Positions 1-64,000 of a stretch of 64,000 bases of DNA are shown here, piece by piece (within the stretch, counting starts at the first letter, position 1; each line of letters opens with the position of its first letter). The DNA is taken from positions 62,001 to 126,000 of the forward strand of contig VFZE01000003.1 of the NCBI GenBank assembly GCA_016871315.1, written 5' to 3'. Source of the stretch: Acidimicrobiia bacterium (lineage in GTDB: Bacteria; Acidobacteriota; Terriglobia; Bryobacterales; Bryobacteraceae). Position numbers and translations under genes: made by a program. Under the pieces are notes generated by a model. That model was not told the origin of the DNA. It saw nothing but the letters and a program-made list of their open reading frames with translations, and made no database searches.

Positions 1-35
1 TAGCCTTCAGCCACTATTCATGCCAGCCTGTGGCC

Positions 36-896
36 ATGAAGCGGCTCCAAACCTGGACGCCCCTCGCCATCATCGTCGTCTGCGCCACTACCATGGCTGC
101 CGGAGTCCCACAGTGGCTCCACGCCGTTCTGCAACTCAGTGGTCCCGCCGTCGCTGCCAGCCACGCCGTGCTCTCCGAGCATGAACGGGAGGAGATCAAC
201 ACACTCCCCGAGCAGGAGCAGGCATACCGTCTGCTCAACCGCGCCATCAACGGCTACAAAGGCGCTCTCGAGGAAATCGAATCCCGCGTGCAAAACTGGA
301 CCGGCAAGATCGAACTCGACGAGAAGCTGAATTCGCTCACCGGCGTTGCCTACTGCTCCCATGACCTGCGCGTCCGCGCCGCCGCCGTCGAAATCTCCCT
401 CGCCGGCTACGGTCTGGAGAAATCACCCCGTAGCGTCGACGAGCAAATCGAAATCCTCCACACCGGCAGCCCGCAGAAGTTCTACGCGCTTTGGAAGCTC
501 GGCCTGCTCGGCAACCGCGGCGTCGAACCCCACCGCGCCCGCCAGACCCTGGTCGACTTCCTCCACGATCGCGACATCGTCAACCGCCGCTGGGCCGTCA
601 ACGGCCTCGGCGTGCTGGCCACCGCCGACATCATCGAGCCGCTGATTGAAGTCTTCCGCACCGATGAATCCCCCGAGATCCGCGAACGCGCCGCTTGCAA
701 CCTCGCCGACGCTGGTTTGATGACCAAGGAGCAGCGCATGAAGTCCATCCCCTACCTGCTCAGCATGACCGACGACGTCACGCTCGATTCCCAAACCCGC
801 GGCTGGGTCTTCCAGGCCCTCCGCGAAATCAGCGGACAGCAAATCGGCTCCGAACCCGCTTCCTGGCGCAATTGGTGGGCGAGAGCTGGTCATTAG
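36..896 (+). CDS. HEAT-repeat domain protein, exported or membrane-anchored
   Basis: The product is about 286 residues. It opens with a short basic stretch and a hydrophobic segment (roughly residues 8-25), read as a signal peptide or N-terminal anchor. The second half holds alpha-helical HEAT-like repeats, seen in motifs such as DIVNRRWAVNGLG and ESPEIRERAACNLADAG, and ends in SWRNWWARAG. HEAT repeats are protein-interaction scaffolds, so no catalytic role is suggested. ATG 36 is chosen; a GTG at 30 is in frame and the frame stays open to the window edge, so a longer N-terminus cannot be excluded. The gene converges on a flavin reductase gene with about 20 bases between them. Partner and process are unknown. 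Confidence 0.75.
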   Translation: MKRLQTWTPLAIIVVCATTMAAGVPQWLHAVLQLSGPAVAASHAVLSEHEREEINTLPEQEQAYRLLNRAINGYKGALEEIESRVQNWTGKIELDEKLNSLTGVAYCSHDLRVRAAAVEISLAGYGLEKSPRSVDEQIEILHTGSPQKFYALWKLGLLGNRGVEPHRARQTLVDFLHDRDIVNRRWAVNGLGVLATADIIEPLIEVFRTDESPEIRERAACNLADAGLMTKEQRMKSIPYLLSMTDDVTLDSQTRGWVFQALREISGQQIGSEPASWRNWWARAGH

Positions 897-919
897 GGGA
901 GTGTCGCCAGCGCAATCTC

Positions 920-1531
920 CTACTTGCCGGGGCGGAGGAGGGAGAAGCGGTCCCCAGTACGGGCGTATTCGGCGCCGCCCATGCGGCCGATGGGGCGGAG
1001 CTTGTCGGGGTCGATGCGGAAGTCGTCGACCAAGTCGTCGGCGAGGTGGAAGCGGAGGACTTCACCGAGGACGAGACTGCCGCCGAGGGGCTCCTTGCTG
1101 ACTTCGACGATTTGGAGGAGGCTGCATTCGTAGTGGATGCGGGATTCGGCGACGCGCGGGGGCTTGACAAGGTCACTGGGGATTGGGGTGAGGCCGGACT
1201 TTTCGAACTCATCGACGTCAGGCGGGTATTCGCCGGCGCAGATGTTCATTTGCTGGGCGAACTGTTCCGAGACGATGTTGACGACGAATTCGCGCGTGGC
1301 TTCGATGTTGCGGAGGGTGTCTTTGCGCTGGCCGTCGGAGGAGCGGACCATCGGGGTGAAACAGATGACCGGCGGGTTGGCGCTGATGCCGGTGAAGAAG
1401 CTGAACGGCGCGAGGTTGCGGATGCCGTCGGCGCTGATCGTGGAGACGAACGCAATGGGGCGGGGGAGGATGGAGCCAATGAGGATCTTATAAACGTTGC
1501 GGGGATCTTCAAGCCGCGGGTCGATGACCAT
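920..1531 (-). CDS. flavin reductase family protein (FMN-binding split barrel)
   Basis: A 203-residue protein of the DIM6/NTAB flavin reductase-like family, which bind FMN and often supply reduced flavin or act as NAD(P)H:flavin oxidoreductases. Supporting motifs are the early PRPIAFVSTIS strand, NLAPFSFFTGIS, and the central DTLRNIEATREFVVNIVS, all typical of this split-barrel fold. Length fits the family. The start overlaps the 3' end of the phenylalanine hydroxylase gene by 23 bases on the same strand, so the two are probably co-transcribed. The true substrate is not predictable from sequence. A link to aromatic amino acid breakdown is only positional. Confidence 0.85.
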   Translation of the reverse strand: MVIDPRLEDPRNVYKILIGSILPRPIAFVSTISADGIRNLAPFSFFTGISANPPVICFTPMVRSSDGQRKDTLRNIEATREFVVNIVSEQFAQQMNICAGEYPPDVDEFEKSGLTPIPSDLVKPPRVAESRIHYECSLLQIVEVSKEPLGGSLVLGEVLRFHLADDLVDDFRIDPDKLRPIGRMGGAEYARTGDRFSLLRPGK

Positions 1532-2441
1532 GATCCAAGGATGGCACAGGGGAAGGCGGGAGGAGGAAGCTGCGGAGGTCGGATTCCTCGATGGAGGGCT
1601 CGCCGGGGGCGACGTTGTCGAGCTTGCCTTCGCGCATCCAGCGTTCCAGCGTGTCGACCATTTCGTAGAGCTGGTCGAAGCTATCGACGATCATGAGCAG
1701 GGGTTGGTAGTGATGGATTTCGAAGGGCTGGTGGATGACGTGTTCGAGGGTGAGCGGGATGCGTTGGACTTGCTCGGAGATGAGGGCGTGATCGAGCTCG
1801 CCGAAGGAGCTGAGGAGGCCACTGCCGCAGGCCTTCAGTTGTGAGCCCGAGCGCATGAGGCCGAATTCGACCGAGAACCAGAAGAAGCGGGCCATGGCGC
1901 GGATGATGTTCTCCAGGCGCCGGAGTTTTTCCTGTTCGTTGGGGAGGCGGGAGACGAGTTCGGCGGCGGTGAGGGCGCAGTCGCCGAAGCGGACCAGGGA
2001 GTCGGCGAAGGCTTTGTCGGTGTGCATGGGTACGTGGCCGGCGACGTCGTGGAAGATGTCGGGCTCGGGCAGATAGTTGAGCTCTTCGGCGGGGCGGATG
2101 GTAATGGTGGTGGGAAACTCGCGGCGGCGGAGGCAATCAAAGAAGAGGAAGGCGGGGACGTAGCCGCTGACGGGTTTGGCTTCAAAGCCGGTACGGGGTT
2201 GGAGGAAGCGGTTGACGTCGTCGAGCCTCGGGATGCGGTCTGGGGGGAGTTGGAGCTTGTCGAGGCCTTCGAGGAAGTGGGGGTTGGCGTAGCGGGCCCA
2301 GCGTTGCTGAATGCGGCCGAACAGGGTGCGCCAGGCGGCGTGGTTTTCCTCGGAGTAGAGATCGTAGGGCTGTTCAAGGAAGAGTTGGCCGCGATCGCGA
2401 GCGGCTTCAATGAAAGGCGCGGATCCAGTGGTCAGCCCCAT
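1509..2441 (-). CDS. phhA: phenylalanine 4-monooxygenase (aromatic amino acid hydroxylase)
   Basis: Converts phenylalanine to tyrosine using molecular oxygen and a reduced pterin, with non-heme iron. The facial triad is visible: the HDVAGH motif supplies two histidines (about 132 and 137 counted from the GTG at 2444) and a glutamate follows in FWFSVEFGL (about 193). The length of roughly 310 residues suits a bacterial enzyme with a short N-terminus. ATG 2441 is preferred, although GTG 2444 is in frame. A sigma-70-like promoter may lie just upstream (TTGAAT at 2474-2479, 17-base spacer, TACTCT at 2451-2456 on the minus strand), which would give a nearly leaderless message. A sigma-54 activator gene lies upstream on the same strand, reminiscent of PhhR control of phhA in Pseudomonas, though the regulator families differ in detail. 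The downstream flavin reductase overlaps its end. Confidence 0.93.
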   Translation of the reverse strand: MGLTTGSAPFIEAARDRGQLFLEQPYDLYSEENHAAWRTLFGRIQQRWARYANPHFLEGLDKLQLPPDRIPRLDDVNRFLQPRTGFEAKPVSGYVPAFLFFDCLRRREFPTTITIRPAEELNYLPEPDIFHDVAGHVPMHTDKAFADSLVRFGDCALTAAELVSRLPNEQEKLRRLENIIRAMARFFWFSVEFGLMRSGSQLKACGSGLLSSFGELDHALISEQVQRIPLTLEHVIHQPFEIHHYQPLLMIVDSFDQLYEMVDTLERWMREGKLDNVAPGEPSIEESDLRSFLLPPSPVPSLDHGHRPAA

Positions 2442-2525
2442 CACGCTTTCAGAGTATCCGAATTAAGCACCACATTCAAGTGGGTCTGTTTCTATTTTAT
2501 TGATTTCATTAGCACAACAAATGTA

Positions 2526-3998
2526 CTAGCGATGGGAAGCCACGAGTGCGGCGCTTGATTCCAGGCTTTTCAGCTTGGCGGCGAAGGTGGTGCGCTTGAG
2601 ACCGAGCAGATCGGCGGCGAGTTTCTTGTTCCCGCCGGTCTTGCGGAGGGCCTGCTCAAGCAGGCTGAGTTCAAGCGTGCCGACGATGTGTTCAAAATCG
2701 AGGCCTTCGTCGGGGACGGCGACGTGGGGAGTGTTGGAAGCGGCGGCGGATCTGTTTTCCAGATGGGAAGGGAGGTGGAAGTCGCCGGGGTAGAGCTGCT
2801 GCCGGCGCTCGCCGCTGAGGGCGACGGCTTTTTCGACGGCGTTTTCGAGTTCGCGGACATTGCCGGGCCAGGAGTGGCGGCAGAGGCGCTGAAGAGTCTC
2901 CGGAGTCATCTGTTTGAGGAGGATATCTTCCTGGCGGCAGATCTTTTCGACAAAGTGGCGGGCGAGGGCGGGGACATCGGAGCGGCGGTCGCGCAGGGGC
3001 GGCATCTGGATGGGGACGACGTTGATGCGGTAATAGAGGTCCTCGCGGAAGCGGCCCTGACGGACGCGTTCGACGAGGTCGACATTGGAGGCGGCGATGA
3101 CGCGGGTATCGACCTTGATGGTCTCCGAGCTGCCGAGGCGCTGGAACTCACGTTCCTGGAGGACGCGCAGGAGCTTGGCTTGAAGTTCCATGGGCATGTC
3201 GCCGATCTCGTCGAGGAAAAGGGTGCCGCGGTGTGCCTGTTCAAAGCGGCCGATGCGGCTTTGGAAGGCTCCGGTGAAAGCGCCTTTGACGTGGCCGAAG
3301 AGTTCGGCTTCGAGCAGGTTTTCCGGCAGCGCGCTGCAGTTGACGGCGACCAGGGGAAGCGAGTAGCGGTTGGAGGCCATGTGGATGGCGCGGGCGGCCA
3401 TCTCCTTGCCCGTGCCCGTTTCGCCGGTGATGAGAACGGTGCAGCGTCGGTTGCCGATGAGGCGGACGGTTTCGACGACGTGCTGCATAGGGGTGGAATC
3501 ACCAACCAGGAATTGGCGCCAACGCTCGACGATGGGTTCCGGCGAGACAGTGCAGGCGGCGCGGTGAGCGGCGGCGGAGAGAATGGCGTCACCGATTCGG
3601 CGAGGCGAGGAAGAGGCGGGCAGATATTGAAAGGCGCCGAGCTTGACCATGCGGACGGCGGCGGCGACGTCGGAGGAAGGATCGGCGCCATCGCCGAGGA
3701 AGACGACGGGGAGGATCGAGTTGTTGCGTTGCAACTCCTCGAGCAGTTCCTCGGGGCTCCATTCGGGAATGGGGAGATGAATGAGAGCGGCGGCGTAGTT
3801 ACCTTGAGCGGCTTGAATGGCGGCGACGCCACCGGTGAAGAGGTCAACTTGAAAGCCAAGTCCTCTGAGATGATCTGCCACGGGCGAGGCGGGAGGGAAG
3901 CCGGCAACAAGGAGCTTGCCGGCCGCCGCAACGGTGGTGAATGCGGCCACGAGCATCCATCGGTGAGAGAGGGACGTTTTTTTAGCGTGAAGGGGCAT
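2526..3998 (-). CDS. sigma-54-dependent transcriptional activator with degenerate receiver domain
   Basis: A 490-residue NtrC-class regulator. Residues about 25-145 have the length of a receiver domain, but the acidic pocket is absent ([10 protein letters not shown] replaces the usual double aspartate) and the phosphoacceptor position reads [11 protein letters not shown], with His74 where Asp is expected. The AAA+ core is intact: Walker A GETGTGKE near 192-199, GAFTGA near 239-244, Walker B FLDEIGD near 261-267, and the R-finger region [13 protein letters not shown] Fis-type helix-turn-helix closes the protein ([18 protein letters not shown]). It should activate sigma-54 promoters but cannot be controlled by ordinary phosphorylation. 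It is divergent from the rhodanese gene by 35 bases and upstream of phhA on the same strand. Confidence 0.9.
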
Positions 3999-4033
3999 TA
4001 TGTTGTCTGGAGAGTTGCCTTATACTTGAGGGC

Positions 4034-4447
4034 ATGCGAAGGCTATTCCTGAAACTACTGCTCGGCGCGCCTACGTTTGTGAGCGCGGTGTGGGCGCAAG
4101 AAGCGAAGCCGGAACATGCCAAGAGTCTGACTACCGAGGAGCTCAAGGAGATTGTGGAGGGGAAGGCGAAATACTTTTTCCTTGACGTGCGTGAGCCGAA
4201 GGAGTTGGAGGATCTGGGCACGATCAAAGGCTACGTGAATATTCCGGTGAGCCAGATGGAGAAGCGGATTTCCGAGATTCCAAAGGACGTGTACGTAGTG
4301 GTTGCTTGAAACCGGGGCATCCGGGCCGCGCGTGTCGCGGCCGTTTTGGAAAAGCACGGTTACAAGCAACTGTCCTACTGCGGACTGGCGGAATGGAAGG
4401 AAAAAGGGCTGCCGCTTATTTATCCGAAGGCCGAACAGGCTAAGTAG
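4034..4447 (+). CDS. secreted rhodanese-like sulfurtransferase, probable selenoprotein (in-frame TGA at 4307-4309)
   Basis: Read through TGA 4307-4309, this frame gives 137 residues. Residues 1-21 look like a cleavable signal peptide ending VSAVWA. The rhodanese domain follows: FFLDVREPKELE, GYVNIPVSQ, then YVVVA, the TGA as residue 92, and NRGIRAARVAAVLEKHGY, with a typical C-terminal AEWKEKGLPL. In the family the active-site loop is C-x-x-G-x-R and the TGA sits exactly at the cysteine (92, with Gly95 and Arg97 in place). The tail keeps rhodanese character for 45 codons to TAG 4445-4447. A hairpin just after the TGA resembles a bacterial SECIS. The alternative is a recent nonsense mutation of a Cys codon. 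The 3' end overlaps the convergent cpfC gene by 8 bases. Confidence 0.75.
4324..4342 (+). promoter_or_regulatory. putative bacterial SECIS hairpin after the in-frame TGA
   Basis: GGCCGCG at 4324-4330 pairs perfectly with CGCGGCC at 4336-4342, leaving the loop CGTGT. That makes seven GC pairs with a five-base loop containing G-U. The stem begins 14 bases after the TGA and the loop begins 21 bases after it, which fits the usual bacterial geometry, where SelB reads an apical-loop G shortly downstream of UGA. Outer pairing is weak. GC-rich DNA makes chance hairpins common, so this counts only together with the position of the TGA. Confidence 0.55.
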
Positions 4448-5423
4448 GAGCGGGGCAGCAGTCATCCGGACAGACGTCGGGGCAAAGGGGAAGTGTGCCG
4501 AGGGAGAGCCGCGGCGCGGCGGGGTTGGTGCGCTCGAGGACCAGCGTGCGGATCATTTCGACGAATTGCGGATGAGCGCCGACGGTGGCGGCGCGGCGCA
4601 TGGGGAGATTGAGTTCGCGGCAGAGGGCGGCGGCTTCCTCGTCGAGATCCCAGAGCACTTCGACGTGATCAGAGAGGAAGCCGATGGGGGCGATGGCGAC
4701 GCCGGGGATTTTTCCGGCAAGGTTGCGGAGGGCGTCGAGGACGTCGGGATCGAGCCAGGGCTGCGAGGGCGGGCCGCTGCGGCTTTGATACACGAGACGC
4801 CAGGGGGGATTGCCGCACATGTCGGCGGTTCGTTTGCAGGCCTCCTGAAGTTCCTCTTGATAGCGCGAGGTTTTGGCCATGGAGACGGGGAGACTGTGGG
4901 CGGTGAACAGGATTTCAGCGCCGGCGGGGAGAGGGGAGAGTGCCTCGCGGATGTTGGCGGCCATGGGTTCGAGGAATCCGGGGTGGTTGAAGAAGTTGCG
5001 TAGCTTGTGGATTTCGGGGGCGGCGTCGCCGACTTGGCGACGGGCGTCGCGGATGTTCTCCAGGTACTGCCGGCAGCCGGAATAGGAGCTGAATGCGGAG
5101 GTGACAAAGGCGAGTGCGCGGCGGACGCCGTCCTGTTGCATCTGGCGGATACTGTCGGGGAGCAGAGGATGCCAGTTGCGGTTGCCGATGTAGACGGGCA
5201 GGGCGGGCCCTTTTTCAGCGAGGCAGTCGCGGAGTGCGGCGGCAAGATCGCGGACATGCTGGTTGATGGGGCTGCGGCCGCCGAGGTGGTAATAATGTTC
5301 GGCGACTTCGAGCAGGCGTTCGCGCGGGATGCGGCGTCCGCGGACGACGTTTTCAAGAAACGGCATGACCTCATCGCGGTTTTCGGGGCCGCCAAAGGAG
5401 ACGATCAGGATCGCTTCGTACAC
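4440..5423 (-). CDS. cpfC: ferrochelatase, coproporphyrin-type (CpfC) with C-terminal cysteine cluster
   Basis: Inserts iron into a porphyrin, in this context coproporphyrin III. The 327-residue sequence starts ILIVSFGGPE, continues RGRRIPRERLLEVAEHYYHLGGRSPIN, and has the catalytic region TAHSLP (His176) and FLSDHVEVLWDLDEEA (Glu255), which is closest to actinobacterial enzymes. The C-terminus ends in a Cys-rich tail with C314, C318, C322 and C323, and C117 sits internally. Actinobacterial ferrochelatases hold a [2Fe-2S] cluster with one internal and three C-terminal cysteines, so a cluster is likely here too. The start is GTG 5423. It is divergent from chdC with 32 bases between. hemH is the older name. 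Confidence 0.92.
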   Translation of the reverse strand: MYEAILIVSFGGPENRDEVMPFLENVVRGRRIPRERLLEVAEHYYHLGGRSPINQHVRDLAAALRDCLAEKGPALPVYIGNRNWHPLLPDSIRQMQQDGVRRALAFVTSAFSSYSGCRQYLENIRDARRQVGDAAPEIHKLRNFFNHPGFLEPMAANIREALSPLPAGAEILFTAHSLPVSMAKTSRYQEELQEACKRTADMCGNPPWRLVYQSRSGPPSQPWLDPDVLDALRNLAGKIPGVAIAPIGFLSDHVEVLWDLDEEAAALCRELNLPMRRAATVGAHPQFVEMIRTLVLERTNPAAPRLSLGTLPLCPDVCPDDCCPAPT

Positions 5424-5455
5424 ACAACAGGTTTACCACGGCTACACTGTTAGGA

Positions 5456-6247
5456 ATGGTCCCATTGACGCTGGAAGGTTCCTATTGTTTGCATCAGATG
5501 TTGCGGCTGCGCTGGCCTGCCTGGAAGGGTTTGGAGGCGGCGGCGCGGGAAAGAATATTGAAGCAGGCGGCGGAGGCGCTGGCTGCGCTGGAGCCGTCGC
5601 AGAGCGCGGCCTATTCGATGGTGGGACACAAGGCCGATGTCATGCTGGTGCATTTCCGGCGGACCATGGATGAGTTGAACCAGGTGGAATGGCAGCTGGC
5701 GCGGCTGGGACTGTGGGATTACGTGGAACTGGCCTCGAGCTACGTCTCGGTGGTGGAGCTGGGGCTGTATGAGACGACGGGGAAGTTGCACGATTCGCTG
5801 ACGGCGCAGGGAGTGGAGCCTGACTCGGACGCCTACAAAGCGGCGGTGGAAGAAGAGCTGGCGCGGCAGAGGAAGGCGATGGAGCCGCGGCTGTATCCGG
5901 CGGTGCCGCCACATCGCTACATCTGCTTTTATCCGATGGATCGTAAAAGAGGAGAGGAGAAGAACTGGTACCAGGTTCCGTTCGGGGAGCGGGCGCACAT
6001 GATGCATTTGCACGGGATGATCGGGCGCAGGTATGCGGGTCATGTGAAGCAGATCATTACGGGTTCGATCGGGTTTGACGATTGGGAGTGGGGCGTGGAT
6101 TTGTGGAGCGAGGATCCGCTGTGGTTCAAGAAGCTGATCTATGAGATGCGGTTCGATGAGGTGAGCGCGGTGTACGCGCTGTTCGGGGTGTTCGTGGTGG
6201 GGATGCGGTTGCAGCCGGCGGAGCTGGCTCCGCTGCTGGCGGTGTAG
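5456..6247 (+). CDS. chdC: coproheme decarboxylase (HemQ/ChdC)
   Basis: Oxidatively decarboxylates coproheme III to protoheme, the last step of the coproporphyrin-dependent pathway, using peroxide. The 263-residue protein belongs to the chlorite dismutase fold family. The ChdC signature is clear: FYPMDRKRGEEKNWY carries the reactive tyrosine (Tyr159), and HMMHLHGMIGRRYAG carries the axial histidine (His186). The two are 27 residues apart, as in the Staphylococcus enzyme (Tyr145/His172). ITGSIGFDDWEWGVDL follows. A chlorite-dismutase distal arginine is not expected in this class. The gene is divergent from cpfC, so consecutive pathway enzymes share one intergenic region. Confidence 0.95.
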   Translation: MVPLTLEGSYCLHQMLRLRWPAWKGLEAAARERILKQAAEALAALEPSQSAAYSMVGHKADVMLVHFRRTMDELNQVEWQLARLGLWDYVELASSYVSVVELGLYETTGKLHDSLTAQGVEPDSDAYKAAVEEELARQRKAMEPRLYPAVPPHRYICFYPMDRKRGEEKNWYQVPFGERAHMMHLHGMIGRRYAGHVKQIITGSIGFDDWEWGVDLWSEDPLWFKKLIYEMRFDEVSAVYALFGVFVVGMRLQPAELAPLLAV

Positions 6248-6253
6248 GACGAC

Positions 6254-7204
6254 GTGCCATACCGTTGCCTTTGTGTCGCGGCCCTGCTGCCAACCGTGCT
6301 GTTGGCGCAGGGCGTGCGGTTGCGGGAGGTGTCCGGGGTGGCGCGCGCGGGCAATGAGCTGCTGCTGGTAGATGATGCCGAGGTGGGCGCCTATTTTCGG
6401 GTGCGGATCGCGGATGAGGCGCGGCGGCTGATCGCGATCAATGAAGCTAAGCCGGAGCGGATGAGGCTGCGGCGTTCGGCGCTGGCGGTGGATCTGGAGT
6501 CGGTTGCGTTGCTGGCCGATGGGCGGGTTGCGTTGCTGAGCGAGCGGTTGCGGTCGCTGGTGGGCAATGAGGGGATCTTGGTGGAGTACGACAGCCAACT
6601 GGCGGAGGTGGCGCAGCGGGGGCTGGAGGGTCTGGCGGTGCGGCCGCTGGAGAAGGGCGCCTCGCAAGTGGCGGTGCTTTGGGAAGGCGGCTATCCCGCG
6701 CCGCCGGCGATTCCGAAGCTGATACAGAGGCCGGGTGTAGCGGTGTCGTCGCTGCCGGTGGTTGTGGCGCATGAGCTGGCGGCGAAGGCCCGGCTGGGGA
6801 GGTTGCGGTGGGGATCTGGTGTGATCGCGACGACGTTGCAGGTTCCGGTTCCGGAGGGGGCCGAGCCTGAGGCGCAGAGGTTCCGGGCGCCGGATCTGGC
6901 GTGGTGCCGGATGCCGGACGGGCGTTGGGGGTTCCTGGTGCTGCTGAGTTCGCAGAACGGCGTGGCGGCGCCGGAGTTCCGGCATCGCTGGCTGCTGCGG
7001 TTCGATGAGACGGGGAAGGCGGTGGGTGAGCCGATGGACCTGGCTCCTCATATGCCGGAGGAGCTGCGGCCGGCGAATTGGGAGGGGCTGGACTGGTTCG
7101 AGCCGGGGCGTAGCGTGGTGCTGGTTAACGAGGGGGACGGGAAGGTGCAGCCGCACGCGTTGGTCGTGGAGTTGCCGGAGGGGTGGCGGTTCGGGGCGAA
7201 GTGA
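6254..7204 (+). CDS. secreted esterase-like-activity-of-phytase family protein
   Basis: A 316-residue exported protein starting at GTG 6254, six bases after the chdC stop, so probably translated from the same message. A hydrophobic N-terminus (about residues 5-18, ending LLAQG) reads as a signal peptide. The rest appears beta-rich, with repeated patterns such as NELLLVDDAE and VDLESVALLADGRVALLSE, and the motif NWEGLDWFEPGRSVVLVNEGDG near the C-terminus. These features resemble the phytase-esterase-like beta-propeller domain seen in many secreted bacterial proteins. Substrate is unknown. No functional link to heme synthesis is evident beyond position. Confidence 0.6.
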   Translation: MPYRCLCVAALLPTVLLAQGVRLREVSGVARAGNELLLVDDAEVGAYFRVRIADEARRLIAINEAKPERMRLRRSALAVDLESVALLADGRVALLSERLRSLVGNEGILVEYDSQLAEVAQRGLEGLAVRPLEKGASQVAVLWEGGYPAPPAIPKLIQRPGVAVSSLPVVVAHELAAKARLGRLRWGSGVIATTLQVPVPEGAEPEAQRFRAPDLAWCRMPDGRWGFLVLLSSQNGVAAPEFRHRWLLRFDETGKAVGEPMDLAPHMPEELRPANWEGLDWFEPGRSVVLVNEGDGKVQPHALVVELPEGWRFGAK

Positions 7205-7322
7205 GAATCGAGGTGCCGGTTTCGGCCTCCCACTTTTCACCTGTAGAAGTTAAGTCGCCGAGAACCTCAATCGTTTCTTTCAGCGACCGGCGCGAACGCT
7301 TCTTAATGGTTCGTGGTTTCAT
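7125..7322 (-). CDS. possible small basic protein
   Basis: An open frame of 65 codons begins at ATG 7322, seven bases after the stop of the ABC permease gene on the same strand. The first 40 residues look protein-like and basic (MKPRTIKKRSRRSLKETIEV, then LGDLTSTGEKWEAETGT). The last third runs antisense through the phytase-like gene and is low-complexity Ser/Pro/Arg sequence, typical of a chance frame. There is no recognisable domain and no clear ribosome site. Otherwise the 125 bases between the two convergent genes hold nothing I can name. Confidence 0.15.
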   Translation of the reverse strand: MKPRTIKKRSRRSLKETIEVLGDLTSTGEKWEAETGTSILTSPRTATPPATPRPTRAAAPSRPPR

Positions 7323-7328
7323 CGTTGA

Positions 7329-9914
7329 TTACTCATTCCGCAGCACTTCCAGGGGCTTCTGGCCCAGAAGCCGGTAGCTGGCGAGCCAGCCGGCCAGCGT
7401 TGCGATGAGGGCGGCGAGGAGGACGGCGGTGAGGTTGGGGGCGAGGTCGTAGCGGGCCTTGGCTTCCAGCAGGCGGACGAGGAGGAGATTCGAGAAGCCG
7501 CTGGCGAGCAGGCTGCCGAGGGCTCCGGCGACGAGGCCGAGGACCAGAAACTCGACGGAGAAGATGGCGATGACGCGGCGGCGGGAGGCGCCGAGGGTCT
7601 TGAGGATGGCGACTTCACGGACGCGCCGGAAACGCGTGGCGGCGACGGAGGAAGCGAGGATGATGACGCCGGCGAGGATGGCGAAAAAGGAGATGAAGCG
7701 GACGACGAGGGCGATCTGATCGACCACTTGCTGGATGATTTCCAGCACGTCGGCGCCGTTGATGATGGTGACGGAGGGGAAGCGGGCATAGCTGGCGCGC
7801 TGGAAGGAGGCGACTTTGGCCGGGCTCATGCGGATGAGAGCGAAGTATTGGAGCGGGAGATGGTCGAGCGAGCCGGGGCCGAAGACGAAGTCCATGTTGC
7901 CGCCCATGCGGACCTCTTCGCTTTTGTAGATGCAGCCGACGGTGGCGCTGAGGTCGAGGCCGGCGACGGTCCACTCCAGGCGGTCACCTGGCTTCAGGCG
8001 CAGGCTCTCGGCGGTGTCGTGCTGGACGCAGACGCGGTTTTCCTGGAACTGTTTCGCGGACTCCGGCGTCCACCATTCGCCGGCGGTGACATCGGTCTGG
8101 GGGCGTGCTTCGGCGCTCCAGGTGACCGAGCGGGCGGAGCGAAAGCGGCGCATGGAGCCTTCCAGGCCCAGGTCTTCGATGGGCGTGCCGCGGACGCGGC
8201 GGAGGCGGGCGGCGACGGTGGCGACAAGCTCGGGCTTGCCCTGAATGTCGGGCCAGGTGTGGAGCATCTTTTCCAGGCCTGCATGCTCGCGGTTGGTGAT
8301 GTTGAGCAAAAAGACGTTGGGCATGTTCGGCGGCGCTGAGGCGAGCATCTGCGTGAGGAGGCCGCGCTGGAGCAGGAAGACGGTGAGGGTGAACATGACA
8401 CCGATGCCGAGGGAGACGAGCACGGCTTGGGCCTGGTTGCCGGGACGGTAGATGTTGGCGATGCCATGGCGCAGGGCGGAGGGCAGCTTCCAGCGCGGAT
8501 TGCGGAGAAAAAGGCGCAGGCCGCGCAACAGGGCCCAGCTGACGCCGGCGAGCACGAGCAGGCTGACGATGAGACCGCCGGCGAACATGGAGCCGGTGCG
8601 GAGGCGAGTTTCCACGTCTCCTCCGGCGAGATAAGCGGCAATGACGGAGATGCCGAGGATGATCGCGCCTCCGGCGAGCCAGGGTTGGGGGGCGCGCCAG
8701 CGTTTTCTCCAAGCACCGCCGGGCTCTTCATGATCGCGGCGGAGGATGACGGCGGGGCGGATGCGCTGGACGCTCAACAGCACGGGGATGGTGAACAGGA
8801 CGGCGGTGAGCAGTCCGACGGAGATGGCTTCGGCGGCGGCCAGCGGGTCGAAGCGGATGGGTGGGGCGAGCGGGAAGAAGCGCTCGATCAGCAGCGGGAA
8901 GGCGGCTTGCACGCCCGCGCCGACGAGGCAGCCGAGGAGGCCGCCGGCGAGTCCGACGAGGACGGTCTGGGCGAGATAGATGCGCACGATCTGGCGGGTG
9001 CGCGCGCCGAGGCATTTCAGGATAGCGATGGAGTCCAGGCGCTGCTGGAGGTGGGAGTGCATGGTGGCGGCGACGCCGAGCGCGCCGACGATCAAGGCGA
9101 TCAGGCTGACGAGGCTGAGGAAGCGTTCACTGCGGTTAAGGCCGCGGGTGATGAGGGGGTGGGTTTCGGTGTAATCGGCGATCAGGCCTTCGGTGAAAGC
9201 GGCGCGTAGTTGCTTGCGTACGGCGCCGATTTGCTGGCGCGCGGGCTGGATGCGGAAGAGATGGCGTTGTGCGGCGCGGGAACCGGGTTTGATGAGGCCG
9301 GTGGCGTCGAGCGCTTCGCGGCTCATGAGGACGCGCGGACCGACGTTGAGGCTGCCGGCCATGCGGTCGGGCTCGGTTTTGACGACGGAAGCGAGGCGGA
9401 AGTCGTTGTTGCCGAGGCGGACAATGTCGCCGAGTTTGAGGTCGAGGCGGATGAGGAGGTCTTCGGAGACGGCGACGGCGCCGGGTCTGAGGACGTCGGG
9501 GAGGCGCCCTGGCGGCTCCAGGCGCAGTTCACCGTAGAAAGGATAGACTTCCGGGTCGACGGCCTTGAGGGAGACGAGCACCGGGGCATCCAGCGGGTCT
9601 GGTGAAGAAAGCATCGAAACAGTTTCGGTGATCTGCGTGCGGCGGGCGCCTTCGGAGACGAGCTTGTCCATGACGGCGATTTGCTCGGTGGTAGGCATCT
9701 CGAAGACGCGGATGGAGAGATCGGCGGCCATGAGCGTGCGGGCTTCGCTGAGCAGCATGTGGCGGAAAGCGCGGCCGAAGCCGCGGACGCCGGAGAGCGA
9801 GCCGACGCCGACGGCAATGGCACAGGCAATGAAGAGGAACTTGGAGCGGGAGGCGGTGATTTCGCGCCAGCCGATCTTGGCGGCGGTGCGCCAGCTAAAG
9901 CTACCGTGATTCAT
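7329..9914 (-). CDS. ABC transporter permease, double FtsX-domain (lipoprotein/lysophospholipase export type)
   Basis: About 861 residues. An N-terminal membrane helix (FLFIACAIAVGVGSLSG) is followed by a large periplasmic domain, then two clusters of three to four helices each of FtsX type (SLVSLIALIVGALGVAATMHSHL, and FISFFAILAGVIILASSVAATRFRRV), with the typical REVAILKTLGASRRRV loop near the end. The architecture resembles YbbP-like permeases of the MacB/LolCE superfamily, which push lipids, lipoproteins or toxins out using an ATPase. ATG 9914 is preferred over TTG 9923. The start overlaps the end of the ATPase gene, so the two form one operon. Substrate cannot be inferred. Confidence 0.88.
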   Translation of the reverse strand: MNHGSFSWRTAAKIGWREITASRSKFLFIACAIAVGVGSLSGVRGFGRAFRHMLLSEARTLMAADLSIRVFEMPTTEQIAVMDKLVSEGARRTQITETVSMLSSPDPLDAPVLVSLKAVDPEVYPFYGELRLEPPGRLPDVLRPGAVAVSEDLLIRLDLKLGDIVRLGNNDFRLASVVKTEPDRMAGSLNVGPRVLMSREALDATGLIKPGSRAAQRHLFRIQPARQQIGAVRKQLRAAFTEGLIADYTETHPLITRGLNRSERFLSLVSLIALIVGALGVAATMHSHLQQRLDSIAILKCLGARTRQIVRIYLAQTVLVGLAGGLLGCLVGAGVQAAFPLLIERFFPLAPPIRFDPLAAAEAISVGLLTAVLFTIPVLLSVQRIRPAVILRRDHEEPGGAWRKRWRAPQPWLAGGAIILGISVIAAYLAGGDVETRLRTGSMFAGGLIVSLLVLAGVSWALLRGLRLFLRNPRWKLPSALRHGIANIYRPGNQAQAVLVSLGIGVMFTLTVFLLQRGLLTQMLASAPPNMPNVFLLNITNREHAGLEKMLHTWPDIQGKPELVATVAARLRRVRGTPIEDLGLEGSMRRFRSARSVTWSAEARPQTDVTAGEWWTPESAKQFQENRVCVQHDTAESLRLKPGDRLEWTVAGLDLSATVGCIYKSEEVRMGGNMDFVFGPGSLDHLPLQYFALIRMSPAKVASFQRASYARFPSVTIINGADVLEIIQQVVDQIALVVRFISFFAILAGVIILASSVAATRFRRVREVAILKTLGASRRRVIAIFSVEFLVLGLVAGALGSLLASGFSNLLLVRLLEAKARYDLAPNLTAVLLAALIATLAGWLASYRLLGQKPLEVLRNE

Positions 9915-10578
9915 CGGAGTCAATCTGACCGTCGCGAAGGCGGATGCAGCGGTCGGCGCGGGAGGCGAGCTCGGCGTCGTGGGTGACGAGGATGAGGGTG
10001 GTCTGCTCGCGCTTGTTGAGTTCGATCAGCAGGTCGAGCACGTGACTGCCGTTGGCGGAATCGAGGTTGCCGGTGGGCTCGTCGGCCATGAGGATGGGGG
10101 GCCGAGCCATGAAGGCGCGGGCAAGGGCGACGCGTTGTTGCTCGCCGCCGGAGAGCTGGACGGGGTAATGGTCGCGGCGGTCGCCGAGGCCGACTGCTTC
10201 GAGCAGCTCGATGGCGCGTTTTGCGCCGTCGCCGGCGCCGTTGCCGTTGAGTTCGTAAGGGAGCAGGACGTTCTCTTCGGCGGTGAGGGTGGGGATGAGC
10301 TGATAGGACTGGAAGACGAAGCCGATCTTGCGGCCGCGGATGGCGGCGAGCGCGTCTTCCTCCATGCCGCTGATGTCGACGCCGTCGAGGATGACCTGGC
10401 CGGAGGTTGGGGCGTCGAGGCCGGCCATGAGGCCGAGGAGGGTGCTTTTGCCGCTGCCGGACGGGCCCATGATGGCGGCGAACTGACCTCGCGGGATGGT
10501 GAGGTTCACGCCTTTGAGGATTTCGACGCGATGGGTGCCGGTGTCGGCGGTTTTGGTGAGGTTTCGAACTTCAATCAT
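9901..10578 (-). CDS. ABC transporter ATP-binding protein (LolD/YbbA type)
   Basis: The 225-residue nucleotide-binding subunit partnering the adjacent permease. Walker A is [17 protein letters not shown], the Q-loop lies in VFQSYQLIP, the signature is [15 protein letters not shown], Walker B is [13 protein letters not shown], and the switch histidine sits in LILVTHD. This pattern is characteristic of the MacB/LolD/YbbA ATPases that pair with FtsX-type permeases. It is the first gene of the pair; its stop lies inside the permease start region. Confidence 0.95.
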
Positions 10579-10621
10579 GGAGGCGAGCGAAGGCCCAGAA
10601 TTTTATTATCTCGCATGACCG

Positions 10622-11350
10622 CTAGCGTTGGCCGGTGGAGAGGTAGAGAAGGTAGGGCATCTGGTTGAGCAGGTACTGCTTGTGAAGAGTGTAGTTGGGG
10701 CCTGGATGGAGAGCGGAGCCGGGGCGGGTGACAAGCAGGGCGCAAAGGGCGGGCACGGGATCGCCGGCTTGCAGGAACAAGCGCGTGGTGTAGAGAGTGG
10801 GGGCAATGAATCCGCTGAGGGTGACAAAGCCATCGACCAAAGGCGTGGGTGATGAGGGGAGAGAGGAGGCTGAACAGAGGAAAGGAAGTGGAAGAGGAGG
10901 GCGGGAAGCGGCGGCAGATGAGGGCGGCGGCGGCCATAGACCCGGCAAGCCAGACTGTCTTGCTGCCAGACAAGGTGGCCCAAAGGTTAGAGGGTGAGCA
11001 GCGCTGCGGCGCCGACAGGGAGCAAGAGCCGCGGGAGGCGGGCCTCGAGCGCTCCGGCCCACAGCAGAAGGTAAAAGAACGCCTGTGCGAGGACCTATCA
11101 GCTTGAAGGCATCGGCGGGCGCCCGCAGGCTGTAAAGGAGCCAGAGGTGGGTCTGGAGGACAGGGAGCCAGATGCGGTTACCGACGCGGACGAGGGGCCT
11201 GTGAGCGCTTTGGAGGCGATGACCGGTGTCGGGATCGAAGTAAGGTTCGTGGAGAGCGAGGGCGAGCTTGATGGCGGCGAGGAGGAGCGCGAGCGAGACG
11301 ATGCAGAGCAAGGCGCCGCGATTGTGGCTGAAGCGGCGGAGCGTTTGCAT
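10622..11350 (-). pseudogene. decayed polytopic membrane protein (glycosyltransferase-like)
   Basis: The minus strand carries a membrane protein split over three frames. The N-terminal part from ATG 11350 reads as protein (LLCIVSLALLLAAIKLALAL, then PYFDPDTGHRLQSAHRPLV and WLPVLQTHLWLLY). Near 11100 the sense moves to another frame (VLAQAFFYLLLWAGALEA, RLLLPVGAAALLTL), near 10970 to a third (KTVWLAGSMAAAALI), and near 10850 back to the first (VDGFVTLSGFIAPTLY to LLYLSTGQR). At least three frameshifts are therefore needed. The YFDPDTG motif near the start recalls dolichyl-phosphate-mannose-type glycosyltransferases, where acidic residues sit in the first loop, but the family is a guess. It is divergent from the GDSL lipoprotein gene. 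Confidence 0.6.
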
Positions 11351-11395
11351 GACGGCGTCCGGCCAGTATAGCCCAGCCAAGGCTATGATCAGAGT

Positions 11396-12058
11396 GTGAG
11401 AGTGGTTATCCCGTTACTGCTGACACTGCTAGGCGGATGCGCCAGCAAGGCTCCGGAGCCTGAGGCGGGGACCGCGGCGGTGGAAACGGCACGGCCCGTG
11501 GAGGACGCGCGGGCGGTGATCGTATGCCTGGGCGACAGCCTGACGGCGGGGCACGGAGTGGTGGGAAGCGGGTGGCCGGAGCTTTTGCAGCAGGATCTGG
11601 ACGGGAAGGGTTACCCGTACCGTGTAGTGAACGCGGGGGTGAGCGGCGATACTTCCGCCGGCGGGCTGACCCGGATCGGACCGCTGCTGAAGATGAAGCC
11701 GCGGATTCTGATACTGGAGTTGGGGGGGAATGACGGGCTACGGGGCACCCCGGTGGCGACGACGCGGGCGAATCTGGAGGAGATGATCGTGGCGGGGAAG
11801 GAGGCCGGAGCGAAAGTGCTGCTGGCGGGGATGACGCTGCCGCCCAACTATGGGCCCGGCTACATCCGGGAATTCGAGCGGATGTACACGGATCTGGCGG
11901 GGAAGCATGATTTGCCGCTGATTCCGTTCCGGCTGGAGAGCCTGGGAGGCAACACCGAGGGTTTGATGCAGCGGGATGGGCTGCATCCGACCGAGGAGGG
12001 CTACCGGCGGCTGCTGCCGCACATCGTGAAGCAGGTGGAGCCACTGCTGGGAAAATAG
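11396..12058 (+). CDS. GDSL-type esterase/lysophospholipase lipoprotein (TesA-like)
   Basis: A 220-residue SGNH hydrolase. The N-terminus carries a lipobox (LLLTLLGGC, Cys15), so it should be a lipoprotein in the cell envelope. Block I is VCLGDSLTAG with Ser48, block II has the glycine in VSGDTSAGG, block III is LELGGNDGLRG with Asn112, and block V is DGLHPTEEGYRR with Asp194 and His197. The order matches arylesterase/TesA enzymes that cleave lysophospholipids, thioesters or aryl esters. The start is GTG 11396. Confidence 0.92.
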   Translation: MRVVIPLLLTLLGGCASKAPEPEAGTAAVETARPVEDARAVIVCLGDSLTAGHGVVGSGWPELLQQDLDGKGYPYRVVNAGVSGDTSAGGLTRIGPLLKMKPRILILELGGNDGLRGTPVATTRANLEEMIVAGKEAGAKVLLAGMTLPPNYGPGYIREFERMYTDLAGKHDLPLIPFRLESLGGNTEGLMQRDGLHPTEEGYRRLLPHIVKQVEPLLGK

Positions 12059-12094
12059 CCGTTAACATCTGCCGCTTCCGTCTCGTAATAAGGG

Positions 12095-12580
12095 GTGCAT
12101 GGAGACAACATGGAGAATCCTGGAGAAGCGGTAGCGATAGTGATGGTGGCTTCGGTTTTCAGTTCCCTGGCCGGATGGTCGACCTGGGTGATCGCGAACA
12201 ATCTGCGGCGCGCGAAGGCGGCGCGGTACCGGGCCGAGGTGCAGAACAAGATGCTGGACCGGTTCGGCAACACGCAGGAGCTGCTGGCTTATTTGCAAAC
12301 CGAGGCGGGCAAGCAGTTTCTGGAGGGTGCCGAGACGGAACCGGCGCCGAACCCTTTGTCACGGATACTGAGGGCGCTTCAGTCGGGGGCGATATTGCTG
12401 TTGCTTGGATTATCGCTGTTGTTCCTGATCGCGACCCAAAGCGACCCGGATGCGCGGCAGGCGCTGTTGTTCATCGGAACGCCGGTGACCTCTATCGGGC
12501 TGGGATTTTTGGCGGCGGGGGCGTTGAGCTACCGGCTGAGTTCGCAGTGGGGACTGCTGGGAAGGCATAATGGCCGGTAG
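12095..12580 (+). CDS. small membrane protein upstream of sigma/anti-sigma genes
   Basis: A 161-residue protein with one N-terminal membrane segment (VAIVMVASVFSSLAGWSTWVI), a charged middle with a short helix (RYRAEVQNKMLDRFGNTQEL), and two C-terminal membrane segments (ILLLLGLSLLFLIA and TSIGLGFLAAGALSY). It has no catalytic motif. It stops exactly where the truncated sigma factor gene starts, so the three genes to 13259 form one translational unit. A role tied to sigma factor control is suggested by position only. Confidence 0.7.
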   Translation: MHGDNMENPGEAVAIVMVASVFSSLAGWSTWVIANNLRRAKAARYRAEVQNKMLDRFGNTQELLAYLQTEAGKQFLEGAETEPAPNPLSRILRALQSGAILLLLGLSLLFLIATQSDPDARQALLFIGTPVTSIGLGFLAAGALSYRLSSQWGLLGRHNGR

Positions 12581-12877
12581 ATGAACGTGTCACGGTTCAT
12601 GACGCGGGAAGAGATCGCCGCGATGGAGCTTGCCGGCAAGGCCGAACTGTCGATGGACGAGACGGCGTTCCGGCTGTTTTATGAGCGGACGGCTCGTGGG
12701 TTGCGCGCGTATTTGTGGCGGCTGACCGGGGAGTGGCTAGCCTACGTCGAGCGGTTCAGCCACCGGGAGATCGCGAGGGTCGTGGGCGCGAAGGAGCAGA
12801 GCATCCGGCCGATGCTGTCGCGGGCACGGGACAGGTTCGCGGCGCTGCTCAAGGGAGAGAAGTATGAAAGCGCGTGA
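12581..12877 (+). pseudogene. ECF sigma factor with internal deletion
   Basis: The 98-codon frame is intact but lacks most of an ECF sigma factor. Residues 1-51 match the start of region 2 (FRLFYERTARGLRAYLWRLTGE). The next residues jump directly to the end of region 4 (WLAYVERFSHREIARVVGAKEQ, then a PMLSRARDRFAALL ending). A normal ECF protein has roughly 160-190 residues, so some 80-90 are missing, including regions 2.2-2.4 that bind core polymerase and the -10 element. It could bind neither in the usual way. Its stop overlaps the anti-sigma start by 14 bases, as in functional pairs. Either it is a pseudogene or a minimal protein with a new role. Confidence 0.7.
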
Positions 12878-13259
12878 GTGCGCAAGAGAAGGCGAGGTTT
12901 TGCAGGCCTTGTATGCGGGCACGCTGGAAGGCGGACTGGCCGGGCACGCGGCGGCGTGCGCGGTTTGCAGAGAAGCGGTAGCCGTGACGCGGGCGCTATG
13001 GGAAGCGGCGCCGATGGAAGGGGAGCCTCCGGCTGCGGGATTGATCTGGCGGCGGGCGGAACTGGCGGCGCGGCGGGAGCTGATCGAGAAGTCTCTTGCG
13101 CCGATCGGGGTGCTGGAGAAGGCGGCGGCGGTGGTTGCGGTCGCGGCGGTGGTCGTGGCAAGCCAGTGGATCACAACGATGCCGTGGTGGGTGCTGGCGG
13201 GAATTCCCGCCGTTGCGTTCCCCGCGGCGGGGCTGCTGTACTTGGCGCGAAAAGCCTGA
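12864..13259 (+). CDS. zinc-finger anti-sigma factor-like membrane protein
   Basis: The 131-residue protein begins with a short cytoplasmic domain carrying an H-x3-C-x2-C motif (His28, Cys32, Cys35 in HAAACAVC), the mark of zf-HC2 anti-sigma factors. Two hydrophobic segments follow (AAAVVAVAAVVVASQWI and WWVLAGIPAVAFPAAGLLYLA). Such proteins hold their ECF sigma at the membrane until a signal releases it. The start overlaps the sigma remnant. With that partner truncated, its target is unclear. Confidence 0.75.
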   Translation: MKARECAREGEVLQALYAGTLEGGLAGHAAACAVCREAVAVTRALWEAAPMEGEPPAAGLIWRRAELAARRELIEKSLAPIGVLEKAAAVVAVAAVVVASQWITTMPWWVLAGIPAVAFPAAGLLYLARKA

Positions 13260-13284
13260 CGGGACCTCGACTAGAATTGTAGGA

Positions 13285-15894
13285 ATGGACTCGGATCGCC
13301 CGGCCCTTCCCGATGAAACCTTAACCGCGGCGGTGCCCGCGTCGGCGAGTTCCGGACTTCGTTTCACGAGTTCCTCGGCGCCGGATGAAGGGCGATTTCC
13401 GGCGGGGACTTTGCTGGCGGGGCGGTTCCGGATCATCGGGCTGTTGGGGCAAGGCGGGATGGGGGAAGTCTACCGGGCGACGGATCTGACGCTGGGGCAA
13501 TCGGTGGCGCTGAAGTTTTTGCCGGAATCGGCGGCGCGCGACGCCAGGATTCTGGAGCGGTTCCACGGGGAGGTTCGCGTGGCACGGCAGGTTTCGCACG
13601 CCAACGTGTGCCGCGTTTACGACATCGGGGAAGCCGAGGGGATGCCGTTCATTTCGATGGAGTACGTGGACGGCGAGGATCTGTCGGGGCTGCTGGCGCG
13701 GATCGGGCGGCTGCCGGGGGACAAGGCGCTGGAGATCGCGCGGAAGCTGTGCGCGGGGCTGGCGGCGGCGCACGACAAGGGAGTGATCCACCGCGACCTG
13801 AAGCCGCACAATGTAATGCTGAACAAGCGCGGCGATGTGGTGATCATGGACTTCGGGCTGGCGGCGATCGCGGATCAGCTGACGGGGGCCGAGGCGCGGC
13901 ACGGGACGCCGGCTTACATGTCGCCGGAGCAATTGAAGGGCTCCGGGGTGAGCGCGCGGAGCGATCTTTATGCGCTGGGGCTGGTGCTGTATGAGCTGTT
14001 CACGGGGAAGCGGCCGTTTGAGGCGAAGACGATACAGCAGCTGATCGAGAAGCAGGAGTCGGCGGAGCTGTCGTCGATGACGGCGATCGCCTCCGATATA
14101 GATCCGGGCGTGGAAAAGGTGATCCGGCGGTGTTTGGACCCCGATCCGGGGAAGCGGCCGGCGAGCGCGCTGGCTGTGGCGGCGGCGCTGCCTGGGGGCG
14201 ATCCGCTGGCGGCGGCTTTGGCGGCGGGTGAAACGCCGTCGCCGGACATCGTGGCGGCGAGCGGGGAGACCGAAGGACTGCGGCCGCGTTACGCAATAGC
14301 GGCGCTGACGGTGGTGGTGTTGTGCCTTGTTGCCGTGCCGTTTCTGAAAACGCGATCGTACGCGCTGGCGGCCGCGCCGACGGAGCTGACGCCGGAGGTG
14401 CTGGCGCAGAAGGCGCGTGAGTTCGCGGTAACGGCAGGCTACCAGGACCGTCCGGCGGACCGCGGCTACTGGCTTTCCCACCATTCGACGCTGCTTACGC
14501 ATTTGCAGGGTTTGCCCGAGCCAAGGGATTGGAACAAATGGTTGCAGGCGGAGGCTCCGCTGCTGTTGCAGTACCGGGAAGCCTCGTCGCCGATGACGGC
14601 ACGGCCGTCCGGGCAGTTGAACGCGATGTATCCGCCGCCGGTGGAGCCCGGGATGGTGCATGTCACGCTGAACGGCCAGGGCCGTCTACGCGGCTTCCGC
14701 GGCGTCCCTTATGAGAAGAGCGGGCAGGAGGCGCCTCCGACAAGGGAGCAGGTCTTCGCGGCGGCGGGGCTGGATCCTGTGCTTTTCAGCGAGACCGCTA
14801 CGCAAACGCTGCCCCGCAGCGCCACCGAACAACTGCGGGGATGGCGCGGGCCGCATCCGGGGCTTCCGGCGACGGAGATCATCGTGGAGATCGGAACCTG
14901 GCGCGGCCAGTTGAGTCATGTACAGTTCGTCTGGCCGTGGGAAAAGAAGACGGCGGCGGAGGGACGCGCACGGCGGGAATCGGGACTTTTCCAGGTTCAG
15001 GAAGCGCTAGTAATAGCCGCGGTGTTTGCGGTGGCCGGCTTTGCTCTATTCCTCGCGCGCAGGAATTGGAAGCTGGGCCGTGGGGACCGGCGTGGCGCCG
15101 TTCGGACGGCGGCGGCGCAGTTCGTTCTCAGCCTTCTGGTGTGGGCGTGTATTATGCATCCGCCGGCGGACGTTTCGCTGCTGGTTCTCCTATTTCAGGC
15201 GATCGCCGATGGACTTTATGCAGCCGGGCTGCTGTGGGTGATGTATATGGCGCTGGAACCTGCAGTGCGGGCGCGCTGGCCGCACGCGCTGGTGACGTGG
15301 AACCGCGTGATCACCGGGCGGTGGAAAGACACGCGGGTCTGGGCCGATGTTCTGATTGGGGCCGGCGTCGGGCTGGCGTTGTGGAACATCGCGGCGCTGT
15401 ACGGGCTGATGGATAACCCAGGCCCGACCTCCACCGGCGCCCTACTTTCGCTGATTTGCACGCGCCAGTGGATCGCCACGCACGTGGCGCAGCTGGAGAA
15501 TGCCTTGAAGGTGGGACTAATCGGGTTCTTCGCCATCTTCTGCCTGCGCACGGTGCTGCGCAAGCAGTGGCTGGCGGCGCTGGTGGGCGCGCTTATTTTT
15601 TCGCTGTTTCAGGCGGGCGGTTTCGGGGCAAAAAATTTTCTGTCCAATATGGGCGCCTACATGGTGGTGTTCGTGGCGCTGATTTTCGTGCTGTTGCGGT
15701 TCGGCCTGCTGGCGACGCTGTCAGTGGTCTTTTTCTTGAACACGACGGCGATGGTGGTGGTCGGAACCGACTGGAGCACGTGGTTTGCGCCGCAAGGGCT
15801 GGCGGGGCTTGGGCTGCTGCTGGGGCTGGCGGTGTATGCGTTCTGGCGGTCGCTGGGTTCGTGGGAGTTTTTGGACAAGCAGGAGGGTGCCTAG
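13285..15894 (+). CDS. serine/threonine protein kinase with large polytopic C-terminal region
   Basis: An 869-residue Hanks-type kinase. The kinase domain spans about 45-300: glycine loop LLGQGGMGEVYRA, catalytic lysine 77 in VALKFLPE, HRDLKPHNVML with Asp171, DFGLAA, and the APE-like YMSPEQL. A membrane helix follows near 345 (AIAALTVVVLCLVAVPFL), then an extracytoplasmic segment of about 220 residues, then a C-terminal block of around eight hydrophobic helices beginning near 575 (ALVIAAVFAVAGFALFLA). That tail has the look of an integral membrane domain of unknown function; I do not see a CPBP protease motif. ATG 13285 follows a weak ribosome site and fits the kinase N-terminus. Many acidobacterial kinases have such fusions. 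The signal is unknown. Confidence 0.9.
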   Translation: MDSDRPALPDETLTAAVPASASSGLRFTSSSAPDEGRFPAGTLLAGRFRIIGLLGQGGMGEVYRATDLTLGQSVALKFLPESAARDARILERFHGEVRVARQVSHANVCRVYDIGEAEGMPFISMEYVDGEDLSGLLARIGRLPGDKALEIARKLCAGLAAAHDKGVIHRDLKPHNVMLNKRGDVVIMDFGLAAIADQLTGAEARHGTPAYMSPEQLKGSGVSARSDLYALGLVLYELFTGKRPFEAKTIQQLIEKQESAELSSMTAIASDIDPGVEKVIRRCLDPDPGKRPASALAVAAALPGGDPLAAALAAGETPSPDIVAASGETEGLRPRYAIAALTVVVLCLVAVPFLKTRSYALAAAPTELTPEVLAQKAREFAVTAGYQDRPADRGYWLSHHSTLLTHLQGLPEPRDWNKWLQAEAPLLLQYREASSPMTARPSGQLNAMYPPPVEPGMVHVTLNGQGRLRGFRGVPYEKSGQEAPPTREQVFAAAGLDPVLFSETATQTLPRSATEQLRGWRGPHPGLPATEIIVEIGTWRGQLSHVQFVWPWEKKTAAEGRARRESGLFQVQEALVIAAVFAVAGFALFLARRNWKLGRGDRRGAVRTAAAQFVLSLLVWACIMHPPADVSLLVLLFQAIADGLYAAGLLWVMYMALEPAVRARWPHALVTWNRVITGRWKDTRVWADVLIGAGVGLALWNIAALYGLMDNPGPTSTGALLSLICTRQWIATHVAQLENALKVGLIGFFAIFCLRTVLRKQWLAALVGALIFSLFQAGGFGAKNFLSNMGAYMVVFVALIFVLLRFGLLATLSVVFFLNTTAMVVVGTDWSTWFAPQGLAGLGLLLGLAVYAFWRSLGSWEFLDKQEGA

Positions 15895-15895
15895 G

Positions 15896-16576
15896 TTAGC
15901 GCAAGGTGAGCGAGGCGGTTTGCTCCTTGTTGCGGTAGAGCAGTTCCACTTTCTTGAGCGACTTCAGCTTGCCGGGCCAGGGGAAGTAGAGATAGCCCCG
16001 TAAGGGGGCGGTGAATTCGCCTTCGGCCAGGGATTGTTCGATGCAGATCTGAGCGGGGTCGGCGGGCGGGGCTTTGTCGACGCCGGAGCGGTCTTCGTGA
16101 GTGGGGGCTTGAGGAGGGTTGGGAAGGCGGCGCTGCTGGGGGCGGGGGTCGCCGGGGAAGCGCTCGGTTTGGCGCGGGGCTCCGATGATGATACCGGCGT
16201 CGCCGATGCCGCCGGCGGCGGTGAGGTTGGGGCGCCGGGTCCAGTCCTCGTATTTCAGGGATGCGGCGACGAATTGAGGAGGCTGGGAAAGCAGGGGTAC
16301 TTTGGAGTTGTTGAGGCGCAGGCGGAAGTGGGAGTGGGCGATGGAGAAGGTGGTGTTGGGCTCCGGGTAGAAGGCGGTTTCGACAACCAGGTAGTCTTCG
16401 GTGAAGAACATGCCTTCCGGGCCGGAAAAGGAGTGGCCGAGGAATTCGGCGGCCAGAGTGAAGGGGGCTAGCTTGGCGTGGGCGGGGTATTCGGCGGGCT
16501 TGCGGGAAGGGGAAGAGGGTTGGGGCACCTGCGCAAGCAGGAGCGCGAGGAATGCGCAACCAAGCGGCAGCCGCAC
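15896..16576 (-). CDS. exported hypothetical protein
   Basis: A 226-residue protein with a hydrophobic leader (GCAFLALLLAQVPQPS) typical of a signal peptide. The middle contains PFTLAAEFLGHSFSGPEGMFFTEDYLVVE and later GYLYFPWPGKLKSLKKVELLY, which read as beta-strand-rich. A disordered Pro/Arg/Gln-rich linker separates them (about residues 130-170). I recognise no family. It converges on the kinase gene with a gap of one base. Confidence 0.6.
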   Translation of the reverse strand: MRLPLGCAFLALLLAQVPQPSSPSRKPAEYPAHAKLAPFTLAAEFLGHSFSGPEGMFFTEDYLVVETAFYPEPNTTFSIAHSHFRLRLNNSKVPLLSQPPQFVAASLKYEDWTRRPNLTAAGGIGDAGIIIGAPRQTERFPGDPRPQQRRLPNPPQAPTHEDRSGVDKAPPADPAQICIEQSLAEGEFTAPLRGYLYFPWPGKLKSLKKVELLYRNKEQTASLTLR

Positions 16577-16592
16577 AAAGCCAGTGTAGAGG

Positions 16593-16623
16593 AAAAAAGG
16601 GCGCCGGGGTTGCTGGCGCCCTT
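16593..16623 (-). terminator. rho-independent terminator of the decayed TonB receptor
   Basis: Read on the minus strand, AAGGGCGCC (16615-16623) pairs with GGCGCCCTT (16597-16605) around a nine-base loop and runs into six T residues (16593-16598). It lies 24 bases after the stop of the TonB receptor remnant. Confidence 0.8.
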
Positions 16624-16646
16624 CGAGGAAACAGCCGTGGGGCGGC

Positions 16647-17640
16647 TTAGAAAACGAAGCGGGCTCCCAACTGGATGAAGCGGCCTTCGGTGACGTTGAC
16701 GCCCTTGAAGATGGTCCAGTCGAAATTGCGCTCTCCGTTGAGGCGGTGCGTGCCGCGCTCGAGTGTGCCGTAGTTGCCCAGCAGGGCTGGGACAGCCAAG
16801 GCTGGTGGCGTATGTACAGAGGCGCTGAATCGCATCGGTGTTGAGACCCGGGGGCGCTCCGGCGGAACCGGCGGGCCTGGGTGCAAATTGGAACGGACCG
16901 TCGGCGTTGGACCGGACCGGACCGTTGATGATGCCGTCATGGTGGAGGCGCGGACGCCGCGGCGGGCGCCGGTCTCAACTGTCGTTGATGAGCACGCCGA
17001 GTATGTCGGAGTTGTCATCAATCGACTTGCCAATGGTGTAGGCGACATGGAACATATCGCCGCTGGTGAAGCGCTTCTGTTCACGTAGTTGATCTCCTTG
17101 TAGCGAGGATCGAGCCGGCTGGAGGCTGGGGTGGCGCCGCCGGAGGCAGCGGCGAAGGCGCTGGTGAACTGGGACAGCCGCGCGGTTTCATCGGCCAGGC
17201 TGGTGGCCGGCACCGGCGGGTTGGAGATGAGGTTGATGGACTGCGTACCAGGCAGGAAGTTGCCCTTGGTGCCGACGTAGGAGGCCTTGTAGACGACGCC
17301 CATGATCTGCGCTGGACGCCGAGGTTCCACTGTTGGACCTGTGCGTTGTTGAGACCCTGATCGATGGCCGGGCTGATGTTGCCGGTGCCCGACAGCACGC
17401 CGGTGATGATCAAAGGCGGGAGGAAGCGCTGGTTGGTGACCGGGTTCGGGAAGACGAAGTCATAGGCGATTCCGTGAGCTGGCGTTGCGGCCGTACTCGG
17501 CGTTGAAGTTGTTAGTGATGTTATTGCCGCGGCCGCGTCCGCCGTTGGAATTAAAGCTGCCGGTTCCAAGGGAGGATTGTTTTGAGACACGGGGGCAACA
17601 CCGGGAACCGTAAGTGCGAAGAGGTGGCCTAGGCGTGGGT
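16647..17640 (-). pseudogene. decayed Oar-like TonB-dependent receptor
   Basis: Fragments of an acidobacterial TonB receptor survive in different frames. Near 17640-17580 is LTVPGVAPVSQNNPPL, then a frameshift to a plug-type motif (FNSNGGRGRGNNIT) fused directly to FNAEYGRN, two motifs normally far apart. Next come YDFVFPNPVTNQRFLPPLI and NAQVQQWNLGVQR, then VVYKASYVGTKGNFLPGTQ in a new frame, TSGDMFHVAYTIGKSIDDNS in another, and finally the normal C-terminus NFDWTIFKGVNVTEGRFIQ ending in the terminal Phe. An intact receptor of this class has over 1000 residues; this one spans about 1 kb. A terminator remains directly downstream. Confidence 0.8.
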
Positions 17641-17731
17641 TAAGCAACCATTTCTTTGTAGCGATAAACTGCCAGAGAAATGTATGCGAGGTGCTCAAAA
17701 TGAGGGAAGAACGGTCATTTTCATGGGGCGA

Positions 17732-18442
17732 ATGATGAGAAAACACCGCGCGTCGAAGCGCGCCAAATCGTCCGAACGTGCCTGGATAAAATGGCTGAGG
17801 CTTGCGGGGCTGATGGTGCTGAGCTGGTACGTTTGCTGCGGCCTAGTGCTTGTTCTGTTGCGTTTTGCCGCTCCGATTACGACCACCGTTCATATTCAGC
17901 GGCGGGTGGAGAGCTGGTTCGGCAAGGGAAAGTACCAGAAGCGCTCTGAATTTGTGGCGCTCCACCGGATCGCGCCGGATCTGCGGCATGCGGTGATCGC
18001 GGCCGAGGACGGGCGGTTCTACGACCATCAAGGAGTGGACTTCGAGGAGATGAAGAAGGTCTATGAAGATTCGGTGGAGCGCGGCAAACGGCTGCGTGGC
18101 GGCTCGACGATCAGCCAACAACTGGTGAAGAACCTGTTTTTAACCACGCACCGCTCGCCGGTGCGGAAAGCGTTGGAATATGCGCTGGTGCCGCTGGCGG
18201 AATTGATTCTTCCCAAGGAGCGGATCCTGGAGTTGTACCTGAACATCATCGAATGGGGCCCGGGCGTCTACGGGGCGCAGGCGGCGGCGAAGTATCACTA
18301 CGGCGCGAGCGCCGCGCGGTTGAGCCGCGAGCAAGCGGCGCGTCTGGCGGCGGTAATTCCCGACCCACTGCGCAGGAGGCCGTCGCGGATGAACGAGTAC
18401 AGCGCGGAGATCCAGCGGCGGATGGCGCGCATGGGCTGGTGA
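17732..18442 (+). CDS. mtgA: monofunctional biosynthetic peptidoglycan transglycosylase
   Basis: Polymerises lipid II into glycan strands at the inner membrane, without a transpeptidase domain. After a basic N-terminus and one membrane helix (LAGLMVLSWYVCCGLVLVLL) comes a family 51 glycosyltransferase domain. It shows the AAEDGRFYDHQGVDF motif with the catalytic Glu, RGGSTISQQLVKNLFL, and KERILELYLNIIEWGPGVYGAQAAAKYH. The total of about 236 residues matches MtgA. Start choice among ATG 17723, 17732 and 17735 is uncertain; GGGGCG precedes 17732. Confidence 0.92.
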   Translation: MMRKHRASKRAKSSERAWIKWLRLAGLMVLSWYVCCGLVLVLLRFAAPITTTVHIQRRVESWFGKGKYQKRSEFVALHRIAPDLRHAVIAAEDGRFYDHQGVDFEEMKKVYEDSVERGKRLRGGSTISQQLVKNLFLTTHRSPVRKALEYALVPLAELILPKERILELYLNIIEWGPGVYGAQAAAKYHYGASAARLSREQAARLAAVIPDPLRRRPSRMNEYSAEIQRRMARMGW

Positions 18443-18509
18443 GTCGGGGCATGCTCCCGGTTCTGGAAACCAGGCGGATGCAGCGAACCGATTTCCACTA
18501 AGCTCAATT

Positions 18510-19718
18510 ATGGTCACGGTCCAGGACATCGAGCAGGCGCAGGAGCGGATCGAGGGTTCAATCTTCATTTCCCCATGCGTGAAGAGCCAGACGCTGTCGC
18601 ATCTGACGGGGAACACGATTTTCCTGAAGCTCGAGAACCTGCAAATGACCGGCTCATTCAAGGAGCGCGGGGCGGTGAACCGGCTGGCGGGGCTAACCAC
18701 GGAGGAGCGCTCGCGCGGGGTGATTGCGGCTTCGGCAGGGAATCATGCGCAAGGAGTTGCCTATCATGCGGCGCGGAAGGGAATCCGCGCACAGATCGTG
18801 ATGCCGCTGCACACGCCGCTGGTGAAGGTGGCGGCGACGCAGGGCTTCGGCGCGGAGGTGGTGCTGCACGGGCTGAATTACGACGAGGCTTATGTGGAGG
18901 CGATGCGGCGCAAGGAAGCCTCCGGGCTTACATTTATTCACGCCTTCGACGATGAACTGGTGATTGCCGGACAGGGGACGCTGGGGCTCGAGATCCTGCG
19001 GCAGAACCCGATGATCGACGCGCTGATCGCGCCGATCGGCGGCGGAGGACTGCTGGGCGGGATGGCGTGCGCGGTGAAGGAGACCAATCCGCGGATCCGC
19101 GTGATCGGGGTGCAGACGGCGCGGCTGCCGTCGATGCTGGCGGCGATCGAGAATAACGCGCCGCAGACCCTGCCGGCGGCAACCACCATTGCCGATGGCA
19201 TCGCCGTGCGCCGCGCGGGGGAGCGCACGCTGCCGCTGATCCGCAAGTACGTGGATGAGATCGTGACGGTGGAAGAGGAGGAGATCGCCAGCGCGATCCT
19301 GCTCCTTCTGGAAACCGAAAAGACCCTGGCCGAAGGAGCGGGAGCGGCGGCGCTGGCGGCGCTGCTGCACCAGAAAACGCAGATGCAGGGCCGGCGAGTG
19401 GCGGTGCTGGTCTGCGGAGGGAATATCGACGTGACGCTGCTGTCGCGGATTATCGAGCGCGGCCTGGTGAAGGACGGCCGGCTGGTGCGGCTGCGGATTC
19501 ATCTGCCGGATTATCCGGGCGCGCTACAGAAACTGACGGTGGTGATTGCGGCGCAGCACGCCAACATTGTCGAAACGCGGCACGACCGGGCGTATTATGG
19601 CGTGAACCTGGGCGATACGGTGATCGACATCACGATGGAGACGCGCGGGCCGGAACATGTGGAGGCGTTGAAGGCGGCGCTGAGCACGGCGGGCTACGCC
19701 TACGAGCGGGTGCAGTAA
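18510..19718 (+). CDS. ilvA: threonine ammonia-lyase (threonine dehydratase) with ACT domain
   Basis: PLP enzyme that deaminates threonine to 2-oxobutyrate, the entry step to isoleucine. The cofactor lysine is in MTGSFKERGA (Lys51), the phosphate-binding glycine loop is IGGGGLLGG, and VAVLVCGGNID closes the catalytic part. Residues from about 325 form an ACT domain (LRIHLPDYPGALQKLTVVIA), so feedback regulation by an amino acid is likely. The 402-residue length fits the short ACT-containing form, which could be biosynthetic or catabolic (tdcB-like). ilvE lies 7 kb away in the same window. Confidence 0.92.
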   Translation: MVTVQDIEQAQERIEGSIFISPCVKSQTLSHLTGNTIFLKLENLQMTGSFKERGAVNRLAGLTTEERSRGVIAASAGNHAQGVAYHAARKGIRAQIVMPLHTPLVKVAATQGFGAEVVLHGLNYDEAYVEAMRRKEASGLTFIHAFDDELVIAGQGTLGLEILRQNPMIDALIAPIGGGGLLGGMACAVKETNPRIRVIGVQTARLPSMLAAIENNAPQTLPAATTIADGIAVRRAGERTLPLIRKYVDEIVTVEEEEIASAILLLLETEKTLAEGAGAAALAALLHQKTQMQGRRVAVLVCGGNIDVTLLSRIIERGLVKDGRLVRLRIHLPDYPGALQKLTVVIAAQHANIVETRHDRAYYGVNLGDTVIDITMETRGPEHVEALKAALSTAGYAYERVQ

Positions 19719-19727
19719 CGGGCAGCC

Positions 19728-20699
19728 TCAGGGGTTGGCGGCCGGCGCCGGAAGCGCGTGATCGGCCCTCACCAGCCCCTCGCCCGGCAGTTCCGCTTGA
19801 TCGACCCCCTTCACGGTGAGCGAAAAGCGGCCGTTGTCGGTGCGGCTGATCTGCCCCTGTTCGCGCAAATACCAGATGGGGAACTCCAGGTGCTCCCGAG
19901 GAACCCCTAGCAACTCCTCCAATTCGGACAGCGTCAGCCCCGGCTGCTGCGGCAGATTCATGTGCTTGGTGTAGAGCGCCGTGAGGATGGACTTGCGTTT
20001 CAGCCTCTCCATCTCGGGCCCTTGCGACGCCTTGTCGTGATCGAAGATGCGCCACCGGAGGCGGCGGTTGGCCTGGTGGCCGGCGTCGTAGGAGGCACGG
20101 GCCTCCGCGTCCGACAGCACGCGGTAGGCCTCCATCATGAGGCGGAAGAAGGCCGCGTCTCCGGTCTCCTGATTGTCAGGATGATAGCGCTGCGCCAGGA
20201 TCCGGAACACGCGGTGGATGGTTTCCGCGTCCGCGTTCGGGCTCAGCTGCAGCACCTCATAGTAGTCCGGGCTGGTTTCATCAAGAAGCTCTTTGCGAGT
20301 CTCGCTTTCCTTGTGGCCGTTTTGGGCCCGTGTGCCGTGCCAATCGATCTCTTCGGAAAAACAGACGCCGGCGCGGAATCTCCCGCCGCTGCGGATCTGG
20401 CACCACGACACGCGGGCCTTGATCTCGATCTCCGGCGCCACGCCGCGCCGGTTCAGGATATGTCCGAAATCGCCCTTCAGCAGCACGTCGCCGCCGACGG
20501 GAAGCTCGGTGGTCAAATCGAGTCCGCACCCTTCCTCGTGCACATCCAGCACATGCGCAGCCACCTTTTCGGTCAAATCCGGGCGCGGGGAAAAGGTCAC
20601 CAGCACCTCTTTGCCGCCGAAATAGGAGGCCCTCGCGCGCTTTCTACGTTCCGTATCCAAGATTGAAACTGCCCCTTCCCATGATGAGGGCGGAGGCAA
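19728..20699 (-). CDS. PilZ-like, DnaJ and winged-helix fusion protein
   Basis: Three parts in 323 residues. Residues 15-120 look like a PilZ-type barrel (ERRKRARASYFGGKEVLV, HVLDVHEEGCGLDLTTELPVG, then RFRAGVCFSEE), which in other proteins binds c-di-GMP. Residues about 145-205 are a J domain with the diagnostic HPD at 173-175 (RYHPDNQETGD), which would stimulate a DnaK-type Hsp70. Residues about 230-310 read as a winged-helix-like segment (LTLSELEELLGVPREHLEFP, ISRTDNGRFSLTVKG). The frame opens with TTG 20699; TTG 20660 is another start. It is divergent from an oxidoreductase gene. Confidence 0.75.
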   Translation of the reverse strand: MPPPSSWEGAVSILDTERRKRARASYFGGKEVLVTFSPRPDLTEKVAAHVLDVHEEGCGLDLTTELPVGGDVLLKGDFGHILNRRGVAPEIEIKARVSWCQIRSGGRFRAGVCFSEEIDWHGTRAQNGHKESETRKELLDETSPDYYEVLQLSPNADAETIHRVFRILAQRYHPDNQETGDAAFFRLMMEAYRVLSDAEARASYDAGHQANRRLRWRIFDHDKASQGPEMERLKRKSILTALYTKHMNLPQQPGLTLSELEELLGVPREHLEFPIWYLREQGQISRTDNGRFSLTVKGVDQAELPGEGLVRADHALPAPAANP

Positions 20700-20801
20700 G
20701 CGAGGCCAATGGGTCTTACGTACTTTTTTGCGGGGGGTGTTTGCTTACCTCGCATAGGTGTTTCCCCCTACGCGGTTCTGCCGCCTTACAATGAGTCTGT
20801 C

Positions 20802-22010
20802 ATGATTGCCCGCCGCCACCTTCTCGCCGCTTCCCCCTTGCTTGCCGCACGCGCCCGCGGCGCGAATGACCGCATCGGGATCGGGCTGATCGGATGCGGC
20901 GTGCGCGGCGTGAATTCACTGCTGGCGGAGACCCTCGCGCTGGCCGAATCGCAGAACGTTGAACCGCGCGCGGTGTGCGACATCTGGCGACAGCAGCGCG
21001 ACACGGCGGCGGGGCGCATCCGGCAGGCGGGGCTCGCCGAACCGCGCCAATACTCCTCATACCGCGAGCTGCTGGCGTCGCGTGACATCGACGCCGTGAT
21101 CATCGCCACGCCGGATCATCAGCACTGCACGATGTTGATCGATGCGATCCGCGCCGGCAAGGATGCTTATGTGGAGAAGCCGCTGGCCATGGACATGAAG
21201 GAGCTGAACGCGGCCTACGACGCGGTGACCCGCTCGGACCGCATCGTGCAAATGGGTACGCAGATCCGCAGCCTGCCCAGTTCGATGGCCGCGCGAGATT
21301 TCCTCCGCGATCAGCGGCTGGGCCGCGTGCTGAAAGTGGAACAGGTGCGCAATTCGTTGCGTCCATACTGGCACCGTTATGGAGAGCGGACGCTGGAGGA
21401 ATCCGACACCGACTGGAAGGCGTTTCTGATGCACCGCCGCTCCAGGGCCTGGGATGCGGACCAGTACACGGCCTGGTTCGGCTACCGCGATTTCTCGCGC
21501 GGCCCGCATTCCAACCTGATGGTGCATTTCATCGACCTGGTCCACCACATCACGGGCGCCGATACGCCGCTGCGCGCGGTCACCATGGGCGGCGTCTACC
21601 GTTGGAAGGATGCGCGCAACGCGCCGGACTCGGTGGAAACGATCCTCGATTACGGCGAGAACAATTTCCTGGTGCGCTACTCCACCGTATTCGGCACGGG
21701 CGCGGGAAACTACCTGAAATTCTTCGCCTCGCGCGGAACGCTGGACGCCTCCGACTGGTCCGGCAAGCCGTTCACGGTCTCCGGCGTCGGCGCCGAAGAG
21801 CCGCTTGCGCCGGGCACCGTGATCCCGGAGCGGGAAAGCGATTCCCACATGCTGAACTGGCTGAAATGCCTGCGGACGCGCCAGCAGCCTAACGCCCCGA
21901 TTCAGGCCGGCTACAGCCATTCGGTCGCGGTGATTCTCTCCGATGAATCGCTGATCCGCGGCTGTCGCATGGTTTACGATCCGCAGCGCCGCGCCATCCG
22001 GCAGGGCTAA
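20802..22010 (+). CDS. Gfo/Idh/MocA family oxidoreductase, Tat-type leader
   Basis: A 402-residue NAD(P)-dependent oxidoreductase-fold protein. The N-terminus (MIARRHLLAASPLLAARARG) carries a twin-arginine-like leader. The Rossmann motif is GIGLIGCGVRGVNS, and the family lysine lies in AYVEKPLAMD. Later motifs are MVHFIDLVHHITGAD and a C-terminal DSHMLNWLKCLRTRQQPNA, as in glycoside-modifying members found in Acidobacteria and Planctomycetes. The sugar-like substrate is unknown. ATG 20802 is chosen over upstream codons because the leader starts there. It converges on the next gene with a four-base overlap. Confidence 0.88.
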   Translation: MIARRHLLAASPLLAARARGANDRIGIGLIGCGVRGVNSLLAETLALAESQNVEPRAVCDIWRQQRDTAAGRIRQAGLAEPRQYSSYRELLASRDIDAVIIATPDHQHCTMLIDAIRAGKDAYVEKPLAMDMKELNAAYDAVTRSDRIVQMGTQIRSLPSSMAARDFLRDQRLGRVLKVEQVRNSLRPYWHRYGERTLEESDTDWKAFLMHRRSRAWDADQYTAWFGYRDFSRGPHSNLMVHFIDLVHHITGADTPLRAVTMGGVYRWKDARNAPDSVETILDYGENNFLVRYSTVFGTGAGNYLKFFASRGTLDASDWSGKPFTVSGVGAEEPLAPGTVIPERESDSHMLNWLKCLRTRQQPNAPIQAGYSHSVAVILSDESLIRGCRMVYDPQRRAIRQG

Positions 22011-23185
22011 GCGCGTCCGCGGAAGCGAACCGCGGCGAACCGTCCAATGCCGGGCAGGAACACCTCCGTCGTCGAACCGCGGCGGGCTGTGTTCAACTCG
22101 ACAGGCGGCGCCTCCGGCCGCAGCAGCGTTGCCGAGTAGTAATGCCCCTGAATCCGCGCCTGAATCTCCTGCTGTGCTGCCGAGCCATAATTGATCACGG
22201 TCAGCTGGCCTTCTGAGGCAAGGCCGATGCAGCTCAGCGCGTTCCATAATCGAACCGGACGCCGCCGGTGCGTCACGATGTCGATGACGTCGAGCGCAAA
22301 CTCGCTGGGGTCGATAACCGGTTCACGGTAGCCAACAACATTTCCCTTACCCAGGGAAAACCAGTCCCGGTCAGTATCTTGTTTCACCGGCTTCTGCGAT
22401 AACCCGTGCGCCCAATCCATTACCACCGTGGAGCCCGCCTCGGCGTGCGCGAAGATCTCGCGCCGCAACGCCGCCGCCGGCGGCTTCAGGCCCGCCGCCA
22501 CAAGCGCCAGCAACCTTTGCGGGTCAGGCCGTGGAACCACCGCCGCCAGCATCGGACTGGCATGGCGCCGGTACAGCAGGTGGGCGATCTCCACGGTGCC
22601 GCCGCCCTGCTCCACCAGCACCATAATCGAAGGCATCGCCGGGCGGCCGCACAACACTGCATTCTCCTTCAACCACCGCGCGGCACGGCCCAGGCTCTGC
22701 CATGCCTCCACCGCCTTCTCCTCGCCCGCCAGCAGCTGCTCCCGGTAACGCGCCGGAAGCGAGAGCACGCAGTTGCCGCCGCTGAGCCGCGCCTCGGCGA
22801 GCGCCAACTCCACCGTCTCATGCGGAACCATCTGCGAGGCGGGCGCGCGATAGGCGAGCAGGGCCGGCTGGCTGGGCCGCAACAGGCGGCGCATTCCGTA
22901 AAGGTGCAGGTTGGAATCAATCCACGGCTCGCGGCTGGCGCTGGCGGTGTCATCGGCGCCCCGGCCGCGAACCCCGGCGTTGCGAAGTCCCGGCCACAAC
23001 CCGCCAGACGGCAAGGTCAATCCCGCTGTGCAGACGATGCCCGCTGCCGCACACGCCTTTTCGAAGCCGGCGTGAGGCGCATCCAGCACTACGGCCTCCA
23101 CGTCCGCCTGGCGCAGCAGGCTCACATGTGCGGCATCAGGCTCCGGCCAACGAAGGACCAACTGCCGCGCCAGATCCAGTGCCAT
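22007..23185 (-). CDS. hypothetical protein between two Gfo/Idh/MocA genes
   Basis: A 392-residue protein with no signal peptide. It shows alternating beta-alpha patterns (VSLLRQADVEAVVLDAP, KACAAAGIVCTAGLTLP, STVVMDWAHGLSQKP), as in a TIM barrel, and ends in beta-rich sequence (GQLTVINYGSAAQQEIQARI and TTEVFLPGIGRFAAVRFRG), as in the C-terminal sandwich of a glycoside hydrolase. I recognise no defined family or catalytic pair. It shares the 25-base intergenic region with the second oxidoreductase and may act in the same carbohydrate pathway. Confidence 0.6.
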   Translation of the reverse strand: MALDLARQLVLRWPEPDAAHVSLLRQADVEAVVLDAPHAGFEKACAAAGIVCTAGLTLPSGGLWPGLRNAGVRGRGADDTASASREPWIDSNLHLYGMRRLLRPSQPALLAYRAPASQMVPHETVELALAEARLSGGNCVLSLPARYREQLLAGEEKAVEAWQSLGRAARWLKENAVLCGRPAMPSIMVLVEQGGGTVEIAHLLYRRHASPMLAAVVPRPDPQRLLALVAAGLKPPAAALRREIFAHAEAGSTVVMDWAHGLSQKPVKQDTDRDWFSLGKGNVVGYREPVIDPSEFALDVIDIVTHRRRPVRLWNALSCIGLASEGQLTVINYGSAAQQEIQARIQGHYYSATLLRPEAPPVELNTARRGSTTEVFLPGIGRFAAVRFRGRA

Positions 23186-23210
23186 GACAATAACGAGTAT
23201 AATTTGCCTT

Positions 23211-24413
23211 ATGCCGGACCAAGGGATTCATCGCAGAGATTTCGCGCGCATGGCCGCCGCTTCCATCACCGCGGCATCCTATTCGCGCATCCTGGGCGCC
23301 AATGACCGCGTACAACTCGGGCTGATCGGGGCCGGCGGACGCGGCGTCTATGTCATGGGTGTCTTCCAAAAGAACGAGAAGGTACAGGTGACCGCCGTCT
23401 GCGATGTCTACGCGGACCGAACCGATAAGGCGCTGGGGCGAGCACCGGGAGCCAAGGGCTTTAGCGATCACCGCAAGCTTCTGGAGACCAAGGAGCTCGA
23501 CGTCGTGCTGATCGCCACGCCGGATCACTGGCACGCCGGCACGACGATTGACGCGCTGAACGCCGGCAAGGACGTCTATGTCGAGAAGCCGCTGAGCCTG
23601 ACGATCGAGGAAGGTCCGGCGATCGTGAAGGCGGCGCGGGTGAACGACCGCGTCTGCCAGGTAGGCATGCAGCAGCGCTCCGGCGCGCACTACATCCAGG
23701 CCAAGGAAGAGTACGTCAAGAGCGGCAAGCTCGGCAAGATCACCCTTGCCAGGACGTGGTGGCACGGTAACGGCGCGCACCTGATGAAGGCTCCGGCCGC
23801 GCTGAGCACGCAGCCGTCCAATCTGGACTGGGCGCGCTTCCTCGGCCCCGTGAAGTGGCGCGACTGGGATCCGCAGCAGTACTGGAATTTCCGCGCCTAT
23901 CTCGACTTCGGCGGCGGGCAGGTGACCGACTTGTTCACGCACTGGATCGACGTGGTGCACATGTTTCTGGACCAGGACAACCCGATCTCGGCGGTGGCGG
24001 CCGGCGGCGTCTATCACTATCAGGACGGGCGCACGGCGCCGGACACGATCAACGTCGTGCTGGAGTATCCCAACGACTGGATGTCGACCTTTGAGGCGAC
24101 GCTGGCTCCTGGCCTGCGCGGCGCGGGCGTGGAATTCGTCGGCACGCAGGGCAGGCTTTTCATTACGCGCTCCCAGTTTGAGTTTCTGTCGGCGGAAAAG
24201 GGCGCCCAGCCGGTGGTGGTGAAATCGACGATCGATCAAACCATCGAGCACGTGGCGAATTTCCTCGACTGTGTGCAATCGCGCAAGCGCCCCAACGGTG
24301 ACGTCTACATCGGCCACCGCTCGGCCATGGCGTCGCACCTGGGCAACATCGCTTATCTGCAGAAGCGCCGTCTGAAGTTCGACCCGGACCGGGAAGAGAT
24401 TCTGCCGCTTTAA
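23211..24413 (+). CDS. Gfo/Idh/MocA family oxidoreductase, Tat-type leader
   Basis: About 400 residues. The leader MPDQGIHRRDFARMAAASIT has a twin-arginine motif. The Rossmann motif is LGLIGAGGRGVYVMG, the conserved lysine lies in VYVEKPLSLT, and ARTWWHGNGAH, LDFGGGQVTDLFTHWIDVVH and FLDCVQSRKRPNGD follow the family pattern. It is a distant paralogue of the enzyme at 20802, not a close copy. Substrate unknown, probably a sugar or sugar acid. ATG 23211 is preferred because the leader begins there; ATG 23184 is in frame but would put nine extra residues before it. Confidence 0.88.
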   Translation: MPDQGIHRRDFARMAAASITAASYSRILGANDRVQLGLIGAGGRGVYVMGVFQKNEKVQVTAVCDVYADRTDKALGRAPGAKGFSDHRKLLETKELDVVLIATPDHWHAGTTIDALNAGKDVYVEKPLSLTIEEGPAIVKAARVNDRVCQVGMQQRSGAHYIQAKEEYVKSGKLGKITLARTWWHGNGAHLMKAPAALSTQPSNLDWARFLGPVKWRDWDPQQYWNFRAYLDFGGGQVTDLFTHWIDVVHMFLDQDNPISAVAAGGVYHYQDGRTAPDTINVVLEYPNDWMSTFEATLAPGLRGAGVEFVGTQGRLFITRSQFEFLSAEKGAQPVVVKSTIDQTIEHVANFLDCVQSRKRPNGDVYIGHRSAMASHLGNIAYLQKRRLKFDPDREEILPL

Positions 24414-24928
24414 CGCGCGGGGCCGGGCTGGCGTTGCAGGGAATGCTTGTCGTGACAGTTGGCGCAGCCGACCTTGGCGGTGGAGCTGGCCGGCTTGGCG
24501 AGACAGGCCCCCGGGAGCGATTCGTGACATCTCTTGCACTGCGCTTCCATGGATTCGGCGGAGCGCAGATCGTGAGCGCCGTGGCAGGTTGTGCAGGCGG
24601 GGGAGCGCTGGCGGGTTCGGGCCTCGATCAGCTTCCAGTGGCGGCTGGCCTGGAACCCCTTGCGCTGTGTGGGGTGGCATGTGCCGCATAGGGCGGGCTG
24701 TTCGAGGGGGCCGGTGACGCGGTCCGGGGGCATGTTGCCGGCGGCCTGGACATGGGAGTCGCTTTTGCCGTGGCAGGCGTCGCAGCTGAGGTCTTTACCG
24801 GCGTGAGGATGTTCGAGAAAATCCTCGGCGGCGGAGTTGTGGCAGGGGGCGCAGATTTCGTGGATCTTCTGGCCTGCCAGTGGCGTTAACAGTAGTAAGA
24901 GTAGTAGCAGAAGAGCAAACGATTTCAT
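24410..24928 (-). CDS. periplasmic hexaheme c-type cytochrome
   Basis: A 172-residue protein. A leucine-rich signal peptide (SFALLLLLLLLLTPLAGQ) precedes six CxxCH heme sites at about 26-30, 49-53, 81-85, 112-116, 131-135 and 155-159. Spacing and interspersed histidines resemble small multiheme cytochromes of the NrfH/octaheme/doubled-CxxCH type that ferry electrons in the periplasm. Its ATG overlaps the stop of the FMN-dependent dehydrogenase gene by four bases, so the two are translationally coupled and the cytochrome is the likely electron acceptor. It overlaps the convergent oxidoreductase end by four bases. Confidence 0.88.
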   Translation of the reverse strand: MKSFALLLLLLLLLTPLAGQKIHEICAPCHNSAAEDFLEHPHAGKDLSCDACHGKSDSHVQAAGNMPPDRVTGPLEQPALCGTCHPTQRKGFQASRHWKLIEARTRQRSPACTTCHGAHDLRSAESMEAQCKRCHESLPGACLAKPASSTAKVGCANCHDKHSLQRQPGPAR

Positions 24929-26070
24929 CCTATTCTTTTGATCAAGCCGCGGCCGATTTCGCTGGTGCGGCGCATGCCGGCCAGCGCCATCGAGAGCTTG
25001 AACTCGGCTCCTAACATCCATAGTACGCGCTCGACGCCGGGCAAACCGAAGGCGGCGAGACCCCAGAGCGGGGCGCGGCCGGCCAGGATGCCCTTGGCTC
25101 CGAGGGCGAGAGCCTTGAGAATGTCGGAGCCGCGGCGGATGCCGCCGTCCATGAGGACGGGGATTTTGCCACCGGCGGCATCGACGACGTCGGAAAGCGC
25201 GTCGAGCGATGCAATGGCGCCGTCCAGCTGACGCGCGCCGTGATTGGAGCAGACGATGGCGGAGGCTCCACGCTCGACGGCAAGGCTGGCGTCGAGAGGA
25301 TTGAGAATGCCTTTGACGATGACGGGCAGGCGCGTGGCGCCGCGGACCCAGCCAACGTAGTCCCAGTTGAGGTTGGGCACGTGCGGCTTCCACATGGCGG
25401 CCTGGGCGGGGCTGCGCGGCGGCGGCACGGGTTGTCCTTCCTTGGGGACGCCGGCCTGCATATAGCCATAGTCGAAGCGGTTGCGGTTGTTGCGGTCGCG
25501 ATTGGACTGGTAGGGATTGTCCGCGGTGAGGACGATGGCTTGGCCGCCTTGGTCCTCAACGCGGCGGGCGTAGCTTATGGCGGAATCGCGGTCGGGCGAG
25601 CCGATGGTGTTGGACCACCAGACCAGCGGCTTGCCTTCGCGGAGGATCTTTTGGACGCCGGTACCCGAGCAGACAACGGTGCGGGTGTTGAGCGCGGCCT
25701 GGGCGACGGTTTCGTCGGCGTCGGGCAAGACGAGGTTCTTGCCGCCGGTGGGGGCGATGAAGATCGGGAAATCGCTTTTGACACCGAACAGCTCGACGGA
25801 GGGATCGACGGTCGTGACATCGATCATGACGCGGGGCAGGAGGAAGAAGCGGGAGAAGGCTTCGCGGTTGGCGCGGAGAGTGAGTTCATCTTCGACGCCG
25901 CCGGCGATGAAGTCATAGGCGAGTTTGTGGAGCTTCTTCCTGGCGATCTCTTCGAATTCATGGACGTTGACGGGTCCGAGAACGCCGGGATCGGCCTGTC
26001 CCCACAGGGGAGAACCTGCCGCGAAAGCGGCGAGCGAACGGATAGCATGACGGCGAGATAACATCGCCAT
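24925..26070 (-). CDS. FMN-dependent alpha-hydroxyacid dehydrogenase, Tat-exported
   Basis: A 381-residue enzyme of the lactate/glycolate/mandelate oxidase family. The leader LSRRHAIRSLAAFAAG has a twin-arginine motif, so export in folded form is expected. FMN-barrel motifs are FIAPTGGKNLVLPDADETV, VCSGTG, VIVKGILNPLDAS, SNHGARQLDGA with the catalytic histidine, and VLMDGGIRRGSDILKALALGA. Most characterised members are cytoplasmic or membrane-associated, so periplasmic location is unusual. The following gene encodes a multiheme cytochrome, suggesting electrons go to the respiratory chain and not to oxygen. Starts at ATG 26070 or 26064. Confidence 0.9.
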   Translation of the reverse strand: MAMLSRRHAIRSLAAFAAGSPLWGQADPGVLGPVNVHEFEEIARKKLHKLAYDFIAGGVEDELTLRANREAFSRFFLLPRVMIDVTTVDPSVELFGVKSDFPIFIAPTGGKNLVLPDADETVAQAALNTRTVVCSGTGVQKILREGKPLVWWSNTIGSPDRDSAISYARRVEDQGGQAIVLTADNPYQSNRDRNNRNRFDYGYMQAGVPKEGQPVPPPRSPAQAAMWKPHVPNLNWDYVGWVRGATRLPVIVKGILNPLDASLAVERGASAIVCSNHGARQLDGAIASLDALSDVVDAAGGKIPVLMDGGIRRGSDILKALALGAKGILAGRAPLWGLAAFGLPGVERVLWMLGAEFKLSMALAGMRRTSEIGRGLIKRIG

Positions 26071-26106
26071 GGATTGTATCGGATTCCGGGTGCTAGGATC
26101 GTGGCG

Positions 26107-26703
26107 ATGCAGAGCGAGCGTTTGCAACGAGCGATGGCGGCGATTGATGCGCGCAACGCGGATGATCCGAACACGATCCTGGTGAAGGGCGTGGAGCGGA
26201 AGAAAGAGCAGGCGCATGCGGAGATGGTCACCGAGTGGATCGGCCGGTTGCGGCCGGACGCTCCCGAGGCTCTACAACTGGCGGGGCGCGCGCATCACGT
26301 GCGGCGGTGGAGCATAGCGAGGAGCCAGTATCCGGACGGGCGCACCGGTTATCTGCAATGGCGGCGGGCGTTGCAGGATGTACATGCAAGGGAGTTGCGC
26401 GCGGTAATGGAGTCTGAAGGTTACGATGCGGAAACGGTGGCCCGGGCCGAGCAGATCGTGCGCAAGCGGGAACTGGCGCGGGACGCGGACGTGCAGGCAT
26501 TGGAGGACGCGCTGTGCCTGGTGTTTCTGGAGACGCAGTTCGAGGAGTTGGCCGAGCGGCTGGATGAAGAGAAGATGATCGACGTGCTGCGCAAGACGAT
26601 GAAGAAGATGAGCCCGCGGGGGATCGAACTGGCCGCATCCCTGCCCCTGGCGGAGGCTTCGGCGGCGCTGCTAAAGAAGGCCGCTGGATCTCTGCCCGGC
26701 TGA
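26107..26703 (+). CDS. DUF4202 family protein
   Basis: About 198 residues. The pattern (RLQRAMAAIDARNADDPNT, AHAEMVTEWIGRLRPDAPE, LAGRAHHVRRWSIARSQYP, ALEDALCLVFLETQFEEL, DEEKMIDVLRKTMKKMSPRG) matches DUF4202 as I know it. The His pair in RAHHVRRW and the acidic ED in ALEDALCLVF suggest an HD-like metal site, but the role is unknown. It is divergent from the FMN dehydrogenase and 19 bases upstream of ilvE on the same strand. Confidence 0.8.
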   Translation: MQSERLQRAMAAIDARNADDPNTILVKGVERKKEQAHAEMVTEWIGRLRPDAPEALQLAGRAHHVRRWSIARSQYPDGRTGYLQWRRALQDVHARELRAVMESEGYDAETVARAEQIVRKRELARDADVQALEDALCLVFLETQFEELAERLDEEKMIDVLRKTMKKMSPRGIELAASLPLAEASAALLKKAAGSLPG

Positions 26704-26722
26704 GGATACGCTATCATGGGCC

Positions 26723-27817
26723 ATGGGCATCACGAACCGGGCCAGCGTTCATTCCCCCTCCAAACCGTTGGACCCTACGACGATTGAGTTTGGGAAGGTT
26801 TTCACTCCGAATTTCTTCCTGATGAAGTACGCCGATGGAAGCTGGCAGGAGCCGGTCATCGGCCCCATGCAGGATTTCCAGCTTCACCCGGCAGCCATCG
26901 TGTTTCACTACGGCCAGGCGATTTTTGAAGGGCTGAAGGCGTTCCAACAGGACAGCGGCCGGATCGTGATTTTCCGGCCGGAGATGAACGCGCGGCGGTT
27001 TAACCTGAGCGCGCGGCGGCTGGACATGCCGGAAGTGGACGAGGGGCTGTTTGTGGAGGCATGCGCGAAGCTGGTGGAGAACGAGCGGTACTTTGTTCCG
27101 GCCTCGCCGGGCAGCCTGTACATCCGGCCGAGCATGATCGGCGTAGAACCGTGCATCGGAGTTCGGAGCTCCAAGGAGTTCTACTTTTTCATCATGACGC
27201 TGCCGGCTGGGACTTACTTCAAGGAAGTGACGGGCGGAGCAGGTTCAGTGAACGTGCTGGTGAGCGAATCGGTGTTCCGCGCCTGCCGCGGCGGCACGGG
27301 CAACGTGAAGGCGGCGGGCAACTATGCCGCGTCGCTCAACATCATTACCGAGGCGAAGAAGAAGGGCTGCGTCCAGGTGCTGTTTTTGAACGCGGCGGAC
27401 CGTGCCCACATCGAGGAGATGGGCGGCATGAACGTGTTCTTCGTGAGGGAAGGCAAGCTGCTGACGCCGCCGCTGTCGGACACGATCCTGGCGGGGGTGG
27501 TTCGCGACACGGTATTGCAGCTGGCGCGCGATATGGGAATCGAGGCGATCGAGACGCCGCTGGCGATCCGGGAAGTGCTGGCCGATATCCGCTCCGGGCG
27601 GATCACGGAAGCGATGGCGTGCGGCACGGCGGCCTCGATCACGGGTATCGGGTCGCTGCAGACGGAAAGCGGCGAGGTGATTCGCGTGGGGAGTGAAAGC
27701 CCCGGGCCGATGACCAACGGGCTGTACCACCAGATCCGCGGCATCCAGTACGGGCAGATCCCGGACAGGCACGGCTGGATCACCGAAGTGTGCACGCTGG
27801 AACCCGTGGCGCGCTAG
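26723..27817 (+). CDS. ilvE: branched-chain amino acid aminotransferase
   Basis: PLP class IV aminotransferase that interconverts valine, leucine and isoleucine with their 2-oxo acids. The 364-residue length and motifs (HYGQAIFEGLKAF, RRFNLSARRL, SLYIRPSMIG, GNVKAAGNYAASL with Lys196, EEMGGMNVFFV, and GTAASITGIGSL near the end) fit the longer class seen in fungi, mammals and many bacteria. It precedes an M20 dipeptidase gene with 12 bases between, so both may be co-transcribed. Confidence 0.95.
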   Translation: MGITNRASVHSPSKPLDPTTIEFGKVFTPNFFLMKYADGSWQEPVIGPMQDFQLHPAAIVFHYGQAIFEGLKAFQQDSGRIVIFRPEMNARRFNLSARRLDMPEVDEGLFVEACAKLVENERYFVPASPGSLYIRPSMIGVEPCIGVRSSKEFYFFIMTLPAGTYFKEVTGGAGSVNVLVSESVFRACRGGTGNVKAAGNYAASLNIITEAKKKGCVQVLFLNAADRAHIEEMGGMNVFFVREGKLLTPPLSDTILAGVVRDTVLQLARDMGIEAIETPLAIREVLADIRSGRITEAMACGTAASITGIGSLQTESGEVIRVGSESPGPMTNGLYHQIRGIQYGQIPDRHGWITEVCTLEPVAR

Positions 27818-27829
27818 GCCGCCCGCAAG

Positions 27830-29194
27830 ATGCAAACTGAATATTTTCAAGCCAACCGGGAGCGGTTCCTGGAGGGACTGAAGGCGTTTCTGCGCATTCC
27901 CAGCGTCTCGACGCTGCCCGAACACAAGGCCGATGTAAGGCAGGCTGCGGAGTTCGTGCGCGAGGAACTGGCGGCGATGGGGATGCACGGGGCGCGGCTG
28001 ATCGAAGCGCAAGGGAGGCATCCGCTGGTCTATGCGCAGTGGCTGGAGGCGCCGGGCAAGCCAACGTTGCTGGTGTATGGGCATTATGACGTGCAGCCGG
28101 TGGAGCCGGTGGAAGAGTGGAAGTCGCCGCCGTTTGAGCCGACGATCCGCGGAGAGGACATCTTTGCGCGGGGTGCCTGCGACGATAAGGGGCAGACTTA
28201 CCTGATCCTGAAGGCGCTGGAAGGGTACCTGAAAACGGCGGGACGGCTTCCGGTGAACGTGCGGGTACTGATCGAGGGCGAGGAAGAGGTGGGCGGGGAA
28301 CACATTGAGGAGTACGTGGAGGCGCATGCGGAGGAGCTGCGCGCCGATGCGGCGCTGATCTGCGATACGGAGATGTTCGCGCCGGGGCTGCCGACGATTT
28401 GCGTGGGCCTGCGGGGGATCGTGTATGGCGAGCTGGAGGTCCGCGGCGCACGCACGGATCTGCATTCAGGGCAATATGGCGGCGCCGCGCCGAATCCACT
28501 GCAGGCGATGGCGCATATTTTGGCGCAGCTGAAGGATCGCGAAGGGCGGATACGAATACCGGGGTTTCTTGACGATGTAAGACCCCCTTCGCAACTGGAA
28601 CAGCAGGCCTGGGCGCGGCTTCCTTTTGATGAAGCGGAGTATCTGGAAAAGGAGATCGGCGCGCCGGCCCTGGTTGGCCCGGCGGAGATCCAGGTGCTGG
28701 AGCGGGTTTGGGCGCAGCCGACAGTGGAGGTTCATGGAATCCGCGGCGGGTTTATCGGCGAAGGAGCGAAGACGGTAATCCCGGCGCGTGCGCTGGCGAA
28801 GCTGAGCATGCGGCTGGTGCCTGATCAGTCCGCGGACCGGGCAGCGGAGCAGTTGCGCTCGGCGGTCGCGGCGGCATGTCCTCCTGGTGTGGTGGCGGAA
28901 TATCGGGTGATCAGCGCGGCGCCCCCGTCGCTGATCGATCCTTCAGGCACTTTCATTCAGGCAGCTGCCATGGCGCTCGAGAAGAGCTTCGGACGCGAAA
29001 CGGTGTTCATAAGGTCCGGGGGTTCGATACCGATTGTGGGGCTGTTTGAGCGGCATCTGGGGATCGGAAGCGTGCTGATGGGGTTCGGACTGCCCGATGA
29101 TAATCTGCACGCACCGAACGAAAAGTTCCACCTGCCGAACTTTTATGCGGGGATCGAAGCAGTGGCCGGATACCTGGAAGTGCTTGGTTCCTAA
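27830..29194 (+). CDS. M20 family dipeptidase
   Basis: A 454-residue metallopeptidase of the CNDP/DapE-like group. Metal ligands lie in LLVYGHYDVQPVEP, ARGACDDKGQTYL, VLIEGEEEVGGEH, DTEMFAPGLPTI and the late NEKFHLPNF. The dimerisation domain is inserted at about 205-365 (LEVRGARTDLHSGQYGG). Family members cut dipeptides such as carnosine or peptidoglycan-derived peptides. A cytoplasmic location is expected because there is no leader. Position after ilvE suggests amino acid recycling. Confidence 0.92.
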   Translation: MQTEYFQANRERFLEGLKAFLRIPSVSTLPEHKADVRQAAEFVREELAAMGMHGARLIEAQGRHPLVYAQWLEAPGKPTLLVYGHYDVQPVEPVEEWKSPPFEPTIRGEDIFARGACDDKGQTYLILKALEGYLKTAGRLPVNVRVLIEGEEEVGGEHIEEYVEAHAEELRADAALICDTEMFAPGLPTICVGLRGIVYGELEVRGARTDLHSGQYGGAAPNPLQAMAHILAQLKDREGRIRIPGFLDDVRPPSQLEQQAWARLPFDEAEYLEKEIGAPALVGPAEIQVLERVWAQPTVEVHGIRGGFIGEGAKTVIPARALAKLSMRLVPDQSADRAAEQLRSAVAAACPPGVVAEYRVISAAPPSLIDPSGTFIQAAAMALEKSFGRETVFIRSGGSIPIVGLFERHLGIGSVLMGFGLPDDNLHAPNEKFHLPNFYAGIEAVAGYLEVLGS

Positions 29195-29283
29195 AGGGAA
29201 TCAAGCGCAGTGGTACGCGAGCCCAGTACGATTCAGTACCAACATCCCATAGGTGACTAAGCAATCGCCCCGGTAGGCTGATC

Positions 29284-29299
29284 TAGGGCAAAAACCCTA
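29284..29299. promoter_or_regulatory. dyad TAGGG-N6-CCCTA upstream of the PEP-CTERM gene
   Basis: TAGGG at 29284-29288 and CCCTA at 29295-29299 are perfect inverted arms around CAAAAA. The dyad lies 27 bases before the ATG of the PEP-CTERM protein gene, in the 132-base gap after the dipeptidase. It could be an operator or part of the leader. The cognate factor is unknown. Confidence 0.3.
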
Positions 29300-29326
29300 A
29301 GACAAGTTCGAACGGAGCGATATTTT

Positions 29327-30172
29327 ATGAATCGAGTAACATTGGGCGTTGCCTTGCTTGCCACGCTCATGGCAGCAGTTCCAACATTTGCGACGACCAC
29401 GGTATTCGACAACTGCGGCGGCTCGTGCGGGTGGCAGACTGGAGGTTGGGTAGCGAACAACAACGGCTTCCCCTACTGGGACAATCCATCGGCGGATGGG
29501 GCGAACAGGAACGTCGGCCATTACATCTCCGGCACGGGGTTCTTTTCAGGAACACCAGGAGTGCCTGGCGACGATATTCCCTGGTATGGACAGAATTCCG
29601 GTGGCGGCGCGGCGCAAGACATGTATTTTTCCACCAATGCGCCGGGCTACACGGCGACATTGCGAATCGAGATTGCCGGTCTGGCCTCGTCGAACATCTT
29701 CGGCTGGTACGTCCGGAATGCCAACGGCACCCTGGGCGCACTGACTCCTATCTTCGCCGGGAACGCGAGCGCGGGAGCGGTGTCGGTGTTCACCCCGAGC
29801 GCGCTGTTCGGGTTCTACATCACGACGGGCGATGGCTTCACTTACTACACGGAGTCGTCGCGGAATCCGAACCCGACCTGCGCCCAGCAGGGTAATTATG
29901 CGAATTGCGTGGCCGCGAACCAGACGCAACTACAGCACTTCGCGCTCTTCCGCGGCAATCCTAGCGCGACGACATTGTGGATCGGAGCGGAAGACCGGAC
30001 GCTGTCGACGGAGTCGGCCACTTACAGCGGCAAGGTGCGCTACGGCGACTACAACGACATGATCATCAAGATGTCGGAGTCACCGATTCCGGAACCGTCC
30101 ACCTACGTCTTGTTCGGCGCTGGCCTGGTGGGACTGGGCCTGTTTGGCCACCGCCGCCGCAAGAACAGTTAA
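29327..30172 (+). CDS. PEP-CTERM sorting domain protein
   Basis: A 281-residue secreted protein. Signal peptide: TLGVALLATLMAAVPTFA. The body is Gly/Asn/aromatic-rich without recognised domain (NNGFPYWDNPSADGANRNV, GFYITTGDGFTYYTES). The C-terminus is a textbook exosortase target: PIPEPSTYVLFGAGLVGLGL then a basic HRRRKN tail. Such proteins are transferred to exopolysaccharide or the surface by an exosortase (EpsH/XrtA type), which is not in this window. A strong terminator follows, so the gene stands alone. Confidence 0.93.
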   Translation: MNRVTLGVALLATLMAAVPTFATTTVFDNCGGSCGWQTGGWVANNNGFPYWDNPSADGANRNVGHYISGTGFFSGTPGVPGDDIPWYGQNSGGGAAQDMYFSTNAPGYTATLRIEIAGLASSNIFGWYVRNANGTLGALTPIFAGNASAGAVSVFTPSALFGFYITTGDGFTYYTESSRNPNPTCAQQGNYANCVAANQTQLQHFALFRGNPSATTLWIGAEDRTLSTESATYSGKVRYGDYNDMIIKMSESPIPEPSTYVLFGAGLVGLGLFGHRRRKNS

Positions 30173-30205
30173 GTTCCTCTTTCCAACAGCATTACAAACC
30201 GTTGG

Positions 30206-30250
30206 CTGGCGCGCCTCCACTCTCCTCCGGAAGCGCGCCAGATTTTTTTT
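30206..30250 (+). terminator. rho-independent terminator after the PEP-CTERM gene
   Basis: CTGGCGCGC (30206-30214) pairs with GCGCGCCAG (30233-30241), nine perfect pairs, followed by eight T residues (30243-30250). Inside the loop TCC and GGA can extend the pairing. Confidence 0.9.
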
Positions 30251-30294
30251 GTTGTGAAGATACGGCGGAGGAGATTTGCGAAGATACTGATTAT

Positions 30295-31119
30295 ATGGTC
30301 GTGGAAGTCGACGGCGTTCCCCTCCATCTGGCGCATCCCGACGAGGTGCCGGTCCGGTGGGTAGGGCAGGAAGAGGTGATGCGGCAGCTGCTGGCAGCGT
30401 GGCTGGTGCTGGACCCGCGCGATCTGCCGATGAACCCGCGTTTGATCGGCAAGCCCGGCGTCGGCAAGACGACGCTGGCCTACGCCGCGGCGAAACGGCT
30501 GGAGCGGGAAGTCTACATCATGCAGGCGACGGTGGACACACGCCCCGAGGACCTCATCGTCACGCCGGTGATTGAAGGGGAGCGCAAGCTGCGCTACGTG
30601 GCCTCGCCGCTGGTGACGGCGATGCTGCGCGGGGGGATCGCGATTCTGGATGAAGGCAACCGGATGAGCGAGAAGAGCTGGGCGTCGCTGGCGCCGCTTT
30701 TGGACAATCGTCGGTATGTGGAATCGATCGTCGCCGGGATCAAGATCCGCGCGCATCCCTCCTTCCGGCTGGTGGCGACGATGAACGACGACGCCTCGAC
30801 ATTCGATTTGCCAGAGTATATTCACTCGCGGCTGCAGCCGCAGATTCTCATCGACTTTCCGGAGCGCGAAGAGGAGCTGCTTATCCTCAAGGAGAACCTT
30901 CCGTTCGGGCCGGAGGAGATTCTCGAGTACGTCACGGATTTCCTGCAGCAGGCGCACGCCAATGAGGAACGCTACACGGCGCGCGATGGGATCAACATCG
31001 CACGCTACGCCATGAAGCTGCGGAGCTTCAACGGTGGGCTGGCGGCACGGGAGGCGCTGCACACGGCGATTCTGGAAACGCTAGGCGGCGAGGCGTTGCG
31101 CTATGTCCCGCGAGCCTGA
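30295..31119 (+). CDS. MoxR-type AAA+ ATPase
   Basis: The 274-residue AAA+ protein has Walker A in IGKPGVGKTTLAYAAAKRL, Walker B as GIAILDEGNRMSEKSW, sensor 1 in FRLVATMND, and a C-terminal helical lid (GINIARYAMKLRS). The DEGNRM variant and the layout fit the MoxR/CbbQ clade, which remodel or activate partner proteins, often with a VWA-domain partner. No VWA gene is adjacent. Instead the next gene, overlapping by 17 bases, encodes a 610-residue unknown protein, the likely client. ATG 30295 follows the terminator and fits the domain start. Confidence 0.88.
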   Translation: MVVEVDGVPLHLAHPDEVPVRWVGQEEVMRQLLAAWLVLDPRDLPMNPRLIGKPGVGKTTLAYAAAKRLEREVYIMQATVDTRPEDLIVTPVIEGERKLRYVASPLVTAMLRGGIAILDEGNRMSEKSWASLAPLLDNRRYVESIVAGIKIRAHPSFRLVATMNDDASTFDLPEYIHSRLQPQILIDFPEREEELLILKENLPFGPEEILEYVTDFLQQAHANEERYTARDGINIARYAMKLRSFNGGLAAREALHTAILETLGGEALRYVPRA

Positions 31120-32935
31120 AGGCGCGCTGCCGGAACTGGAGAGCCTGAGCCGAGGCAAAATCACCTATCTGCCGGTGGCGCCGGGAAGAATGGAATTCGC
31201 CATCGAGGTGCGGCGCGCGATCCTGCTGAACCGTCCCGACGTGGTGGCGGTGGAATTGCCGGAGATACTGGAGCGGCATTACCGCGCGGCCGTGTCACGG
31301 CTGCCGGAGATCTCGGTGATGGTCTATCCCGAGCAGGACGATGACGAGCAGGGGATCTACGTTCCCGTGGAGCCTGCCGATCCGTTCACGGAGGCGATCC
31401 GGACGGCGCTGGAAGTGGAGTCGGAAGTCCTGTTCCTGCTCCCGAATATTGCCGAGCGGCCGCATTTGTCCGACGCCTACCCGGATCCGTACTCGCTGCG
31501 GCACGTTCCGCTGGCGCGCTACGTGGAGGCCTACCGCGTCTGGCCGCAGCAGCGGACCGAGGAGGTGACCGCACATGCTGCCGGGATCGCCTGGAGGCTG
31601 CAAGGCGCGAATCCGGACTTGCGGATTCTGGTTGTCTTGTCGCTGAATCTGCTGGACCCTGTGCTGGACGCGATGGAGACGCCACAGGAGGAGCCGCGGG
31701 ATCTGCTGAAAACCGCGGAGGTCGACCTGGTCAACGCTCATCCGGACTGCCTGGCCGAGATTACTGTGGAGTATCCGTACCTGCAGGAGCGCTACGAGAA
31801 TTTCCGGCGGATCATGGGGCCCGACGTGCTGATTGACCGGCCGCGCGCGCAACTGGCTCTGCTGAAGGATGCCGAGCTGGATTATCAAAAGGAGACCGGC
31901 GAGAATCTGGTCCACTGGCAGCGCCGGATGCTGGCGCGCTACACGCGGAACCTGGCGATGATCAACCGGGACCTGACGGCGTCGCTTTTCGACATCACCG
32001 TGGCAGCGAGGTCGATCGTCGACGACAATTATGGCTGGAGCGTCTGGAAGACGGCCGGTGAGTATGCGCACCAACGCGAGGTTTCCCCGCTCGAGACGGT
32101 CAGGATCCGCGGCAGTGAAGTCTGGATCCGGACGCGGAAGCTGAAGATCCGGCGCAGGCTGCCGCGGCCCAAACAGCGGCTGAAGCCGGCATCGCTAAGA
32201 GAGCATAAACGCGAGGAGACGCCCGGGGATTGGGCGCGGCAGTTGGATGGCAATTCCATCTGTTCGTATCCGCCCGAGGACATCGTGATCGAGGAATACG
32301 GCACGCAGCTGCAGCAGAAAGCCAAGAGCATTCTGAGTGAGGAGCGATTGCGCGTGGAGCCGTTTCTGCATTCGATTCTCGACGGCATCGACGTCCGCGA
32401 GACAATCCGGCATTGGATGGACGGGCGGATCTTCGTGCGCAACATGCGGAAGATGTCCGGGGAGGTGGGGGCGGTGATCGTGATTTTCGATCCCGACCCT
32501 GACTACCGCTACCGCTACCTGACGACGTGGCTGGGCGAGCATCAAAACGAAAGCGACATGGCGTTTTATTCGACTCCGCCGTTTGAGCACATGGTGGGTC
32601 CGGGCGTGGGCCGCGCCGAATACGGCGGCCTGCTCATGACGCGGCCGCCGCTGCGGATGCGCGACGTGTGGTCCGATCCCGACTACGATTTCGCCGAGAC
32701 CAAGCCGGAACGTCTGCTCATGGCGGGATTGGATTACTCGGTGAGCCGGTATGTGGTTTACGTGGCGGCGAAGCCGCCGCGGTCGATCTTCCGCTCGATC
32801 GCCGCGCATCTGAACCGGCGGATTATCTATGTGCCGATCGGGCAGCTGAGTTCCGAGAAGCTGAAGAAGCTACGCGTGGTGCATGTGCTGGACGGCCACC
32901 ACCGGCGGGAGACGGCGAAGGATTTTATCTGGTAG
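31103..32935 (+). CDS. large unknown protein coupled to MoxR ATPase, TraB/ChaN-like N-terminus
   Basis: A 610-residue protein, apparently soluble. The first 200 residues (ITYLPVAPGRMEFAIEVRRA, LLNRPDVVAVELPEILERHY, FLLPNIAERPHLSDAYPDP) resemble the N-terminal half of the TIKI/TraB/ChaN superfamily, where the acidic residue in the VVAVELP-type strand is conserved. The middle (about 240-345) is helical. A basic segment (RTRKLKIRRRLPRPKQRLK) precedes a C-terminal part with VGAVIVIFDPDPDYRYRYL, HMVGPGVGRAEYGGLLMT and HVLDGHHRRETAKDFIW, none of which I can assign. Tight overlap with the ATPase gene implies a stable two-component machine. Confidence 0.75.
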   Translation: MSREPEGALPELESLSRGKITYLPVAPGRMEFAIEVRRAILLNRPDVVAVELPEILERHYRAAVSRLPEISVMVYPEQDDDEQGIYVPVEPADPFTEAIRTALEVESEVLFLLPNIAERPHLSDAYPDPYSLRHVPLARYVEAYRVWPQQRTEEVTAHAAGIAWRLQGANPDLRILVVLSLNLLDPVLDAMETPQEEPRDLLKTAEVDLVNAHPDCLAEITVEYPYLQERYENFRRIMGPDVLIDRPRAQLALLKDAELDYQKETGENLVHWQRRMLARYTRNLAMINRDLTASLFDITVAARSIVDDNYGWSVWKTAGEYAHQREVSPLETVRIRGSEVWIRTRKLKIRRRLPRPKQRLKPASLREHKREETPGDWARQLDGNSICSYPPEDIVIEEYGTQLQQKAKSILSEERLRVEPFLHSILDGIDVRETIRHWMDGRIFVRNMRKMSGEVGAVIVIFDPDPDYRYRYLTTWLGEHQNESDMAFYSTPPFEHMVGPGVGRAEYGGLLMTRPPLRMRDVWSDPDYDFAETKPERLLMAGLDYSVSRYVVYVAAKPPRSIFRSIAAHLNRRIIYVPIGQLSSEKLKKLRVVHVLDGHHRRETAKDFIW

Positions 32936-32959
32936 CGCTCGGCTGAATTCTGCGCAATG

Positions 32960-33304
32960 CCTTTGCCAACGTCCGCACGCCGTCGCGTATCTGCCGCCTC
33001 CGTCGCCTCCACGTCGCTGATCCCCCCGGGGAGCCAGCCCACCAAGTGGATGCCCACTTCCTCGGCGTCCATTCGAAGCAGCCCGTTCACCACCGGCGCG
33101 AACGGCCCAGTCCAGCAACGCCAGCCGTCGCGTCAGGCTCATCACCGATCCTACGGGATACTGGTGCGCGGGTGTGACGTAGGCCAGCCGCGCCGATTCG
33201 TTGCGCTCGATTCCGGCCGCGACGTCGAGGCCTTCCTCGTCGGCGGGATCCAGCAGTACGCGCGCGGCCAGGTCCTGAGCAGCACCGATTGTTGCAATTG
33301 GGGC
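32960..33304 (-). pseudogene. remnant of a MocR/PdxR-type GntR regulator (aminotransferase domain)
   Basis: This stretch between the 610-residue protein and infC has no intact gene. The minus strand carries aminotransferase-domain scraps typical of MocR regulators. IGAAQDLAARVLLDPAD runs straight into EEGLDVAAGIERNESARLAY (about 30 residues missing between), then VTPAHQYPVGSVMSLTRRLA, then after a further gap and frameshift NGLLRMDAEEVGIHLVGWLP, the usual C-terminal motif. The DNA-binding domain is absent. Intact proteins have about 450-500 residues. The gene is dead. Confidence 0.7.
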
Positions 33305-33314
33305 CAGTCGGGTG

Positions 33315-33342
33315 TTGCAATTGCGGGGAAATCTGATATTCT
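33315..33342 (+). promoter_or_regulatory. putative promoter of infC
   Basis: TTGCAA (33315-33320), 16-base spacer, TATTCT (33337-33342), 18 bases before the infC ATG. The -35 element lies in the second of two 11-base direct repeats (TGTTGCAATTG at 33290-33300 and 33313-33323) spaced 23 bases, about two helical turns, apart. Confidence 0.4.
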
Positions 33343-33360
33343 CAGGGAAACCGCTATTGA

Positions 33361-33945
33361 ATGTATCCACCGAAGAACTTTCCACGAGGCCCACGCCCCA
33401 GAATCAGAGAGAACGTCAATGAAGCGATACGGTCGCGCGAAGTGCGTGCCGTGTTTCCTGACGGCGCCGTCGAAGTCCTGCCGACGCATGAAGCGGTTCG
33501 CAAGGCCAAGGATCTGGGTCTGGATTTGATCCTTGTGTCGCCGACGGCCGAGCCGCCCGTGGCCAAGGCGATGGATTACGGGCAGTGGCAGTACGAGAAC
33601 AAGAAGAAGCAGCACGACGCGCGCAAGAAGCAGCACGTGATTCAGGTGAAGGAGCTGAAGTTCCGCCCCAACACCGATGATCACGATTACGAGTTCAAGA
33701 AGAACCACGCGATCCGGTTCCTGAAGGAAGGCAACCGCGTGAAGGCGGTGGTACAGTTCCGCGGGCGGGAGATCGCGCACGTCGATCTGGGGGCCAATCT
33801 GCTGCGCCGTTTCGTGGATGACCTGGCCGGCATCGGCCACGTTGATGGCCAGATGAGACTGGAAGGCAGAAGCTACAACGTGATCATCAGCCCGGACAAA
33901 CAGACCGCCCCCAAAGAAGCCAAACCGAAGCAGAAGGGCGAGTGA
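33361..33945 (+). CDS. infC: translation initiation factor IF-3
   Basis: IF-3 binds the 30S subunit, checks initiator tRNA and start codon, and prevents premature 50S joining. The 194 residues show both domains: N-terminal RENVNEAIRSREVRAVFPDG with LDLILVSPTAEPPVAKAMDY, then the linker YENKKKQHDARKKQHV, and the C-terminal VKELKFRPNTDDHDYEFK with VKAVVQFRGREIAHVDLG. The start is an ordinary ATG, not the AUU or AUC often used to autoregulate infC. The usual neighbours rpmI and rplT are not downstream, an unlinked arrangement. A Lys-rich tail closes the protein. Confidence 0.96.
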   Translation: MYPPKNFPRGPRPRIRENVNEAIRSREVRAVFPDGAVEVLPTHEAVRKAKDLGLDLILVSPTAEPPVAKAMDYGQWQYENKKKQHDARKKQHVIQVKELKFRPNTDDHDYEFKKNHAIRFLKEGNRVKAVVQFRGREIAHVDLGANLLRRFVDDLAGIGHVDGQMRLEGRSYNVIISPDKQTAPKEAKPKQKGE

Positions 33946-33955
33946 GCCGGCGGTT

Positions 33956-34483
33956 TTAGTAGAAGAGGTACTTCCTCCACTGATCCTCGCCGTTGGCCAG
34001 CAGGCGCATGAGGTGGCGGCTGGTGTGGAGGCTGAAGGGGCGTGGCAGGCGTGCCAGACGGAATCCTGCCTCCTCCGGCGTGCGGTTTCCCTTGCGGTTA
34101 TTGCACGGGTGGCAGCAGGCCACCAGATTCTCCCAGGTGGACTCCCCGCTGCGCGAGCGCGGAATCACATGGTCGAGAGTCAGTTCGCCCGAGTTGCCTG
34201 TGAACAGGCAATACTGGCAGGTGTAGCGGTCGCGCATGAGGATGTTCTTGCGGGAAAGGGCACGGGTCTGGTGCGGGATGCGGCGGTATTCGAGCAGCCG
34301 GATGACGCTGGGCACGGGGAACTGCTGGCGCGCGGCGCGCAGGATGTACGGGGACACCTCCTCGGTGGCCGCCAGGCCCTTGAGCACAAGCACCACGGCC
34401 CTGCGGGCGGCGCACACATTGATCGGCTCATAGCTGGCGTTGAGCACGAGAACCGATTGATGAAGTCTGACGGCAGCGGACAT
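33956..34483 (-). CDS. HNH endonuclease
   Basis: A 175-residue protein starting MSAAVRLHQSVLVLNASYEP. The HNH site is visible: YTCQYCLFTGNSGELTLDHV, PRSRSGESTWENLVACC, then HPCNNRKGNRTPEEAG, with two CxxC zinc pairs around the His and Asn positions. This small stand-alone class (LHxxVLVLNASYEPI start) is widespread and of unclear function, possibly DNA repair or nicking. ATG 34483 lies directly after the comF stop, so the two are likely one transcript. Confidence 0.9.
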   Translation of the reverse strand: MSAAVRLHQSVLVLNASYEPINVCAARRAVVLVLKGLAATEEVSPYILRAARQQFPVPSVIRLLEYRRIPHQTRALSRKNILMRDRYTCQYCLFTGNSGELTLDHVIPRSRSGESTWENLVACCHPCNNRKGNRTPEEAGFRLARLPRPFSLHTSRHLMRLLANGEDQWRKYLFY

Positions 34484-34485
34484 GT

Positions 34486-35352
34486 TCAAGAAGCTCCCAG
34501 TGCAAAAGAGTGAGGCGCGCCAGCGCCGCGTGCGACAGTGAGTGATTCGGTCCATTGACGGCGGTCGGCGCGGGCTACGGTGAGCACGGTGACGCTGGCC
34601 GCGCCGGCGAGCTTCAGCGCCAACGCGCAGGCCCCGGCCGTTGCTCCGGTGGTGAGGACATCGTCGATCAGCAGCAGGTGGCGGCCTTGAATTTCACTCC
34701 GGCGGCGGACCTCGAAAGAGGCCGAGACGTTGAGGCGCCGCCCGGCGGCGGTGAGTTCGGCCTGCGGTCCGGTGTGGCGTCTGCGCCGGACGGGATGGCA
34801 GAGCGGGAGCCCGGCGCGGCGCGACACCACCCGGGCAAGCAGCTCGGCCTGGTTGAAGCCGCGTTGCCAGCGCCTGCGCCAATGCATCGGAACAGGCACA
34901 ACTAGATCGAAGCGGCGATCGAGCGGCAGCGCGCGCACAAGCAGGCGGCCGAGCGGCTGTGCCAGCGTGTGGATGCGTCCGTACTTGAACAGGTGAATCA
35001 AGCTCCGGAGCGGGCCATCGTAGGTTCCGAAGCTGTAGGCGCCGTCAAAGCCGAGCTGGCCGGAACGGCACAGCGCGCACTGGCCGTTTTCATCGAGCGG
35101 CCGCGGATTGAGAAAAGGAGCGCGGCAGGAGACGCAGAAATGTTCGGCCGCCATCGGTTCGACGGAACCAAGACAGGCGCGGCAGACGGGGTAGCGGGTT
35201 AGTTCGGCCAGCGGCTGATCACAGAGGCGGCAGTTGTCCGGCAAGACCAGGCCGAACAAACGACCCGCCAGCTTAGTCCAAACCGTTCGGTTAACGGCTG
35301 ACCTTGGGGAGAGCCATCTACTGGAGAAAACCCACCTCCTGGAGTAATTCAC
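34486..35352 (-). CDS. comF: ComF family protein (phosphoribosyltransferase-like)
   Basis: A 288-residue protein. An N-terminal zinc-ribbon-like part has CxxC pairs (NCRLCDQPL, VCRACLGSV, FCVSCRAPF, QCALCRSGQ). The PRTase-type domain contains YDGPLRSLIHLFKYGR, DLVVPVPMHWRRRWQRGFNQ and LLLIDDVLTTGAT, the PRPP-binding motif. ComF members are needed for DNA uptake in competent bacteria, and GntX-like members act in gluconate use; here the role is open. The frame starts about 50 bases before the conserved part, so the true start may be slightly downstream. Confidence 0.88.
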   Translation of the reverse strand: MNYSRRWVFSSRWLSPRSAVNRTVWTKLAGRLFGLVLPDNCRLCDQPLAELTRYPVCRACLGSVEPMAAEHFCVSCRAPFLNPRPLDENGQCALCRSGQLGFDGAYSFGTYDGPLRSLIHLFKYGRIHTLAQPLGRLLVRALPLDRRFDLVVPVPMHWRRRWQRGFNQAELLARVVSRRAGLPLCHPVRRRRHTGPQAELTAAGRRLNVSASFEVRRRSEIQGRHLLLIDDVLTTGATAGACALALKLAGAASVTVLTVARADRRQWTESLTVARGAGAPHSFALGAS

Positions 35353-35392
35353 ATTGTAGCAGGTGGGGCATCTGCGCCAATAGTGTCCGGGA

Positions 35393-38047
35393 TTATCGGG
35401 CCAGCTCAGCGGAGAGCTTGGCGCCGCCCATTTCGGCCAGCACGGCCTCCATCTTGACGGGCTTGCGCGAGGCGCGATCCACCCACACGGTCATGCGGTC
35501 GGCGCCGCCGTCGGCGGAGGTGATCTCGGCTTTGAAGGCGTCGAAGGTGCCGGCCGGGACAGTGACGCTTTCCGCGCCGGCGACTTTCAACTGAAGCAGC
35601 TTCTGACGTTGGCGCTGCAGATCGAAGTTGCGGAAGGTGGTCGTGTAGCCTTCGGCTAGCGGCAGCGTGGCGATCACCTGAAGCGCGCCGGGTCCATCGG
35701 CGAACAGCAACCCGCCGGTTTCCTTGTCCAAGGGGCGCTCGTTACCGCTCATGCTCATCTTGCCGGTCACTTTGGTGGCGCTGTAGTCGGCATCGACGGC
35801 AACCGGACCCTGGCGCACAGACCGTTTTTCGAGTACAAGCGATTCCGCGTTGAGGTGGCCGGTGTCTACCGCCTCGCCCATCGGAGTTTTCAACTTGTCG
35901 ATGGCAACCCACCTGCCATTCTCCTGTTTGATCTCGGTCGAGAGGTCGATCGCGATTTTCTGCGGACGCATTTCCATGGATGCTTTGTAGGTGTAAACAC
36001 CGGCGGCGAGCTTATGAGCCGGTTTGGGCAATCCCACTACGGAAGGATCGATGGCCTTGGCCAGCACCACCGATTGGGGATCGATGGTAATCTCCTTGAG
36101 GCGCTTGGCCACATTTTCAGGCATGGCGGACTGGTAGCGGCCGTCGAGGTGGCCGGCGAGGAACTTCTCCATCGCGGCGATGTAGGCGAGGTTATTGATG
36201 GGACGGGCGAAGCCGTGGCCTTCATCATCGGCGACCAGATACTCGACGGGGAAATTGCGGTCACGGAGGGCGACGACAATCTGATCGGATTCGAGTTTCT
36301 TCACGCGCGGATCGTTGGCGCCTTGCACGACCATCAGCGGCGTCTTGATGCGAGAGGCGGAGTGGAGCGGGGACTGGCGTTCCAGCTGCTTTTTGCCTTC
36401 CGGCGTGGAGGGATCGGCCATGCGGACGTGGAACATCTTGCGGATCGACTCCCAGTACGGAGGAATCGAGTCAAGCAGAGTGATCAGATTGGAGGGGGCG
36501 ACGATGGCGACCGCGGCGGCGTAGAGGTCCGGCGTAAAGGCGACGCCGGCGAGAGTGGCGTAACCGCCATAGGAGCCGCCCATGATCCCGATGCGCTTTT
36601 CATCGGCGACACCCTCCCCGATGAGATGCTTGACGCCCCAGGTGATGTCGTCCTGCATTTTCTGGCCCCATTCCTTGTTGCCGGCGTCGAGGAATTTCCG
36701 GCCGTACCCGGTGGAGCCGCGGAAATTGGGCTGGAGAACGGCGTAGCCGCGGTTGGCGAGGAACTGCGCCATCGGGCTGTAGCCCCAGACGTCGCGGCCC
36801 CATGGTCCGCCGTGCGGCAGCGCGATCAGCGGCAGCTTCTTCGGCGGCAGCCCCTTGGGCAGCGTGAGATACGCTGGGATTTCAAGCCCGTCAGAGGATT
36901 TGTAGCGGATGACGGTCATCTTCGAAAGCGCCTCGCGGGGCAGCTTTTCCCGGATCTTGTACTGCAGCTCGAGTTTCTTTTTGGCGCGGTCAAAGAGGTA
37001 GGTCTCGCCGGGCTCGGCATCGCTGAAGGCGGAGACAAGGAACAACTGTTCCTCCCTGGTGCGCGAACCGAGGTTGACTTGCATTCCGGGCAGTTTGGAC
37101 TCCAGCCATTTATGGTCGGTTTCGAAGGTCCTGTTTTTCCAGAAGATCTTGCGCCGGTCATCCATGTAGACCGTGGCGATCAGCTCATCGGTCAGTTCGG
37201 AGAACTGAGCGAAGCCGAAGTCGACGCGCTTATCGGGATCCGATTCCACGAATTGAGTTTGGCCGGTGGCCGGATCGAGCAGCACGAGCTGGGAGAGATC
37301 GACGCCGCCCGTGCTGTTCTCCATGTAGACGCGCTTGTTTTCCTTGTCGAAGCGGATCGGGGTACAGGTTTCCAGCACACCGCAGGAGAAGATTTTTGTG
37401 AAGCCGTTGGCGTCGGCGCGCAGGATTTCGTTGTCGCCGTTGTCGGCGGCGCGGGTAGCCAGGCGTAGCTCGCCTTTGTTGTCGAAGATGTAGGCGGTGA
37501 GGCGGTCCGTATTCTTGCGGAGAAGAGTGCGCTCCCCGGTGGAGATCTTCAACTTATGGAGATCGTGCCAGGCTTTGTCACGGTCGTTGAGACCGATGTA
37601 CATGGCGTCCGGATCCGTCTTGGGCAGCGAGTAGATCATAGTGCGGACGCCCTTAATATCGGTGACGTTGCGGGTTTTGGGAACGTCGGTTCCTTCGCCG
37701 GGCTTCTCGTTGGGATCCACCGCGAAGACGTTGAAATTTTCGTCTCCGGCCTGGTCCTGCACATAGAGGATGAAACGGGAATCGCGGCTCCAGAAGTAGC
37801 CCATGACGGGCCGCTTGGTCTCGGCGGTCACCGGCTTGGCGGCGGAGAAAGGCTCGGTGGTCTTTTTCACCCAGACATTACGCGCACCCTTGTGTGGCTT
37901 GAGGAAGGAGATGCTCTTTCCGTCGGGGGAGATTTGGGCTCCGCCGATCTCGACTTCGCCGACGAACAGGTCGCGATCGACTAGCGGGGGCAACTGGGCC
38001 AACCCGGGTAAGGCAAGGCAGGCTACGGCAAGAAATAGGTTTCTCAT
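35393..38047 (-). CDS. S9 family prolyl oligopeptidase-like peptidase, exported
   Basis: An 884-residue enzyme. Signal peptide: RNLFLAVACLALPGLAQ. Residues 25-370 form a beta-propeller (IGGAQISPDGKSISFLKP, GYFWSRDSRFILYVQD). The alpha/beta hydrolase domain at 370-630 carries the nucleophile in IMGGSYGGYATL (Ser492), with Asp579 in QGANDPRVK and His611 in DDEGHGFARP. The C-terminal 190 residues form an extra domain (LAEGYTTTFRNFDLQRQRQK, VTVPAGTFDAFKAEI, MTVWVDRASRKPVKMEA) that looks like a DUF3108-type beta domain and is not standard in S9 enzymes. It should hydrolyse short peptides in the periplasm. Confidence 0.9.
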   Translation of the reverse strand: MRNLFLAVACLALPGLAQLPPLVDRDLFVGEVEIGGAQISPDGKSISFLKPHKGARNVWVKKTTEPFSAAKPVTAETKRPVMGYFWSRDSRFILYVQDQAGDENFNVFAVDPNEKPGEGTDVPKTRNVTDIKGVRTMIYSLPKTDPDAMYIGLNDRDKAWHDLHKLKISTGERTLLRKNTDRLTAYIFDNKGELRLATRAADNGDNEILRADANGFTKIFSCGVLETCTPIRFDKENKRVYMENSTGGVDLSQLVLLDPATGQTQFVESDPDKRVDFGFAQFSELTDELIATVYMDDRRKIFWKNRTFETDHKWLESKLPGMQVNLGSRTREEQLFLVSAFSDAEPGETYLFDRAKKKLELQYKIREKLPREALSKMTVIRYKSSDGLEIPAYLTLPKGLPPKKLPLIALPHGGPWGRDVWGYSPMAQFLANRGYAVLQPNFRGSTGYGRKFLDAGNKEWGQKMQDDITWGVKHLIGEGVADEKRIGIMGGSYGGYATLAGVAFTPDLYAAAVAIVAPSNLITLLDSIPPYWESIRKMFHVRMADPSTPEGKKQLERQSPLHSASRIKTPLMVVQGANDPRVKKLESDQIVVALRDRNFPVEYLVADDEGHGFARPINNLAYIAAMEKFLAGHLDGRYQSAMPENVAKRLKEITIDPQSVVLAKAIDPSVVGLPKPAHKLAAGVYTYKASMEMRPQKIAIDLSTEIKQENGRWVAIDKLKTPMGEAVDTGHLNAESLVLEKRSVRQGPVAVDADYSATKVTGKMSMSGNERPLDKETGGLLFADGPGALQVIATLPLAEGYTTTFRNFDLQRQRQKLLQLKVAGAESVTVPAGTFDAFKAEITSADGGADRMTVWVDRASRKPVKMEAVLAEMGGAKLSAELAR

Positions 38048-38085
38048 ACTTGATAACGACGATAGCAGAGTCAGGTTTGTGCCAC

Positions 38086-38102
38086 AAAAGTTCGGAACTT
38101 TT
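38086..38102. promoter_or_regulatory. perfect 8-base-arm palindrome in a divergent promoter region
   Basis: AAAAGTTC (38086-38093), one central G, and GAACTTTT (38095-38102) form a 17-base dyad midway between the S9 peptidase start (38047, minus) and the next gene (38133, plus). On the minus strand a TTGTGG, 17-base spacer and TATCGT pair could be the peptidase promoter, with its -35 box next to the dyad. It looks like a repressor or activator site. Confidence 0.4.
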
Positions 38103-38132
38103 TGTTACCGGCCGCCGTAATAGTTAACTGGA

Positions 38133-38834
38133 ATGAAATCAGTCTGGGTGGCGACCCTGGCAATAGCCTCCGCCGGAAGCCTGGCGGCAAGAGATCTGCG
38201 CAAGGCGGTCGAGGTGGTGACGGCGGAAACGTTGACCTTCTCCCCGGGCGGGACGATCCGGATCGACGACTCCTTCGGCCAATTGAACGTGGAAGGCTGG
38301 GAGCGGGACGAGGTGGAACTGCGGGTGGTCCGGCGGACGCAATGGCATTACGAGCCGGAAGACGCCTGGAAGGCGAAGCAGCAGTTGCAGCGGATCACGG
38401 TGGAAACCACGCGGTGGGGTCAGGATCTGACGATCTTGACGAGGTTTCCGCGCCCGAGTCTCTACTTGCCGTTCGGAGGGCGTAGCAATCTGCACATGGA
38501 GTACGGCATCAAGGTGCCGCGGAAAGCCACCCTGCGGATCCGTCACTCGGCGGGCGAGGTGAACGTACAGGGGGTGGATGCGAGCATCGATATCCAGAAC
38601 AAAGTAGGCGAAGTTTCCCTGCGCTTGCCGGATCGCGAAGGCTACGACATCAGCGCGGAAACGAAGATCGGGGACGTGGACTCATCGCTCGAAGGCCGCA
38701 CAAAGCGGACGCGGGTGTTCGGAGCCAGCTTTTCCGGTTCGCCTCGTGGGGGAGGGAAGAACGTAACGGTCCGGGTGAAAGTGGGCATGATTTACCTGGG
38801 CAAGTGGCGGGAGCCGGTCTCCGGACGGCGCTGA
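38133..38834 (+). CDS. exported DUF4097-like (adhesin/GIN-type) beta-helix protein
   Basis: A 233-residue protein with a signal peptide (SVWVATLAIASAGSLAA). The body has the repetitive strand pattern of DUF4097/GIN domains: GGTIRIDDSFGQLNVEGWER, DEVELRVVRRT, ATLRIRHSAGEVNVQGVDAS, IDIQNKVGEVSLRLPD and ISAETKIGDVDSSLEGR. These proteins are short right-handed beta solenoids often tied to envelope stress or anti-sigma operons, with no known enzyme activity. It precedes the two-component genes by about 50 bases on the same strand. Confidence 0.8.
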   Translation: MKSVWVATLAIASAGSLAARDLRKAVEVVTAETLTFSPGGTIRIDDSFGQLNVEGWERDEVELRVVRRTQWHYEPEDAWKAKQQLQRITVETTRWGQDLTILTRFPRPSLYLPFGGRSNLHMEYGIKVPRKATLRIRHSAGEVNVQGVDASIDIQNKVGEVSLRLPDREGYDISAETKIGDVDSSLEGRTKRTRVFGASFSGSPRGGGKNVTVRVKVGMIYLGKWREPVSGRR

Positions 38835-38883
38835 CTTCGTGGCTGTGGCTGGCTCTGGTGTGAGAAAATCGCACTCTCACTCG

Positions 38884-40245
38884 ATGAAAGCGCGGGCACG
38901 CAGCATCCTGATTGCCGACGATCAGCCGCATGTGCTGGAAGCGCTGCGTCTGCTGCTGAAGCCGGAAGGCTACAAGATCGAGACGGCATCCTCGCCGGCG
39001 GCGGTGCTGGCAGCAGTGGAGGCAAGCGATTTTGACGTCGTGCTGATGGACCTGAACTACGCGCGCGACACGACGTCGGGCGCCGAGGGGCTGGACCTGC
39101 TGAAGCAACTGCGGACCATGGACGCCACTCTGGGCGTCGTGGTGATGACGGCGTGGGGCAGCATCGAGCTGGCGGTACAGGTGATGCAGCAGGGGGCGCG
39201 CGATTTCATCCAGAAGCCGTGGGAGAACCACCGGCTGCTGGCGACGCTCGGCACGCAGATGGCGCTGACCGAGGCGCTGCGGCGGGGCCAGCGGCTGGAG
39301 GAAGAGAACCTGTCGCTGCGCGGGGACTCCGGGGTGACGATGATCGCGCGTTCGGCGGCCATGCAGCCGGTACTGCAACTCATCGCCCGGGTTGGCCCGT
39401 CTGAGGCCAACGTGCTGATCACGGGCGCGCATGGAACCGGCAAGGGCGTGGTGGCGCAGGCCCTGCATGAAGCCTCCGCGCGCGCCGGCCGGCCACTGGT
39501 GACGGTGAACACGGGCGGGCTGGCCGAGAACCTCTTTGAAAGCGAGCTGTTCGGCCACGTGAAGGGCGCCTTCACGGATGCCCGCACGGACCGTGTCGGA
39601 CGGTTCGAGCTGGCCGACGGCGGGACGCTTTTCCTCGACGAGATCGCGAATCTGCCTATGGCGCAGCAGGCGCGGCTGTTGCGCGTGCTGGAGACGGGCG
39701 AGTTTGAGCGGGTGGGCTCGTCGCGCACGCGGCGCGCCGGCGTGCGGATTCTTTCCGCGACAAACGCGAACCTTGGCGAGGAGGTGGCGGCCGGGCGGTT
39801 CCGCGAGGATCTGCTGTTCCGGCTGAACACGGTGGAGGTTCGGGTGCCGCCCCTGCGTGAGCGGAGGGAAGATATCGGGGAGCTCGCCGCGCATTTTCTG
39901 AAAGAGCATGCCGAACGCTACCGAAAACGAATCAGCGGGATGGAGGCCGGCGCGATGCAGGCGCTCATGAGTCACGACTGGCCTGGTAACGTGCGCGAAC
40001 TGGACCACGCGATGGAGCGGGCGGTGCTGATGGCGGCCGGAGAAACGATTCGCGCGGCGGACATCACGCTGCGGGCGGCGCGCGAGGCGGCCGGACGCTT
40101 GGAGGATATGAGCCTGGAAGAGGTGGAGGCGTTCCTGATCATGAAGGCGCTCGCGCGCTATCAGGGCAACGTGAGCCAGGCGGCGGGAGCGCTCGGGTTG
40201 AGCCGCAGCGCGCTGTACCGGCGCATCCAACGGTACGGGCTATGA
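38884..40245 (+). CDS. NtrC/NtrX-like sigma-54 response regulator (GAFTDA variant)
   Basis: A 453-residue regulator. The receiver has the acidic pair Asp12-Asp13 (ILIADDQPHVLEA) and the phosphoacceptor Asp56 in VVLMDLNYA. The AAA+ domain has Walker A GAHGTGKG at 181-188, Walker B LFLDEIANLPM, and the sigma-54 contact loop reads GAFTDA (228-233) instead of GAFTGA. The C-terminal Fis helix-turn-helix is YQGNVSQAAGALGLSRSAL. Substitutions in this loop often weaken contact with sigma-54, so some such proteins act differently. It overlaps the kinase gene by four bases, so the pair is coupled. Confidence 0.92.
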   Translation: MKARARSILIADDQPHVLEALRLLLKPEGYKIETASSPAAVLAAVEASDFDVVLMDLNYARDTTSGAEGLDLLKQLRTMDATLGVVVMTAWGSIELAVQVMQQGARDFIQKPWENHRLLATLGTQMALTEALRRGQRLEEENLSLRGDSGVTMIARSAAMQPVLQLIARVGPSEANVLITGAHGTGKGVVAQALHEASARAGRPLVTVNTGGLAENLFESELFGHVKGAFTDARTDRVGRFELADGGTLFLDEIANLPMAQQARLLRVLETGEFERVGSSRTRRAGVRILSATNANLGEEVAAGRFREDLLFRLNTVEVRVPPLRERREDIGELAAHFLKEHAERYRKRISGMEAGAMQALMSHDWPGNVRELDHAMERAVLMAAGETIRAADITLRAAREAAGRLEDMSLEEVEAFLIMKALARYQGNVSQAAGALGLSRSALYRRIQRYGL

Positions 40246-41576
40246 AGGAAGGCAAGCGGCGGCGTCCGCGGATCAGCTTTGAGACGCGGCTGACCCTGCT
40301 TGCGCTGGCGGCGGGATTCCCGGCAATCGGGGCGAGCTTCCTCATTCTGTGGCTGGGCGGCTATTCCGGCAAGGTGCAGGTGACGGTAATGGTGCTGCTG
40401 ACGGGCATCTGGCTGGGATGCGCCTTCGCGCTGCGCGAGCGGCTGATCCGGCCGCTGCAAACGGTGTCCAACCTGCTGGCTGCGCTGCAGGAAGGAGACT
40501 ATTCGATCCGCGCGCGGGGGAGCCGGGAGATGGACGCCCTCGACGAAGTCTACCGTGAAGTGAATCTGTTGAGCCAGACGCTGCAGGAGCAGCGGCTGGG
40601 GGCGCTGGAGGCGACGGCCCTGCTGCGCACGGTGATGGCGGAGATCGACGTGGCGGTGTTCACGTTTGACGAAGAGAACCGGCTGCGGCTGGTCAACCGG
40701 GCCGGGGAAACGCTGCTGGGGATGCCGGCGGAGCGGATGCTGGGGCGGAGCGCTGTCGAGTTGGGGTTGGAGGACTGTTTAGAAGGGGCATCGCCTCGGG
40801 CGGTGGCGCGGTCGTTTCCGGCGGGCGCGGGACGGTGGGGAATCCGTCTGGGGGCGTTCCGGGAGGGCGGGCTTCCGCACCGTCTGCTGGTGATCGAGGA
40901 TCTGACGCGCACGCTGCGTGAAGAGGAGCTGCAGGCGTGGAAACGCCTGGTGCGCGTGATGGGGCATGAGCTGAACAACTCGCTGGCTCCGATACGTTCG
41001 ATTGCGGGGAGCCTGTCGAAGCTGATCGAGCGGGAGCCGCCGCCGCCGGACTGGCGCGAGGATGCACAGCGCGGGCTGAACGTGATCGCCGGACGCACGG
41101 AGGCGCTGACGCGGTTCATGGAATCGTATGCGCGGCTGGCGCGGCTGCCGGCGCCGAACATGACGACGATCCGGGTGCAGGAATGGACCGAGCGCGTGGC
41201 GGGCCTGGAAACGCGCGTGCCGGTGCGCCTGGAGCAGTGCGAAGAGGCAAGCGTGCGCGGTGACGGCGACCAGCTGGATCAGCTGCTGATCAATCTGGTA
41301 CGCAATGGAGCGGATGCTTCGGCGGAAACCGGCGGCGAGGTGTCGATCGGGTGGCAGCGGCGTGGCAAGCACTTAGAGGTGTGGGTGCGGGATCAAGGAC
41401 ACGGGCTCACGAACACCGCCAACCTGTTTGTTCCTTTTTTCACCACCAAGCCGGGAGGAAGCGGGATCGGGCTGGTGCTGTGCCGGCAGATCGCCGAGGC
41501 GCACGGGGGAGACCTGGAGTTACGGAATCGGGAGGAAACAAGAGGGTGCGAAGCACTACTACGGCTGCCCGGCTGA
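40242..41576 (+). CDS. NtrY-like sensor histidine kinase
   Basis: A 444-residue membrane kinase. Two membrane helices lie near 16-40 and 46-64 with almost no periplasmic loop. A HAMP segment follows (RERLIRPLQTVSNLLAALQE), then a PAS-like domain (DVAVFTFDEENRLRLVNRAG), the HisKA motif VMGHELNNSLAPIRSIAGSL with His242, and an HATPase domain (QLDQLLINLVRNGADAS, VRDQGHGL, FFTTKPGGSGIGL). It should phosphorylate the regulator encoded just before it. The lack of an external sensor region suggests an internal or membrane signal. Confidence 0.93.
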   Translation: MKEGKRRRPRISFETRLTLLALAAGFPAIGASFLILWLGGYSGKVQVTVMVLLTGIWLGCAFALRERLIRPLQTVSNLLAALQEGDYSIRARGSREMDALDEVYREVNLLSQTLQEQRLGALEATALLRTVMAEIDVAVFTFDEENRLRLVNRAGETLLGMPAERMLGRSAVELGLEDCLEGASPRAVARSFPAGAGRWGIRLGAFREGGLPHRLLVIEDLTRTLREEELQAWKRLVRVMGHELNNSLAPIRSIAGSLSKLIEREPPPPDWREDAQRGLNVIAGRTEALTRFMESYARLARLPAPNMTTIRVQEWTERVAGLETRVPVRLEQCEEASVRGDGDQLDQLLINLVRNGADASAETGGEVSIGWQRRGKHLEVWVRDQGHGLTNTANLFVPFFTTKPGGSGIGLVLCRQIAEAHGGDLELRNREETRGCEALLRLPG

Positions 41577-42187
41577 GAGCGAACGGGTTCAACGAGCCGG
41601 AATTGCGTGAACTGAAGCGGCTGTCGAAGCCGAGCTTGGTCCAGCGGTTCCTGGACGATGAGCTCGGTTACAACAAAGAGCCGCACGGGCCGACGTGCCG
41701 TTCTCCGCGGCGCGTGCTGCGTGACCGTGTCGCGCAGTGCATGGAAGGGGCGCTGGTGGCGGCGGCGGCGCTGGAGGCCAACGGCTACCCGGCGCTGCTG
41801 ATGGACCTGGAGGCCACGCGCGACGACGATCATGTGCTGGCCGTGTTCCGGCAGGACGGCTGCTGGGGCGCGGTGGCGAAGTCGAACTATTCGGGGCTGC
41901 GATTCCGCGAGCCGGTTTACCGGACGCTGCGCGAACTGGCGATCTCCTACTTCGAGCATTACTACAACCCGCGCGGCGAAAAGACGCTGCGGCGCTATTC
42001 TCGCCCGCTGGCCTTGAAGCGGTTCGATCATTTGGGATGGCGGACGTCGGAAGAGGACCTGTGGGAGATCCCGGCGGCATTGTGCGAAGCGGTCCACGAT
42101 TCGCTGCTGACGCCCAAGCAGGCGAAGGGGCTGAGCCGGATGGACAGGAGGCTGTATGAGGCTGGGCGTGTAGGGGCGGCGTTGTAG
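41546..42187 (+). CDS. transglutaminase-like fold protein, translationally coupled to the kinase
   Basis: Reading starts at GTG 41546, ten bases after a good ribosome site (GGAGG at 41531-41535) inside the 3' end of the kinase gene. This gives 213 residues and a 31-base overlap. Conserved-looking features are TCRSPRRVLRDRVAQCMEGA, a histidine in DDDHVLAVF and an acidic stretch before it, giving a Cys-His-Asp order like the transglutaminase/papain fold. It ends in RYSRPLALKRFDHLGWRTSE and a basic tail. No signal peptide. Function unknown; position implies a third part of the two-component operon. Confidence 0.65.
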   Translation: MRSTTTAARLRANGFNEPELRELKRLSKPSLVQRFLDDELGYNKEPHGPTCRSPRRVLRDRVAQCMEGALVAAAALEANGYPALLMDLEATRDDDHVLAVFRQDGCWGAVAKSNYSGLRFREPVYRTLRELAISYFEHYYNPRGEKTLRRYSRPLALKRFDHLGWRTSEEDLWEIPAALCEAVHDSLLTPKQAKGLSRMDRRLYEAGRVGAAL

Positions 42188-42190
42188 AAG

Positions 42191-43552
42191 CTACAGGTTT
42201 TCCACGAGGCGTTGCACCTCCTCAAACAGCTTGTCGAGCGCATCCTTGCTGCGCGCTTCGGCGGCGATGCGCACGAACGGCTCGGTATTGGAAGGCCGCA
42301 CATGGATCCAGCGGTCGGCGAAAACCAGCTTGGCGCCATCGCCGCGGTCGACGGCCGCGTCCGGATAGTTTCGCTCCAGCAGCGGAATCAGCGGCCCGAT
42401 CATCCGGCCCTGGCTCGGCAGTTGCTCGTGGCGGCGGAAGTAGCGCGGCTGCTCTTCGGCGAGCGCGGAAAGCGGACGTCCGGTTGCGGCCATGTGGTCC
42501 AGCAGGAAGGCCATGCCGGTATAGCTGTCGCGGCAGAGATGAACGGCCGGGCAGATGACGCCGCCGCTTGAACCCTCTCCGCCGATCGCGGCTCCTACGG
42601 CCTCCATGGCGTCGACGACGTTGGCCTCGCCAACCGGCGTGCGGTGAACCTTGCGGCCATGGCGGCTGGCGACATCGTCGATGACCCAGGAGGTGCTGAG
42701 GTTCACGACTACGTCGCCGGAGAGGCGCGGCAGCGCGGCGTCCATGACCAGCGCCAGCATGTCGTCGTTGTCGAGCACACGGCCGGTCTCATCGGCCACC
42801 GCGAGACGGTCGCCGTCAGGGTCCTGAGCGAAACCGATCTGGGCTCCCGTGCGCCGGACAAGTTCCGTCAAAGAGGTGAGGGTGTCGGGACGCGGTTCGG
42901 CGATGCGCGGGAACGGCTGGGCGGGATCGGTGGAGATGGAATCCAGCCGGCAGCCAAGCCACTCGCCGAGGAACAGTGGGCTCATCAACGAGCCTGCGCC
43001 GTTGACTGCGTCGAGAGCTACGCGGAAGCCCCGCCCGCGAATGCGGTCAGCATCGACCTGCCCGAGAACGCGATCGATGTGCAGCCTGGCGGGTGCATCG
43101 CGTTCGGAGCAAACCGAGCCGATCTCCTCGTTGCGTGCGTGATAGTAGTTGCTCTGGTGGTACAGGTCGATCAGTTCCCCGCGCTCGTGGTGGTTGAAAA
43201 AGAGGCCGCGGGCGTTGAATAGCTTGAGGGCGTTGTATTCGGGCGGATTGTGAGAAGCGGTGACGGCGATGCCGCCGCGTGCGCCGGTGGCGCCTGCGTA
43301 CATTTGAATCGTGGGGGTGGGAAGCAGTCCGAGTTCGACCACATCGCAACCGGCGGCGAGCAGGCCGCAGTGGACGGCGTGCTGGAGCATGGGTCCGCTG
43401 GCGCGGGAGTCCCTGCCTACGGCGACGCGGCCTTTGCCGACGTAGGTGCCGAAGGCTTGGGCAAAGGCGGCGGCGAGACCGGGAGTGAGGAAAGGGCCAA
43501 CGACGCCGCGGATGCCGGAGACGCCGATTTTGAGGAGGTGCTGGCGTTGCAA
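42191..43552 (-). CDS. phosphohexomutase (phosphoglucosamine mutase/phosphomannomutase)
   Basis: A 453-residue alpha-D-phosphohexomutase. The phosphoserine loop is VTASHNPPEYNALK (Ser100), the metal loop is FAQDPDGDRLAVAD, the sugar-binding loop is GGEGSSGGVI, and the phosphate-binding loop is RPSNTEPFVRI. The start MQRQHLLKIGVSGIRGVVG and the set of loops are close to GlmM, but the SSGGVI sugar loop differs from typical GlmM, so mannose or glucose phosphate may be the substrate. The start is TTG 43552. It converges on the transglutaminase-like gene with three bases between. Confidence 0.88.
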   Translation of the reverse strand: MQRQHLLKIGVSGIRGVVGPFLTPGLAAAFAQAFGTYVGKGRVAVGRDSRASGPMLQHAVHCGLLAAGCDVVELGLLPTPTIQMYAGATGARGGIAVTASHNPPEYNALKLFNARGLFFNHHERGELIDLYHQSNYYHARNEEIGSVCSERDAPARLHIDRVLGQVDADRIRGRGFRVALDAVNGAGSLMSPLFLGEWLGCRLDSISTDPAQPFPRIAEPRPDTLTSLTELVRRTGAQIGFAQDPDGDRLAVADETGRVLDNDDMLALVMDAALPRLSGDVVVNLSTSWVIDDVASRHGRKVHRTPVGEANVVDAMEAVGAAIGGEGSSGGVICPAVHLCRDSYTGMAFLLDHMAATGRPLSALAEEQPRYFRRHEQLPSQGRMIGPLIPLLERNYPDAAVDRGDGAKLVFADRWIHVRPSNTEPFVRIAAEARSKDALDKLFEEVQRLVENL

Positions 43553-43583
43553 GGTAGAGAAAGGATTGTAGCACTGGAAGCGT

Positions 43584-43612
43584 TTGCGACTTCGCCTGAC
43601 CGGGTGTATGCT
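43584..43612 (+). promoter_or_regulatory. putative promoter of the TonB receptor
   Basis: TTGCGA (43584-43589), exactly 17 bases, then TATGCT (43607-43612). A short leader follows with a strong ribosome site AAGGGAGG (43631-43638) eight bases before ATG 43646. Confidence 0.5.
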
Positions 43613-43645
43613 GGCTACATCTTCTGCTTTAAGGGAGGTTTCTCC

Positions 43646-46600
43646 ATGCGTCTTGCCTCATCCCTGCTCGCAATTCTCAGCCTTACCGCCTCGTCCGCTC
43701 TCGCACAAGAGTCCCGCGCCACTATCATCGGGCGCACCATCGATCCCACAGGTGCGCTCGTCGCCGGCGCGACGGTAAAGGCAGCCAACACCGCTACCAA
43801 TATCACCGCAAATTCGGTCACTAACGAGGGCGGCAACTTCGAGATTCCTTATCTGCTTCCCGGCCTCTACCGCGTGACCGTGGAGATGACGGGGTTCAAG
43901 CGCGCGGTGCGCGACAAGATCGAGCTGCGCGTCAACGACCGTATGATGCTGGACTTCACGCTCGAGCTGGGCGACGTAGCCGAGTCCGTGGTGGTGACGG
44001 GCGAAACGCCGATGCTGGAAACGGCCAACGCCAGCATCGGTCTGATCATGGACGAGCGGCGCGTGGCGGAACTGCCGGTGGTCGGCGGCAATCCTTTTTA
44101 CCTTTCCCGGCTGACGCCCGGAGTTTTGTCGAGCGGCGGCCGTTCGGCAGGCAACCCGATGGACAATGGCGCGGCGACGGGCGTCATCGTGAACGGCACC
44201 CGCGGCGGATCGAGTGAAGTGATGGTGGACGGCTCGCCGAACATGACCAACCGCAACGCGGTGTTTTCCCCTCCGCAGGATCTGGTGCAGGAGTTCAAGA
44301 TCCAAACGGCGACCTATGACGCCTCAATCGGCCACGCCGCCGGCGCCATGACGAACGTGAGCATGAAATCGGGCTCTAACGCTCTGCACGGGACGGGCTA
44401 CTATAACGACTCGCGGCACCGGGCCATTCCCTGGTTCACCAACCGGTTCCTGGCCGATCCGCGGAATAACCTGACGCCCGAGGAGCGCGCACGGCAGATC
44501 CCAAGCTGGCTGCACCGGCGCTGGGGCGCGACAATGACCGGCCCGGTGTGGATTCCGAAAGCCTACGACGGGCGCAACAAGACGTTTTGGACTTTTGGTT
44601 TTGAAGATCTGGAGATCGTCCGCAACCTCAGCTTCACGGGCACCGTGCCGACAGAGGCGCAGCGGCGCGGGGATTTTTCGGCTCTGCTGGCGCTGGGCTC
44701 CCGGTATCAGATCTACGATCCGTTCACGATCGCGGCGGCTCCGAACGGGCGGTTCAGCCGGCAGCCATTGCCCGGCAACATCGTGCCTTCCAGCCGTATC
44801 GACCCCGTGGCGGCGAGAATCATCAGTTTCTATCCCATGCCGAACCAGCCAAACCTGAACGTGGAGCAGCGCGACAACTTCTTCCATACGCGGAACATTC
44901 TGAGGGAGAACTACACTTACACGAGCCGCGTGGACCACAGCTTTGGTGAGAAGAACCGCTTCTTCCTGCGGTGGAACAATTCGCAGCACGACAATTCCGA
45001 AAACGCGATGGGAACGATCACCAACCACGACCTGCTGGACCGTACGGGCTGGGGCATCGTTGCCGATGATGTGCATGTGATCAATCCTGGGCTTCTACTG
45101 AACGTCCGGTACGGAATCAGCTATCAGAGCGACATTAACAACCGCGGCTCGCAGGGCTTCGACCTGCTGTCGCTGGGCTTTCCATCGAGGCTGGTGAATG
45201 AGATTGTCTCCAAGCTAGGTCCGAACGGGATCGCGTTTCCGAATGTGCAGGTGGACGGTGGGGCTTACACGGCCCTGAGCAACAATGGCGGAAGCAGCGC
45301 GGGCACAAACTACCACACCGCGTCAGCGACGCTGACGCGGATTGCCGGGAGCCACAGCATGCGCTGGGGAACCGAGTACCGGCTGATGCGGGAGACGGGC
45401 TTCAACTTCGGATCGGTGGCGCCGCAGCTGATCTTCGGCAACGGTTTCACGCGGGGACCGCTGGACAATTCCCCGGCCTCGCCGATCGGACAGGGGATGG
45501 CGTCGATGCTGTTCGGCATCGCGACCAGCGGCACCATTAACAACAACGCCTCCCGCGCGGAGGAGTCCAGTTATATCGGGTTCTATTTCCAGGACGACTG
45601 GCGGCTGACCTCGAAGCTTACAGTGAACCTAGGGCTGCGCTGGGAATACGAGACCCCCATCACGGAGCGCTACAACCGCAGCATCCGCGACTTCGACTTC
45701 TCCACAGCGAGCCCGATTTCGCAGCGCGTGCTGGCCAACTATGCGCGGTCGCCGATTCCAGAGGTTGCCGCGTCGAGCTTCCGCACGATGGGCGGTTTGC
45801 GCTTTGCGGGCATGGGAGGGCAGCCGAACGGCCTGTGGCGGGGCGACCGCAACAACTTCGCGCCGCGCGCTGGCCTGGCCTACCAGCTGAACCGTAAGAC
45901 GGTGATCCGCGCCGGTTACGGCATCTTCTTCGACGTGGTGGGTGTAGACCGCAACGGCGTGAACCAGGGCGGCTTCAATCAGCCGACGAACCTGATCCCG
46001 ACGCTCGACAACGGGCTGACCTACGTGGCCACGTTACGGAATCCGTTTCCGAACGGGATCGAGGATGCACAAGGTGCATCGGGCGGCTTGAACACTTTCC
46101 TCGGCCGCAGTGTGAGCTTCTTCAATGACCGGCCGCTGAATCCGTACATGCAGCGGTGGTCGTTCTCGATTCAGCGGCAGCTGCCGAGCCGGATCGTGGC
46201 CGATATTTCCTACGTCGGCAACCGGGGCACGAAGTTGCCGGTGAGTACGGAAATGAACCCGATACCGCGCCAGTATCTTTCGACCTCTGCGTCTCGCGAC
46301 CAGACGACGATCGACTTCTTGAGCAGGCAGGTGAACAGCCCGTTCTTCGGCATGGCGGAGTTCGCGGGGACGGGGCTGGCGAATCAAAGAGTGGGCGTGG
46401 CGCAGCTGCTGCGTCCGTTCCCGCACTTCGGCGACATCACGGCGACGCTGCCGGCGGGCTACAGCTACTATCACTCGCTGCAGGTGGCGGTGGAGAAGCG
46501 CATGAGCGACGGCCTGACGTTCCAGTCCTCCTGGACGTGGTCGAAATTCATGGAAGGCACAGGCTACTTGAACGACACCGATCCGTTCCTGGAAAAGGTG

Positions 46601-47152
46601 ATTTCCGACCAGGACTTCACGCACCGGTTTGTGATCAGCACCATCTGGGAAGTTCCTGTCGGACGGAACCGGAAGTGGCTGGCCAACATGCGCCCGATCG
46701 CAGATCATATTGCCGGCGGCTGGCAGCTGCAAGGCTGGTATGAGGGGCAGACGGGCCAGGCTCTTGGCTTCGGCAACGCGATCTTCACAGGCAACCTGCA
46801 AGACATCGAGCTTCCGGTCAGTGAGCGGCGCGCGGAGCGGTGGTTCAACGTGGACGCCGGATTCAATCGGAACCCGCAGCAGGTGCTGGCAAACAACTTA
46901 CGCGGCTTGAACTCGCGGTTTAACGGCGTGCGCAGCGACGGGATCAACAACTGGGATCTGTCGCTGTTTAAGAACTTCCGGGTGCGCGAAGGCGTGACGG
47001 CGCAGTTCCGCATTGAGAACTACAACGCGCTCAACCACGTCCAGTTCGCGAACCCGAACACGAACCCGGTGAGCGCCGCGTTCGGCACGATCACAGGGGA
47101 GAAAGGACACGGGCAGCGGCAGCTGACGTTCGGCATCAAGCTAATGTTCTGA
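43646..47152 (+). CDS. Oar-like TonB-dependent receptor with carboxypeptidase-regulatory domain
   Basis: A 1168-residue outer-membrane protein. Signal peptide: SSLLAILSLTASSALA. Residues about 25-105 form the carboxypeptidase-regulatory-like beta sandwich (GRTIDPTGALVAGATVKAAN, PGLYRVTVEMTGFKRAV). A plug-like region follows (VIVNGTRGGSSEVMVDGSPN, VQEFKIQTATYDASIGHAAG), then a large beta-barrel with many aromatic-ended strands, closing GQRQLTFGIKLMF with the terminal Phe required for barrel insertion. This architecture is expanded in Acidobacteria and thought to import large substrates such as oligosaccharides or peptides. ATG 43646 is chosen for the signal peptide and ribosome site. Two sulfatases lie downstream. 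Confidence 0.95.
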   Translation: MRLASSLLAILSLTASSALAQESRATIIGRTIDPTGALVAGATVKAANTATNITANSVTNEGGNFEIPYLLPGLYRVTVEMTGFKRAVRDKIELRVNDRMMLDFTLELGDVAESVVVTGETPMLETANASIGLIMDERRVAELPVVGGNPFYLSRLTPGVLSSGGRSAGNPMDNGAATGVIVNGTRGGSSEVMVDGSPNMTNRNAVFSPPQDLVQEFKIQTATYDASIGHAAGAMTNVSMKSGSNALHGTGYYNDSRHRAIPWFTNRFLADPRNNLTPEERARQIPSWLHRRWGATMTGPVWIPKAYDGRNKTFWTFGFEDLEIVRNLSFTGTVPTEAQRRGDFSALLALGSRYQIYDPFTIAAAPNGRFSRQPLPGNIVPSSRIDPVAARIISFYPMPNQPNLNVEQRDNFFHTRNILRENYTYTSRVDHSFGEKNRFFLRWNNSQHDNSENAMGTITNHDLLDRTGWGIVADDVHVINPGLLLNVRYGISYQSDINNRGSQGFDLLSLGFPSRLVNEIVSKLGPNGIAFPNVQVDGGAYTALSNNGGSSAGTNYHTASATLTRIAGSHSMRWGTEYRLMRETGFNFGSVAPQLIFGNGFTRGPLDNSPASPIGQGMASMLFGIATSGTINNNASRAEESSYIGFYFQDDWRLTSKLTVNLGLRWEYETPITERYNRSIRDFDFSTASPISQRVLANYARSPIPEVAASSFRTMGGLRFAGMGGQPNGLWRGDRNNFAPRAGLAYQLNRKTVIRAGYGIFFDVVGVDRNGVNQGGFNQPTNLIPTLDNGLTYVATLRNPFPNGIEDAQGASGGLNTFLGRSVSFFNDRPLNPYMQRWSFSIQRQLPSRIVADISYVGNRGTKLPVSTEMNPIPRQYLSTSASRDQTTIDFLSRQVNSPFFGMAEFAGTGLANQRVGVAQLLRPFPHFGDITATLPAGYSYYHSLQVAVEKRMSDGLTFQSSWTWSKFMEGTGYLNDTDPFLEKVISDQDFTHRFVISTIWEVPVGRNRKWLANMRPIADHIAGGWQLQGWYEGQTGQALGFGNAIFTGNLQDIELPVSERRAERWFNVDAGFNRNPQQVLANNLRGLNSRFNGVRSDGINNWDLSLFKNFRVREGVTAQFRIENYNALNHVQFANPNTNPVSAAFGTITGEKGHGQRQLTFGIKLMF

Positions 47153-47177
47153 GGATGGCGGCCCCGAACAGCCGCCT

Positions 47178-47303
47178 TCAGGCGCCGTGCTTCTTGAAAT
47201 GCTCCATCAGCCGGCGCGCCGCGAGTTTGGTCACGAAAAACTGGCGCCTGTTGTGATCGGCGACCGGAAGCAGGCTGAGCACGTCGGAATCATGGGTGGA
47301 CAT
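47178..47303 (-). pseudogene. dienelactone hydrolase remnant (N- and C-terminus joined)
   Basis: A 41-codon frame. The first part (MSTHDSDVLSLLPVADHNRR, QFFVTKLAA) is what I know as the N-terminus, with Tat-like motif, of exported dienelactone hydrolases. The last twelve codons (RRLMEHFKKHGA) match the usual C-terminal helix of the same family. The whole alpha/beta hydrolase core, around 230 residues, is missing. The frame is preserved across the junction. Translation is possible but no enzyme can result. It lies between the TonB receptor and a sulfatase gene. Confidence 0.55.
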
Positions 47304-47325
47304 GCCGGTATTGTATCGAGAGCCA

Positions 47326-49089
47326 TTACCAGGAATCCAGGATGCGGCGCGCAACGCGGGAGGGATACTCCCGCCCGGGCTGTGCGGCGATGGCGCGCAG
47401 CTGCGTTTCCGCCGCGCGCGACCGCGGACCCATCTCATCCAGCGCAATTGCCGCCATCAGACGCACCGATTCCACTTCATGCTCCAGCAACTGTGCAAGC
47501 GCGGAGGCGTCGCGGAGGTTCGCCGCCGCGGCAATGCGTACCGCCGGCGAGGGATCCTTGAGCAATCCGGCCCCGTCGGGCAGATGGCGCGCGGCCCAGT
47601 AGCGCACGGCGGGATGTGGATCCTGCGCGGCGGCGCGATTAGGTGACGTTGCCGCCGCCAATACGCGCTTGGCCAGAGTTGTGTTCTCCGGAGCCCGCAT
47701 CATCGCCCAGCGGCTCCCATATCTGCGCTCCCCTTCGACAAGCTCCGGTTCGGGAATCAGCCCCACGTCGCGCGTGTCGCGCATCCAGCGCTGATGTTCG
47801 GCGCGGAGGCGGTTCAAGGTGGCGCCTTGCGCCGGATCGGCGGCCAGATTGCGGATCTCGTGCGGGTCGGCCTGCAAGTCGTAGAGTTCTTCGACCGGCT
47901 TACTGAGGCTCATGAATTGCGCCGCGGCGGGGGGAAGCTTGCTTTCCGCGTGCAGCCGGCGCAACTCCTTCATGGTGTCGCCGCTTTCCGGCGTCTCCAT
48001 GTGCTGGTAATAGGGCTTGCCGGGCTCGTAGTTGCGGATATAACGGTACCGGTTGTCGCGCACGGCGCGGATGATGTCGTAGCGCTCATCCATGCGGTCA
48101 CGCGCCCCGTGAATGTAGCGGCGCGGCGGCGTCAGCTTCGCGCCAAGAAACGCCCGCCCCTGAAACTGCGGCGCCGGCGCGGCTCCGGCGAGATGGAGCA
48201 TCGTCGGCGCCAGATCGATCATGCTGACCAGCTGACCGTCCGTCGACCCGGGCTTGCCCTGTCCCGCGGCGCGGAACTTCTCCGGAATCCGCGCGATCAT
48301 CGGAACGCGCGTGCCGGAGTCGTAGAGCCAGCGCTTGGCACGCGGCAGCCCGACGCCATGATCGCCCCAGTAGAAGACGATGGTGTCTTCCAGCAGTCCA
48401 GCCTCCTCGAGCTCCCGCAGCCGCGTGGCTACTTGATAATCCATGGCCGTGACGGCTTCGTAGTAGTTGGCCCAGTCGCGGCGGACAGCGGGAGTGTCGG
48501 GATGATAGGGAGGCAGGACCAGCCGCGCCGGGTCGCGCCGCTCGGAGGGCTTCAGCTGCTTGATGGCCTCTTCAAACTGCTTGCCGCGCCAGGTGAGGCG
48601 GCTCTCGTGGGAAACCTCGAAGTTAAAAACCGCGAAGAAGGGCTGTCCAGCCTTGCGTTTGCGCCAGTGGGCGTCGCGGCCTGATTCGTCCCAGGCTTTC
48701 GGAGGCACATCGAAGTTGTAATCGGTCTTCGCGTTGATGGTGCAGTAGTAGCCGGCATCCCGCAGGAATTCCGGGAAGCATTTCACGTGCGGCGGAAGCG
48801 CGGCTCTGGACCGCATGTGCATGGAGCCAAGCGACGAGGGAAACATGCCGGTGATGATGCCGGAACGCGACGGCGCGCAGACACCGGCCACGGTGTAGGC
48901 ATTCGTGTAGCGCACGCCTTCGGAGGCCAGTTTGTCGAGCGTGGGCGTGATGGCGTGCGGATCGCCATAGCAGCCGAGATTAGGTGATGTGTCTTCGCTC
49001 GACAACCACAGAATGTTGGGGCGCTGTTCAGCGGCCAGCAGCGCGGGTGCGCCGGCCAGCAGCGCGCGTCTTGACAGAATCGTGGGCAT
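47326..49089 (-). CDS. exported sulfatase with C-terminal HEAT repeats
   Basis: A 587-residue type I sulfatase. The leader LSRRALLAGAPALLAAEQ is short and Tat-like. PNILWLSSEDTSPNLGCYG supplies metal-binding acids, and the formylglycine site is VCAPSRSG (Cys71, C-x-P-S-R). YWGDHGVGLPRAKRWLYDSG contains further metal and substrate residues. After about residue 470 the sequence becomes Ala/Leu-rich helical repeats (DPHPAVRYWAARHL, DPSPAVRIAAAANLRDA, EVESVRLMAAIALDEMG) read as HEAT repeats. Requires a formylglycine-generating enzyme not in this window. Divergent from the next sulfatase with 17 bases between the starts. Confidence 0.93.
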   Translation of the reverse strand: MPTILSRRALLAGAPALLAAEQRPNILWLSSEDTSPNLGCYGDPHAITPTLDKLASEGVRYTNAYTVAGVCAPSRSGIITGMFPSSLGSMHMRSRAALPPHVKCFPEFLRDAGYYCTINAKTDYNFDVPPKAWDESGRDAHWRKRKAGQPFFAVFNFEVSHESRLTWRGKQFEEAIKQLKPSERRDPARLVLPPYHPDTPAVRRDWANYYEAVTAMDYQVATRLRELEEAGLLEDTIVFYWGDHGVGLPRAKRWLYDSGTRVPMIARIPEKFRAAGQGKPGSTDGQLVSMIDLAPTMLHLAGAAPAPQFQGRAFLGAKLTPPRRYIHGARDRMDERYDIIRAVRDNRYRYIRNYEPGKPYYQHMETPESGDTMKELRRLHAESKLPPAAAQFMSLSKPVEELYDLQADPHEIRNLAADPAQGATLNRLRAEHQRWMRDTRDVGLIPEPELVEGERRYGSRWAMMRAPENTTLAKRVLAAATSPNRAAAQDPHPAVRYWAARHLPDGAGLLKDPSPAVRIAAAANLRDASALAQLLEHEVESVRLMAAIALDEMGPRSRAAETQLRAIAAQPGREYPSRVARRILDSW

Positions 49090-49106
49090 TGGGGACCATT
49101 CTAACC

Positions 49107-50483
49107 ATGCTGCGACGCGAGTTTCTTTCTTTCGGAGCGGCTGCCGCGCTGGCTCAACAGCGCAAGCGGCCCAACTTCATCTTTCTGTTCGCCGATGATC
49201 TCGGCTGGGGCGACCTGGGTTGCTACGGAAACACCCATATCAAAACGCCGAACCTGGACCGGCTGGCGGGACAGGGAACTCTGTTCACCCAGTTTTACGT
49301 GAACTCGGGTGTCTGCTCGCCGAGCCGCACCGGTTTCATGACCGGGCAATATCCGGCGCGCCACCGCATCCACGGCCACCTTGCAGAGGAGCAGCAGAAC
49401 GCGCGCCGCGGCATGCCCAACTTTCTCGATCCGAAGGTGCCCAACCTGGCGCGGCTGCTGAAGGAGAACGGCTACGCCACGGCGCACTACGGAAAATGGC
49501 ACTTGGGCAATGGCGAGGGCGCACCGCCTCCGGAAGCCTACGGCTTCGACGACAGCCGCACCGTGAATTCCAACGGTAAGGGCTGGGAGGAGGAGCGCGA
49601 CCCGTGGTTCCGCGCGCGTTCCACCAGCTACATCGTCGATGAGACGATCCGCTTCATCGAAAACAACCGCGAGCGGCCCTTCTATGTGAACACCTGGACG
49701 CTGGTGCCGCATGCCACTTTGAATCCGACCGAGGAACAGATGAAGCCGTATGCCAATCACGCGCCTATCGGGATCGGGCACAAGTCGGCGGCGCAGATCT
49801 ACTACGCCTCGGTGACTGATCTCGATAACCAAGTGGGACGGCTGATGGCGCGGCTGGAGACCATCGGCCTGGCGCGCGACACGCTGATCTTCTTTTCCAG
49901 CGACAACGGCCCGGAGGATATCCACATACGCAACGCCGCCCATAGCGGAATCGGTTCGCCGGGTCCCCTGCGCGGGCGCAAACGCAGCCTTTATGAAGGC
50001 GGCGTGAGAACGCCGTGCCTGGTGCGCTGGCCCGCCGCGATTCCCCCCGGCCGTGTTGATAAGGACTCCGTTCTGACGGGCGTCGATTTTCTGCCGACCA
50101 TGGCAAAGCTTGCCGGAGTGAGCACGCCGCCCGGACATGCTCTGGATGGAGAGGATCGCAGCACGGCGTTCGAATCGCCTGCCGCTCGCAGCAAGCCCAT
50201 TTACTGGGAATGGCGGTTCAACATCGCCGGGCATGTGATCAACCGGAGCCCGATGCTGGCAATGCGCGAAGGTGATTGGAAATTGCTCATGAACCCGGAC
50301 CGTAGCCGCGTGGAGCTATACGAGATTCCGCGCGATCCCTCGGAGTTGAACAACCGTGCCCCGGAAAAGCCGGAGATCGTGGCCCGGATGAGCCCGAAGC
50401 TTCTGGCCTGGCAAAAGCAGCTTCCGCCGGGGCCGGTGGAACCGGCCGCGGGCCGCAATGATTACCCGTGGCCGGGCCGCTAG
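49107..50483 (+). CDS. exported type I sulfatase
   Basis: A 458-residue arylsulfatase A-like enzyme. The N-terminus MLRREFLSFGAAAALAQ is a Tat-like leader. FIFLFADDLGWGDLGCYG holds the metal-binding aspartates, VCSPSRTGFMTGQYPARHRI the formylglycine cysteine (Cys70), HYGKWHLG the conserved Lys and His, and FFSSDNGPED the second metal site. The typical C-terminal part KPIYWEWRFNIAGHVINRSP follows. Targets are probably sulfated polysaccharides. It is divergent from the HEAT sulfatase and only distantly similar to it, so the two may act on different linkages of one substrate. Confidence 0.95.
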   Translation: MLRREFLSFGAAAALAQQRKRPNFIFLFADDLGWGDLGCYGNTHIKTPNLDRLAGQGTLFTQFYVNSGVCSPSRTGFMTGQYPARHRIHGHLAEEQQNARRGMPNFLDPKVPNLARLLKENGYATAHYGKWHLGNGEGAPPPEAYGFDDSRTVNSNGKGWEEERDPWFRARSTSYIVDETIRFIENNRERPFYVNTWTLVPHATLNPTEEQMKPYANHAPIGIGHKSAAQIYYASVTDLDNQVGRLMARLETIGLARDTLIFFSSDNGPEDIHIRNAAHSGIGSPGPLRGRKRSLYEGGVRTPCLVRWPAAIPPGRVDKDSVLTGVDFLPTMAKLAGVSTPPGHALDGEDRSTAFESPAARSKPIYWEWRFNIAGHVINRSPMLAMREGDWKLLMNPDRSRVELYEIPRDPSELNNRAPEKPEIVARMSPKLLAWQKQLPPGPVEPAAGRNDYPWPGR

Positions 50484-50574
50484 TACTCCACCTTTTACGT
50501 AGCCTTAACTTTCCACGCGGTTTCCACAGTAACTCGGCCGCCCTCCCTACGCACCTTATGTTGCAGGAGGCACA

Positions 50575-51840
50575 GTGAAGCAAGCAAAGAATCGCAGATA
50601 CCCGTGGCTGAAGTTGTCGCTTGCCGTGGGCGCCGCGCTGGCGTTGACGCTGCTGGTCAACTCCATCAACCAATACCGTTATGTTTCCGGGCGCGTGATT
50701 ACGCATCATCTTCAGGGTGAGGCAAGCGGCGCTCCCCTGTCGGGCGAAAAGATCCGGTCCCGGTTATCTAACCGCGAGACGATTACCGAAGTTCGCGAGA
50801 CGGTGAATGGCCCCGTGCTGGTTACCGTGGCTGCCTTCCGTGTGATGCAGGGTCCGCCGCCGGCGCCGGGCCGCAGGCGTCCCCACCTGATGGAAATGGC
50901 CTTGTATATGGATTCGGCCGATGCGATTTTCTGGCCGCTGCGCCGGAACCTGATCATCAACTGCTCTGCCGCGCTGGCGCTGCTGGGCGCGCTGTTGGTG
51001 ATGAGCCTGCGGTTCCCGGTCTATGTTCGCGGGAAGCAGCTGGAACAGCAGATGGCCTTGGCGCGCTCGGTTCAGCAGGACTTGATGCCGGCCGCCGGCA
51101 ATGCGGGGCCGCACGTGGAGGCGGCCGCCGAGTGTGAGCCGGCCTGGCAGGTTGGCGGCGACTTTTATGACATCTTTCCCGCGGGCGGTTCGAATGTGGC
51201 GATGGCGCTGGGCGACGTTTCCGGCAAGGGGCTGCCCGCCGCGCTGCTGATGCGGCTGATTCACGGCGGCGTGCGGTCCAGCGCCTGGCACCAGAGCCCG
51301 GCGCAGCATGAGGAATCTTCGCGGCAGCTGAACCAGCTGCTGTTGACGCAGAGCTCGCAGGCGCAGTTCGCAAGCATGTTCTGGTGCTATTACGAGCCGC
51401 GGATCGAACTTCTGCGCTATGTCAACGCCGGGCATTGCCCGCCGTTGCTGCTGCAGGCGGGGGAGACGCGGATCGAGCGGCTGAACGGCGGCGGCCCGGT
51501 GCTGGGGCTGTTGAAGGACGCAGGCTACCGGCAGGAGGCGGTGCCGTTTTCCCCCGGCGACCTTTTGGTGCTCTATTCCGACGGCATCGTGGAAGCTACG
51601 AATGGCGATGGTGAGGAGTTCGGTGAGGAGCGGCTGTGCGCCGCTTTGCTCAGGCTTCGCGCCGGCAGCGCCGAGGAGATCCGCGCCGGGCTGCTTGGGG
51701 AACTGAAGGCGTTTCTCGGCGGCGAACAGCCCGAGGACGACCGCACGCTGATGATCGTCCGCGCGCAATCCGTCCCCGCCGAGGATGTAGATGAAGCCCT
51801 GGCGAACCTACTCGAGGGTATGTCCGCCGTTCACGGATAG
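50575..51840 (+). CDS. membrane PP2C-type serine phosphatase (SpoIIE/RsbU-like)
   Basis: A 421-residue protein. Helix one lies at about 14-31, a periplasmic domain of about 95 residues follows, and helix two is near 125-147 (LIINCSAALALLGALLVMSL). After a linker comes the PP2C-SpoIIE domain with QVGGDFYDIF, ALGDVSGKGLPAALLM, YVNAGHCPPLLL, LVLYSDGIVEATNGDGEEFG and DDRTLMIVR, which together give the metal-binding aspartates. Such phosphatases usually act on anti-anti-sigma factors in partner-switching pathways. The start is GTG 50575. It overlaps the convergent SDR gene by 33 bases. Confidence 0.92.
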   Translation: MKQAKNRRYPWLKLSLAVGAALALTLLVNSINQYRYVSGRVITHHLQGEASGAPLSGEKIRSRLSNRETITEVRETVNGPVLVTVAAFRVMQGPPPAPGRRRPHLMEMALYMDSADAIFWPLRRNLIINCSAALALLGALLVMSLRFPVYVRGKQLEQQMALARSVQQDLMPAAGNAGPHVEAAAECEPAWQVGGDFYDIFPAGGSNVAMALGDVSGKGLPAALLMRLIHGGVRSSAWHQSPAQHEESSRQLNQLLLTQSSQAQFASMFWCYYEPRIELLRYVNAGHCPPLLLQAGETRIERLNGGGPVLGLLKDAGYRQEAVPFSPGDLLVLYSDGIVEATNGDGEEFGEERLCAALLRLRAGSAEEIRAGLLGELKAFLGGEQPEDDRTLMIVRAQSVPAEDVDEALANLLEGMSAVHG

Positions 51841-52563
51841 CTTCTGGCCGGTGATGAAGCCGGCCGCATCCGATGCCAGGTAGGCGACCGCTTCCGCCAC
51901 ATCTTCGGCCGTGCCCTGCCGCCGCATCGGCACCTGTGCGGCGTAAGCGGCGAGGTCCTCGGGCTTCGTGCCCGCGTGGCGCTCGGTGGGAATCCAGCCG
52001 GGCGCCACCAGGTTCACCGTGATTCCGAACGGCGCCAGCTCCCGCGCCCAGGAGCGCGTCATCCCGAGTTGCGCGCCCTTCGCGGCCACGTAATTCGCGA
52101 ATTCCGGATTGCCCAGCTCGAACACCTCGCTGCCGATCTGAATGATCCGGCCACTGCGCCGCTGCTTCATCTCGGCTACAGTCTCTCTTACGAGCAGCAG
52201 CGGCGACTTCACAAAGAACTCCAGCTGGTCGAGATATGCCTGCCAGCTCTGCCGCTCGATCGAAAGGAAGGGCTGTGGACCGCTGGCGTTGGGAACCAGG
52301 ATATCCACGGGCCCAAACAGCGTCCGTGTCTTGGCAACCAGGCTCTTCACCTGCTCCTCATCGCGGACGTCGGCTTCCAGCGTGGCCGCGTGTCCCCCCG
52401 CCTGTTCGATGCGCGAGGCCACCGCTTGGGCCTTTTCGCGGCTCTTGTAGTAGTTGACCACCACACTGGCGCCGCATTCGCCGAGCTTGACAGCGATGGC
52501 GGCGCCTAGGCCCCGTGAGGCGCCGGTGACGAGTGCGACTCTTCCCTGGAGACTCGCTGACAT
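51808..52563 (-). CDS. short-chain dehydrogenase/reductase
   Basis: A 251-residue SDR. Cofactor motif: LVTGASRGLGAAIAVKLG. Catalytic set: Ser in QIGSEVFELG, Tyr and Lys in FANYVAAKGAQ. Substrate-loop and end: VAPGWIPTERHAG and ASDAAGFITGQKLSVNGGHT. Similar to 3-oxoacyl-ACP reductase-like (FabG) SDRs, but no fatty-acid genes are adjacent, so substrate is open. It follows the alanine dehydrogenase gene on the same strand by 19 bases. Confidence 0.9.
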   Translation of the reverse strand: MSASLQGRVALVTGASRGLGAAIAVKLGECGASVVVNYYKSREKAQAVASRIEQAGGHAATLEADVRDEEQVKSLVAKTRTLFGPVDILVPNASGPQPFLSIERQSWQAYLDQLEFFVKSPLLLVRETVAEMKQRRSGRIIQIGSEVFELGNPEFANYVAAKGAQLGMTRSWARELAPFGITVNLVAPGWIPTERHAGTKPEDLAAYAAQVPMRRQGTAEDVAEAVAYLASDAAGFITGQKLSVNGGHTLE

Positions 52564-52582
52564 AGGCGTTGAGAATCGGTCC

Positions 52583-53692
52583 TCAAATCACGGCCCGCAG
52601 ATCCTTGAACGGCAACCCCTGCGACTGCCCAACGGCCGCGCAGGTGATGTGCCCGTTGTAGGTATTTACGCCCTGCCGTATCGCCTCCGAGCGGTCACAT
52701 GCCAGGCCCAGCCCCATATTGGCCAACTGCAACACGTAAGGCAGCGTCGCGTTGGTCAGCGCCATGGTCGAGGTATGGGGGACCGCCGCCGGCATGTTGG
52801 ATACGCAATAGTGCAGCACGCCCTCCTCGAAGTAGACCGGATCGGTGTGCGTTGTGGCGCGCGAGGTTTCCATGCATCCGCCCTGGTCGATGGCCACGTC
52901 CACGGCAACCGCGCCCGGCTTCATGTCACGCAGCATCTCCCGCCTCACCAGCCGCGGCGCCGATGCACCCGGGATCAGTACGCCCCCGATGAGAAGGTCC
53001 GCCAGCCGGAGCGAATCGCGAATGTGGAAGGCATTCGAGGCTAGCGTGACAATCCGGCTGTTGAAAATATCGTCGAGGTTCCGCAGCCGGTTCAGATTCT
53101 TATCGATCACGGTGACCAAGGCGCCAAGTCCGTAGGCGATCTTCGCCGCGTTCAATCCCACGATGCCGCCGCCGAGGATCACCACGTTGGCGGGAGACAC
53201 ACCGGGCACTCCGCCCAGCAGGATTCCCCGCCCGCCATTGGGCCTCTCCAGATACTGCGCCCCCACTTGTACCGCCATTCGCCCCGCCACTTCGCTCATC
53301 GGCGTCAGCAGCGGCAGCGAACCATCGCTCTCCTTGATCGTTTCGTAGGCGATGGCCGTGGTGGAAGTCTTCACCAGCCGGTCGGTGAGTTCCGGCAGCG
53401 GCGCCAGATGCAGATAGGTGAACAGGATCAGGTTCGGCCTCAGGAACGCGTATTCGGCGGTCTGGGGTTCCTTCACCTTCACTACCATCTGGCTCTGCCA
53501 TGCCTCGGCAGCCGTCGCAACAATGCGTGCCCCAGCCTCCTCATATTCGGAATCAGGCAGCGAACTGGGCACTCCGGCGCCGGTCTCGACAACTACTTCA
53601 TGGCCGGCCTCAACCAGTTGGTGCACGCCGCTGGGCACCAGCCCAACCCGTGTCTCGTGGTCCTTTGTTTCCTTCGGAACCCCGATGATCAT
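52583..53692 (-). CDS. ald: alanine dehydrogenase
   Basis: NAD-dependent interconversion of L-alanine and pyruvate plus ammonia. The 369 residues fit the family: [20 protein letters not shown], the catalytic lysine in MVVKVKEP, the histidine in [12 protein letters not shown], the NAD motif [17 protein letters not shown], and the late [23 protein letters not shown] 53692 is chosen at the conserved MIIGVPKE start; the longer frame upstream lies inside the preceding gene. It overlaps that gene's stop by four bases. The coupling to a peptidoglycan-binding protein gene is unusual and might relate to alanine recycling from the wall. Confidence 0.95.
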
Positions 53693-54198
53693 AAAGGAGG
53701 CTGTGTGGCGGAAGCGGCCGGATCGGCGGCCAGGGGCTCGGGCGGAGGCTGCGGATTGACCGCCGGCGGCGGCAATGCGTTCCGCTTCGGGCCCAGCCCC
53801 AGCGCAATCAGAGACAGCGAGGTGATCTTTCCATCCGGCTTCAGGTTCTGATCCTTTTGGAATCGCTTCAGAGCTTCCGTGGAGGTTTCGCCCCACTTGC
53901 CGTCGGCTTCCACACTCAAATAGCCGCGCTCTTTCAACGCGGCTTGAATCTCGCTGTAGCGCTCCGGCGCGGGCTTCTGCTGCCCCGCGCGGAATGACGG
54001 CGTGCGCCGGCGTGATGACGACGTCCGAGCCCGCTTTTTCGCCGGAGCCTTTTTCGCCGATGATGCCGTAGTCGTCTTCTTGGGCGTGGTTTTCTTCGCC
54101 GCCGGAGTCTTCTTCGCGGGAGCCTTGCTTGCCTGAGGCGCGCCCCAGAGAAGCGCCATCCCAATCGCCACCAGCAATGCGGTCTTCAAGCCGGGCAT
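53689..54198 (-). CDS. exported peptidoglycan-binding domain protein with Lys/Ala-rich linker
   Basis: A 169-residue protein. A signal peptide ([19 protein letters not shown]) leads into a Lys/Ala/Thr-rich low-complexity stretch (about 25-65) like that of histone H1 or wall-anchoring linkers. A PG_binding_1 domain follows at about 75-135 ([50 protein letters not shown]), then a proline-rich tail. It should sit in the periplasm bound to murein. The gene stands between degP and ald, close to both on the same strand. Confidence 0.88.
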
Positions 54199-54201
54199 CT
54201 C

Positions 54202-55794
54202 TTACCGCGGCAGCGTGCCGGAAATGAACAGCGTGCCGTAGGCCGGCCCGCCGCGTCCGGGGAATGGAACCGCGCGCATCACGCGGAACGCCACGGGATC
54301 GCCGGGCTTCAGTTTCGACTGCACCTTGCGGATGTCTTCCACCGAACCCACCGGAACGCGGTTGATCGACAGAATCACATCGCGTTCCTGCAGCCCGATC
54401 TCGCGCGCGAAGCTGTCGTCGGCAACCCGCGTGATCATCACCCCGTTGTTACCTTCAATCTTCATCTCCTGACGCTGCGCTTCCTGCAGGCCTAGCACGG
54501 AGATGCCGAACTTGACTTCGGTGCCTTCCTCTTTTTCTTCCTGAGGCGGCTCTTGGGCCCCGGTGATCCGGAGATCGTCTTTGAAGACTTCCATCCGGTC
54601 TCCGACGGTGACAGTGACATCCATCTTCTTGCCCATCCTGTCGATGGTCATGGTGATCTTGTCACCCACCGGCGTATCGGCCACAATCGCGACAAGCTCT
54701 TCGCCATTCTTAACCGGTTTGCCGTTTAGCGCCAGGATGACGTCCTCTGCTTGCACCCCGGCCTTTTCCGACGGTCCGCCTTTTTTCACGAACTCCACCA
54801 GCACGCCGTGCTCCAGCCCGAGCGCCTTCATCGTCTCCGGCCGCTGCTGCGCTCCGCTGAACTGAATCCCAATGGAGCCACGCGTCACTTTGCCCTGCTT
54901 GATGATCTGGTTGTAAACCTTCACCGCCATGTTCACCGGCAGCGCGAACCCAATGCCCTGATAGCCGCCCGAATTGGTCGCGATCATCGTGTTCACTCCG
55001 ATCACTTCCCCGCGGATGTTCAGCAGCGGTCCGCCGCTGTTGCCCGGGTTGATCGCCGCATCGGTCTGGATGAACCGCTGGAACTGCTTTGCGCCGGCGA
55101 TGTCGCGTCCCTTGGCCGAGACGATGCCTGCCGTCACGCTGGCTTCCAGGCCGAATGGCGAGCCGATGGCCACCGCCCAGTCACCCACCTGCACGCCTTC
55201 GGAATTGCCCACCTTGGCGTAAGCAAGCGGCTTGCCGGCCTCGATTTTCACCACGGCGAGATCCGTTTCCACGTCGTAGCCGATCAGCTTGGCCTTGTGC
55301 TCGGTGTTATCGGTGTGGAGTTTAACGACGATTTTGTCCGCGCCTTCCACAACATGGTGGTTGGTGATGATGTAGCCCTTCGGGTCGACGACAAAGCCCG
55401 AACCCGCGCCCTGTGACCGGAACGGCTGCCGCGGCATACCTTCCAATCCCGGATTGCCGCGGAAGAAGCGCCGGAACAGATCCATCGGATCTTCCTCACC
55501 TTCTTCCTCTTCCGAGCGCGGCGCCCGGCGGCGCGTCTGGACCGGCTTGGCCTCGGAGGTGGTGGAAATATGCACCACCGCCGGCTCCAGCTTCTTCACC
55601 AATGCGGTGAAATCATTGGCCAGCTGAACGGGACTGGGGATGGTCAGCGGCGTCGCATCGGTGATGGCCTGTCCTTTGTCCGCGCTGACCGCGCTGGTAA
55701 TCAAGGTTCCGATCACGATCCCCACAACGAGGGTGCACATGACCAGAGCAATCGGTAACAGTTTCGGTTTTTTCATCCTGGTAATCATATTCAT
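54202..55794 (-). CDS. degP: HtrA/DegP-family serine protease with two PDZ domains
   Basis: Periplasmic quality-control protease and chaperone. The N-terminus has a membrane segment ([19 protein letters not shown]). Catalytic triad: His147 in [10 protein letters not shown], Asp178 in VETDLAVVK, Ser253 in [12 protein letters not shown]. An acidic insert ([20 protein letters not shown]) lies in the LA-loop region. PDZ1 spans about 300-390 ([17 protein letters not shown]), PDZ2 about 415-520 ([20 protein letters not shown]). The 530 residues fit DegP/MucD. A TATAAT box lies 45 bases upstream. It is the first of three closely spaced genes with the peptidoglycan-binding protein and ald. DegQ or DegS naming is possible. 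Confidence 0.93.
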
Positions 55795-55838
55795 TGCGAA
55801 ATTCCGCCTCCCCGGAAGGCCCTTATCTCTTGCTATTA

Positions 55839-55844
55839 ATTATA
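55839..55844 (-). promoter_or_regulatory. consensus -10 box (TATAAT) upstream of degP
   Basis: On the minus strand TATAAT occupies 55844 to 55839, 45 bases before the degP ATG. No good -35 hexamer sits 16-18 bases upstream, so the promoter may rely on an activator or an alternative sigma factor. Confidence 0.35.
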
Positions 55845-55857
55845 CAGTCATCACGGG

Positions 55858-56760
55858 CTAAACCGGCCCGCGATGAAATAGATGCTTCCGTATTCGTTCT
55901 GGTTTCCATTCCACCGCCAGCACCGCCGCCAAAATCAGCGCCGCTCCCATTGCTGCGCGCCCGCTCAACCGCTCGCCCAAAACCACGTACGAGGTCGCCG
56001 CCGCCGAAATCGGCTCCAGCGCGAAGATCAGCGCCGTGCGCGATGCGCTGGTATGCTGCTGCGCCCACGCCTGAACGGTGAAGGCCAACGCCGTGCACAG
56101 CGCGGCCGTTACCGCCAGAGTCCACAACACCCGCCCTGTCCATTCCACGCGTGGCGTCTCCAGCCACCAGAAGCTCGCCGCAAAGCAGCCCGCCGCCACC
56201 AATACCTGCAACAAACTGATCGCCGTGAACCCCAGCTTCGGCGCATACCGCTCCAGCACCAGCACGTGCGAGGCGAAGGCCGCCGCCGCCACCGCCGTCA
56301 GCATATCCCCGCGGTTCCATCCCCCACCCGTCTCCGGAGCCGTCAGCCAGTACATCCCCAGCATTGCCATGCAAACCGCCACCGCCTCCATGGCGGCCGG
56401 CACATTTCTATAGACGGCCAGCCCCAGCAAAGGTACCATCACGACGCACAGGGAGGTCAGAAACGCCGATTTCGACGCGCTCGTATACTGCAGCCCCACA
56501 GTCTGCAAAAGGTACGCCAGCGCCAGAAAGATTCCTGCGCTCAGCCCCGCCTTCAGCGAACCTGCCTGCCCCAGCAGTCCGCCCGCCAGTTCCCGCCGGA
56601 ACATCACCGCCAACAACAGGCTTGCCAGCGCAAACCGCGCAGCCAGAAACAGCGCCGGCGAGATATCCTCCAGCGCCGACTTCACCAGCACGAACGTCAC
56701 GCCCCAAATCGCGGTCACCCCGGCAAGCGCCAGCTCCGCCCGTAGCCGCTTAGCCGGCAA
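55858..56760 (-). CDS. EamA/DMT-superfamily transporter
   Basis: A 300-residue protein with about ten hydrophobic helices in two EamA repeats. The first repeat starts AGVTAIWGVTFVLVKSALED and the second MLTAVAAAAFASHVLVLER. YTSASKSAFLTSLCVVMVPL and TSASRTALIFALEPISAAAT are the characteristic ends of each repeat. Such proteins export metabolites or amino acids across the inner membrane. The likely TTG start at 56760 lies within the end of the upstream M20 peptidase gene (11-base overlap), so they are coupled. Confidence 0.92.
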   Translation of the reverse strand: MPAKRLRAELALAGVTAIWGVTFVLVKSALEDISPALFLAARFALASLLLAVMFRRELAGGLLGQAGSLKAGLSAGIFLALAYLLQTVGLQYTSASKSAFLTSLCVVMVPLLGLAVYRNVPAAMEAVAVCMAMLGMYWLTAPETGGGWNRGDMLTAVAAAAFASHVLVLERYAPKLGFTAISLLQVLVAAGCFAASFWWLETPRVEWTGRVLWTLAVTAALCTALAFTVQAWAQQHTSASRTALIFALEPISAAATSYVVLGERLSGRAAMGAALILAAVLAVEWKPERIRKHLFHRGPV

Positions 56761-57997
56761 GCTGGCTCACGTGCCGCTCCAGCAAAAGCAGCGTCAGTAG
56801 GATTCGTTGCAGCGCCACTTCGCGGCCGTCCGGATGGTACCACTCGCCCGGCGTGTGCGCCCCGCCGCCCTGCCCCCCGGCGCCGATCGACACCGCATGC
56901 ATGCCTAGCGACAAGGGAATGTTGGCGTCCGTCGAGGCGCAATCCAGCTGTGAGCGGATGCGCAAGTGCGCGTCCACCGCCCGCAGGCAGCCCAGGACCG
57001 GCGCCGCCGGGTCCAGCTGTCCCCCCGGGCGCGAGCCGATCTCCCGCAACCGCGCCTGCAAACGTCCGCTGGTGGCGCGCTCATTCTCGGTCTCCAGCGA
57101 CCGCTCCACCGCCGCCGTCAGCATCGCCGTCAGCTCCTCGATCCGCTGTGCGCTCTCCGACCGCAGATCCACTTTCGCCCGCGCCGATCCCGGGATCGAG
57201 TTCACGCTCGTACCCCCGTCAATCGTCCCGAAGTTGAACGAAGTCCGCGGCCCGCCATTCATCGCCGCCGGCAGATTGTCGGCGAACCAGGCGATCGCCC
57301 GCCCCATCGCATGCACCGGATTCGGAACGCCATAATCGCTCCAGGAGTGGCCACCCGGACCGGTGAGGCTGATCTCGAACCGTCGGCTGGCCAGCGCCCG
57401 ATGCGTGATGTGGTCTGAACTCGGCCCGTCCAGCACCAGAAACGTGTGCACCCGGGCGCCGATCCCGTTTCCCCGGCACAGGTAACGCATCCCGCTCAGA
57501 TTCCCCTCTCCTTCTTCGCCCACGTTCGCAATCAGCACAATCGGCAGGTTCCGCACGGCCAGCTCCGCCGTCGCGTTGACCCCGCCCGCTACCGCGAGCA
57601 GCGCCGCCAGCCCCGCTCCGTTGTCCGACACGCCCGGTCCCAGGAATCTCCCGTCCCGCCCCAGCGTCACTTCCTCCGCACCTCGGGGCGCCAGCACCGT
57701 GTCCAGATGCGCCGTCAGCGCCAGCACCGGCCCCGCCGTCTCCCGCCCCATCCACGCGATCACGTTCCCTGCCCGGTCCACCCGAACCTGGCAGCCCAAC
57801 TCCCTCAGCCGCGCCGCCATCCATTGCCCCCGCGCCTGCTCCTGGAAAGTGGGCGCCGGTATCCGGCACAACTCCAGGTGCCTCTCGTTGATCCACTTCT
57901 TTGACGCCCCGAACCACTCCAGCGCTGCGCGTACCTCCCCCATTGCGGCCAACTCGGCCACTTGCAGCTGACGCTCGGCTGCCGTTGCCTCTACCAT
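56750..57997 (-). CDS. M20-family metallopeptidase (PepT-like)
   Basis: About 415 residues from ATG 57997. Metal-site motifs: LALTAHLDTVLAPRG, GPGVSDNGAGLAALLAVA, IANVGEEGEGNLSG. The dimerisation domain carries ISLTGPGGHSWSDYGVPNPV, and the end has SIGAGGQGGGAHTPGEWYHP with a late histidine. This resembles tripeptidase/acylase members of M20. The upstream 120 bases of open frame are less protein-like and were left out. Downstream transporter overlap suggests a peptide or amino acid turnover unit. Confidence 0.88.
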   Translation of the reverse strand: MVEATAAERQLQVAELAAMGEVRAALEWFGASKKWINERHLELCRIPAPTFQEQARGQWMAARLRELGCQVRVDRAGNVIAWMGRETAGPVLALTAHLDTVLAPRGAEEVTLGRDGRFLGPGVSDNGAGLAALLAVAGGVNATAELAVRNLPIVLIANVGEEGEGNLSGMRYLCRGNGIGARVHTFLVLDGPSSDHITHRALASRRFEISLTGPGGHSWSDYGVPNPVHAMGRAIAWFADNLPAAMNGGPRTSFNFGTIDGGTSVNSIPGSARAKVDLRSESAQRIEELTAMLTAAVERSLETENERATSGRLQARLREIGSRPGGQLDPAAPVLGCLRAVDAHLRIRSQLDCASTDANIPLSLGMHAVSIGAGGQGGGAHTPGEWYHPDGREVALQRILLTLLLLERHVSQLAG

Positions 57998-58146
57998 TTC
58001 CACCAGTGTAACCCGGCCTGTTTCCCGTCCCAAGAAAACTGAACTAACCCGCCGGTAGTCCCGTAACCTCCGCCTCGACGGCTCTAGTACACCAACCGGG
58101 ATGGTCCGTCGGATCAAACCCCACGAGAACTAAGGACATCTCCGTA

Positions 58147-58175
58147 TTGGGCCATCCCTCATTACGCCCTACAAT
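58147..58175 (+). promoter_or_regulatory. putative promoter of the small HTH-like gene
   Basis: TTGGGC (58147-58152), exactly 17 bases, TACAAT (58170-58175), 38 bases before ATG 58214. Confidence 0.4.
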
Positions 58176-58213
58176 GCCTTTGAAGCCATCAAAATAGGTC
58201 AGCCAACCCGCTC

Positions 58214-58429
58214 ATGCCTGCAAGAACACCCAAGTCGTACTTCTCGGAAACCGAAGCCGCTCGCAGTCTGGGCATTACGGTGGATGAATTCCGTGTGCTC
58301 GTCAAGAGCCACATCGTGGATCGCGATGAGGACATGACCAATGTCCCCGTAACCACCTACCACGCCAGCGACCTTCTAGTTTTGCGTCTGCTGACCGGCC
58401 GCTTCAGGACCGCCACAGCTCAGGGTTAA
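58214..58429 (+). CDS. small helix-turn-helix-like protein
   Basis: A 71-residue protein. SYFSETEAARSLGITVDEFR resembles the first helix-turn-helix of MerR/excisionase-type DNA-binding domains, and the rest (VKSHIVDRDEDMTNVPVTTY, HASDLLVLRLL) would be the wing and final helix. There is no effector domain. It has its own plausible promoter, and the last 26 bases overlap the convergent dehydrogenase gene. Its role is unknown, possibly a stand-alone regulator. Confidence 0.6.
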   Translation: MPARTPKSYFSETEAARSLGITVDEFRVLVKSHIVDRDEDMTNVPVTTYHASDLLVLRLLTGRFRTATAQG

Positions 58430-59378
58430 GCAAATTCGCAGGGCGCCGCCCCTCCAATGCGGCGGCCGCGTTTTCGGCCGCCATCATCGACATCCGCCGC
58501 CGCGTCTCCACCGACGCGCTGGCAATGTGCGGAGCCAGCACCACGTTCGTCAGCTTCAGCAGCCCGGCGTGCACCTCCGGCTCCTTCTCGAACACATCCA
58601 GCCCTGCTCCCGCAATGCGCCTCCGCCCCAGCGCCTCGGCCAGCGCCGCTTCATCCACCACGGGGCCGCGCGCCGTGTTCACCAGGATCGCCGTCGCCTT
58701 CATCTGCTCCAGTTCCTTCGTCCCGATCAGATGCCTTGTGCCATCCGTCAGCGGCACGTGCAGGCTCACGAAGTCGGCCTCCCGCAGCAGCTCCTCCTTG
58801 CTCACGAAATCCACCCCCAGATCCTTCTCCACTTCCGCCGCTTGCCTCACCGCGTCGTGGTAGATCACCCTCATCGCGAACCCCCGCCCCCTCCGCGCCA
58901 TCGCCTGCCCGATCCGTCCCATCCCGAACATCCCCAGCCTCCGGCCCCATACGTCCTGGCCCGCCAGCAGATCAATTGTCCACTGCTTCCACTCCCCGGA
59001 ATGCACAAACGCGTGCCCCTCCACCACGCGCCGCGCCGCCGCCATCAACAGGGCGAAGGCGAAATCTGCCGTCGTCTCCGTCAGCACGTCCGGCGTGTTC
59101 GTCGCCAGAATCCCCTTCCGCGTCGCCGCAGCAACGTCAATGTTGTCGAACCCCACCGCCACGTTCGCGATCACCTTTACCCCGTCCAGAGTCTCGATAA
59201 ACTCCGCAGGAAACTTGTCCGTCAGCTGGCTCACAATCGCGTCCACACCATTCACTCGCTGCCGCAGCTCGGCCGGCGGCAGCCCTTCATCAGTTCCCAC
59301 GTAGTCCACAGCGAACCGCTGCTTCAAATATTCCACCGCTTCCGGAAACACTCTCTTGGTAACCAAAACTTTTTTCAT
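58404..59378 (-). CDS. D-2-hydroxyacid dehydrogenase (glyoxylate/hydroxypyruvate reductase-like)
   Basis: A 324-residue NAD(P)-dependent dehydrogenase. The Rossmann motif is LGMFGMGRIGQAMARRGRGF. Catalytic residues: Arg in VNTARGPVVDEAAL, Glu in GLDVFEKEPEV, His in APHIASASVETR. The N-terminus MKKVLVTKRVFPEAVEYLK matches the D-glycerate dehydrogenase subgroup (GyaR/GhrB). It likely reduces glyoxylate or hydroxypyruvate. Divergent from the following 3-hydroxyisobutyrate dehydrogenase-like gene, a related beta-hydroxyacid enzyme, which hints at a shared pathway such as glycerate/tartronate metabolism. Confidence 0.9.
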   Translation of the reverse strand: MKKVLVTKRVFPEAVEYLKQRFAVDYVGTDEGLPPAELRQRVNGVDAIVSQLTDKFPAEFIETLDGVKVIANVAVGFDNIDVAAATRKGILATNTPDVLTETTADFAFALLMAAARRVVEGHAFVHSGEWKQWTIDLLAGQDVWGRRLGMFGMGRIGQAMARRGRGFAMRVIYHDAVRQAAEVEKDLGVDFVSKEELLREADFVSLHVPLTDGTRHLIGTKELEQMKATAILVNTARGPVVDEAALAEALGRRRIAGAGLDVFEKEPEVHAGLLKLTNVVLAPHIASASVETRRRMSMMAAENAAAALEGRRPANLLNPELWRS

Positions 59379-59465
59379 AACCTCGAGGCTGGAATTGTCG
59401 CACAGCTGGCCTGCATCGTACAATGGTCCCTCTTAACGCAAATCTCATCCCCGGAGGAATCTCAA

Positions 59466-60362
59466 ATGGCGAATCTCGGTTTTCTCGGTCTTGGCATTAT
59501 GGGCTACCCCATGGCGCGCAATCTCGCGCGCGCCGGCCACAACGTGGCCGTCTGGTCCAACACCTCCGCGAAAGCACGGAAACTCGCCTCGGAGGAAAAA
59601 TCGATCACCGCCATGTCCACACCCAAGGAAGTCGCCTCCTCCTCTGAGTGCGTCTTCCTCTGTGTCGGCGACACCAAGATGGCTGAAGTGGTCATTCTCG
59701 GTAAGGACGGTCTCATCGAAGGCGCGAAAGCCGGCTCCGTCATTGTCGATGCCTCCACCGTCAGCCCCAGCTCCTCCGTCCGCGTCGGCGAACAGCTGGC
59801 CGCCAAAGGGGTGGACTTCCTCGGCGCTCCCTGCACAGGCTCCAGGCCCGGCGCCGAAGGCGGAACTCTCACCTTCATGATCGGCGGCGACAAGCAGGTC
59901 TTCGAACGCGTCCGCCCCTACTTGGAAGCGATGGGCAAGCAACTCTATTTTTGTGGCGGCCCCGGGATGGGTCTCCACGCCAAGCTGTCCCAGAACCTCA
60001 TCCTCTCCAACATCCTGCAAGCGTTTAATGAGGGCCTGGTCCTCGCCACCAAGGCCGGCGTCGATCCTCAGCTCATGCTCGAGATCCTCGACAACTCCGC
60101 CGCCAAAAGCGGCCTCATCGCCTTTAAAGCCCCTTATGTCTTCCGCCGCGACTTCAGCACCAATTTCTCCGTGAAATGGATGCATAAGGACATCGGGCTC
60201 ATGCTCGACTCCGCTGCGGAGCAAAATGTACCCCTTCCGCTCACCTCCCTCACCCGCCAACTCTTCCAGGCCGCGATTTCGCAAGGCCACGGCGATGAGG
60301 ATATCTGCTCTACTATCAAGGTCTTAGAGGGAATCACGGGAGTCGAGGTAAAAAAAGTTTAG
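59466..60362 (+). CDS. NAD(P)-dependent beta-hydroxyacid dehydrogenase (3-hydroxyisobutyrate/tartronate semialdehyde reductase type)
   Basis: A 298-residue enzyme. Cofactor motif: MANLGFLGLGIMGYPMARNL. Substrate site: DASTVSPSSSVRVGEQLAAK and APCTGSRPGAEGGTLTFMIGG. The catalytic lysine is in GLHAKLSQNLILSNILQAFN. Late motif: RDFSTNFSVKWMHKDIGLML. Length and motifs fit 3-hydroxyisobutyrate dehydrogenase, tartronate semialdehyde reductase or glyoxylate reductase (GLYR). A ribosome site GGAGGA lies about seven bases before ATG 59466. The longer frame upstream is antisense to the divergent dehydrogenase and was rejected. Confidence 0.92.
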   Translation: MANLGFLGLGIMGYPMARNLARAGHNVAVWSNTSAKARKLASEEKSITAMSTPKEVASSSECVFLCVGDTKMAEVVILGKDGLIEGAKAGSVIVDASTVSPSSSVRVGEQLAAKGVDFLGAPCTGSRPGAEGGTLTFMIGGDKQVFERVRPYLEAMGKQLYFCGGPGMGLHAKLSQNLILSNILQAFNEGLVLATKAGVDPQLMLEILDNSAAKSGLIAFKAPYVFRRDFSTNFSVKWMHKDIGLMLDSAAEQNVPLPLTSLTRQLFQAAISQGHGDEDICSTIKVLEGITGVEVKKV

Positions 60363-60381
60363 ACAAAAATACAGTTTGCTA

Positions 60382-60410
60382 TTGCAATCCGTAGAATCAT
60401 ATTCTATTAT
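60382..60410 (+). promoter_or_regulatory. putative sigma-70 promoter for a small RNA or long leader
   Basis: TTGCAA (60382-60387), 17-base spacer, TATTAT (60405-60410), in an AT-rich island right after a dehydrogenase gene. Predicted start is near 60417, just before the structured stretch. Confidence 0.5.
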
Positions 60411-60416
60411 TGGAAG

Positions 60417-60515
60417 TAAGCCGGGGAGGCAACTCCCACCAAAGCGAGACTAACCTCACTTTAAATAGACCCCTGAAGCAATTCCTCCCCGGCGCCCTTC
60501 GGGGCTTCCACTTTT
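60417..60515 (+). ncRNA. candidate structured small RNA upstream of dxr
   Basis: The 289 bases between the dehydrogenase and dxr hold no gene but do hold structure. An outer stem pairs CCGGGGAGG (60421-60429) with CCTCCCCGG (60484-60492). Inside, AAAGCGAG (60441-60448) pairs with CTCACTTT (60455-60462) with one mismatch and a six-base loop. The remaining internal loop is 11 bases on one side and 21 on the other. Directly after comes GCCC-TTCG-GGGC (60494-60505) and a T-rich run near 60512-60515 that could terminate. A promoter precedes it. I match it to no known class; it is too short for typical 6S RNA. A dxr leader is the alternative. Confidence 0.35.
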
Positions 60516-60651
60516 CTCCCGATAGAAATCGTGCCGATGTTAACGTGTCTCCCCTCGCCCTTTCTTCTATTTCCACGCCCTTACATCTCTGGTAGGATGA
60601 AAGTGCGGCCGAACCCATGCTGATTGCCATAGAGGCTGAGCTTATACTTCC

Positions 60652-61863
60652 ATGACGGCCCTCACCCTTCTCGGCTCCACGGGCTCCATTGGCGTCAGTA
60701 CACTCGACGTCGTCCGCCGGCTCCCGGAGCGCTTCTGCATATTCGCGCTCTGCGCGGGCCGCAACGCCGATCTGCTCGCCTCCCAAATTGCCGAATTCCG
60801 CCCCCAACTCGTTGTTGTCGAAACCGATTCCGTCCGCGCGAGTCTAATGGAAAGGCTGGCCTCGGCCGGACTCGATTCCGGGAGTCTTCCCGCTGTCGAA
60901 ACCGGTCCCGCCGCCCTGGTTGCCGCCGCCACGGCGCAGGATGCCGGCATCGTCATGTCGGCCATCGTTGGCGTGGCCGGCCTGCAAGCCACCTATGAGG
61001 CGGTCAAGGCTGGCAAGCGAATCGGCCTGGCCAACAAGGAGGTCCTTGTCGCCAGCGGAAAACTGGTCATGGAAGCAGCCCGCGCCCACAACTCGGAACT
61101 TATCCCCGTTGACAGCGAACACAACGGCGCTCACCAGGCTCTTCGCGCCGGACGGCGCCATGAGGTCACCCGCCTCATCCTCACCGCCTCCGGCGGCCCT
61201 TTCCGCAATACGCCCAAGGATCAGCTGCGTGAGGTCACCGTCGAGCAGGCGCTCAACCACCCCACCTGGAAAATGGGGCAACGCATCACAATCGACTCGG
61301 CAACCATGATGAACAAAGGTTTTGAAGTCATCGAAGCCTGCTGGCTGTTCGACTTCGCCCCATCCGATGTCGACGTCGTCATCCACCCGCAATCCTCCGT
61401 CCACGCCATGGTGGAATACCTCGACGGCAGCCTCCTTGCCCAGATCTCCACCACGGACATGCGCATGCCCATCCAGTATGCGCTCACTTGGCCGGAGAGG
61501 CTCCCCGCCCCCGTCCCACCTATGGATTGGAGCTCGGTACGGTCGCTCGAATTCTTCCCGCCCGACCTCGATAAGTTCCCCCTGCTCCGCCTCGCCTATG
61601 AGGCGCAGCTTTCCGGCGGCTCGGCTCCATGTACTTTGAACGCTGCCGACGAAATTGCCGTAGAAGCTTTTGTGAACAGGCAGATCAGCTTCCCCGAGAT
61701 TCACGCCGTCGTCGCCGAAACCCTTTCCCGGGAACCGGCGCGCTCTCCTGCCTCCATCGCCGACGTGCTCGAAATCGACCGCGCCTCGCGCCGCCGCGCC
61801 GGGGAACTCGTGCGGCAACGCTCCCAAAACGCAACCTCCGCGCAGCCCGCGGGTAAGAGATAG
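60652..61863 (+). CDS. dxr: 1-deoxy-D-xylulose 5-phosphate reductoisomerase
   Basis: First committed enzyme of the MEP isoprenoid pathway, making 2-C-methyl-D-erythritol 4-phosphate with NADPH. The 403 residues show LLGSTGSIGVSTLDVVRRLP, IGLANKEVLVASGKLVMEAA, LIPVDSEHNGAHQAL with metal-binding Asp and Glu, LILTASGGPFRN, NHPTWKMGQRITIDSATMMN, and VVIHPQSSVHAMVEYLDGSL. rseP follows six bases later, a conserved pairing with dxr in many bacteria. Confidence 0.97.
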   Translation: MTALTLLGSTGSIGVSTLDVVRRLPERFCIFALCAGRNADLLASQIAEFRPQLVVVETDSVRASLMERLASAGLDSGSLPAVETGPAALVAAATAQDAGIVMSAIVGVAGLQATYEAVKAGKRIGLANKEVLVASGKLVMEAARAHNSELIPVDSEHNGAHQALRAGRRHEVTRLILTASGGPFRNTPKDQLREVTVEQALNHPTWKMGQRITIDSATMMNKGFEVIEACWLFDFAPSDVDVVIHPQSSVHAMVEYLDGSLLAQISTTDMRMPIQYALTWPERLPAPVPPMDWSSVRSLEFFPPDLDKFPLLRLAYEAQLSGGSAPCTLNAADEIAVEAFVNRQISFPEIHAVVAETLSREPARSPASIADVLEIDRASRRRAGELVRQRSQNATSAQPAGKR

Positions 61864-61869
61864 AAAGAA

Positions 61870-63186
61870 ATGGTAGCTCTGGAAAACTTCGGCTGGGTGC
61901 TCGTCATGATCGGTGTCATGATCATGATTCACGAGCTGGGCCATTACTGGGCCGCACGCTACTTCGACGTCAAAATTGAGACCTTCAGCTTCGGCTTCGG
62001 ACCCCGCCTGTTCGGCTTCCGCCGCGGCGAAACCGACTTCCGCTTCTCCGCCATCCTGTTCGGCGGCTACGTCAAAATGGCCGGTGAGCAGCCCGGTGAG
62101 GAATCCACCGATCCCCGCTCCTTCCTCGCCAAGCCGCGCTGGCAACGCCTCATCATCGCCTTCGCCGGACCCTGGATGAACATCCTGCTTGCCGTCGCCA
62201 TCCTCACCGGCCTCTACATGCACCAGTTCCCCAAGCTCCCGGAAGCCTCCGTGCCCGGCGTCGTCGGCCTCGTGCTTCCCGATTCGGCCGCCGCCAAGGC
62301 CGGCATCCAGGAGGGCGACCGCATCGTCGCCATCGACGGCAAGCGCAACCCAACCTGGGAAGACATCACGCTGAAGGAAATCAGCTCCGCCAGCCTGCCC
62401 ATCCAGGTTTCCGTCATCCGCAGCGGCTCGGAAATCACCCTCACCGTCACTCCTGAGCTCGACGACCGCAACGGCATTGGCAAGGCCGGTTGGGCCGAGC
62501 AGGCCGACATCCAGGTCGGTGGCGTCATGGCTGGCCTTGACGCCGAAAAGAAGGGCCTCCGCCGCGGCGACATCCTCGTCAGCGTCAACGGCCACCCCAT
62601 CCGCTCCACCTATCGTCTCCGCGAGCTCATCAAGGCCTCCGAAGGCCGCCCCGTCGAACTCGTCTATAGCCGCGAAGGCGCCGAGAACTCCATTGAAGTC
62701 ACTCCCCGCCTCCATGAAGTGGAAGGCCAGAAATCCTGGATGATCGGCGTCAATCTCGAGCCGCGCATCACCTTCGTACAACTCGGCTTTGGCGACGCCA
62801 TCGTCGAATCGGTCCGCGCCAACGTCCGCGGAGCCACACTCATCTTCCAGCTACTGAAGGGCATCGTCGAGCAGCGCATGTCCGCCAAGACTCTCGAAGG
62901 CCCCATCCGCATCGCCCAGCTCTCCGGCGACGCCGCACGCGAAGGCCTGCCCACCTTCCTTGCCTTGATGGCCATGATCAGCCTCAACCTCGCCATCTTC
63001 AACCTTCTCCCCATCCCTGTCCTCGACGGCGGCACCATCGTCGTCCTGCTTCTGGAAATGACCATCGGCCGCGACCTCTCCCTCCGCTTCAAGGAACGCG
63101 TCATCCAGCTCGGCTTCGTCTTCCTCATGATGGTCGTCGTCTTTGTCATCTACAACGACATCTCCAAAATCATGCCCCCCGGCTAA
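61870..63186 (+). CDS. rseP: RIP metalloprotease (site-2 protease)
   Basis: Inner-membrane zinc protease that cuts membrane-embedded anti-sigma factors and signal peptides. The 438 residues have the zinc motif IHELGHYWAARYF (His21 and His25) in the first helix, GGYVKMAGEQPGEE after it, two PDZ domains (VGLVLPDSAAAKAGIQEGDR, GGVMAGLDAEKKGLRRGD), and the conserved NLLPIPVLDGGTIVVLL with the third metal ligand. A sigma/anti-sigma remnant at 12.6 kb and the DegP-family protease at 54 kb are possible pathway relatives, but direct links are not shown. Confidence 0.96.
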   Translation: MVALENFGWVLVMIGVMIMIHELGHYWAARYFDVKIETFSFGFGPRLFGFRRGETDFRFSAILFGGYVKMAGEQPGEESTDPRSFLAKPRWQRLIIAFAGPWMNILLAVAILTGLYMHQFPKLPEASVPGVVGLVLPDSAAAKAGIQEGDRIVAIDGKRNPTWEDITLKEISSASLPIQVSVIRSGSEITLTVTPELDDRNGIGKAGWAEQADIQVGGVMAGLDAEKKGLRRGDILVSVNGHPIRSTYRLRELIKASEGRPVELVYSREGAENSIEVTPRLHEVEGQKSWMIGVNLEPRITFVQLGFGDAIVESVRANVRGATLIFQLLKGIVEQRMSAKTLEGPIRIAQLSGDAAREGLPTFLALMAMISLNLAIFNLLPIPVLDGGTIVVLLLEMTIGRDLSLRFKERVIQLGFVFLMMVVVFVIYNDISKIMPPG

Positions 63187-63198
63187 CCGTGGGGCGCC

Positions 63199-64000
63199 CT
63201 AGCTTCGGTAGAAGGCGCGAACCTGCTCGGCGACGTACTGCACCATGGATTCCGGCATGTAGGGCCAAAGCGGCAGGGAAACGATCTCGCGGCACGCCTT
63301 CTCGGCATGCGGAAGGTCGCCGCGCCGCAACCCGCTATCCCGGAAGGCGGGCATCAGGTGCAGCGGAACCGGATAATGTACGCCCGTGCCGATGCCTTTC
63401 TTGGCCAGATGCTCGCGCAGCCGGTTGCGCCGAGCCGCACGGATCACGTAAAGGTGATGCACCGCTTCCCCGTTCGTGCCGACGCGCCGCACCGCCTCGC
63501 AACCCGACAGCAGCACATCGTAGCTGGCCGCCGTTCTTGCGCGGTCCGCGTTCCATTCCTCGAGGCTTGGCAGGAACGCGCGCAGGTAGCAGCACTGCAT
63601 CTCGTCCAGCCGCGAGTTGATCCCCGTTACATAGGAGACCTGTCCGCCACGCCGGCCCCCGTCACGCAGCATCCGCAGCCGCTTGGCAACGCCCGCCTGA
63701 TTCGTCAGCACCGCTCCGCCGTCACCCAGGCAGCCCAGATTCTTGGTGGGATAAAAGCTGTAGCAGACGTAGGGTGAGTAGCGCGTCAGCGGCTTGCCCT
63801 TGTGCTGCGCCCCATGCGCCTGGCAGGCGTCCTGGATCAACACCGCCCTCAGTGTCCGGGCCACGGCGCGGAGGCGCGTCATCTCGCAGGGCTGGCCATA
63901 GAGATGCACCGGCACGATGGCGGCTGTCTTGCGCGACGCGCGGTTGCCGGCGTCGTCGGCATCCAGCAGCAGCGTCTCGGGATCCACATCGGCCAGCCGC
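63199..64000 (-). CDS. DegT/DnrJ/EryC1/StrS aminotransferase (partial, 5' end beyond window)
   Basis: At least 267 codons; the frame is open to the window edge. PLP-binding lysine: CYSFYPTKNLGCLGDGGAVL. IVPVHLYGQPCEMTRL and LIQDACQAHGAQHKGKPL supply the Asp that contacts the cofactor, and GINSRLDEMQCCYLRAFLPS and GVHYPVPLHLMPAF are typical later motifs. Such enzymes transaminate keto-sugars for O-antigen, antibiotic or exopolysaccharide sugars. The gene converges on rseP. The missing N-terminal third means start and leader are unseen. Confidence 0.93.
   Translation of the reverse strand, partial: RLADVDPETLLLDADDAGNRASRKTAAIVPVHLYGQPCEMTRLRAVARTLRAVLIQDACQAHGAQHKGKPLTRYSPYVCYSFYPTKNLGCLGDGGAVLTNQAGVAKRLRMLRDGGRRGGQVSYVTGINSRLDEMQCCYLRAFLPSLEEWNADRARTAASYDVLLSGCEAVRRVGTNGEAVHHLYVIRAARRNRLREHLAKKGIGTGVHYPVPLHLMPAFRDSGLRRGDLPHAEKACREIVSLPLWPYMPESMVQYVAEQVRAFYRS

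Follow-up and report, generated by a model that had tools for sequence, protein, structure and literature searches.

A very probable rhodanese selenoprotein of the UxxG kind in Acidobacteriota, with selenocysteine or cysteine at one catalytic codon

A gene in the window (the whole stretch of DNA analysed, 64,000 nucleotides) is very probably a selenoprotein gene, of a UxxG rhodanese kind that has already been listed but little studied. From sequence comparisons, we regard it as very probable that it encodes an exported single-domain rhodanese into which SelB, tRNA-Sec and a hairpin located just downstream would insert selenocysteine (Sec) at UGA 4307-4309. This reading of the TGA is based on the codon pattern among homologues, the decoding machinery, selection acting after the TGA, the SECIS hairpin and the co-occurrence of TGA forms with the machinery across genomes. 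The initial annotation had predicted a selenoprotein at this place, and none of the refutation tests that were run counts against it.

Table 1. Features of the rhodanese locus, in coordinates of the window.
Feature	Position	Strand	Basis
Divergently transcribed sigma-54-dependent activator (NtrC type)	2526..3998	-	Pfam Sigma54_activat 1.5e-71; recurrent neighbour in the family
Predicted gene for a 137-aa rhodanese selenoprotein, with codon 92 for Sec and TAG 4445-4447 as stop	4034..4447	+	Frame, Pfam, orthologues with TGA/Cys at codon 92
Probable N-terminal signal peptide, MRRLFLKLLLGAPTFVSAVWA^QE	4034..4096	+	Read from the sequence
UGA predicted to be read as selenocysteine 92, catalytic position of a CxxGxR-type loop (UNRGIR)	4307..4309	+	Homologue codons
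Predicted bacterial SECIS hairpin located 21 nt past the UGA, with apical loop CGUGU (4331-4335) on a stem of 7 bp (4324-4330/4336-4342)	4324..4342	+	Fold, homologues, published rules
Cys116 codon, frequent in Sec forms, possible partner of Sec92	4379..4381	+	Homologue alignment

The rhodanese gene and its codon 92

The frame opens with ATG 4034 and extends over 91 codons to TGA 4307-4309 (codon 92), which is the sole interruption of frame 4034-4447 and is followed by 45 sense codons and TAG 4445-4447; the initial description of rhodanese sequence continuing for 45 codons past an in-frame TGA proved correct to the base. The 137-residue read-through product matches the Pfam family Rhodanese PF00581 (4.5e-13, 50 bits, curated cut-off 22.2) over residues 33-123, so that the rhodanese domain spans the TGA, and the UxxG motif U92-N-R-G95 lies within this match. 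Solved rhodanese chains were also matched by the read-through product, and the TGA aligned with the catalytic Cys of homologues, which is where the initial annotation had placed it within a C-x-x-G-x-R loop. An AlphaFold model calculated from a ten-row alignment had a mean pLDDT of 81, and its best Foldseek matches were rhodanese domains, among them those of polysulfide and persulfide sulfurtransferases. A sulfurtransferase function of the product is predicted from its family.

When 151 genomes were searched with the read-through protein and the best homologue per genome was examined (n=70 acidobacterial genomes), codon 92 was TGA in 50 cases, TGC or TGT in 20 and anything else in none. These counts, like the other homologue counts given here, ignore relatedness; the exception is the midpoint-rooted protein tree, on which at least nine changes between the Sec and Cys states are needed, with well-supported branches enforcing three of these. 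The cysteine that had been anticipated at residue 92 of close homologues was thus found in 20 of them, and the random stops elsewhere that would speak for decay were seen in none of the 70. A search of 297 genomes across the phylum added ten TGA forms belonging to other classes, and Cys was present in those of the weaker matches that were examined. The Sec swap at this position is seen in about sixty related genomes altogether. Gly95 is present in 68/70 homologues and Arg97 in 70/70, and both occur in all Sec forms (Gly95 in 50/50). For 18 pooled pairs, the ratio of non-synonymous to synonymous changes was 0.29 for the part preceding the TGA and 0.24 for the part following it, which indicates that purifying selection persists downstream of the TGA.

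Single-TAG flags in two genomes (G027 and G098) had raised the idea of Sec being encoded by UAG, which was rejected as the catalytic codon is TGC in both genomes and the TAG presumably is the terminal stop. A pattern scan of contigs was biased towards Cys forms, since one pattern had Cys at the Sec position, and its matches in other phyla are therefore uninformative on Sec there. Loci in named records include Bryobacteraceae and Acidobacteria, and the sequence around the Cys codon is identical in a Bryobacteraceae record (L085) and in the locus of G048, a genome belonging to the same family as that of the window, so that the window very probably comes from a member of the Bryobacteraceae.

Decoding signal, machinery and other explanations of the TGA

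The genome containing this locus encodes SelA (485 bits), SelB (382 bits) and SelD (353 bits), all above the family cut-offs, and a tRNA-Sec with anticodon UCA (69.5 bits, above cut-off). Absence of this machinery had been named initially as a reason to abandon the selenoprotein reading, and all four components were found. The selD gene (L009, G000:C12:114032-114955, minus strand) has an in-frame TGA of its own near the N-terminus; the selenophosphate synthetase of this genome is therefore probably a selenoprotein itself, judging from its sequence, and provides a second gene that independently suggests UGA decoding. Another tRNA-Sec candidate (L013) was rejected as a tRNA-Ser. In one other acidobacterial genome (G115), two full-length selB matches were encountered (G115:C197:6211-8094 and G115:C17:10596-12518), one of which directly adjoins a tRNA-Sec gene. 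Among genomes at least 90% complete, selB or tRNA-Sec was present in all 40 with the TGA form, versus 4 of 18 with the Cys form in which both were lacking (Fisher p = 0.007), so that the Cys form is retained even in genomes without Sec decoding.

According to PMC13188914, a bacterial SECIS element lies 16-37 nt from the UGA and folds at -7.5 kcal/mol or lower, its stem comprising 4-16 bp and its apical loop 3-9 nt, with a G among the first two of these. The hairpin 4324-4342, the geometry of which had been judged suitable in the initial annotation, lies within all of these limits, with a loop of 5 nt (CGUGU), a stem of 7 bp, a spacing of 21 nt and a folding energy of -13.0 to -14.6 kcal/mol. 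As 17 of 200 shuffled sequences fold equally well, this hairpin on its own exceeds the shuffles only slightly and is weak evidence, being unexceptional in DNA so rich in GC, and an Rfam search did not return a SECIS match. Comparison of homologues was more informative. The loop CGUGY (CGUGC or CGUGU) occurs in 39/50 TGA forms versus 0/20 Cys forms, and for the five core stem pairs, 92% of the cells show standard pairing in the 41 main-type TGA forms versus 55% in Cys forms, with core pairing dropping to at most 71% when the register was slid. Also, the stem covaries, with pair 24-30 being GC in 20 and CG in 19 forms. The Arg codon within the loop (+8) is CGU in 39/49 TGA forms versus 0/10 Cys forms (p = 3e-6, relatedness ignored), and CGU is a minority Arg codon elsewhere in those genes (30/396). 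Strict rules for an uninterrupted SECIS hairpin were passed by only 26/50 TGA forms, versus 2/20 Cys forms. Nine TGA forms from two other families of the class (L063, L065-L068, L071, L072, L077 and L083) apparently use another hairpin, which has GGA or GUC as its loop and is located 17 nt after the UGA.

How else might the TGA be explained? It might be a nonsense mutation or a miscall in an ordinary Cys rhodanese, as a one-base change converts TGC to TGA and the resulting gene would be annotated as truncated. However, 50 of the 70 genomes share a TGA at this codon and none has scattered stops, purifying selection is maintained after it (ratio 0.24), and both the CGUGY loop and the CGU codon are linked to TGA forms. 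A sequencing error concealing TGC or TGT at 4307-4309 is excluded because independent genomes carry TGA at this codon, and pseudogene and miscall alike are refuted on this ground, their probability being negligible.

The frame would also be open if UGA were a sense codon, read as Trp, Cys or Gly through near-cognate suppression or a changed code. Against this, UGA terminates ordinary genes in the same window, for example that for phenylalanine hydroxylase at 1509-2444, and therefore the genetic code is not simply changed; with the Sec machinery complete, including tRNA-Sec(UCA), a changed code was rejected. As those relatives that lack the UGA invariably have Cys, the analogue of Sec, at this position, a reading of UGA as another amino acid appears very improbable. 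Sec insertion competes with termination, and the UGA might mainly serve as a selenium-dependent stop, most of the product then being a 91-residue fragment and only a minor part the Sec form. Such a fragment would be devoid of the catalytic residue and of about one third of the protein, and the part beyond the UGA is no less conserved than the part preceding it (0.24 versus 0.29), so we give this possibility next to no weight.

Export leader, Cys116 and genomic neighbourhood

The N-termini of relatives of the Sec rhodanese have similar leaders or leaders of the lipoprotein type, a simple pattern detecting a lipobox-like motif in 18/70, and residues 1-30 showed low pLDDT in the structural model. 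The signal-peptide-like leader together with the lipobox-like motifs in homologues suggests that the rhodanese family is probably exported. Cys116, which is located at a strand end in the AlphaFold model, occurs in 37/50 Sec forms and 8/20 Cys forms, and 13/50 Sec forms lack it; a putative Sec92-Cys116 pair, which may form in proteins having both residues, is a reasonable idea.

In about a dozen relatives, some having the Sec type and others the Cys type, a divergent gene for a sigma-54 activator adjoins that for the rhodanese. The activator may regulate the rhodanese gene, and inspection by eye of the region upstream of the latter revealed no evident sigma-54 promoter. On the other side, a small heme cluster (window 4440-6247) comprises genes for ferrochelatase (minus strand) and a HemQ-type heme synthase (plus strand). 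In flanks of about 1-4 kb per relative, L015 and L018 were the only relatives in which ferrochelatase was seen next to the rhodanese, as it is in this window; the heme neighbours, to which the initial annotation had drawn attention, are therefore probably incidental and their arrangement is not conserved.

Relation to known rhodaneses and proposed function

Rhodanese-like selenoproteins were listed in metagenome studies of 2005 and 2008 (PMC1088965, PMC2398784) and also in PMC9312934, and reviews distinguish five forms, two of which (forms 2 and 4; accessions MBM9537886.1 and MCY3690685.1) have the motif UxxG (PMC13188914). The statement of the initial annotation that rhodanese-like proteins occur among predicted bacterial selenoproteins was therefore accurate, and the UxxG type is included among them. 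By motif and domain, the product described here is likened to forms 2 and 4, with which it shares PF00581, a Sec that replaces the catalytic Cys and a Gly three residues further on (U-N-R-G). Form 3 (rhodanese_LYCAU, NF041203) is likewise a rhodanese-related (seleno)protein but has a CxU motif with Sec two residues after Cys, and the read-through protein is not a member (37.5 bits, cut-off 115). Similarly, TsoB (form 5, NF045694), a rhodanese/DsbD fusion, shares a Sec-containing rhodanese region but is far longer and has two Sec residues (19 bits for the read-through protein, cut-off 805; not a member). The Wolinella polysulfide-sulfur transferase (1qxn), PspE and GlpE share the rhodanese fold but have a catalytic Cys and lack Sec. 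None of the curated NCBIfam models scored the family above cut-off.

The suggestion that a signal-peptide form beside heme genes may be new has to be narrowed: UxxG rhodanese selenoproteins were already catalogued (PMC13188914) and the heme context is not a family trait. In the accessible parts of the literature on forms 2 and 4, neither Acidobacteria nor an export signal is mentioned, and published work on acidobacterial selenoproteins gives counts only. What is newly added here is the wide spread in Acidobacteriota, the repeated Sec/Cys switching, the export signals, the frequent Cys116 and the conserved divergent sigma-54 regulator.

By analogy with known rhodaneses, our best guess is that the protein works outside the cytoplasm, where it would transfer sulfane sulfur or remove it. 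Sec92 would attack a sulfane-sulfur donor (thiosulfate, polysulfide or persulfide), hold the sulfur in a selenyl-sulfide (Se-S) intermediate and then deliver it to an extracytoplasmic thiol or reductant. In forms that have Cys116, this residue may resolve the intermediate or recycle it via a Sec92-Cys116 bond. A wider proposal, of an unnamed phylum-wide Acidobacteriota family of exported Sec-rhodaneses with a Sec92-Cys116 pair for periplasmic persulfide/polysulfide turnover, controlled by the adjacent sigma-54 activator and having switched many times between Sec and Cys, is one that we consider possible but doubtful as a whole.

Genes of this type are annotated as truncated rhodaneses or are overlooked. 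The family offers a natural comparison, in which related genomes have either Sec or Cys at one catalytic codon, with the RNA signal being present or absent accordingly. Such a comparison allows testing what selenium contributes to sulfane-sulfur chemistry and how the replacement of Sec by Cys occurs.
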